A stretch of 31,692 bases of DNA. Origin: a virus. Shown piece after piece: positions 1 through 31,692 of the stretch. How positions within the stretch are numbered: the first letter of the stretch is position 1; each line of letters opens with the position of its first letter. A program made the position numbers and the translations under genes. The notes under the pieces are model-generated. The model was not told where the DNA came from. It saw nothing but the letters and a program-made list of their open reading frames with translations, and did no database searches. The DNA lies in the IMG/VR virus record IMGVR_UViG_3300027749_000346, positions 1-31,692 of that record; one strand, given 5' to 3'.

Positions 1-207
1 AAAAATGGGGGGCCCACTCACCCAATCTCAAAATTTTTTTAAAAACTTTTCCCTATCGATCCCGACAACAACGATTTGCTACTACAATAAATGCATATCA
101 AGACGCATGGGGATTGACTGGTTCATGTGGTTGCCGCTGAAGGGCTTGCGCCACCTCTGGTAATTCCTCACCAGTCCCCAGCCGTGTTGGTATTGCAAAG
201 GATAGAT
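1..207. other. Leader at window edge, no convincing gene
   Basis: The stretch opens with a run of G then C (GGGGGGCCC at 6-15), followed by an A/T tract at about 30-50 and mixed sequence. Two forward frames are open from near the window edge, to stops at 138-140 and 161-163. Neither has a recognisable product, so either could be the tail of an upstream gene or chance. A TTGACT hexamer at 114-119 has no good -10 partner at normal spacing. The position just ahead of the terminase genes is where packaging-initiation sites are often found, but I see nothing specific to one. Confidence 0.4.
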
Positions 208-753
208 ATGAGAGATTGGTTACTGGCTGACCCGCGGCACGATATAGACGATATTGTTCGGCTTGCTGATGAGCAGTATGGCGCTGAGACAGAAGGCATA
301 TTGACCAAAAGCCCTGCTGCTTTGAAGCGTCATGCAACAGTTACTGCCACTGTACAACTGTTTGACAAGAGTAAAGAGTTCTTAGCTGTATGTAGATCCT
401 TTGAAGATCCTGATAGGCCGGATGGAAGTCTTTTGGGTTTTTGTTGGTTTGACCGTGGTGGGTATACGACCTACTCGATTGAAGAGATCTCAAATTCCAA
501 ATTTCATTTTGTTGACCTTTATCTTCCGGTTCGGTTGCGGATTACCTTGATAAATGAGATGATTGACCAACATATCCTGTGGGCTAGTAACTGCGGTGTT
601 CCGGTTATTTGTTCTACGTCTATCAGGATGGAACATAATGCGTTTGTCAAGATCCATGAGAAACGTGGGTTTACTGTCAATGGCTCATATGCTTGGATGA
701 GAACAGAAAAAGGATTGGAATGGCTACGGTCACAAAACTCAAAAGACCAGTAG
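208..753 (+). CDS. GNAT-like acetyltransferase-fold protein
   Basis: This 181-residue protein has a C-terminal half that reads like a GNAT fold: a beta strand and helix near residues 106-125 (starting LPVRLR), a strand VPVICSTSI, then FVKIHEKRGF at 146-155, which resembles the acceptor-side helix and following strand of N-acetyltransferases. The usual Q/RxxGxG/A acetyl-CoA loop is not clear, so it may be a degenerate or structural member. GNAT-like proteins occur in phage late regions, but their role is generally unknown. I chose ATG 208 because AAAGGA lies just upstream; the frame also stays open to a GTG at 127 that has no ribosome site. The 3' end overlaps the next gene by 34 bases. Confidence 0.5.
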   Translation: MRDWLLADPRHDIDDIVRLADEQYGAETEGILTKSPAALKRHATVTATVQLFDKSKEFLAVCRSFEDPDRPDGSLLGFCWFDRGGYTTYSIEEISNSKFHFVDLYLPVRLRITLINEMIDQHILWASNCGVPVICSTSIRMEHNAFVKIHEKRGFTVNGSYAWMRTEKGLEWLRSQNSKDQ

Positions 754-1055
754 GGCGACCCTCTGCTGTCAATAAAGTTACTGAGTATGGTGCGCTGTTT
801 AACCGACTCAACGATGAAAGACTGGAAGCTGGACTACCGGCGCTGAAGACGGCAATGGAAGTTTTGATTGAAGCTATGCAGTCTGATGAACTAGATATTA
901 AGGACAAGGCCAGAATTGCTGACAAACTGGCTCCGTTTGAATCCTCCCGTGCGCCTATTATTTCGATTGAACATGTTCAGAATGTTCAGCGGGATGAAGA
1001 AGAGGATGCTGCTGGCGCTCTTGAAAACTTCATGCAGTCACTCAAAAAGGTTTAA
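720..1055 (+). CDS. Putative terminase small subunit
   Basis: This 111-residue protein is probably the DNA-recognition subunit of the packaging motor. The N terminus is basic and has an AT-hook-like KRPVGRP at about residues 8-14. The middle, around MEVLIEAMQSDELDIKDKAR, followed by IADKLAPFES, resembles the oligomerisation helices of many phage small terminases, where a short acidic turn precedes a helix of the type RxxAAKxLxPYxxP. The tail is acidic and then basic. Position supports this: it lies upstream of TerL among the first genes of the late block. ATG 720 follows AAAAGGA; an upstream ATG at 693 lacks a ribosome site. Family resemblance is from memory only. A DNA-binding accessory protein is the alternative. 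Confidence 0.5.
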   Translation: MATVTKLKRPVGRPSAVNKVTEYGALFNRLNDERLEAGLPALKTAMEVLIEAMQSDELDIKDKARIADKLAPFESSRAPIISIEHVQNVQRDEEEDAAGALENFMQSLKKV

Positions 1056-1058
1056 CAT

Positions 1059-1244
1059 ATGCCACTGAAACACGGTACTTCCAAAAAGACTATGTCTGCC
1101 AACATCAAAACAGAGATGAAAGCTGGCAAGCCTCAAAAGCAAGCAGTTGCCATTGCCTATGCTGAAAAGCGTGAGTCTGGCAAAAAGAAAGAAAAGTCAG
1201 AATCCAAAGCGTCTGAAAAACGCGAAATGAAAGGCAAGAAATGA
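1059..1244 (+). CDS. Small lysine-rich protein (PQKQAVAIA type)
   Basis: This 61-residue, strongly basic protein opens MPLKHGTSKKTMSANIKTE and carries KPQKQAVAIAYAEKR at about residues 24-38, followed by a Lys/Glu/Ser tail. Short phage and bacterial proteins with the pattern MPLKxGxSxKTxSxNI and PQKQAVAIA are common near packaging and head genes, and they resemble the DUF6496 group. Their function is not established. The charge suggests nucleic-acid contact, which is inference. AAAGG precedes the start, and the last codon overlaps the next start as ATGA. Confidence 0.7.
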   Translation: MPLKHGTSKKTMSANIKTEMKAGKPQKQAVAIAYAEKRESGKKKEKSESKASEKREMKGKK

Positions 1245-1528
1245 GTAACTACACTTCCGGCAACAGTGCCCCTACCCAAATGGCTCAAATGCCAAACCGC
1301 AAAGGCAATGTGTCCAAAACCCAGCCTAGCCACAAAGGTGGCGTAACTGCTGTGACCCGTCCTCAAGGTTCGCTGTATCAGCCTGATGGTTCACAAGGCA
1401 AACCATCTGCTGGTGGCAACATTGCAACCCGTGGTCAAAAAGTCATGGTTACCACACATTGTGATTATGATGGTCGCATCAAGAATGACGGCTACATGAA
1501 CTCAGACCGCAACAATTTTTTGAAGTGA
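1241..1528 (+). CDS. Hypothetical Gly/Ser/Asn-rich protein
   Basis: This 95-residue protein is coupled to the gene before it by an ATGA overlap. It is low in hydrophobic residues and rich in Gly, Ser, Asn, Gln and Lys, so most of it is probably disordered. The C-terminal part, VMVTTHCDYDGRIKNDGYMN, has a single Cys and looks more ordered. No signal peptide or membrane segment is present. I do not recognise the family. It sits in a run of three small basic proteins ahead of the terminase. Confidence 0.65.
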   Translation: MSNYTSGNSAPTQMAQMPNRKGNVSKTQPSHKGGVTAVTRPQGSLYQPDGSQGKPSAGGNIATRGQKVMVTTHCDYDGRIKNDGYMNSDRNNFLK

Positions 1529-1535
1529 GGCAACT

Positions 1536-1760
1536 ATGTCAGGCTATGGAAAAGTACTTTCAGGTGGCGCTTCAATGCGTAAGGGTGTTTCTAAAGACAT
1601 CAATGACAAACATAAAAGCCGTGAAGGCGAAATTGCTCGCCGTGATACGGTTGCCAAAGCAGTAAACAACGCCTACAAGGTCAATACTGTTTCCAGCCAA
1701 CACACCAACAATGTGAAAGGTGGCAAGTTCACCAAACCCTCAGTCCCCAGTAAAGTTTGA
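1536..1760 (+). CDS. Hypothetical small basic protein
   Basis: This 74-residue protein is rich in Lys, Ser, Asn and Val. A charged, probably helical centre (DINDKHKSREGEIARRD, then TVAKAVNNAYK) is flanked by Gly/Ser-rich ends. A GAGG site lies a few bases before the ATG, 7 bases after the previous stop. There is no signal peptide, membrane segment or catalytic motif. Its composition matches its two upstream neighbours, suggesting that the three small basic proteins act together or are packaged together; that is inference. Confidence 0.65.
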   Translation: MSGYGKVLSGGASMRKGVSKDINDKHKSREGEIARRDTVAKAVNNAYKVNTVSSQHTNNVKGGKFTKPSVPSKV

Positions 1761-1770
1761 AAGGTAAAGC

Positions 1771-2412
1771 ATGGCAACGTATGACATAGAAGCCCTCAAG
1801 GCTGATCTTCCCACGGCTAAAGATCTTGCACAGTTTGTTTATGACCGAACCCAGTTAGCTCTGGACTTGGTTGGCAAACCCAAAGATGATCAATACATTG
1901 TTGCGAAGAATGCCCTTGAGGGTAAAAAAATTCCGGCTGAATACATTACTCAAGAAAACCCTTACGTTGACAAGCGGGAAACTATTCCTGTTGATGAAAA
2001 ACGTAAACTGCCGCCTCGCAATCCAGATCTGCCTCCTGAAGAAAACCGTGTAAACTTCTTTGGTGCATTCAATATGCCCCACCCACAAGATCCACAAGGC
2101 GACAAGAAAGTTCAGATTAACTTCTGGAAGTACGATAACGAACTGATCACATATCAAATCATGGGGCCGCTAGAACAGATTGCTGTTGGCGAAAAAATCA
2201 ATAAGTACGGTCAGAATGTGCCAGAACGCTATTCTTGGATTGATCCCCGTACCGAAGAAAAAGTATTGCGCCGTCCTGATGGCACATACACACAAGAAGG
2301 CCGTGGACTGTATTTATTTTGCTCTGGCGAAAAAGGCAGTGGCATTTGGCGCATGATCGACAAAGACATTGGTACGACTTCCGCAAAGAACATTACCGAC
2401 CCTTGGGCGTAA
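1771..2412 (+). CDS. Hypothetical protein upstream of terminase
   Basis: This 213-residue soluble protein is mixed in charge and proline-rich in the middle (KLPPRNPDLPPEE near residues 78-90). The N-terminal 50 residues look helical; the C-terminal half, with aromatic-rich pieces such as INFWKYDNELITYQI, looks beta-rich. I see no catalytic or nucleotide-binding motif and do not recognise the family. AAAGG precedes the ATG. The stop codon TAA is directly abutted by the next ATG, so the downstream gene is probably translationally coupled. Confidence 0.75.
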   Translation: MATYDIEALKADLPTAKDLAQFVYDRTQLALDLVGKPKDDQYIVAKNALEGKKIPAEYITQENPYVDKRETIPVDEKRKLPPRNPDLPPEENRVNFFGAFNMPHPQDPQGDKKVQINFWKYDNELITYQIMGPLEQIAVGEKINKYGQNVPERYSWIDPRTEEKVLRRPDGTYTQEGRGLYLFCSGEKGSGIWRMIDKDIGTTSAKNITDPWA

Positions 2413-2601
2413 ATGGAAGATTATTCCCTAGTCTTCAGAGATCGGCTTGCAAGTCAGGCTGAAGTGTGTGCAAGGAAAGCCTTGGAGATGCTTCAGAAAG
2501 ATTTGCAAACCAACCACAAACTTAATCCTGAAGACATTTTTCACCTTGCCTCTGCCGCTGAAATTCTTTTAGAAATTCGGGACAAGTATGGCAAAAAGTG
2601 A
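2413..2601 (+). CDS. Small helical protein coupled to TerL
   Basis: This 62-residue protein is predicted almost entirely helical (RLASQAEVCARKALEMLQKD, then LNPEDIFHLASAAEILLEIRDKYG). It starts directly after the preceding stop and overlaps the TerL start by 14 bases, so it is tightly coupled to the packaging ATPase. That position is typical of small terminase subunits, and this is the alternative TerS candidate to the gene at 720-1055. It is shorter than usual for TerS and lacks an obvious DNA-binding segment, so I leave it unnamed. Confidence 0.65.
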   Translation: MEDYSLVFRDRLASQAEVCARKALEMLQKDLQTNHKLNPEDIFHLASAAEILLEIRDKYGKK

Positions 2602-4180
2602 AGCCAGTAATTACATCCTTCCGCTTTACAAAGATCGGGCGCTGAAACATCTGGTAAAACTTGCTGGCGGCAAAAAACACGCCAAATCCCTTGATGCAGA
2701 TCAACTCAGAGCAATGATGATTGCCAGAGACAAGATTGCTGAAGACATGCAGTTCAATGCCATCAAGTGGTTTCGGCCTTTCCCCTATCAACTTACTTTT
2801 TTCAAAACCGGCAAAGACTTTACCCGCCGTGGCATGATTGCTGCCAACCGTTCTGGCAAAACTGTTGCGTCAGCTTTTGAAGTGGCTTATCACCTGACCG
2901 GCATGTATCCAGATTGGTGGGACGGCAAGCGGTGGGACAAGCCCATCATTGCTATGGCAACGGGTGAATCTTGGGAACAAGTTGCAAAAACGCTACAGTC
3001 CAAAATTCTTGGTTGTGACGACATTAAGCAGTCCTACAAGCTGGGGTCTGGTTCAATTCCACGGGAGCAAATAGATGTTAAATCCATTCGAGCGGATGGT
3101 CAGAATGTCCTTGCCATCGAAATCTGGCACACCAGCGGAGGAAAGTCCAAACTCTATTTCTCCAACTACACCCAACAAGTTCGACACCTTCAGGGCTTTG
3201 AACTTGACCTCGTCCTTCTTGACGAACAACCGCCAGACGAAATTTTCTCGGAGCTTGTTGTGCGAACAGCATCTAGAGAAGGACAAGTCATCTGTTCTTT
3301 CACCCCCCTCAAAGGACTCTCAGGGTTAGTCCGTAAATTTTGGGACAACATTGATGGCTACTGCCATGTGAGAGTTACTTGGGATGATGTCCCTTATGTA
3401 AATGAATGGGGCGAAGACTTCTTTTCCAAGAAAGAACGCGAACAGTTAGAGCGAGACTTTATGCCTTGGGAGCGGGATTGCCGAATGAAAGGCATACCGC
3501 TTGTTGGCAAAGGTGTTGTATTTCCAATATTGGATTGGCCTATTTATAAGGCAGTTGATCTTGATTTGCAAAACAATCCCAAGCTGGAACGCTTGATCAG
3601 TTTTGACTTAGGAATCAAAAATGACCCGACAGTTATCTCGTTCTTTTTTAGAGATCCGGTCGAAGAGATTATTTATCTCCATCGCCAAATCACAATTCCC
3701 ACAGGCGAAACTCCAGATGAGTATGTTCATTACTTACTCGACAGGCAATCCCGTGATGTTCCGATTGCGCTTCCACACGATGCGGGTTTGGCTGGCAGGT
3801 ATACCCTCACAGAACAGTCTGTGCGGGAAGTATTCGAGGATTCCTATGGGCTTAATTGCATCTCGGGCGCGATCCTTAATCCGGCAAACGATCAAGGTAA
3901 AGTAACCAACCACAAAGCATACGGCATCAATATAATGCGAATGGGTATGGAGCGTGGGACTTTCCGAATTAATGAGTCTTGCATAGCATTTTTGGATGAA
4001 TGTAGAAATTACGCCATTGACGATGCGGGAAGATTTTCTGATCCAGACGATCACATTGACTCAGCCAGAATTGGCATTCTTGCTTTGATTCAGGGTCACG
4101 GTGAAAGTCAGGTCAGCCGATCAAATTCATTTGCTTTTCGCCGCCCAGTTGCCATTGAAGGCAAGGTTCAGCGAATTTAA
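2588..4180 (+). CDS. terL: Terminase large subunit
   Basis: This 530-residue motor pumps DNA into the prohead and cuts the concatemer. The ATPase half shows a Walker A AANRSGKT at residues 85-92, Walker B LVLLDE at 208-213 with the catalytic Glu 213, and a coupling motif CSFTP at 236-240. The nuclease half has the RNase H-like pattern of acidic residues: D340 in LISFDLGIKNDPT, D398 in ALPHDAG and the DPDDHIDSAR cluster at 485-494. Length and motif order match intact TerL proteins of podoviruses and related phages. It starts within the end of the preceding small gene, and the portal follows 9 bases after its stop. Confidence 0.95.
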   Translation: MAKSEASNYILPLYKDRALKHLVKLAGGKKHAKSLDADQLRAMMIARDKIAEDMQFNAIKWFRPFPYQLTFFKTGKDFTRRGMIAANRSGKTVASAFEVAYHLTGMYPDWWDGKRWDKPIIAMATGESWEQVAKTLQSKILGCDDIKQSYKLGSGSIPREQIDVKSIRADGQNVLAIEIWHTSGGKSKLYFSNYTQQVRHLQGFELDLVLLDEQPPDEIFSELVVRTASREGQVICSFTPLKGLSGLVRKFWDNIDGYCHVRVTWDDVPYVNEWGEDFFSKKEREQLERDFMPWERDCRMKGIPLVGKGVVFPILDWPIYKAVDLDLQNNPKLERLISFDLGIKNDPTVISFFFRDPVEEIIYLHRQITIPTGETPDEYVHYLLDRQSRDVPIALPHDAGLAGRYTLTEQSVREVFEDSYGLNCISGAILNPANDQGKVTNHKAYGINIMRMGMERGTFRINESCIAFLDECRNYAIDDAGRFSDPDDHIDSARIGILALIQGHGESQVSRSNSFAFRRPVAIEGKVQRI

Positions 4181-4189
4181 GGAACAAAA

Positions 4190-6355
4190 ATGTTAGACAA
4201 ACAAAACGTAATCGTTGAAGGCATTGAAAGTCCATCAGGTAATAAAGATCTGATCAACAAAGTTGCCCATGAAATTTACGTCAAGATGGTTGATTACCTT
4301 CGATTGACGCAATCTAAAAACACTTACAACAGGTTCAGCGATTACCATTATCTGAACATACCCATATCTAATTCAACCGAACCCATTCGGGGTATTGATT
4401 ACATTCACCCTGTGGTAGCGCCTGGCGTTGATTACGCCACCGCCATCATTACCAAATGTTTGATGCCAAACGGCAAAGTCAACTTTGAGTTTGAACGGTT
4501 TACTGAATTGGATTCTGTGCAATCCAACCAAGCTACCGAAATGGTCAAGTACATGATCAATTCAAAAAATGATGCTTATCAGGTCATTCGAGACTGGGCG
4601 CAAGATGCGTGTTTGCACAAAAACGGCATTGTCATGGTTTCCCCTAATCGCCGTCCAATTACCCAATACAAAGAAGTTGAAGGCACACGAGATCAATTGC
4701 GGTCTTTTGAGATCATGGCTGGTGAAAAAGGGTTGACTTCAAAACGTCAAAACATGCGAAAGATTGATGTCGATTTGCAAGGAGCCATGCAAGAAACAAT
4801 GGCTGCGGCGCAACAAGGCGAAGAACCTAATCCATCTGATATTGGCGACACTCTCAACAGCAACGTCATTTATCGCGCCCAATACAAATTGACCGGCTAT
4901 CAAACTGAAGTCAAAATTAAGCACGTTGCTCAACATTACTTTGTTTGCAACCCCACCATTTCCACCATTCAAGAGCAGGATTTCTGTGGTTTTTATGACC
5001 CCATGACAATCCATGAGGCTAAAGAACAATTCCCGTACATTGATCTGGAAAAATTTGCCGACCACGCAGCTTACGGTCCTGCCGGTGCTTACCAAGCTGG
5101 CGCATTGGAAAACGATTTGGCGCTTCACGCCCGTGATTCCACACCCGTACCAGGCCAAGGCGTAATCGCCTCCCAAGGCGCTGACCGCTACAGCCGCGTA
5201 GTGATGCTCACTACAGCATGGATTCGTAGGGACATTGACAATGACGGTCAAGAAGAACTGATTGAATGCTGTTTTTCTGGCAGCTATGTGATCTATGCCA
5301 AGGAAGTTGAATTCATTCCTTTGGCAAACATGTGCCCCAAACCAATTGTTGGCAACTTCTTTGGTTACAGCCTTGCTGAACGCCTTGTCCCCATGCAGGA
5401 ATACGCAACCGCTATCGCCCGTGCCGAAATGGCATTTGCCATGCAGTCGTCAACCCCAAGAATTGGTGTTAATCCTGAGTTTGTAGATGCCGAAGAAATC
5501 CAACGTGGCGTGTCTGCCATGTTTATTCTTGACCGCAAGTTTGACCCAGCCAAGCACGTATATGAGTTTGAAGCCATGCAAGGTAACTTGGCTTATGTCC
5601 AGTCTGCCATGCAGCGGTTTGATGCCGACAAGATGGCGATGATTGGCATGACCAGCCCCAACGATGTGTTGAATCCTGAAGTCATGAAAGACGGCAACAG
5701 CGGGTACAAGCTCCAATTGGCTATGGGTCCAAACCAATTGATCCAAGATGAAATGGTTAAGAATTGCGCCATTGGTTTGCGTGACATGATTTATCTGGTC
5801 TGGAAAACCCTTATCCAATACGAAGACGATTACAACATTCAACAATTAGCTGGCGTAGTGTCAAACGGTAAACCATTTATGGATGCGTTGTCCATGAAGA
5901 ACTTTGAATTTATTGACCGTAAATTGATCAACATTGACTTGGCCTTGGGTTTCTTGTCTGAAGAAAACCGCCTTACTCGCCAACAGTTGATTGTTCAATG
6001 CCAGACTGCGTTTGCCCAAGCCATGATGCAGCTTGATCCAAACGTGCCCGAACTGTTTGCAAAAGTGCGCCGTCCTTACGAAGACACATTGCGTGTTTTG
6101 AACGTCAAAGACGTAGACGCATATTTGCCAACAATAGAAGAAGCAGCCAAGATTTCCCAAGCCAAAGCCCAGCAAGGCCCAAGCATGGATGAACAGGAAA
6201 AACAATCAAAGATGGAATTGAATAAAGCCAGCGGAGCAGAAAAAATGGCAAATGTTGATTTGATCAAAATGAAAACTCAAGAAATTCCAATAAGTTTGGG
6301 ATTTGAAGCTCAAGCGGCAAAAGAACACAAATTGAATGCGGTGGAAGTAAATTAA
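4190..6355 (+). CDS. Portal protein (P22-like size)
   Basis: This 721-residue protein should form the dodecameric ring at the capsid vertex through which DNA passes. Its length is close to P22 gp1 (725 residues). It carries portal-like segments: an N-terminal helical and wing region, TAWIRRDIDNDGQEELIEC followed by a strand pair, the FGYSLAERLVPMQ segment near residue 391 that precedes the long stem helices, and a charged C-terminal tail that is probably a helical barrel. AAGGA lies before the ATG, and the gene directly follows TerL, the usual order. No truncation or frameshift is visible. Confidence 0.88.
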   Translation: MLDKQNVIVEGIESPSGNKDLINKVAHEIYVKMVDYLRLTQSKNTYNRFSDYHYLNIPISNSTEPIRGIDYIHPVVAPGVDYATAIITKCLMPNGKVNFEFERFTELDSVQSNQATEMVKYMINSKNDAYQVIRDWAQDACLHKNGIVMVSPNRRPITQYKEVEGTRDQLRSFEIMAGEKGLTSKRQNMRKIDVDLQGAMQETMAAAQQGEEPNPSDIGDTLNSNVIYRAQYKLTGYQTEVKIKHVAQHYFVCNPTISTIQEQDFCGFYDPMTIHEAKEQFPYIDLEKFADHAAYGPAGAYQAGALENDLALHARDSTPVPGQGVIASQGADRYSRVVMLTTAWIRRDIDNDGQEELIECCFSGSYVIYAKEVEFIPLANMCPKPIVGNFFGYSLAERLVPMQEYATAIARAEMAFAMQSSTPRIGVNPEFVDAEEIQRGVSAMFILDRKFDPAKHVYEFEAMQGNLAYVQSAMQRFDADKMAMIGMTSPNDVLNPEVMKDGNSGYKLQLAMGPNQLIQDEMVKNCAIGLRDMIYLVWKTLIQYEDDYNIQQLAGVVSNGKPFMDALSMKNFEFIDRKLINIDLALGFLSEENRLTRQQLIVQCQTAFAQAMMQLDPNVPELFAKVRRPYEDTLRVLNVKDVDAYLPTIEEAAKISQAKAQQGPSMDEQEKQSKMELNKASGAEKMANVDLIKMKTQEIPISLGFEAQAAKEHKLNAVEVN

Positions 6356-6364
6356 AGGAAAACA

Positions 6365-6694
6365 ATGAAAAGCATGGTATTGAAAATCAGGGAGGCATTT
6401 AACCGCCGAACTAGAGTCCAACACACATACAAGGAGGCAAGTCCAGAACAACGAACACTTGTTTTACAAAATGGAGAATGCGCCAGCCGCCTTCTTTTGA
6501 ATGAAGATTTTGCATTGATGTTTAACCTGTACAGGTTTAACTTGTTGGAGCGTTTGGAAGATGTAACTACAGACGCTGATCGAATTAGCAACGCACATTT
6601 TGTTGCTGGGGTTCGGGATTTTCTTGGCTTTGTCGAAAAGCAAGAACTTCTCGGAAAGGTGGCCCGTAAAAAGGCTGAAACTTTAGAGAAATAA
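6365..6694 (+). CDS. Small helical protein after portal
   Basis: This 109-residue protein is mostly helical and has no membrane segment. The core, with LLLNEDFALMFNLYRFNLL then a charged helix through FVAGVRDFLGFVEKQ, resembles short proteins often encoded between portal and scaffold, in which a helix pair is followed by a polar linker. These have no settled function; a scaffold helper or head-completion role is possible but unproven. AAAGGA stands before the ATG, and the scaffold gene starts 9 bases after the stop. Confidence 0.7.
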   Translation: MKSMVLKIREAFNRRTRVQHTYKEASPEQRTLVLQNGECASRLLLNEDFALMFNLYRFNLLERLEDVTTDADRISNAHFVAGVRDFLGFVEKQELLGKVARKKAETLEK

Positions 6695-6703
6695 GGGTAA
6701 GAT

Positions 6704-7819
6704 ATGTCAGACGTAATCGCACAAGCGACCGCCACTGAGCAAACTGGTAGCGTACCAACTGCCGACTCCATAGCTGCGATGATTGCCGCCAACAGGCGTA
6801 ACACACCGCAATTAGATGGAAGTCAGCCGCCACCAGCAGGTACAACTGGAAATGGTCCAGCACCTGAGGCGGCTCCTGAAGAGGAAGCCGAACCTGAAGT
6901 AAGCAATGCATCGACTGATGAGCCGACAGAGCCAGAAGAAGAAGCTGAATCCTCCGATGGAGTAAATGAAGCTGTTAACTTTTTGGAATTTGCGGAGCAG
7001 AATCCTAATGTAGTATTAAAGATTCCAAATAAAGACGCAGAAAACGGCTTTGTGGAACTTACTGCATCAAAGGCGGCTGCTATTCTTGGTCAAGGCAGCG
7101 CTATACATGAAAATGCACGCAAACTTAAAGCTGAAAAAGCAGAGTTTGAGGAGTTTCAAGGCAAGCGAAAGAGTGAACTCGATGGTTTACAGATTGGATT
7201 GGAATTAACGATTGTTCCGCAGCTACAAGGTGCGGCAGATGAGTTAATTACTCTTCAAGGGTATAACCAAAGATGGGAACAAATCAGAGATCAGGCTACG
7301 GACGAAATTGAACGTAGTAAGGCTGAAGCGGCTATCCGCCAAAACGCCAAACTGATTGAAGACAAGGCCAATTTCATTCGATCTAACAGGCCAAAGGTTG
7401 AGCAGTTTTTCCAAGCTCGGTCGCAGATGGTTCAAGAACAACTTGAACAAGCTCGACAAAGCTTCAAGGACAAGGATCTGGCAAACAAAGCCACATTCAC
7501 GGAATTGAGAGAAAAACTGGAAAAGGATTGGGCAGGTGCAAAGGGTTCATTTGTCCCTGGTGTTCCAAACATTGATTTGGTATCCAGCGATGAATACATT
7601 CTTGGATTAATTCGGGACGGAATGAAGTTTCGAGAAGGTCCAATAGTGAAAAATGCAGGTGGTTCATTGGCAGCGTCCAACAAGCTTACTGCAAGATCCA
7701 AAACATCGCCGACACCTGCAACCACACAACTCCAAGAACGAGCCAACAAAGGCGATAAAGTTGCTGCACGGGATCTTCTGGCAACAATGTTGGCGGCAAA
7801 CAAAACACGCCGCCGTTAA
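6704..7819 (+). CDS. Scaffolding protein
   Basis: This 371-residue protein is named from position and composition. It lies directly upstream of the major capsid gene. Residues 1-90 are low-complexity and very acidic, with runs such as EEEAEPE and EPEEEAESS. Residues 140-285 are highly charged and should form long helices or coiled coil. The C terminus is basic (ARDLLATMLAANKTRRR), as expected for the capsid-binding end of a scaffold. AAGGG precedes the ATG. No protease motif is fused to it, and no separate prohead protease gene is visible nearby. Confidence 0.8.
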   Translation: MSDVIAQATATEQTGSVPTADSIAAMIAANRRNTPQLDGSQPPPAGTTGNGPAPEAAPEEEAEPEVSNASTDEPTEPEEEAESSDGVNEAVNFLEFAEQNPNVVLKIPNKDAENGFVELTASKAAAILGQGSAIHENARKLKAEKAEFEEFQGKRKSELDGLQIGLELTIVPQLQGAADELITLQGYNQRWEQIRDQATDEIERSKAEAAIRQNAKLIEDKANFIRSNRPKVEQFFQARSQMVQEQLEQARQSFKDKDLANKATFTELREKLEKDWAGAKGSFVPGVPNIDLVSSDEYILGLIRDGMKFREGPIVKNAGGSLAASNKLTARSKTSPTPATTQLQERANKGDKVAARDLLATMLAANKTRRR

Positions 7820-7824
7820 TCTTC

Positions 7825-7830
7825 AAGGAG
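7825..7830 (+). promoter_or_regulatory. Strong ribosome binding site of major capsid gene
   Basis: AAGGAG stands 6 bases before the ATG at 7837. It is one of the best matches to the Shine-Dalgarno consensus in the window, in line with the high expression needed for a major capsid protein. Confidence 0.8.
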
Positions 7831-7836
7831 TTTTAA

Positions 7837-8991
7837 ATGTCAACAATCACCTCAACAAGCCTTGGCAATGGTAACGGCGCTTATGCGACCGACATCGTTG
7901 TTAAGGATCTGGACCTGACTGTCTCTAACTACGTTAAAGACCGCACTCCAATCACCAACATGGCAATGTCCAAAAAACGCAAGATCAATTCGACTTTGCA
8001 CATTTGGCCTATTGACTATTTCCGTCAACCCACTTTGAACGCCAAGCTCGAAGGCGCTGCCGTTACAGCTTCAAACGCTGACAGCAACACCCGTGCTAAC
8101 TGCGGTAACTACACGCAAATTTTCACAACCACTATTGGTGCTACTGGCACTGCCCGTGCTGTGGAACAAGCTGGTGGTGATCCCCAGGCTTACCAAGAAG
8201 TCAAGCAATTGACTGAGATCATGTTTGACGTTGAGTTGCAAATGGTTCGTGCCGATGGCGCTTCCATCAAATACTCAGGCCAAGCAGCCACTCAAGGCAC
8301 TGCTCCTAACACTGGTCGCCGTTTTGGTTCACTGTTCTCTTTTGCCGGAACTCGTTCAGGCAATGACACAGACGGTACTTCTGTTTTGAACATTGCTACC
8401 AGCGATGGTAATGACGTAACTTCAGCCACAGACACCAACACTCCTTTTAATGGCGTGTTGAGCAATGCTGGCCTTGGCTACTTCACTTTCAGCACTGGTG
8501 TCACCCTGCAAGCTTTCAGCCCTGTGCTGTATAAGCAGTTGGTCACTACCGCTGAACAGCGTTTCAATGCCAAGATCACCAACATGGTTGTTCCAACTTC
8601 GTTGCGTACCACTATCTCTGACAACATTCCTCAGAGCCGTACCATCAACCGTTTTAACCCTGCTGACAAGGGCGACACGATTGGTACATACGAAGGTGAT
8701 TTCAACTACACCTATCAGATTGATGATTCTTGGATCATGGATCAGACTGGTTCAGACAACACCTCGATTCTGTTCTTGAATCCTGATGTCATTCAATGGG
8801 GTTCTTTGCGTGAACTGGGCCCGAACAATGAAGTGTTCAGCAATGCTGATGCTTCTTTGGACCAGTACATCATGGAAGGTACATTGATTGTTCGCAACCC
8901 TGCTGGTGTGGCTGTTTTGGCAGCTATGACCACTGGCGCTGTTGTAACAACCGCCCGTGCCGCATCACAAGTCAAGCGTTACTTGGCTTAA
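7837..8991 (+). CDS. Major capsid protein, DUF5309 / SU10 type
   Basis: This 384-residue protein forms the shell. It has the family pattern I know from DUF5309/SU10 major head proteins: an N-terminal segment around VKDRTPITNMAM, a strand STLHIWPIDYF, a variable loop LEGAAVTASNADSN, then CGNYTQIFTTTIGATGTAR from residue 89 and a long helix (QAYQEVKQLTEIMFDVELQM). The C terminus includes TSILFLNPDVIQWG and a hydrophobic strand near the end. These match an HK97-fold capsid. It follows the scaffold, has the strong AAGGAG site, and ends at an intrinsic terminator. Leucine codons are almost all TTG or CTG, with no TTA seen, consistent with a highly expressed gene. Confidence 0.92.
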   Translation: MSTITSTSLGNGNGAYATDIVVKDLDLTVSNYVKDRTPITNMAMSKKRKINSTLHIWPIDYFRQPTLNAKLEGAAVTASNADSNTRANCGNYTQIFTTTIGATGTARAVEQAGGDPQAYQEVKQLTEIMFDVELQMVRADGASIKYSGQAATQGTAPNTGRRFGSLFSFAGTRSGNDTDGTSVLNIATSDGNDVTSATDTNTPFNGVLSNAGLGYFTFSTGVTLQAFSPVLYKQLVTTAEQRFNAKITNMVVPTSLRTTISDNIPQSRTINRFNPADKGDTIGTYEGDFNYTYQIDDSWIMDQTGSDNTSILFLNPDVIQWGSLRELGPNNEVFSNADASLDQYIMEGTLIVRNPAGVAVLAAMTTGAVVTTARAASQVKRYLA

Positions 8992-8995
8992 CCCC

Positions 8996-9021
8996 AAAGG
9001 GAGCTAACCACTCCCTTTTTT
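8996..9021 (+). terminator. Intrinsic terminator after capsid gene
   Basis: A perfect 8-base stem, AAAGGGAG at 8996-9003 pairing with CTCCCTTT at 9011-9018, encloses a 7-base loop and runs into a T tract ending at 9021. It starts five bases past the capsid stop codon. It should end or thin out transcription between the head genes and the next gene. Confidence 0.88.
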
Positions 9022-9030
9022 GAATCTCTT

Positions 9031-9048
9031 TTTTAAGGAACAATCATG
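9031..9048 (+). repeat. 18-base leader repeated at 24180-24197
   Basis: The sequence ttttaaggaacaatcatg, made of AAGGA site, spacer and ATG, is identical to the leader of the gene at 24195. A shorter version (TTTAAGGAACAAAAATG) precedes the portal start at 4190. It may be a favoured translation-initiation cassette or a trace of recombination between gene boundaries. Confidence 0.7.
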
Positions 9049-9852
9049 GCCTCTCTAAATTTCAAGCCGTACAACACGGCATTTGCAACTGATGTGAATA
9101 CTGGCGCTGTCACTGGCGTTATTGATGTCAATGCGGTAACTCAGTTCTTCCCTCGCACATTGGGCGAAAGCGGCATCCCTGTTATCGTTGCTAATACTGG
9201 CACTATCGCCACTAGCGGCACTGTAACATTGGGTACTGCATTGCCAACAACCTATGCTGCTGCTTTTGTCTATTTCCCAGCTTCTGCTGTGTCTGGTGAC
9301 TCAACTGGCGGCATTTACTACACCGTGTTTTCAAGCACTACAGTTGGTGTTGTGTACGCTGGTAAGTATGGCGTTGCAAACGGTGTTGGTTCTGTTGCAT
9401 TTACTCCTGTTGTTCCTTCTGGAACTTTGACAGCAGTAACTGGTTCAAACAGTTCTTTTACTGGTTCAACAACTGAAACAACTTTGATTAACGTCACTGT
9501 TCCTGCTGGTTCTATGGGCAACAACGGTCAAATCGTTGTTACTGCCAACTGGGCTTGCAACAACTCTGCTGGTACTAAAACTGGTACTGTTTATCTTGGC
9601 GGTAGCGCTGTTGGTACTGCATCTTCATACACAACTTCTACTGGCGGCAGTTCTATGAACTCCATCCGTAATCGTGGTGTATTGGGCGTGCAAACCAGCC
9701 AATTGATCGGTGGCGCTGCTACTGGTGCTTCTGTGTATACCGCAATTGATACATCTGTTGACAAGTCAATCACTCTCACAGGTGATACTGCTACGGCAAC
9801 AGATCACATCATTCTTGAAGGTTACACAATTCAAATGTTGCCTAAAGACTAA
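9046..9852 (+). CDS. Probable capsid decoration / head fibre protein
   Basis: This 268-residue Gly/Ser/Thr/Val-rich protein is all-beta by appearance and lacks charged helices. The C-terminal half, from about residue 145 (TLINVTVPAGSMGNNG, IVVTANWAC, TGTVYLGG), reads like a jelly-roll or Ig-like sandwich of the type found in head decoration proteins and fibre tips. It lies directly after the major capsid gene and has its own terminators on both sides, so its dose can be set separately from neighbours. A tail or head fibre role is the alternative. AAGGA precedes the ATG. Confidence 0.55.
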   Translation: MASLNFKPYNTAFATDVNTGAVTGVIDVNAVTQFFPRTLGESGIPVIVANTGTIATSGTVTLGTALPTTYAAAFVYFPASAVSGDSTGGIYYTVFSSTTVGVVYAGKYGVANGVGSVAFTPVVPSGTLTAVTGSNSSFTGSTTETTLINVTVPAGSMGNNGQIVVTANWACNNSAGTKTGTVYLGGSAVGTASSYTTSTGGSSMNSIRNRGVLGVQTSQLIGGAATGASVYTAIDTSVDKSITLTGDTATATDHIILEGYTIQMLPKD

Positions 9853-9862
9853 GGACTTGCAT

Positions 9863-9888
9863 AAGAGGCTCCTTCGGGAGCTTCTTTT
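9863..9888 (+). terminator. Intrinsic terminator with UUCG loop
   Basis: GAGGCTCC at 9865-9872 pairs with GGAGCTTC at 9877-9884 (one G-U pair) around the extra-stable tetraloop TTCG closed by C-G. The stem is extended by AA/TT and followed by TTTT at 9885-9888. It lies 10 bases after the decoration gene stop. Confidence 0.88.
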
Positions 9889-9902
9889 GTAAAGTAAATT
9901 GC

Positions 9903-10400
9903 ATGGAATTAGAAAATACACCACAAATCAATGAAGAATACTTCACCAAGGGAAACCTTGAAGCTGGGGTAGATGGAGTTTTTCGTCAAAACAATAAGCT
10001 TTACAATGAAGTCAAGTCTGGTACTTGGTCACAAACATTCAAAACCAAAAACTTGGACTACAAAGTTGGTGCGGTTAATGGTCACCGGTATGTCCAATAT
10101 GACCAAAAGAATGTTGAAGAAATTAAACAGTTTTGCAAAGAGCGCAGGGAATTTCACAAAATTCATGGAACAGACAATCCGGTATTTGCGGGTACGTTTC
10201 ATGCAATGCAACTTCCTAAATGCTTTGCTCATGAAATCGCATCAAAGTGGTTTAATAACCGCCCTTGGGAATTGATTAAGCAAGACAAGAAAGATAAAAT
10301 CTTGTTTTACGCTATTGTTAATGAATATTATTCTGATTTTGTTTGCCATCCAAGCGGAAAGATTCCACTGCCATACAATCCAGCTATTCCGACCAAGTGA
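9903..10400 (+). CDS. Hypothetical protein between decoration and adaptor genes
   Basis: This 165-residue soluble protein is rich in Lys, Asn, Phe and Tyr, mixed alpha/beta by appearance, with no signal peptide, membrane helix or known motif. Cysteines are scattered (FCKERRE, PKCFAHE, FVCHPSG) and do not form a clear metal site. The start at 9903 lacks a strong ribosome site (only TAAAG upstream), which is unusual here, so expression may be low or need read-through of the terminator before it. I do not recognise the family; a role in head completion is only suggested by position. Confidence 0.7.
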   Translation: MELENTPQINEEYFTKGNLEAGVDGVFRQNNKLYNEVKSGTWSQTFKTKNLDYKVGAVNGHRYVQYDQKNVEEIKQFCKERREFHKIHGTDNPVFAGTFHAMQLPKCFAHEIASKWFNNRPWELIKQDKKDKILFYAIVNEYYSDFVCHPSGKIPLPYNPAIPTK

Positions 10401-10408
10401 GGTAGTCC

Positions 10409-11389
10409 ATGTCCCTGTTCATTCAATCGGCTAATGCGCTAGTAAGTCGCGTTGCACAATGGGTAGGGTCAATTCCTTCTGCTTTAAGCATTACAGCCAC
10501 CTCATATGCTTCTAGCACTGGCATTATTACTGTTTCTGCTGATCCTCGGTCTTTAATTTATGTTGGCGACTTCATTTCAAATGGAGTTTCTAATTACACG
10601 CTTGTTTTAGCTACCAGCAGCACCACAATTACTGTTAGCGATCCAGAAGCCGTGTGGTCAAGCGTTACATATCCTGGCGCTACCATCCTTAAAATGCCAA
10701 CGCAATCGTCTTTGGAGATTCAAGCCTGTATCCAATTGGCTGAACTTAAAATGCGTGTCATTGAGTTGCCTGGCTTGCGTACTAACCCTTACGATAGTGC
10801 AGCACCAACTACATTAGTTACAGATTCAAATGGTATGGCTCCAATTCCTGCAGATATGAATTGGCCTATTTTGTTTTTTCAAGAAACACCAGCGCCAAGT
10901 GTAGGAAGCACTTCATCTTATGGCCCTTGGATTATTTACGACCGTGTGGGCGACAGAGAAATCATACGCCGCCGCATGATTGACCAACTATATGTCAGAC
11001 CTTTTGGTGTGCCTAGAGTGATTCGAGCTTCATTTAGTGAGGTTGGTCCAAACTATGTATTTACACCAAACCCTGGCGCTTCTGTCACCATCAAAGCGTA
11101 TTACCAGCGCACATTTCCATTTTTGTTTAGCCCAACGACCGATACTGCCAATCCTATTGTTCAAAACAATGCGGCTTTGGCATCATTTCCTGAAGGCTAT
11201 ATGTATGGCACATTGTGGGCGTTTTACGATAAAAACAAAAACAATGAAGAAGCTCAAAAATGGGATGGACGTTTTGAAGATGCCTATGGCAAGATTGAAG
11301 ACCAAAACTTCAAAGACAAATGGCGTGGTGGCGATCAACATTTGACATCTGAATTTCAGCCTCGTAACCCTCGTTACAGCTTTAAGTGA
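10409..11389 (+). CDS. Head-tail adaptor (P22 gp4-like)
   Basis: This 326-residue protein probably forms the ring beneath the portal. From about residue 95 on it follows the pattern of phage adaptors: helical start (LEIQACIQLAELKMRVIELPG), IPADMNWPILFFQE, a central beta part with IYDRVGDREII, then YYQRTFPFL, and a terminal helix pair around EGYMYGTLWAFYDKNKNNEEAQKWDGRF. Residues 25-92 form a Ser/Thr/Val-rich beta segment inserted near the N terminus, which makes the protein longer than compact adaptors of about 150-200 residues. Position between head and tail fibre genes fits. GAGGT precedes the ATG. Confidence 0.65.
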   Translation: MSLFIQSANALVSRVAQWVGSIPSALSITATSYASSTGIITVSADPRSLIYVGDFISNGVSNYTLVLATSSTTITVSDPEAVWSSVTYPGATILKMPTQSSLEIQACIQLAELKMRVIELPGLRTNPYDSAAPTTLVTDSNGMAPIPADMNWPILFFQETPAPSVGSTSSYGPWIIYDRVGDREIIRRRMIDQLYVRPFGVPRVIRASFSEVGPNYVFTPNPGASVTIKAYYQRTFPFLFSPTTDTANPIVQNNAALASFPEGYMYGTLWAFYDKNKNNEEAQKWDGRFEDAYGKIEDQNFKDKWRGGDQHLTSEFQPRNPRYSFK

Positions 11390-11397
11390 GGTAACAC

Positions 11398-14300
11398 ATG
11401 GCAACTGGTGGCCTCTATGGATCAAGCGGCACAGGCGCATTAATTGCGCAACCTGGAGCAGAAACGCCTGGGTTGTATGGAAAAAGTCCAAATGGATCTG
11501 TTGTTGCTACAACCGGATCAGAAACTGCGGGTCTGTATGGCAACAGTGTAAATTTTGGCGGTACGTTCTTTGAATGGTTTATTTTTAAAGAAGCCGCAAC
11601 TCAGCCAGCAACACCAACCGGCGGTTCTTGGGACTTTACAACCAATATTGGCACTGCTCCCACTGGATGGACAGGCAGCCCTCCGACCGCCCCTGTTTAT
11701 CAAATATGGGTGTCAATTGCCATTGTCAATTCAAAGACACCAACAACATTAACTTGGTCAGTACCAGGTCTTATGGGCGTTGTGGCTTCTACAACTGTTG
11801 GAACAACGACTACAGGAGCCGCCGGAAGCAGTGCATCTGTAAACAACAGCGGCACTTCTGTTAATGCAGTCCTTAATTTCACCATTCCTCAAGGCGCTAC
11901 GGGATCTACGGGCGCAACAGGTGCAACTGGTCCTGCTGGCCCCACTGGACCTGCTGGTGCGGGTGTGGCTACAGGCGGCACTGTCGGACAAGTTTTAGCC
12001 AAAGTTAGTTCAACCAATTACGACACAAACTGGATAACTCCAGCGGCTGGAACTGTAACTTCTGTTGCGGCAACTGTTCCTTCTTTTTTATCTGTTGCAG
12101 GTTCACCAATCACATCAAGCGGTACATTGGCGCTATCGTATTCAGGCACTGCTTTGCCGGTTGCAAATGGCGGTACTGGAGTTACTGCATCAAGCGGTGC
12201 AAATTCAGTTGTATTGCGTGATTCCAACGTAAATATAAGCGCCAATTCAATATCTGAAGGCTTTTCCAATGTAGCGGCTGCTGGAACTACAACAGTTCTT
12301 ACTATTGCATCTGCGCCAAATTATGTAGTCACAGGATCTGGTGGGCAAACATATCAATTGCCTGATGCAACTACATTGGTAAATGGCGCAAATTACACAT
12401 TTAACAACAATCAAAGCAGCGGCACTATTGTTGTTAAAAATAACTCAAGTACAACTGTTGCCACTGTTCAATCAGGCGGTTATGTTGATGTAATTTTGTT
12501 AAGCAATTCAATTGCGGCAGGATCATGGGATGTACACAACTTTGCCCCATCCAATGTTTCTTGGTCAACCAATACGTTAGATTATGCTGGCTCAATTACT
12601 AGCGCAACATGGAATGGCAATGCTGTAGCTTTGAACAGAGGCGGCACAGGTCAAACAACGGCGCAAGCAGCAATGAATTCATTTGCTGGCGCAGTGACAA
12701 GCGGATCTTATTTGCGTGGCAATGGCACAAACGTAGTCATGTCTACGATTCAAGCTGCTGATGTTCCTACTCTTAATCAAAGCACAACAGGTCAAGCTGG
12801 TAAAGTTGCATATGCGTTGACAGCAGGAACTAACATCACATTTAGTTCCGGAACAACATATGATGGATCGGCGGCAATAACCATTAATGCAACTGGCGGT
12901 GGTGGCAGCATGGTTTATCCTGCCGCTGGTATACCTAATTCAACAGGATCGGCTTGGGGAACTTCATATTCAACTACAGGTAGTGGAACTGTTGTTGCGT
13001 TAGCTACATCGCCAACTTTCATAACACCTGTTTTGGGAACGCCCACATCAGCAGATTTTTCTACTGGCACTTTTACTTGGCCTACATTTAATCAAAATAC
13101 AACAGGTACTGCTTCCAACATTACGGCATCCAGCAACAGCACGCTAACTACTCTTTCCTCATTAAGTTTACCTGGATCACAAGTCAGCGGAAACATATCT
13201 GGCAATGCCGCCAATGTGACGGGTACAGTACTTATTGCCAATGGCGGTACAAGCGCAACTACAGCAGCAACGGCACGATCAAATTTAAGCGCTGCTCAAA
13301 GTGGTGCAAACACTGACATCACTTCTGTAACGCTGACAACCGGCACAATATCTACAGCGCCAAGTTCAAGCACAGACATAGTCAACAAGTCTTATGCTGA
13401 TTCAATTGCCACTGGAGTTAACTTTCATGCGGCATGTAACTACGCAACAGCAGCGGCCTTGTCTGCGGCTTACACGTACAACAATGGCACAAGTGGAGTT
13501 GGCGCAACAATAACTGCCAATGCAGTCGGTACGTTGACCATTGATAGCTACACGTTTGTATCAGGCGATGTTGGCAAGCGCATATTAATCAAAAATGAAA
13601 CTGGCGCTTATACAAACAATACAACTCCAAGTGCGGCATTTAATGGTGTTTACACATTAACCACAGCAGGTACGGCTGGTGTTGCTTATGTGTTAACTCG
13701 CGCAACAGACTACGACACCAGTGGTTCAGGTACAAATGAAATTGATGCAGGAGATTTGTTGCTTGTATTGGCGGGAACTACTAACGCCAATACATCATGG
13801 GTACAACAAACTTTACTGCCAATTACTGTAGGCACAACAAGTCTGACATTTATTCAATTTGCGGCTATTCAAACATACACGGCGGGAACGGGTTTATCAC
13901 TTACTACCAATCAATTTTCAATAACCAATACTGGAACTGCGGGGACTTATGGATCAGCATCGCAAGTACCAGTTTTTGTCACAAACGCTCAAGGGCAAAT
14001 CACATCAGTCACAAATACCAGTATTGCTATTGCTGGTAGCGCTGTTACTGGCAATATTTCTGGCAACGCTGCCAATGTGACTGGAACGGTTGCAGTTGGT
14101 AATGGTGGTACTGGACAGACTACATACACTGACGGTCAATTGCTTATTGGCAACAGCACCGGTAATACCTTAGCCAAATCCACATTGACTGCTGGTACGG
14201 GAATTACAGTTACCAATGGAAGTGGAACAATTACGATTGCAGCCACTGGCGGTAGTGGCGCAACAATTACCAATGACACTACAACCTCGACTAATGTGTA

Positions 14301-14559
14301 CCCATTGTTTGCTGCGGCTACTTCTGGATCACTTTCAACGGTTTACACTTCAAATGCTAATTATTTATATAAGCCCAGCACTGGAGAATTAACTGCGCCA
14401 GTACTTGTCAATAGTAATGGCATTATGATTAATTCAACTACTGTTTCAGCTAATTACACAATTGCAACAGGCAACAATGGATTTTCTGTTGGACCTTTAA
14501 CTGTAAATTCAGGAGTTACCGTGACAATTTCATCTGGTCAAAGGCATGTAATCATATGA
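11398..14559 (+). CDS. Large tail fibre protein
   Basis: This 1053-residue Gly/Thr/Ser/Ala-rich fibre has a modular layout. Residues 1-50 hold three GLYG repeats, then FGGTFFEWFIFKEA and WDFTTNIGTAPTGW, a pattern I associate with N-terminal attachment regions of podovirus-like fibres. Residues 166-187 are a collagen-like Gly-X-Y stretch. The shaft has several NGGTG/NRGGTG motifs and a duplicated GN(I)SGNAANVTGTV segment at 598-611 and 885-898. Residues about 674-825 match a recurrent phage fibre domain (VNFHAACNYATAAAL, ending TSLTFIQFA). The start follows GAGGT, and the stop overlaps the next gene as ATGA. It should contact the host surface as a trimer. Confidence 0.85.
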   Translation: MATGGLYGSSGTGALIAQPGAETPGLYGKSPNGSVVATTGSETAGLYGNSVNFGGTFFEWFIFKEAATQPATPTGGSWDFTTNIGTAPTGWTGSPPTAPVYQIWVSIAIVNSKTPTTLTWSVPGLMGVVASTTVGTTTTGAAGSSASVNNSGTSVNAVLNFTIPQGATGSTGATGATGPAGPTGPAGAGVATGGTVGQVLAKVSSTNYDTNWITPAAGTVTSVAATVPSFLSVAGSPITSSGTLALSYSGTALPVANGGTGVTASSGANSVVLRDSNVNISANSISEGFSNVAAAGTTTVLTIASAPNYVVTGSGGQTYQLPDATTLVNGANYTFNNNQSSGTIVVKNNSSTTVATVQSGGYVDVILLSNSIAAGSWDVHNFAPSNVSWSTNTLDYAGSITSATWNGNAVALNRGGTGQTTAQAAMNSFAGAVTSGSYLRGNGTNVVMSTIQAADVPTLNQSTTGQAGKVAYALTAGTNITFSSGTTYDGSAAITINATGGGGSMVYPAAGIPNSTGSAWGTSYSTTGSGTVVALATSPTFITPVLGTPTSADFSTGTFTWPTFNQNTTGTASNITASSNSTLTTLSSLSLPGSQVSGNISGNAANVTGTVLIANGGTSATTAATARSNLSAAQSGANTDITSVTLTTGTISTAPSSSTDIVNKSYADSIATGVNFHAACNYATAAALSAAYTYNNGTSGVGATITANAVGTLTIDSYTFVSGDVGKRILIKNETGAYTNNTTPSAAFNGVYTLTTAGTAGVAYVLTRATDYDTSGSGTNEIDAGDLLLVLAGTTNANTSWVQQTLLPITVGTTSLTFIQFAAIQTYTAGTGLSLTTNQFSITNTGTAGTYGSASQVPVFVTNAQGQITSVTNTSIAIAGSAVTGNISGNAANVTGTVAVGNGGTGQTTYTDGQLLIGNSTGNTLAKSTLTAGTGITVTNGSGTITIAATGGSGATITNDTTTSTNVYPLFAAATSGSLSTVYTSNANYLYKPSTGELTAPVLVNSNGIMINSTTVSANYTIATGNNGFSVGPLTVNSGVTVTISSGQRHVII
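11893..11958 (+). repeat. Collagen-like Gly-X-Y stretch
   Basis: Seven Gly-X-Y triplets plus a closing Gly, ending PAGPTGPAG, are encoded at residues 166-187 of the large fibre. Such stretches in phage fibres form short collagen-type triple helices and support a trimeric assembly. Confidence 0.85.
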
Positions 14560-15581
14560 GTACGATTGCCGCATCAACCACCACTACAACTGCATACACA
14601 GTTACTGCGGATACCACGGGTGCGCTTGTTCTTCAGACGGGTGCTACACCTACAACTGCAATGACTATTGATTCAAGTCAAAACGTCAATATTCCGTTGT
14701 TGAGCTTGACGGGAACATCTAATCAAGTGTCTAGCGTTGCGGTGTCATCTGACCCTGCTGCCCCAAGTGCTGGTAACTTAAAAACATTTGCCAAAACTAT
14801 TGCGGGTGGATATACAGCACCAGCGTTTTTAAATGCCACACAAGCGGCTGTTGTGTTGCAGCCAGCGTTTGCAAATAAAAAAATAATAATGTATCAACCT
14901 GTTTGGAATAGCACCACTCCAACTTCTTTTGCAATGATGGCAGTAGGTTCACAAGGTGCAACATCCGCTAGTGCTACTTCAACAAATATGTTTACAAGAG
15001 CAGAAAAATTAAATTATATTTCTGCGGGAACTGCTGGAAGTTTGGCATATTTACATCAAAGTAGTTCAAACACATTAACTTTAGGTTCTGCTACAACTCC
15101 AGCATACGGTGGGTTTTATTATGTTATTCGTTTTGGAATTGCTGATACTGTTTCTGCACCAAGAACATTTGTAGGTTTTACAAGTTCAAACTCAGCACCT
15201 ACTAACGTAGAACCATCTACTTTAACAAACTGTATTGGCGTAGGTCAAGGTGCGGCAGACACTAACTTAAAAATATATTATGGTGGTTCTGCGGCTCAAA
15301 CACCTATTGATTTAGGGGCAAGTTTTCCAACAGGAACATCAGCGACTGATTGGTATGAATTTACTTTGTTTGCACCTCCAACATCTAATAATACAGTTTA
15401 TTACCAAGTAATTAGGCTTAATACAGGCGATAAAACATCTGGCACTTTAACGGGAACAGCGGGAACTGTATTACCATCAAACACAACATTTCTTTCAACA
15501 AGAGCGTGGAGAAGCAATAACGCAACTGCCTCTGCTGTGACATTGGCTTTTGGCGGTTTGTACATAGAAACGGATTACTGA
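14556..15581 (+). CDS. Tail fibre / receptor-binding protein, paralogue 1
   Basis: This 341-residue protein begins with a Thr-rich module, TADTTGALVLQTG then AMTIDSSQNVNI (residues about 18-45), that recurs in the gene at 15739. From residue 75 on it is a beta-rich globular domain (FAKTIAGGYTAPAFLNA, FYYVIRFGIAD, WYEFTLFAPP, LAFGGLYIETDY), probably a receptor-binding or carbohydrate-binding jelly roll. In the C-terminal part, leucine codons are mostly TTA and the sequence is A/T-rich, unlike the capsid gene, which suggests recent exchange of the binding domain. It overlaps both neighbours by 1-4 bases. Confidence 0.72.
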   Translation: MSTIAASTTTTTAYTVTADTTGALVLQTGATPTTAMTIDSSQNVNIPLLSLTGTSNQVSSVAVSSDPAAPSAGNLKTFAKTIAGGYTAPAFLNATQAAVVLQPAFANKKIIMYQPVWNSTTPTSFAMMAVGSQGATSASATSTNMFTRAEKLNYISAGTAGSLAYLHQSSSNTLTLGSATTPAYGGFYYVIRFGIADTVSAPRTFVGFTSSNSAPTNVEPSTLTNCIGVGQGAADTNLKIYYGGSAAQTPIDLGASFPTGTSATDWYEFTLFAPPTSNNTVYYQVIRLNTGDKTSGTLTGTAGTVLPSNTTFLSTRAWRSNNATASAVTLAFGGLYIETDY

Positions 15582-15739
15582 TGTACACAATAATTCTTGA
15601 CCAAGGAACAGTTACACGTGATTCAGACGGCAAGGTAGTTGCGCCTTGTCAATCTGACCAAGACCCTGATTTTCGCGCTTATATTGATTGGGTAGAAGCA
15701 GGTAATCAATCAACCATTCTTGAAACACAGGTGCAGTAA
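15581..15739 (+). CDS. Small fibre-associated protein (52 residues)
   Basis: This ORF overlaps the fibre stop (TGATG) and the next fibre start (TAATG), so it is part of a coupled chain. The product, MYTIILDQGTVTRDSDGKVV onward, ends in DFRAYIDWVEAGNQST, matching DYQAYLVWLAEGNQPL in the 50-residue product at 16845-16997. Very short proteins with the motif D(F/Y)xAYLxWxxxGN commonly follow phage fibre genes; a chaperone or fibre-tip role is possible. No ribosome site of its own is strong, so translation probably depends on coupling. Confidence 0.8.
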   Translation: MYTIILDQGTVTRDSDGKVVAPCQSDQDPDFRAYIDWVEAGNQSTILETQVQ

Positions 15740-16848
15740 TGGCTAGTACGATACTTTCAGACAATGGCGTATCAAGCGGTAGCGCAGGTATCAAAACCAC
15801 TGCCGATAGCACAGGTGTGCTGGCTTTACAAACGACAACGGCTGGCGGTGCGGCTACAACTGCATTGACAATTGATGCAAGTCAAAATACAACCTTGACT
15901 GGTTATTTAAACGCACCAAATACGTTTGGATTTAAGAACCGCATTATTAATGGCGCTATGACGATTGCGCAGCGAGGAACATCTGCCGTCACAGTAAACA
16001 CCGCATCAGGTTCTAACTATTACGCAGTAGATAGATTTTTTGGGCAAGGACAAGCAACTGATGGTGTATTTACCGTGCAACAATCAGCTACTGCCCCCGC
16101 TGGATTTTCTAACTCGCTTGTCATCACTGTTACAACAGCCGACACATCATTGGGTGCTACACAAGTCTATCAATTAGTGCAACCGATTGAGGCTTACAAC
16201 ACAAATGATTTGGCTTGGGGTACTGCATCTGCCGCAACTGTTACTCTGTCTTTTTGGGTTCGTTCATCTGTAACAGGAACATTTGGCGGCGCACTATTTA
16301 ATTCTGCTGCTAATCGTTCTTATCCATTCAGTTACACAATTTCAGCAGCAAACACTTTTGAACAAAAAACAATAACTATTGCAGGTGATACTAGCGGAAC
16401 ATGGGCAGGAACAAATGGTGTTGGTATTTATGTAATTTTTAGTCTTGGTGTTGGTTCTACATATAGCGGCACTGCTGGCGCATGGGCGGGAACAACATAC
16501 AACTCTGCCACAGGTGCAACCAACTTGATGGCAACAAACGGTGCTACTTTCTACATCACAGGCGTACAGCTAGAAAAAGGCTCAACAGCAACGAGCTTTG
16601 ATTACCGACCTTATACAACTGAACTACAGTTATGCCAGCGTTATTATGAAACAGTAACAATGACTGTACCAGCAGCGGCAAATTTTCAAGCGCCTGTTCC
16701 TTACAGGGTTACAAAACGTGCTGCACCAACTGTAACAGCTAATCCCTCTGGCGTTGGATTTGCAGCAAGCTCCGCCGCAGATGGGGTAAGTGTTAGACAA
16801 ACAACTGGCGCAGATGGTGTTTCAATAATTATGGCGATTGAATTATGA
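15739..16848 (+). CDS. Tail fibre with jelly-roll binding domain, paralogue 2
   Basis: This 369-residue protein shares its N-terminal module with the fibre at 14556 (TADSTGVLALQTTT, then TALTIDASQNTTLTG). It then runs into a well-known phage fibre domain: KNRIINGAMTIAQRGTS, YAVDRFF, a beta sandwich like a carbohydrate-binding module, and the signature GVQLEKGSTATSFDYRP followed by ELQLCQRYYE near residues 275-305. The last 60 residues form a separate small beta tip. Its role should be glycan or receptor recognition. It overlaps the upstream small gene by one base (TAATG) and the downstream one by four (ATGA). Confidence 0.85.
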   Translation: MASTILSDNGVSSGSAGIKTTADSTGVLALQTTTAGGAATTALTIDASQNTTLTGYLNAPNTFGFKNRIINGAMTIAQRGTSAVTVNTASGSNYYAVDRFFGQGQATDGVFTVQQSATAPAGFSNSLVITVTTADTSLGATQVYQLVQPIEAYNTNDLAWGTASAATVTLSFWVRSSVTGTFGGALFNSAANRSYPFSYTISAANTFEQKTITIAGDTSGTWAGTNGVGIYVIFSLGVGSTYSGTAGAWAGTTYNSATGATNLMATNGATFYITGVQLEKGSTATSFDYRPYTTELQLCQRYYETVTMTVPAAANFQAPVPYRVTKRAAPTVTANPSGVGFAASSAADGVSVRQTTGADGVSIIMAIEL

Positions 16849-16997
16849 TTTACAAGCTCACATCAAATACCAAAGTAATTCAGCGTATTGCTGATGACGC
16901 ATTCATTCCTTTTGACCCCGCCAACACCGACTACCAAGCCTACCTCGTTTGGCTTGCAGAAGGCAATCAGCCACTTCCCGCAAATGAGGCAACATAA
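16845..16997 (+). CDS. Small fibre-associated protein (50 residues)
   Basis: The product reads MIYKLTSNTKVIQRIADDAF, then IPFDPANTDYQAYLVWLAEG and NQPLPANEAT. It is the clear relative of the 52-residue protein at 15581: both share V(T/I)xR near residue 12, a Pro near residue 22 and the D(Y/F)xAY(L/I)xW(L/V)xxGNQ motif. It overlaps the fibre stop as ATGA and the next gene start as TAATG. Companion proteins of this kind are widespread after phage fibre genes, without a proven function. Confidence 0.82.
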   Translation: MIYKLTSNTKVIQRIADDAFIPFDPANTDYQAYLVWLAEGNQPLPANEAT

Positions 16998-18607
16998 TGA
17001 CTGATTACACCCGTCTTCGCACTCCATTTTTAAACATGAGCTTTACGCCCGATGTGCCAAGCAATGCATTGAGTGCAAATGAATACAACAGCGGGTTAAA
17101 TGTAGAAGCAGATGTGCGCGGCATAAAGAAAGTCAGTGGCGAACAAACCATTTTGTCGGCAGTGCCTGGGAATACTATTTTTATTGAAGGTAATTTTCGC
17201 ACTGAGGCAACTTGGGTTTATATTGTTGCAACCCGTGAAGGAAAATGGTATCAAGTCACTGCTTTGGGAATAACTAATATTACCCCAGGTTATGGAGCCA
17301 ATCCAAGTGCTGCTTTGTCTGGTTATAACGATGATTTAAATATTACAACATCATGGGTTGGCGGCGTGTTCTTTATCAATGACACGCTGCGTCCTCCGAT
17401 GTATTACCGTCCAACCGATACTGAAATCAGGCTTTACGATTCTTCTCCAGACAATTATGTTTGGAACTACGGCACTGGCGTATTGGCAACCCGTGCGGGA
17501 TTTGTGCGTAACTTCTGTTCTCCCAATGTTGGCAACATTTTGATTGCCGGAAACATCACTCAAGATCTAAATACCAGCGTTACTGTCAACTACCCAACAA
17601 CTGTCAGATGGTCACAGGCATTTGCCAATACAGGCGTTCCAGCTACTTGGGAGCCAACCATAACCAACATTGCCAACGAACAAGAAGTGCCTGTGCGCGG
17701 TCCTTTGATTGATGGCTTTTTCTTGGGTGGCAACTTTTACGTCTGCTCGTATTGGGACACCGTGGTGTTCAGCCCAATTGCCTATCAAAGCAGCACCGCA
17801 CCAATCTTTGGCGTGCGCCTGTTTAACCAAGGCCGTGGTTTGCTGAACAACAACTGTTGGGCCAATACTGATCAAAACGTCTATGGCATCGACAGCCGCG
17901 ACATTTGGGTGTTTGATGGGTCTAATTTCAGTTCATTGGGCAATCAAAAAGTCAGAAATTACTTTTTTACTAACCTAAACCCGACCTATCAAGACCGCTT
18001 GTTTGTTGTCAACAACACGCAAAAATATCAAATTGAGATCTATTACCCCGATTTGACCAGTACAGGCTGGTGCAACAAGATGCTGTCTTGGAGATATGAC
18101 CTTAACGTCTGGAATGCCCCTAAAGACGTTCAGGGAGCCTGTAACGCATGTGAAGCACCCGTGTATAGCTCAGGCTTTCAATACGCCTCTAGATGCGTTG
18201 CTTACGGTCGAGGCGGGGTATCCAGCGCCCAGCTTGTTCAGACTGGTCAAGGCAATTCGTTTAGTGGAACAGCAATTTCTACGTTGTTTGAACGCAACAA
18301 TGTAGTTTTGCAAACTGAAAAAGGACCAGTTCCTTACAGTTCCAAGGTTTACATCCACCGTGCTTTGCCGGAAATTGCTGGAACAGGAACGGTCAATATA
18401 ACTTTAGGCGGTGCAAATTCAACTGCTCAAACACCGGTTTATGGTCAAACAGGCAATGTTGCCATTGTGACGGACAATCCTTGGGTGACTACCCAGCAGA
18501 ATTCTGTGCGTACTGTGTCCATTAAAGTGGAATCCAATGACGCAATATATGCATGGAATTTGACCGCCATGAATTGGCAAGCCAGTGTTGTTGAGGATGC
18601 GTTTTAA
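16997..18607 (+). CDS. Probable tail nozzle / DNA stabilisation protein
   Basis: This 536-residue beta-rich protein starts with LRTPFLNMSFTPDVPSNALS and contains repeated blade-like segments (WVYIVATREGKWYQV, VGGVFFINDTLRPPMYY, DSRDIWVFDGSNF), as expected of a propeller-like nozzle. Size and position after the adaptor match P22 gp10 and T7 gp12-like nozzle proteins, which extend the portal channel and anchor fibres. The C-terminal 130 residues form a beta domain (VSIKVESNDAIYAWNLTAMN). Cysteines cluster around GWCNKML and GACNACEAP, which is unusual and may reflect structural contacts. The gene overlaps both neighbours by one base. Confidence 0.65.
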   Translation: MTDYTRLRTPFLNMSFTPDVPSNALSANEYNSGLNVEADVRGIKKVSGEQTILSAVPGNTIFIEGNFRTEATWVYIVATREGKWYQVTALGITNITPGYGANPSAALSGYNDDLNITTSWVGGVFFINDTLRPPMYYRPTDTEIRLYDSSPDNYVWNYGTGVLATRAGFVRNFCSPNVGNILIAGNITQDLNTSVTVNYPTTVRWSQAFANTGVPATWEPTITNIANEQEVPVRGPLIDGFFLGGNFYVCSYWDTVVFSPIAYQSSTAPIFGVRLFNQGRGLLNNNCWANTDQNVYGIDSRDIWVFDGSNFSSLGNQKVRNYFFTNLNPTYQDRLFVVNNTQKYQIEIYYPDLTSTGWCNKMLSWRYDLNVWNAPKDVQGACNACEAPVYSSGFQYASRCVAYGRGGVSSAQLVQTGQGNSFSGTAISTLFERNNVVLQTEKGPVPYSSKVYIHRALPEIAGTGTVNITLGGANSTAQTPVYGQTGNVAIVTDNPWVTTQQNSVRTVSIKVESNDAIYAWNLTAMNWQASVVEDAF

Positions 18608-20769
18608 TGCCATTTTTAATTGACGGCAACCCTTCGCCTTCAGAAATTTCTGATGCGATTAATTACATCTTGGCAAATCTGAGCCCTCAGACACCGCCAG
18701 GTCAATACGTTGTCAATAACAATCCAACAACTGGATTTATTTCAAATACTGTAGGTTCATTGCTTCAATACCAATATCGGTATTTAGATGTTAAATATGC
18801 CGACAATACTGCTGGATTGAACTTTACTGACAACCCATATGGCAGGTTGTATTTTGGCATTTACAACACCGATACAGTCACTGAAAGCACTGACCCAAAT
18901 CAATACACATGGTTTCAGGTTACGGGAGGCTTTGGGGCCACCAAAACACTTTGGGTCGTCACTGCTGGTGGTCGCCATGCAACATTTGCAGCTTCTCAAG
19001 AAGCACCGGATTTAAATCAAAACTGGCGACTTGTACCTGTTCGATCAATTGATCTGGACAATCCGTTTCAACCATTTTTGCAATGGATGTCAATTAAGTT
19101 TGCCACCGATAGCATTGGCACAGGATTTAGCAATAGTCCAACAAGCAAAACTTATTACGGTGTAGCAACGTCAGAAACAAACACCACATCAACAAATCCA
19201 TCAGACTATGAATGGTCGCCATTTACTTTTGGATCAACATATCAGTTGTACTACCGTAGCTTTGGTGGCAGAAACATTTCTCTTGTTCCGGCAACAAGCA
19301 AACCGATTGGCTACATTCCTTATATCTATGGAACAACATTGAATCTTGATGTTGCAACATTGGGTGCAATGAATGACATTGGTATCATTTCCAATGATCC
19401 ATTTATTGTTGAATCGCCATATCGTTATTTGTTGGTGTTGTATGGAACAAGTTCTACGGGCGGTACAACATCCACAGATCCTTCTGGCAAGACTTGGTTT
19501 GGTTTACAACCGTCAGATGTTATTGCTATTGACAGCAATCCTGCCGATTACACATGGTTTTCTGCTGGCGGCACATTTGGATCAGGTTCAAATCTTTGGG
19601 TAAGAACAACTGGTGGAAATACAGTTCAAATTAATTTATCCAATGATGCTCCAGATAGTACTGGATGGTTTAATTTAACTGCTCAAACAGTATCAATTGA
19701 TCCATACATTGATTTGTATATGCGATCAGGATTGGTGGTTACGTCAGTAACAAGCCCGACTTCAGGTCGTATTGGATATTCCAATCTTGGCGCAAATGGC
19801 GTTGTCAATTTGAATCTTGATCCTTATGGATATGGGGCAAATATAGGCGGTTACACATTTAATCCTGCAAGTACTGCAAGTATTGTTGTGGATGAATTTG
19901 GTCGAATTGTTCAAGCTCAAGCTTTAGATACTGTGCTTTACAGCACTTTGCAAACATTGGCGACTTCAGGCCAAACTGCATTTACCTTTTCAAATTCACA
20001 ACCAGATCAAATTCTTGTTTTTCGTAATGGATCGTTTTTAAAACCTGGCACTGATTACACAAGAACATCAACAACGGTCACTTTGTCAAGCGCATGTGCG
20101 TTAAATGATGTGATTCAGATGTATTACATCAGATTAATTGATGCTGCAACATCCGCAGATAAAGTGCCATTTGTTACGCAAAGTCAAACATTGGTTTATG
20201 GACAAACATTAATTACCGGATCAAATATTGATGGTGCTGAAGTGCTGTTTATCAACGGTGCAATGATTGTTGATTCTGATTACGATTACATTGGAACAAA
20301 CCAAGGTTATGAATTGTTTACGCCTTCAGTTGGAGGCAGTTGCAATATTGTTGTATTTTCTTTCAACAATGCGAATGTGCTGATATTTTCAGAAAACTAC
20401 ACGGAAACAAATTACGCAAACACCAATGTTGTGTTTCCAACCCAGTTTTACAGAAACTCGCATTTGATGTTTATGAATGGTGCTTTGCTCAAGCCTAGTA
20501 CAGATTACACAGTTCCTGGATCTGGCACATTGAGTTACAACATAACTTTAATAGGTGCTTTATCTTTTAGCGGTCAGCCTGTTCAATTTATTTCGTTTAA
20601 CAAAGCCGGTGAAGCTTCTGCGTCATCTGGCGGTGCGGCTGGTGTTTTGGGTATGGATATGCCTTATGAACTTGAACACAAACCAAGCATGATGGATTTA
20701 TTTGAAGACATGCAAAAACAACTTGAAACATTAAAATCTGAAATTGAACTGCTGAAAGGTACAAAATGA
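18607..20769 (+). CDS. Large repeat-built tail structural protein
   Basis: This 720-residue protein contains two sets of internal repeats. Residues 58-140, 158-232 and 273-355 repeat a unit with a strand, then Y(F/Y)G or WFGL, DPxxYTWF, a Gly-rich turn and LW(V)xTxGG. Residues 452-508, 525-587 and 595-665 repeat a second unit with xxxFxNGxxxxxxxDYTxxxxTxxL, a motif common in phage fibre and baseplate proteins. The C terminus (696-717) is a coiled coil, LFEDMQKQLETLKSEIELLK. It is probably an elongated trimeric tail appendage between nozzle and fibres. No catalytic motif is visible. It starts as TAATG and ends as ATGA. Confidence 0.65.
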   Translation: MPFLIDGNPSPSEISDAINYILANLSPQTPPGQYVVNNNPTTGFISNTVGSLLQYQYRYLDVKYADNTAGLNFTDNPYGRLYFGIYNTDTVTESTDPNQYTWFQVTGGFGATKTLWVVTAGGRHATFAASQEAPDLNQNWRLVPVRSIDLDNPFQPFLQWMSIKFATDSIGTGFSNSPTSKTYYGVATSETNTTSTNPSDYEWSPFTFGSTYQLYYRSFGGRNISLVPATSKPIGYIPYIYGTTLNLDVATLGAMNDIGIISNDPFIVESPYRYLLVLYGTSSTGGTTSTDPSGKTWFGLQPSDVIAIDSNPADYTWFSAGGTFGSGSNLWVRTTGGNTVQINLSNDAPDSTGWFNLTAQTVSIDPYIDLYMRSGLVVTSVTSPTSGRIGYSNLGANGVVNLNLDPYGYGANIGGYTFNPASTASIVVDEFGRIVQAQALDTVLYSTLQTLATSGQTAFTFSNSQPDQILVFRNGSFLKPGTDYTRTSTTVTLSSACALNDVIQMYYIRLIDAATSADKVPFVTQSQTLVYGQTLITGSNIDGAEVLFINGAMIVDSDYDYIGTNQGYELFTPSVGGSCNIVVFSFNNANVLIFSENYTETNYANTNVVFPTQFYRNSHLMFMNGALLKPSTDYTVPGSGTLSYNITLIGALSFSGQPVQFISFNKAGEASASSGGAAGVLGMDMPYELEHKPSMMDLFEDMQKQLETLKSEIELLKGTK
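18778..19671 (+). repeat. Three protein repeats, DPxxYTWF type
   Basis: Residues 58-140, 158-232 and 273-355 of the tail protein share the order: strand with (Y/F)A(D/T)xxxG, (F/Y)(F/Y)G, then DPNQYTWF, NPSDYEWS or NPADYTWF, then a GxFG turn and LW/LY strand ending in GG. Similarity is at protein level; DNA identity is low, so the duplication is old. Confidence 0.7.
19960..20601 (+). repeat. Three protein repeats, NGxxxxxxxDYT type
   Basis: Residues 452-508, 525-587 and 595-665 share VFRNGSFLKPGTDYT, LFINGAMIVDSDYDYI and MFMNGALLKPSTDYT as anchors, each followed by a strand and a loop leading to a hydrophobic Val/Ile/Phe strand. These are beta-sandwich units frequent in phage tail proteins. 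Confidence 0.7.
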
Positions 20770-21131
20770 CCCAAGCAATGAATTTGGCAAACTTTGCCAA
20801 CAGTCTGGATTCTTCTGGCGGGGTTCCACCCAGTCAGCTTAATGCGCCTGTAACCATTGCCAAAGGCGGTACAAATGCATCGACTGCATCTGCTGCCAGA
20901 ACAAATCTTGGATTGGCAATTGGTACTGATGTGCCATCACCAACAGGTACAGGTGCATCAGGAACATGGTCAATAAACGTCACTGGAAGTGCGGGGGGAA
21001 GTTCAGCTTCTTCAGCAAGTTTAGTAACTACTAATTTCAGCATTCTTGAGTCTGGTGGAAATTTGGTAATTAAATATGGCGCAACAACCATTGTGACAAT
21101 TTCATCTACTGGCACTATCAGCGCGGGATAA
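20766..21131 (+). CDS. Short fibre-like protein with GGTN motif
   Basis: This 121-residue Ser/Thr/Gly/Ala-rich protein carries the fibre-shaft motif IAKGGTNASTASAARTNLG near residues 31-49, the same motif class as the NGGTG sites in the large fibre. The C terminus (LVIKYGATTIVTISSTGTI) is a short beta tip. It overlaps the upstream gene as ATGA and is followed by the glycine-rich adhesin after 13 bases. It may be a detached shaft segment that works with the adhesin. Confidence 0.65.
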   Translation: MTQAMNLANFANSLDSSGGVPPSQLNAPVTIAKGGTNASTASAARTNLGLAIGTDVPSPTGTGASGTWSINVTGSAGGSSASSASLVTTNFSILESGGNLVIKYGATTIVTISSTGTISAG

Positions 21132-21144
21132 AAAGGAGTAAATC

Positions 21145-21861
21145 ATGACAACACAAATCAGCGGTGCATCAATAACTTTTTCGGACGCAACAGTGCAATC
21201 CACTGCTGCTCCCACAGGAATTCCTGTTTTAAACGTCTACACATCACCAGGCACTTGGACAAAACCAAGTAACTTAAAAGCGATCAAAGTCACGGTTGTT
21301 GGTGGAGGTGGTGCTGGCAGTACAGGAAGCGCTGCACCATCAGTAATTGGCGGCGGTGGTGGCGGCGGTGGTGGTTCGTCAATAAATGTTTATCCTGCCC
21401 CATCATTACCAGGCCCTCAACCTTACACTATAGGTAGCGGTGGCACTGGTGGCGTTCAAGGCACGCCAGGTCCTGCACCAGGAACAGGAACTGCGGGTGG
21501 ATCGTCATCTTTTGGTGTTGCCCCAATTACAGTAATTAGTGCCACAGGAGGTTCGTTTGGCGTAGTCGGAGGACCTGCTAGCGGTTCAACTGGCGGCGCT
21601 GGTGGATCGGGATCAAGTGGGCAATTAAATTTACAAGGATCAGGAGGAGGAGGTTCCGCAGCAACTCCGGCTGGTGCTGTTGGAGGTAATGGAGGTGGTT
21701 CTATTTTTGGAGGTGGCGCAAGAGGCGTAGGTGCTAATGGCACTCCAGGTAATGGCACTAATGGAGGAGCATACGGAGGAGGCGGCAGTGGCTCAATTGC
21801 TGGCGGAAACCCTGCTGGGGCAGGTTCGGCTGGTGTAATTATTGTTGAGGAGTTTTATTAA
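21145..21861 (+). CDS. Glycine-rich tail adhesin
   Basis: This 238-residue protein has an N-terminal segment MTTQISGASITFSDATVQST, typical of short phage fibre attachment modules, then a strand pair TSPGTWTKPSNLKAIKVTVV. From residue 52 it is mostly Gly with Ser, Ala and Pro, including nine consecutive Gly at 69-77 and many GG(G)xG turns, and it ends with a strand VIIVEEFY. That plan resembles polyglycine-sheet adhesins at phage fibre tips such as the gp38 type; relation is inferred from composition. AAAGGAG precedes the ATG. A receptor-binding function is likely. Confidence 0.75.
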   Translation: MTTQISGASITFSDATVQSTAAPTGIPVLNVYTSPGTWTKPSNLKAIKVTVVGGGGAGSTGSAAPSVIGGGGGGGGGSSINVYPAPSLPGPQPYTIGSGGTGGVQGTPGPAPGTGTAGGSSSFGVAPITVISATGGSFGVVGGPASGSTGGAGGSGSSGQLNLQGSGGGGSAATPAGAVGGNGGGSIFGGGARGVGANGTPGNGTNGGAYGGGGSGSIAGGNPAGAGSAGVIIVEEFY

Positions 21862-22058
21862 TGAAAGAAGCTTTAATTTCAACCATTGAGCCTTGTGAAA
21901 CAGGTTATCGTGTGGCTCAAGTTGTTGCACAAGGAGAAACATTTCCTGTGTCTACAGATTTGTTTTGGACACCATGTGCAGATGATGTTGTGGCAGATCA
22001 ATTCTGGTACGACCCTTCTGATCAACAAATTAAACCCATTCCACAACCGGAGGCTTAA
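21861..22058 (+). CDS. Small fibre-companion protein (65 residues)
   Basis: This protein follows the adhesin as TAATG and leads into the oxygenase with another TAATG. The sequence MKEALISTIEPCETGYRVAQ and the pieces FPVSTDLFWTPC and VVADQFWYDPSDQQIKPI are a pattern I recognise from small proteins encoded just after phage tail or adhesin genes. It has no membrane segment. Function is unproven; a fibre cap or assembly factor is possible. Confidence 0.75.
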   Translation: MKEALISTIEPCETGYRVAQVVAQGETFPVSTDLFWTPCADDVVADQFWYDPSDQQIKPIPQPEA

Positions 22059-23167
22059 TGTGTAATCAACTGTCTCAGTTCACTATTGAAAAGTATGTAC
22101 ACCTCAAGGGTTTCCTTGATATTGATAATTGCAAAGAATTGACTGTTGAACTAAAACGGTTGGTTGACCAGCAAGTTACCGTCAAAGATCCTCAATGTCC
22201 AAAATCTGAAGCTGTTCACGGCGCTGTAGTGTTTGACAAGTTGCTTGTCGATCTATTGCCGCACTTTGAAAAAGCTTCTGGTAAACGACTGTATCCAACT
22301 TACAGCTATGCCCGTTTATACAAACCAGGCGAAAAGCTTGACATCCATGTTGACAGACCGGCTTGTGAAATAAGCGCTACCTTGACCCTTGGCTTTGAAG
22401 GCAAAGCATGGCCTATTTATATGGGCGATCAAGGCGGCGCAAATGCTTCCAAGATTGAAATGGCTATTGGCGATGCCATTCTGTATCGCGGAATGGACAA
22501 ATATCACTGGCGCAAGAAGTTCAAAGGTGAATGGCAAGCGCAGGTTTTTTTGCATTACGTTGATGCCGATGGGCCGCACAAAGAATGGAAGTTTGACAAG
22601 CGTCAAGGATTGAATTTGCCTGTTCAAGATATGCAGCAATTCATTTACACAGACATTCTGACCAATGAAGCCTGTGATTCATTAATTAAGTTGTACAGCC
22701 AGTCTGCCGTACCCAAAGAGCCACCAATAATTGGTACAGGCACTGGAGCCATTGATAAATCCATCAGAAACGTAGAGCGGGTTCTTTTGCCCACTTACAA
22801 GGATATTGGTGGACGATTGGCTGCGGCTGGCCTTGCTGCCAACCACCACAACTGGAAATTCGACATTACCCATGCGAATCAGGCTGAATTCTTGATTTAT
22901 CCTGCGGGTGGTAGATACCAATCACATGTAGATACTTTCTTGGCACATGGCGAGGATTGTCGTAAACTCACCGTATTGGCTTTTTTGAATGATGATTTCA
23001 AAGGCGGCAAATTTTATTTACAGAACGGTCATGAACGGTTCTATCCTCCGCAAAGTAAAGGCACGGTTCTGGTATTTCCAAGCTTCATAATGCACGGCGT
23101 TGAAGACATTGAAGAGGGAAACAGATATTCAGTTGTTTGTTGGATGGTTGGAAAATTCTTCCGATAA
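22058..23167 (+). CDS. Tandem 2-oxoglutarate/Fe(II) dioxygenase
   Basis: This 369-residue protein contains two double-stranded beta-helix domains. Domain 1 (about 1-175) has HVD at 97-99, a distal His at 150 in KYHWRKKF and the closing strand QVFLHYVD. Domain 2 (about 190-369) has HVD at 290-292, His346 in FPSFIMHGV and Arg356 in GNRYSVVCW, which gives the complete HxD...H...R set for Fe and 2-oxoglutarate. In domain 1 the residue ten after the distal His is Gln160 rather than Arg or Lys, so its cofactor binding may differ. The enzyme would hydroxylate or demethylate a protein, glycan or base; the substrate is unknown. It is coupled to the adhesin block. Confidence 0.85.
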   Translation: MCNQLSQFTIEKYVHLKGFLDIDNCKELTVELKRLVDQQVTVKDPQCPKSEAVHGAVVFDKLLVDLLPHFEKASGKRLYPTYSYARLYKPGEKLDIHVDRPACEISATLTLGFEGKAWPIYMGDQGGANASKIEMAIGDAILYRGMDKYHWRKKFKGEWQAQVFLHYVDADGPHKEWKFDKRQGLNLPVQDMQQFIYTDILTNEACDSLIKLYSQSAVPKEPPIIGTGTGAIDKSIRNVERVLLPTYKDIGGRLAAAGLAANHHNWKFDITHANQAEFLIYPAGGRYQSHVDTFLAHGEDCRKLTVLAFLNDDFKGGKFYLQNGHERFYPPQSKGTVLVFPSFIMHGVEDIEEGNRYSVVCWMVGKFFR

Positions 23168-23175
23168 GGTACATC

Positions 23176-23469
23176 ATGGGCGCACCTTCAGCACAAGTTC
23201 AATCAAGTCAATCTTCCTCTCCGGCGGGGAAGAATGCTGGCGTGTCCCCAAGTACTCCAAGCCAAAGCATGTCTTTGACTTCTGGACAACCCACAATGGG
23301 TCAGCCAAACGCCAATGGAAATGCAGGATTGCAGCCTGTTACCTCTGGATATGTCGCCCCAACTGATGGCGCAACTTCTGGTCAGCCAAACCCTTACCCA
23401 AATACTACTGGGCAGTGGGACAATCAATCAACACAAACCCCTGCTGGCAAGGGTAAAGGAGCGCAATAA
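23176..23469 (+). CDS. Hypothetical disordered Ser/Gly/Pro/Gln protein
   Basis: This 97-residue protein is low-complexity, rich in Ser, Gln, Pro, Gly, Thr and Asn, with repeated GQP(N/T) motifs (TSGQPTMGQPNANGN, TSGQPNPYPN). I chose ATG 23176 because AAGG lies close before it; the frame extends 39 bases further upstream into the oxygenase gene without a ribosome site. It overlaps the next start as TAATG. No motif identifies a function. Position suggests a virion component or an assembly linker for the internal proteins downstream. Confidence 0.6.
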   Translation: MGAPSAQVQSSQSSSPAGKNAGVSPSTPSQSMSLTSGQPTMGQPNANGNAGLQPVTSGYVAPTDGATSGQPNPYPNTTGQWDNQSTQTPAGKGKGAQ

Positions 23470-24185
23470 TGGGCGGCGGTAAATCATCTGGCAATCAAAC
23501 AACAACTGTTCAACCAATGCAGGAGCAGAAAGATCTGCTTGCGGCACAAACTGGATTCCTTACAAACACGGCATTTCCTGCTTATAAACAAACTGTAGGC
23601 GGCGCTGGAGATGTTCTAAGCCAAGTCATGCCAGCCGTTAAACAAGCTGCAAGCGGGGCTTCTAATATGGCTGCAAGGACTGGCGGTTTGCAAGAAATTG
23701 CTGGTACAGGAGCATTGGCAACCGGCCTTGGCGGTTTGGCTTCTTTGTTTGGACCTGACTACGAAAAAAATCAAATAAATGCCGCTTTGCAAACTGGTCG
23801 AGAATCAGCACGTGAATCACAATTAGGTCAGAACGCTATGTACGGCGGTGCTGGTGGCCTTGGTGGCGCTCGCATGGCTTTGGCTGACAAGAATCTTGCT
23901 TCACTGAATGCTCAACGTCAAGCCACTGCGGCTGCAACTGCACAAGCTGGTGTACAGGCCAACAAGGCTGCTGCTGCTAACCAACTGGCTCAGTATGGTG
24001 GTCAGAACTTGGGCGCGGCTCAACAGGCTGCTGCCGCTCAGGTTGGATTGGCTGGCGCTCCACAGGATGTTTACAGCAAATACGCTTCAGTGGTTTATGG
24101 TATTCCTCAAGCAAATACAACGCCTGTATTTACTGGTACTCAAGGAACAACCACTTCAGGACGTTCTAAGAGTTCTGGATTTTAA
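23469..24185 (+). CDS. Putative internal virion / ejection protein 1
   Basis: This 238-residue protein starts MGGGKSSGNQTTTVQP and continues with a helical, Ala/Gly/Gln-rich body (about 30-200). The N-terminal GGG plus Thr/Gln-rich linker and the Gly- and Ala-rich amphipathic helices are typical of small proteins in podovirus ejection clusters. No enzyme motif is visible. It is the first of four consecutive genes that would fill the internal-protein position seen after tail genes in P22- and T7-like phages. A minor tail protein is the alternative. Confidence 0.55.
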   Translation: MGGGKSSGNQTTTVQPMQEQKDLLAAQTGFLTNTAFPAYKQTVGGAGDVLSQVMPAVKQAASGASNMAARTGGLQEIAGTGALATGLGGLASLFGPDYEKNQINAALQTGRESARESQLGQNAMYGGAGGLGGARMALADKNLASLNAQRQATAAATAQAGVQANKAAAANQLAQYGGQNLGAAQQAAAAQVGLAGAPQDVYSKYASVVYGIPQANTTPVFTGTQGTTTSGRSKSSGF

Positions 24186-24197
24186 GGAACAATCATG
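24180..24197 (+). repeat. 18-base leader identical to 9031-9048
   Basis: The same ttttaaggaacaatcatg precedes the decoration gene. Here it overlaps the stop of the upstream gene, so its conservation is not explained by the coding sequence. Confidence 0.7.
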
Positions 24198-24878
24198 CCA
24201 TCACAATTTGAAAATGCAGGGTTGGGAATGTTTGGCCGTGAAAAAAGTTATGTAAACAATAATAATCCATTGTCTACGGCTTTAGGTGGCTTAAAAGATT
24301 TTGGAATCATGTATGGCATGGATAAAGCTGGCGTGTTTGACTATTTAAATAAAGTAGGCGAACAAAAACAGGCCATGATGGACAAATATCCTGCTCTTTC
24401 AGGAAAAAAACCTGCTGGAGCTATTGCACCTTCTCCTTCTGGAGATGATTATGCTTCTTGGGATACTGCTTCCCCTGCTATTTCTGGCGCTGTTGATCCT
24501 GCCGCCGCTAAACCTTCTGTAACAAATAATGCCACTTTGAATAGCGATGAATTAACTCCAATTTCAGAAGACGCTGCCAATAATTTATTTAAGCCAATAG
24601 AAGAAGCTCCAGCAATAAGCAATCCAATAAAACAACGAACAACAGACAATGCGCCTTTTAAACCCCTCCAAGCAGCACCGCCGCCACAAGTGGGATTTAG
24701 CGGCGTAAGTCCTAATGCTTTAGAGCCAAGAAATCCTGCTCAAGATGAAACCGCAATGCAAGCGCAATACGCATCTAATCAAAATCCAAATCAATCAGTT
24801 GGACAAGGTGGTAATAATGGAGGTGGGGAGGTTGCCCAAAAAGTTGCTTCAACATTGTTATCTTTATTTTTAGGATAA
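24195..24878 (+). CDS. Hypothetical protein of ejection cluster
   Basis: This 227-residue protein has an N-terminal 70 residues that look helical (LSTALGGLKDFGIMYGMDKA) and a long Pro/Ala/Ser/Asn-rich, probably disordered centre. The C terminus ends in a Gly/Asn-rich linker followed by a short hydrophobic helix, VAQKVASTLLSLFLG. Such a C-terminal amphipathic helix could insert into a membrane or bind the capsid interior. The start uses the AAGGA leader duplicated at 9031. I do not recognise the family. Confidence 0.6.
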   Translation: MPSQFENAGLGMFGREKSYVNNNNPLSTALGGLKDFGIMYGMDKAGVFDYLNKVGEQKQAMMDKYPALSGKKPAGAIAPSPSGDDYASWDTASPAISGAVDPAAAKPSVTNNATLNSDELTPISEDAANNLFKPIEEAPAISNPIKQRTTDNAPFKPLQAAPPPQVGFSGVSPNALEPRNPAQDETAMQAQYASNQNPNQSVGQGGNNGGGEVAQKVASTLLSLFLG

Positions 24879-24881
24879 ATC

Positions 24882-26630
24882 ATGGATCAATATACAACCC
24901 CATTAGGATTGCAAGTTAGACCTGGTGCAAACGCAGGTTATTTCAATTCAACTAAGACTGATATTGCCTTGCCTCCAGAAAATCAAGGTAATGGCGCTGT
25001 TGCCCCTGCTGAAGTTGCTCAAAACAATTATGCTAACAATGTTTCTTTAACGCCTGTAGTAGATATTGTAAAAAATGCAACGCCACAAGAAATTGTTGAT
25101 ACTGGAATTGATACAGGCAATGTTGCTAAAGTAAAAAACTTTGCTTTGCAAAACCCAAACACTTCTGAAGGTGAAGCTGCATCACATTTAGCTGGTGCAT
25201 TTGAAAAAGGATATAAAGAAGCTGTTCAATTTGCTGGTGATCTAAACAGCCCTGAAGGTAGACAGCGAGCTTTAGACACTTATAAAAAAGATCCTGTTCG
25301 CTATGGCGATGCAATGATGGCCTATATAACGGGTGACAAAACAACTGCTTTTAACATTATTACTGGTGGCGCTGTAAAAAGCGAATATAGATATTTACCT
25401 GATTCAGGTCGCCCTGTTGAAGTCAAAACAAATGCCCTTGGGAAAATTGTGTCAGTGACAGACATGAAAAGTGGAGTCATTATTCCGCAAAATGAATATG
25501 GCGCATTAGGAGGCAGTCTTTCTTCATTGGAAAACACAATAGCATGGAAAAACAAACAACAAAGGCGCGAATTTAATACAGGAGAAGCAAATAAAGCCAA
25601 TGCAGCTTTTCAAGCTATTGGAGCAGCATCAACTGCTAAAGCTCCTTTAGTTGATGAGCATTTGGAAATCATGAAAGAATTCATGAATGCTATTCCTGGT
25701 ATGTCCAAAGAAACCAGAATGGATATTTTAAATATTGCTTCTGCACAAACAAGTTTAAGTAAGAGTTTACAAAAAACTCGTCAAATACTTGATCAATTTA
25801 CAGCAAATAAAGGATCATCTGTTGGCGCAGAAGACAAGCAATTACTTCAAGGAACTTTGGGACCAAAAGGTTTTAATATTAATGGCAATAACGAAATTGT
25901 TGATAGATCTGGAACAAAAGTAGATAAAGGAACGCTGGATCAATTGATGGATGTTCAATCCAACAATGCTTCTTTAGATAGATCGTATTTGCAGCAACAA
26001 GCTAATTTGGCGGCTAAGGTTCAAGCGGGCCTTTTGACAAATGAACAATTTATAAAATTAGAACGTGCATTGCAATTAAGCACTCAAATTCAAAAAATCA
26101 ATACTGATGTTGCAATGAAACATGGCAATCCAGTATTTACTGTGCCAACTGAAAGCGCAAACATGCTTGATCAAGCACATCGTCCAGTTGCGCAAGCATT
26201 GCAAGAAAAATTTAACATTGAAGCTGTTAATTTATTTAATCAATGGAAAGAAGAACAATTAAAAATGGCAAGAACGGTTGAACAAAATTTTGTTCCTGCT
26301 CCTGGTCAGTTAGAAAACGCCTTTACCAAAACTGACGAATATAAGGGTTTGCAAAAAAGTTACAGCAAACAAATTAAAGACGTTATAAATACTCCATACC
26401 TTGAACGCAAGGGAAATGTTGCCGGTCCAAATATTACTTCATTAACCAATAATCCAGAAGCGGCGGTAAATGCAACAATTCCAGTTAGAGAGTCACCTAA
26501 AGCTATAGGTGAAGGAGATATGAAAAAAGAAGATATTGCGTTAAAAGCAAAAGAAGACGCTCGACAAGCTAATTTAAAAAAAGAAGAAACAGCCCGTAAA
26601 TTAAGAGAAGCACATACCAGAAAAGATTAA
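24882..26630 (+). CDS. Putative internal virion / ejection protein 2
   Basis: This 582-residue protein has an extended N terminus, a mixed domain near residues 115-215 and a mostly helical body (about 215-500), ending in a highly charged Lys/Glu/Arg coiled-coil tail. No membrane segment and no lytic-transglycosylase or peptidase motif is visible. Size and place between smaller internal proteins and the Pro/Ala-rich protein fit a DNA-ejection component. The base composition is A/T-rich with many TTA leucines, unlike the capsid gene. AGGA stands before the ATG. Confidence 0.58.
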   Translation: MDQYTTPLGLQVRPGANAGYFNSTKTDIALPPENQGNGAVAPAEVAQNNYANNVSLTPVVDIVKNATPQEIVDTGIDTGNVAKVKNFALQNPNTSEGEAASHLAGAFEKGYKEAVQFAGDLNSPEGRQRALDTYKKDPVRYGDAMMAYITGDKTTAFNIITGGAVKSEYRYLPDSGRPVEVKTNALGKIVSVTDMKSGVIIPQNEYGALGGSLSSLENTIAWKNKQQRREFNTGEANKANAAFQAIGAASTAKAPLVDEHLEIMKEFMNAIPGMSKETRMDILNIASAQTSLSKSLQKTRQILDQFTANKGSSVGAEDKQLLQGTLGPKGFNINGNNEIVDRSGTKVDKGTLDQLMDVQSNNASLDRSYLQQQANLAAKVQAGLLTNEQFIKLERALQLSTQIQKINTDVAMKHGNPVFTVPTESANMLDQAHRPVAQALQEKFNIEAVNLFNQWKEEQLKMARTVEQNFVPAPGQLENAFTKTDEYKGLQKSYSKQIKDVINTPYLERKGNVAGPNITSLTNNPEAAVNATIPVRESPKAIGEGDMKKEDIALKAKEDARQANLKKEETARKLREAHTRKD

Positions 26631-26641
26631 AGGGGAAAAAA

Positions 26642-28417
26642 ATGGCGGGTTTTAAGTCTGAAGAAAACAAACAGCTTTTTATCAAAGGCTTGCGAGAAGC
26701 CAACTTTACTCAAGAAGAAATTGATAGAGAAGTAAAAGACATTGAAGGCGAAGCTGCAAAGCCAGCCCCCGCTGCTGCATCACCCTCAAATTCTGCCGCA
26801 CCTCCTGTTGCTGATGCAAAAAAAGATACTAGTTCAGCCAACACAAACGCCGTAAGTTCGCCTTGGGAATTAAATACAAGTGAACCAGCGCAACAATTAA
26901 AAAGAATGGCTGAAGCTAGATCTCAAGAAGGCAGGACATTAATAGACAACATGACTCCCAGCAAAGATAATTTGCTACCTTATGGGCTTATTCCTGCTGG
27001 TGCAGCGCTTGCTGGATATGGCCTATACAAATTCGGACAAGAACTTGGTACGGATTTAAAAAGCCGATTCTTTGGACCTAAGGATCAAGCCGCTGCAAAA
27101 GTTGAACCTACCGCGTCTGATCGTCTTCCTGCGTCTGCTCAACAACCAACGTCACATGAGCAATGGGTGGCAAATTTAAGTCCAGAAGAAAGAACGCTAT
27201 ATGAGCGTTCAGAAGAAGCCAAAGCAGCAAGAGCAAGTACATCGCAATCTATGCGGAATGAACCTTCCCTTGAGCCTGAAAAAGCTTTAATTTCACCTGA
27301 AACACAAACGCCTGAACAAATCAGACAAGCTAAATTGGCGGCGGCAAGCCAAATGGCACAACAAAGCATGGTTGCAGCCCCTCCTAATGTTGCCGCTCAA
27401 CCTGTTGTGCCTACTGCGGCAGAAGAAGCTATGAATCGGGCAAGGACCAGCCAAGGGTTTACCGGAGAGAACACAGCCAATCGGATTTTAATGAATGCCG
27501 CAAAAGAACGTCTATCTGTGTTGCCTCCTGAAGTCGCACCTGTTGTTGCTGCTCCTGTAGTTGCGCCTGTTGTACCGCCTGAAGCCGCTCCTGTTGCTGC
27601 CGCCCCTGTTGAGCCTGTTGCCGCCGCGCCTGTGGAAGCTGCGCCTGAAGCGCCAAAAAACACAAACGAAAAGATTTTAGAAACCATTAACAAGGTAGCT
27701 CCTAAGGCTGAAGCAGCGCCTGTTGAAGTTGTGCCTGAAGTTGCAAAAACAACAAAAGCGCCTAAACCGGAATATTTTGAAGGTTTTAAAAAGTTACCAG
27801 GCACTGAGCGGCAACTTCTTGGAACATTGGGTGTGGCAAATAACACTGAACGCGCAAAAGCTTTAGTAAATGCTTTGAAATCAACTTTGCCTGAAGGTGC
27901 TGCACTGGAGTTTCCAAAAACTGAAGCTGGTGTTAGTAAAGGCGGTATGCCTAATCCGCAAGATGTCATGGAATTTACAAACAAGCATCTTGGCACTGAT
28001 ATGAAGCTTGATGAAAAAGGCAAATTTCCGGCTGATTTTAAATTTACCGAAGAAAATTTGACAAAAATGCATCAATCAATTCTTGATGAATATGCAAATG
28101 CTAAGACTCCTTCCGCTAAAGCTGCTGCTGAAAAAGGATTTGCAACCCTTCGGTCATTGGTTGGCCTTGCTGGCTTTGGCCTATTGGCTTATGGAAGTTT
28201 GGAAGCTTACAAGCATGGCAAAAAGACTGGTGATTGGACTCCTGCTGGCGAGCTTGGTTTAAACACAATTGCTGGCGCTATTAACCCTGCATTGTTGTTT
28301 GCTACGCATATGACCGGATTAAATGCAGGTGAAGAACAAGAACTTGCAAAACGTAGATACAACGCAATGGTCGGTGGCGGTCGTGGCGTAGCTCCTTCTT
28401 CAACTTATCAAAGGTAA
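26642..28417 (+). CDS. Pro/Ala-rich internal virion protein 3
   Basis: This 591-residue protein starts with a charged helical segment (SEENKQLFIKGLREANFTQE), has a hydrophobic segment near residues 112-133 (LLPYGLIPAGAALAGYGLYK), a Pro/Ala/Val/Glu repeat tract at about 296-340, a folded region from about 375 and a second hydrophobic region near 503-521 (LVGLAGFGLLAYGSLEAYKH) and beyond. Hydrophobic segments in a protein of an ejection cluster fit membrane penetration during DNA entry. AAAGGGG precedes the ATG. Exact function is unknown; a tail tape measure is unlikely in a short-tailed phage. Confidence 0.58.
   Translation: MAGFKSEENKQLFIKGLREANFTQEEIDREVKDIEGEAAKPAPAAASPSNSAAPPVADAKKDTSSANTNAVSSPWELNTSEPAQQLKRMAEARSQEGRTLIDNMTPSKDNLLPYGLIPAGAALAGYGLYKFGQELGTDLKSRFFGPKDQAAAKVEPTASDRLPASAQQPTSHEQWVANLSPEERTLYERSEEAKAARASTSQSMRNEPSLEPEKALISPETQTPEQIRQAKLAAASQMAQQSMVAAPPNVAAQPVVPTAAEEAMNRARTSQGFTGENTANRILMNAAKERLSVLPPEVAPVVAAPVVAPVVPPEAAPVAAAPVEPVAAAPVEAAPEAPKNTNEKILETINKVAPKAEAAPVEVVPEVAKTTKAPKPEYFEGFKKLPGTERQLLGTLGVANNTERAKALVNALKSTLPEGAALEFPKTEAGVSKGGMPNPQDVMEFTNKHLGTDMKLDEKGKFPADFKFTEENLTKMHQSILDEYANAKTPSAKAAAEKGFATLRSLVGLAGFGLLAYGSLEAYKHGKKTGDWTPAGELGLNTIAGAINPALLFATHMTGLNAGEEQELAKRRYNAMVGGGRGVAPSSTYQR
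27530..27655 (+). repeat. Pro/Ala/Val tract in internal protein
   Basis: Short units such as VAAPVVAPV and AAPVEPVAAAPVE repeat, with the DNA built from variants of GCTCCTGTTG. The tract resembles extended linkers in TonB-like or ejection proteins. The long reverse-strand open frame over it is a by-product of the repeated codons. Confidence 0.8.
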
Positions 28418-28420
28418 ATC

Positions 28421-28630
28421 ATGGCTGAAATTGATCCTATTGCTTACGGCATATTGACACAAAAAGTCGAAAATCTTGAAGCCAAGATTGAAAAGCTTGA
28501 AGTTTCAATTGATACTTTGATTGCTTTAGTAAATCAAGGCAAGGGTGGTCTTTGGATGGGCATGGCAATCATGTCTGGCCTAAGTTCAATCGTAGGTTTT
28601 CTGACACATCTGTTTCTCAATAAGAGTTAA
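28421..28630 (+). CDS. Coiled-coil plus membrane helix protein, holin-like
   Basis: This 69-residue protein has a coiled coil at about residues 12-38 (TQKVENLEAKIEKLEVSIDT) followed by one transmembrane helix at about 44-65 and a short basic end. The plan is that of XhlA-type haemolysin/holin accessory proteins and of small phage holins. AAAGG stands before the ATG. It heads the lysis cassette, so a role in membrane permeabilisation is plausible. Confidence 0.65.
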   Translation: MAEIDPIAYGILTQKVENLEAKIEKLEVSIDTLIALVNQGKGGLWMGMAIMSGLSSIVGFLTHLFLNKS

Positions 28631-28632
28631 AA

Positions 28633-28635
28633 ATT
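28633..28635 (+). promoter_or_regulatory. Possible AUU start codon
   Basis: The frame of the next membrane protein stays open upstream of its GTG at 28684, back to a stop at 28621-28623. The added residues IDPFTLALAAIAAIKQG look like the true N terminus of this protein type, whose members in other phages begin MIDP as I recall. The only codon at the right place is ATT 28633, with AAGAG 7 bases upstream. ATG, GTG or TTG do not occur in-frame there. Confidence 0.45.
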
Positions 28636-28683
28636 GATCCTTTCACACTTGCACTTGCCGCCATTGCTGCAATCAAGCAAGGT

Positions 28684-29172
28684 GTGGCGCTGTACAAGGA
28701 TGCCAAAGCGGTTGCCAAAGATGTTTCCTCCATCACAATGGAGATCTCTGGACACATTGGAAAGTTTTTTGATGCCCATGAGCAGGTTAAAGCCGCAGCA
28801 GTTGAACAAAAGAAAAATCCGCCAAAGGGTAAGTCACTAAAGGCACAGGCACTTGATAACATTTTTCAAGAGATGGAGTTAGAACGCCAAGCCACTGAGT
28901 TGAGAGAATTGTTGATTTACGGCGTAGACCCAGCTTTGGGGGCGGTATGGTCAAGGTTTCAGGATGAGTTTGAAAGATTGCAAGCTGAACAACATAAGGA
29001 GCGATTAGCGCAAGAAGCCAAAGAAAGGGTAGCATCATGGCAACGGCGAAGAATGCTAAACCAACTACAGGACAGAGCGCTAATAATCGGGGCGGTGGCA
29101 ATAGTTTTTATATACCTCCACCTGATGTTCTACGCAATCAACCAGATGAGGATAGCGAAGTGGGGTTCTTGA
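28684..29172 (+). CDS. Charged helical protein with C-terminal membrane helix
   Basis: From GTG 28684 the product is 162 residues; with the upstream AUU at 28633 it is 179. It has a helical N terminus (YKDAKAVAKDVSSITMEISG, then HIGKFFDAHEQVKAA), a charged coiled-coil centre around LERQATELRELLIYGVDPAL, and one membrane helix at about residues 131-152. The same layout occurs in a family of phage proteins of unknown function found in aquatic podoviruses. The GTG has AAGG only two bases before it, too close for good initiation, so the longer form is more likely. The gene overlaps the next by 136 bases in another frame. Confidence 0.7.
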   Translation: MALYKDAKAVAKDVSSITMEISGHIGKFFDAHEQVKAAAVEQKKNPPKGKSLKAQALDNIFQEMELERQATELRELLIYGVDPALGAVWSRFQDEFERLQAEQHKERLAQEAKERVASWQRRRMLNQLQDRALIIGAVAIVFIYLHLMFYAINQMRIAKWGS

Positions 29173-29336
29173 TTTCTTTAATTGCAATGGTAGCTGTGTT
29201 TGGTGTGCTTTTGCCTTTGATGGCAATGTTGTATTTTGACATTCTGGAAGTTAGAGAGCAGACCAAACATCAGCAGCAAGTCATCCAAAAAATGATCAAT
29301 GAAACAAAGGAAAAACGTGATGCAGATAGACCCTAA
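29037..29336 (+). CDS. Single-pass membrane protein, lysis cassette
   Basis: This 99-residue protein has a polar Asn/Gly/Pro-rich N terminus (1-40), one transmembrane helix at about 43-66 (VGFLISLIAMVAVFGVLLPL) and a charged, coiled-coil-like C terminus. The first 45 codons lie inside the preceding gene in another frame; AAAGGG before the ATG supports real translation. Its place among membrane proteins suggests a holin, antiholin or other membrane factor, but nothing identifies which. Confidence 0.62.
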   Translation: MATAKNAKPTTGQSANNRGGGNSFYIPPPDVLRNQPDEDSEVGFLISLIAMVAVFGVLLPLMAMLYFDILEVREQTKHQQQVIQKMINETKEKRDADRP

Positions 29337-29583
29337 TGACATTACTGCCAAGCATTTTATTTATTACTATGCATGGTTTTGGGCAATTGCTTCAGTGCTT
29401 TATTTTTTCTGCGTGACGTTTATTTTGTTGCCAGAGGGCGGTCGAGACTTTGCCAACATCATTCTTGGATTCCTGCTGGGTACGGCAGTTGCCACAATCA
29501 TTTCGTTCTTCTACGGTTCAAGCAAGTCAAGCAAGGACAAGACTGAAGCAATGATGAAAGGTGATGATGTTAAGCCTGTTTAA
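29320..29583 (+). CDS. Two-pass membrane protein, holin candidate
   Basis: This 87-residue protein has two membrane helices at about 12-37 (HFIYYYAWFWAIASVLYFF) and 44-65 (FANIILGFLLGTAVATIIS), then FFYGSSKSSKDKT and a charged tail. Small two-helix proteins with GTxVATIISFFYGSSxSSxDKT are familiar from phage lysis regions and are usually read as holins. I chose ATG 29320 (AAAGG 9 bases before it) over 29299, which lies within the preceding gene and has a poorer site. It overlaps the upstream gene by 17 bases and the next by 17. Confidence 0.7.
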   Translation: MQIDPNDITAKHFIYYYAWFWAIASVLYFFCVTFILLPEGGRDFANIILGFLLGTAVATIISFFYGSSKSSKDKTEAMMKGDDVKPV

Positions 29584-30052
29584 CCCTTGGGTAATTTTTT
29601 GCATTATTTTTGCCGTGGGGGCCGCCGGTACTGGTGGCTACACAAAAGGCATTGAAGCTGAACAAAATCGGCAGAAATTAATTATTGCCGCTTTGAACGA
29701 AGAAGCCAGACAAAAAGAAAAATCACTGGCTGAAACCATAAACATGACCGCCACTCAACTTTTAAAGGCTAGAAATGAAGCAAAACTTATATCTCAAAAG
29801 CGCAATGCTGATATTGAGTCTGGTGCTTTGCGGATGCGGATCCCTATCAAAGCCGCCAGCAGCACCGTATCAACCTGTGGAGATACCACCCCTGCCGCCG
29901 GAAATAGCACACAAGCAACCGCCGAACTTGACCCAAAGACTCTTCGGGATCTTATCGCCATCACCGACCAGGGAGATGCAAACACCCGACAACTCAACGC
30001 CTGTATTGATGCCTACAACCAACTCTATCAAACCTTAAAAGCCAAAAAATGA
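29567..30052 (+). CDS. Inner-membrane spanin (Rz-like)
   Basis: This 161-residue protein has an N-terminal membrane anchor (residues 7-24, PWVIFCIIFAVGAAGTGG), a long charged coiled coil (about 30-85) and a C-terminal globular part with LRDLIAITDQGDANTRQLN and ACIDAYNQLY, the ending typical of Rz-like spanins. With its outer-membrane partner it would disrupt the outer membrane in the last step of lysis. ATG 29567 follows AAAGG; GTG 29561 and ATG 29564 are alternatives. The partner gene is nested inside, which supports the assignment. Confidence 0.85.
   Translation: MLSLFNPWVIFCIIFAVGAAGTGGYTKGIEAEQNRQKLIIAALNEEARQKEKSLAETINMTATQLLKARNEAKLISQKRNADIESGALRMRIPIKAASSTVSTCGDTTPAAGNSTQATAELDPKTLRDLIAITDQGDANTRQLNACIDAYNQLYQTLKAKK
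29764..29768 (+). promoter_or_regulatory. Ribosome site of the nested spanin gene
   Basis: AAAGG at 29764-29768 stands 6 bases before the ATG at 29775, inside the inner spanin coding sequence. Good spacing supports independent translation of the nested frame. Confidence 0.75.
29775..30038 (+). CDS. Outer-membrane spanin lipoprotein (Rz1-like), nested
   Basis: This 87-residue protein lies fully inside the inner spanin gene in another frame. It has a lipoprotein signal, MKQNLYLKSAMLILSLVLCG ending at lipobox LCGC with Cys21 as the likely lipidated residue, and Gly then Ser behind it, which favours the outer membrane. The mature part is proline-rich (KPPAAPYQPVEIPPLPPE), the hallmark of Rz1-type outer spanins. 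It would bridge to the inner spanin through the periplasm. It indicates a Gram-negative host. Confidence 0.85.
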   Translation: MKQNLYLKSAMLILSLVLCGCGSLSKPPAAPYQPVEIPPLPPEIAHKQPPNLTQRLFGILSPSPTREMQTPDNSTPVLMPTTNSIKP

Positions 30053-30240
30053 TTATTTACATTCCGGTCTTTTTTGTTTGCATAGGATTGAAATGTCAGT
30101 TCTTGCAAGCAACCACCTACACTTTGAATGAAAAAGCCTGTTTGCAAGAAATTCAAGCCAAAAAAACTGAATTTATAAACAGTAATGTAAAAGTAGAAGC
30201 ATTTTGTCTAGACATGGAGATTAAAAATGAAACTATCTAA
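30049..30240 (+). CDS. Small Cys-containing protein, signal-like N terminus
   Basis: This 63-residue protein has a hydrophobic N terminus (MIIYIPVFFVCIGLKC) that could be a short signal or anchor, then a polar domain with Cys11, 16, 31 and 53, possibly two disulfide bonds in the periplasm. Small phage proteins with the pattern C(x)F...Y...C...C occur in lysis regions without a proven role. It overlaps the spanin stop as ATGA and the endolysin start by 14 bases. Confidence 0.65.
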   Translation: MIIYIPVFFVCIGLKCQFLQATTYTLNEKACLQEIQAKKTEFINSNVKVEAFCLDMEIKNETI

Positions 30241-30655
30241 AAATTTTACATTTGAAGAATTAACGCATACTGACCATCGAGAATTTGACAACACCCCCAA
30301 TGATGCTGAACTGGCAAATCTGGTGCGCTTGGCTGACTTTTTGGAGCAAGTCAAGATTGTGCTAGGTGGCAAGCCCATTATCGTAAATAGCGCGTTTCGC
30401 AGTGCCGAAGTGAACCAGGCAGTGGGTTCAAGCGATAAATCACAGCATAGGCGTGGGTGTGCCGCTGACATCCGAGTGCCTGGCATGACCCCAGATGAGG
30501 TTGTCAAAGCCATTATTAAATCTGACTTAGCCTACGATCAAGTGATCAGAGAATTTGACGCATGGACTCACGCTTCTATTCCCAATGTAGAAGGACATGA
30601 ACCCCGCCTTATGTCGCTAATTATTGACAAAAAGGGCACAAGAACTTACACATAA
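30227..30655 (+). CDS. M15-type peptidase endolysin
   Basis: This 142-residue enzyme should cleave peptide cross-links of peptidoglycan. It has the M15 zinc signature: NSAFRS at 54-59, His74 and Asp81 in SQHRRGCAADIR, and His115 in WTHAS, with Glu109 in VIREFDAWTH as the likely catalytic acid. It is a single compact domain at normal size for Peptidase_M15_3-type phage lysins and has no signal peptide, so it would need a holin to reach the wall. ATG 30227 starts inside the end of the preceding gene. Confidence 0.9.
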   Translation: MKLSKNFTFEELTHTDHREFDNTPNDAELANLVRLADFLEQVKIVLGGKPIIVNSAFRSAEVNQAVGSSDKSQHRRGCAADIRVPGMTPDEVVKAIIKSDLAYDQVIREFDAWTHASIPNVEGHEPRLMSLIIDKKGTRTYT

Positions 30656-30709
30656 ATTATCATGTCACATATATATGTACCAATATAACAAACTTTATAA
30701 GGTACATGT
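30624..30709 (+). promoter_or_regulatory. AT-rich leader with palindromes, possible promoter/operator
   Basis: A TTGACA hexamer at 30624-30629 lies inside the endolysin gene; its -10 partner at 17 bases (TACACA) is weak. TATAAC at 30684-30689 and TATAAG at 30696-30701 are better -10-like hexamers without a good -35. A perfect 12-base palindrome ACATATATATGT spans 30667-30678. ATGTACC at 30675-30681 is the reverse complement of GGTACAT at 30701-30707, forming a possible hairpin with a 19-base AT-rich loop whose 3' arm overlaps the end of the AAGG ribosome site of the next gene. Confidence 0.4.
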
Positions 30710-31669
30710 ATGAAAAAATTTACTGACCAAGAGTTTATTGAGCTTTGGAAATCTCATGACGGTAAAGCAAAACAACTTTGCAAAACTACGGGTTTAGATC
30801 ATCGTGGTGTTCTTCGGCGTAGGCGCAATTTAGAAATCAAATATGGTGAATCTTTATTAGCGTCTAAACCTTTAAAAAATGTATCAACCAAACCCAGTGC
30901 GGCTCGCAAAAATTTGGGGATTTTAAATGGCACTGTTATTGTTTTTAGTGATGCTCATTTTTGGCCTAGTGTACATACTACGGCATTTCGAGGACTTTTA
31001 TGGGCTATTAAACAGTTTAAGCCTACAGCAGTTATTGCCAATGGGGATATTTTTGATGGCGCTAGTATTTCTCGCTATCCAAGAATTGGCTGGGATTCCA
31101 CACCATCCGTAATACAAGAACTCAAAGCCTGTGAAATTGCAATGGGTGAAATTGAGGATGTTGCAAAAAAGACACGTTCTAATATGCAACTTATTTGGAC
31201 ATTGGGCAACCATGATGCAAGGTTTGAAAACCGTTTGGCAGCAAATGCGCCCCAGTACGAATTTGTCAAAGGCTTTTCCCTGAAAGACCATTTTCCTGCT
31301 TGGCATCCCTGCTGGGCATGTTGGCCTACGGAGAATACGGTCGTTAAACACCGCTGGAAAGGCGGTATTCATGCTACCCATAACAATACAGTCAATGCTG
31401 GCGTAAACATCATTACAGGGCATTTGCACAGCCTTAAAGTGACTCCCTTTGATGACTATAACGGCACAAGGTTTGGCGTGGATACGGGAACATTAGCGGA
31501 ACCTACAGGTCCACAATTTGAGAATTATTTGGAACTCTCACCTACCAATTGGCGCAGTGGTTTTGCTATGTTGACTTACCATGATGGTAATTTATTGTGG
31601 CCTGAGTTAATTCACACTTGGGCAGAGAACCAGATTGAATTTAGGGGCAAGATACACGATGTATCTTAA
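30710..31669 (+). CDS. Metallophosphoesterase with N-terminal helix-turn-helix
   Basis: This 319-residue protein has a basic helix-turn-helix-like N terminus (about 5-42, ELWKSHDGKAKQLCKTTGLD followed by HRGVLRRRRN), a linker, and a calcineurin-like phosphoesterase domain. The metal-binding signature is complete: DAH at 81-83, GDIFD at 112-116, GNHD at 166-169, HATH at 221-224 and GHLH at 237-240. It could be a nuclease or phosphatase acting on DNA or nucleotides; related phage proteins lack a proven substrate. It is set apart from the lysis cassette by its own leader and may start a different operon. AAGG precedes the ATG by 7 bases. Confidence 0.85.
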   Translation: MKKFTDQEFIELWKSHDGKAKQLCKTTGLDHRGVLRRRRNLEIKYGESLLASKPLKNVSTKPSAARKNLGILNGTVIVFSDAHFWPSVHTTAFRGLLWAIKQFKPTAVIANGDIFDGASISRYPRIGWDSTPSVIQELKACEIAMGEIEDVAKKTRSNMQLIWTLGNHDARFENRLAANAPQYEFVKGFSLKDHFPAWHPCWACWPTENTVVKHRWKGGIHATHNNTVNAGVNIITGHLHSLKVTPFDDYNGTRFGVDTGTLAEPTGPQFENYLELSPTNWRSGFAMLTYHDGNLLWPELIHTWAENQIEFRGKIHDVS

Positions 31670-31692
31670 AAGTATCACTAACTAGCGTAAGA

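Follow-up and report, generated by a model that had tools for sequence, protein, structure and literature searches.

The DNA analysed here, called the window, is the whole 31,692-nucleotide stretch of IMG/VR record IMGVR_UViG_3300027749_000346, which comes from a freshwater phage. An ORF of 369 aa with an ATG start lies at 22058-23167 on its plus strand and encodes two domains, which we call D1 and D2. Directly upstream are a Gly-rich tail adhesin gene and a 65-aa companion ORF (Table 1). The adhesin matches PF21722 at 43 bits, above the curated cut-off of 24.3, and it also matches tail-fibre families of PHROGs. The companion sits between adhesin and oxygenase, and a TAATG is found at each junction. 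At 21859-21863 the companion start overlaps the adhesin stop by one base, and at 22056-22060 the oxygenase start shares one base with the companion stop. These overlaps make translational coupling plausible, and together with the gene order they agree with the coupling proposed in an earlier, sequence-only reading of the locus. The companion itself may act as a small chaperone or as a tip protein. Positions 30710-31669, at the far end of the window, encode a calcineurin-like phosphoesterase (PF00149, 3.9e-7).

Table 1. Positions in the window of the adhesin block and of the domains and active-site residues of the oxygenase.
Feature	Position	Strand	Remarks
Short tail-fibre-like protein, first in adhesin block	20766..21131	+	phrog_24210 4.5e-05
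Gly-rich tail adhesin, candidate substrate	21145..21861	+	PF21722 Gly_rich_2 7.1e-11; phrog_863 1.4e-33
65-aa adhesin companion	21861..22058	+	1-base overlaps on both sides
D1, residues 1-187	22058..22618	+	Non-canonical 2OG-oxygenase-like DSBH (predicted); phrog_2954 family, named 'ferrochelatase'
D1 H97-V-D99 (proximal His and Asp of Fe(II) triad)	22346..22354	+	Invariant in 69 close homologues and 217 D1s
D1 H150-W-R152 (H150, distal metal ligand; R152, Arg proposed as a relocated 2OG anchor)	22505..22513	+	H150 and R152 in 217/217
D1 Q160 (position of usual 2OG-binding Arg/Lys)	22535..22537	+	R/K in 0/216 D1s
D2, residues 188-369	22619..23164	+	Canonical 2OG-Fe(II) oxygenase domain; PF13640, phrog_61
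D2 H290-V-D292	22925..22933	+	Invariant in 69 homologues
D2 distal H346 to 2OG-binding R356	23093..23125	+	Both invariant in 69 homologues

Folds and sequence families of the two halves

When the 369-aa protein was searched against Pfam, D2 alone was matched (PF13640, 9.8e-15), and D2 is an ordinary PF13640 oxygenase. No Pfam family matched D1, the best being one DUF at 0.21, and a D1 profile compared with PDB sequences gave chance matches only, such as protein G. PHROGs assigns D1 to phrog_2954 (5e-45), D2 to phrog_61 and the whole protein to phrog_3531, which is a fused D1-D2 profile.

We modelled the protein with AlphaFold2. From 63 window-plus-locus sequences the whole protein gave a mean pLDDT of 90.9 and the eight-strand DSBH order in both halves, with the D2 strands spanning 270-365; its pTM of 0.55 leaves the mutual placement of D1 and D2 uncertain. 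D1 modelled alone reached pLDDT 94.1 and pTM 0.89. In Foldseek searches of the PDB, the tandem-DSBH prolyl hydroxylase Tpa1p was the top match of the whole protein. Dictyostelium PHD, P. putida P4H and PHD2 were also at or near the top, and vicilins and oxalate decarboxylase, other two-DSBH proteins, were among the matches. D1 matched P. putida P4H (3.2e-10), SnoN, PHD2, PiuC and vCPH, and its best matches, which are 2OG oxygenases, had TM-scores of about 0.7-0.77 by query length. The nearest PDB fold neighbours of each half are prolyl hydroxylases or prolyl 4-hydroxylases. By these models both halves are DSBH folds, as expected from the earlier proposal of two fused domains, neither of which lacks the beta-helix.

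Many homologues of the protein are present in IMG/VR. Both metal triads (H97/D99/H150 in D1 and H290/D292/H346 in D2), Q160 and R356 are kept in all 69 aligned full-length homologues, which indicates that the tandem motif pattern is not due to chance. D2 combines the DSBH fold, the HxD...H triad and the 2OG-binding Arg that define the Fe(II)/2OG oxygenase superfamily, and the full HxD...H...R set ascribed to it at first reading is thus confirmed. D1 has the fold and an intact triad and lacks the usual strand VIII Arg/Lys. Against a profile built from 85 canonical 2OG domains of phages, D1 aligned with E 8e-5 and a probability of 61% over 144 columns, and this alignment pairs H97/D99/H150 with H290/D292/H346. 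A profile match between D1 and the D2 sequence alone was not significant; it became so with deep alignments.

We rejected the view of D1 as a degenerate second copy, given that its triad is invariant in 217 non-redundant D1s. One genome scan for cellular homologues of D1 matched only a single contig, CANBWJ010000129.1, binned in an Opitutae (Verrucomicrobiota) MAG, whose D1 is 90% identical to that of the window. It is probably a phage contig, and the bin is perhaps a hint at the host.

The D1 family and its 'ferrochelatase' name

Both phrog_2954 and phrog_3531 carry the name 'ferrochelatase' in PHROGs, and D1 homologues of cyanophages and Pelagibacter phages are annotated in the same way in GenBank/RefSeq. 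The sequence-only reading missed the main point, that D1 belongs to a large family of marine phages so labelled. The name is at least as old as Sullivan et al. 2010, where cluster T4-GC 615, linked to the D1 family through S-PM2, is listed as 'Hyp. with ferrochelatase domain' (PMC3037559). Pelagiphage genomics treats the family as heme biosynthesis (PMC9599517), and a marine virus time series reports 'ferrochelatase' as an enriched auxiliary metabolic gene (PMC11561400).

Support for a D1 that acts as a ferrochelatase in heme synthesis, as PHROGs 2954 and 3531 and the GenBank/RefSeq records would have it, comes from annotation only, and we give this reading practically no chance of being correct. 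Seven members of the D1 family had no Pfam ferrochelatase match at E ≤ 10. The top 50 PDB fold matches of D1 are all of the oxygenase superfamily and none is a ferrochelatase. phrog_2954 matched 0 of 14 control genomes, whereas the true ferrochelatase model PF00762 matched 8 of the 14. Profile comparison with E. coli HemH gave a probability of 2%, against the 61% for D1 with the 2OG profile, and D1 is about 190 aa long while a ferrochelatase has 320 aa. With a predicted 2OG oxygenase fold and a profile that misses genomes with real ferrochelatase, the label on D1 and PHROG 2954 is almost certainly wrong.

Our literature search found no paper correcting the label. New here are the unrecognised D1 family, its proposed rebuilt pocket and the correction of a widely used annotation. 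If D1 proteins are 2OG-oxygenase-like, as they almost certainly are, their ecological reading changes and there is no heme story. This assignment also accounts for a reported puzzle, that a 2OG oxygenase lies beside every phage 'ferrochelatase'. Two further PHROGs, phrog_274 ('DNA endonuclease V') and phrog_2297 ('DNA endonuclease'), match prolyl-hydroxylase-type domains like D2 (L081:4253-4816 and L362:780-1289). The endonuclease names may be another mislabel of this type; PF13640 matches S-T4 gp027, which carries an endonuclease V annotation, below threshold (4e-4).

The fusion is not unusual. It belongs to a widespread family with a fused profile of its own (phrog_3531), and its halves also occur as separate genes. 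Our set holds 184 fused ORFs of at least 300 aa and 151 stand-alone D1s, the latter a biased sample, and another 2OG or D1 ORF lies within two ORFs of 131 of these 151. P-RSM4 and S-CAM8 have adjacent D2-type and D1 genes in the opposite order. The fused partners vary and include at least two other hydroxylase types, one of them a true P4H: at L157:4989-6221, D1 is joined to a domain that matches solved prolyl 4-hydroxylases (algal, Bacillus and human P4HA2) at 2.5e-23, and in L136 the partner is divergent. The L157 partner domain also matches phrog_274 at 8e-12. On a D1 tree, the fused or stand-alone state changes eight times, with at least three changes forced by well-supported branches. Such repeated joining of D1 and D2 types argues that D1 and its partner work together.

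The fused proteins of cyanophages S-T4, ACG-2014f and S-SCSM1 (PHROG 3531) share the D1-D2 order and the catalytic motifs of the window protein at about 30% identity. They differ in their 'ferrochelatase' name and linker lengths, and the ACG-2014f copy lies away from fibre genes, near nrdA/nrdB. The PHROG 2954 stand-alones of Kyanoviridae cyanophages and HTVC023P-type pelagiphages are homologous to D1 and share its HxDR...HWR signature, but they are single domains, usually with separate 2OG genes next door. The single-domain P4Hs P. putida PPHD (4j25/4iw3), PHD2/EGLN1 and chlorella virus vCPH (5c5t) resemble each half in fold. Their canonical HxD...H...R is shared by D2, whereas D1 has no beta-VIII Arg and carries one at distal His +2 instead.

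The proposed cofactor pocket of D1

H97, D99, H150 and R152 are invariant in 217 of 217 non-redundant D1s. H97, D99 and R100 lay within the search patterns used to collect these sequences; H150 and R152 are likewise kept in 72/72 of the subset collected by a pattern lacking both residues. Q160 occupies the position held in D2 by the 2OG Arg. The sequence-only reading had noted HxD...H with Gln160 in place of Arg or Lys, and the motif and the missing basic residue hold throughout the family, but Gln is constant only in the close clade. Among more distant D1s this residue varies (Q, C, Y, H, F or S overall), and it is R or K in 0 of 216.

The position of the usual anchor was placed in two ways. 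Register by the terminal strand (HYVD versus WYFD in PHD2) pairs Q160 with PHD2 Arg383. In the D1-versus-2OG profile alignment the partner of R356 is W159 instead, so the placement is uncertain by one residue; residue 159 is R or K in 9/216 D1s. By sequence, the classical 2OG Arg anchor is absent from D1 under either register. The position of the 2OG anchor varies among known subfamilies, and FIH and JmjC enzymes use strand IV. A D1 without the strand VIII Arg/Lys weakens the case for canonical 2OG binding, not the case for the fold.

The 2OG pocket of PHD2 is lined by Ala301, Tyr303, Val376, Thr387 and Trp389, and Arg383 is an essential residue (PMC6332328). The D1 counterparts of the five lining residues are R86, Y88, R152, F164 and H166; these vary little or not at all, R86 being Thr in 5/217. 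Val376 stands at distal His +2, the same place as R152. From alignment and strand parity, we infer that R152 took over the 2OG carboxylate, replacing the usual Arg. D2 would be the canonical unit, with Fe(II) on H290/D292/H346 and 2OG on R356. D1 would be another DSBH unit, binding Fe(II) through H97/D99/H150 and equipped with a rebuilt cofactor pocket in which R152, inward-facing by strand parity, probably grips the 2OG carboxylate, perhaps helped by R86. In this reading D1 would be an active enzyme, and its Arg swap presents a new kind of 2OG pocket for study.

Alternatively, only D2 may be enzymatic, with D1 a non-catalytic DSBH scaffold that recognises substrate or partner like the C-terminal domain of OGFOD1/Tpa1p. 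Tpa1p is the top fold match of the whole protein, its non-catalytic domain is thought to bind substrate or partner (PMC4396695), and D1 does lack the usual 2OG Arg. The ribosomal prolyl hydroxylases OGFOD1, Tpa1p and Ofd1 have two DSBH domains per chain, as in the window protein; however, their enzyme is the N-terminal domain, whereas the canonical enzyme here is C-terminal and both triads are kept. Their second DSBH has no metal site, and the architecture has been reported from eukaryotes only (PMC4396695). The window protein departs from that arrangement, with HxD...H in both halves, and 217 non-redundant D1 copies keep HxD...H and the Arg at distal His +2. Stand-alone D1 genes also exist, which argues against a pure scaffold. 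We regard a scaffold D1 as somewhat unlikely.

Gene neighbourhood and the proposed substrate

For the freshwater clade we counted Gly-rich ORFs, defined by at least 20% Gly and a length of at least 150 aa. One lies at most three ORFs upstream of the oxygenase in 73 of the 95 loci with sufficient upstream sequence, and the companion is placed between the two; such Gly-rich ORFs make up 94 of all 1317 ORFs in these loci. Conversely, among 40 loci centred on the companion, 30 contain the oxygenase in the stretch that was retrieved. Because the loci were chosen for their similarity to the window and certain contigs appear more than once, these are not independent draws. Pelagiphage and S-SCSM1 relatives are also near tail-fibre genes. 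In S-SCSM1 (L083:1-8771), short tail fibre genes are surrounded by seven annotated 2OG-Fe(II) oxygenase genes.

These data lead us to propose, at a probability of roughly 45%, that the window encodes a tandem prolyl-hydroxylase-type protein hydroxylase that is produced together with the tail adhesin and whose target is most likely the adhesin or another fibre protein. The proposal builds on computed features: a DSBH fold and a conserved triad in each half, the Arg swap and the gene linkage. Within it, the adhesin is the best-supported guess for the substrate. The target would be hydroxylated before virions leave the cell. The two units could place two hydroxylations on one substrate, or D1 could position the substrate. 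With the oxygenase so closely linked to the Gly-rich adhesin, hydroxylation of virion proteins can be tested directly.

The target could instead be host-derived or soluble, such as a surface protein, a glycan or a metabolic pool including 2OG/nitrogen signalling. A role in modulating host 2OG/nitrogen metabolism has been put forward for the 2OG oxygenases of cyanophages (PMC3037559), and some relatives lie far from tail genes: besides the ACG-2014f fusion, the D1 of L157 and L158 is beside terminase or polymerase-like genes, the L157 fusion adjoining a terminase-like gene with no fibre genes beside it. Homologues away from tail genes, which the sequence-only reading named as evidence that would count against it, thus occur among these distant relatives, but the freshwater clade is free of such cases. 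These exceptions indicate that adhesin modification is not the role of the whole family. The tight linkage by overlapping genes that joins the oxygenase to the Gly-rich adhesin in divergent freshwater phages, the fold likeness to protein hydroxylases and the fibre genes near the pelagiphage and S-SCSM1 relatives speak against a host or soluble target for the window protein, which we consider unlikely.

The late-operon position could also reflect expression timing only, in which case the oxygenase would be a passenger, expressed late along with the fibre operon but functionally unconnected to it. Gene order does vary. In L166, L167 and L201, which are the same contigs as L024, L034 and L025, the oxygenase precedes the adhesin-companion pair, a pair about 90% identical to the window's companion, showing that the module is shuffled. 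Some phages have adhesin and companion without any oxygenase, and in L187 (4234-4515), L193 and L199 a small cupin-like gene (Cupin_2 7e-4, sub-threshold) takes its slot. The association nevertheless persists when the gene order changes and the remaining genome differs, and a passenger gene seems to us quite improbable.

A wider reading than our proposal for the window is that PHROG 2954 is a large unrecognised 2OG oxygenase family with its Arg anchor at distal His +2, pairing as neighbour or fusion with prolyl-hydroxylase-type enzymes for tandem hydroxylations on phage tail adhesins. We hold this generalisation to be rather doubtful; if true, post-translational modification of virion fibres would extend across freshwater and marine phages.

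The adhesin sequences were inspected for a proline target signal, on which their Pro-Gly content proved uninformative. Of 73 adhesins, 34 share a P..PGxQ stretch, with few oxygenase-less adhesins for comparison. The adhesin composition is 5.9% Pro and 24.7% Gly, and Pro-Gly pairs are about as frequent as expected, as estimated from this composition.
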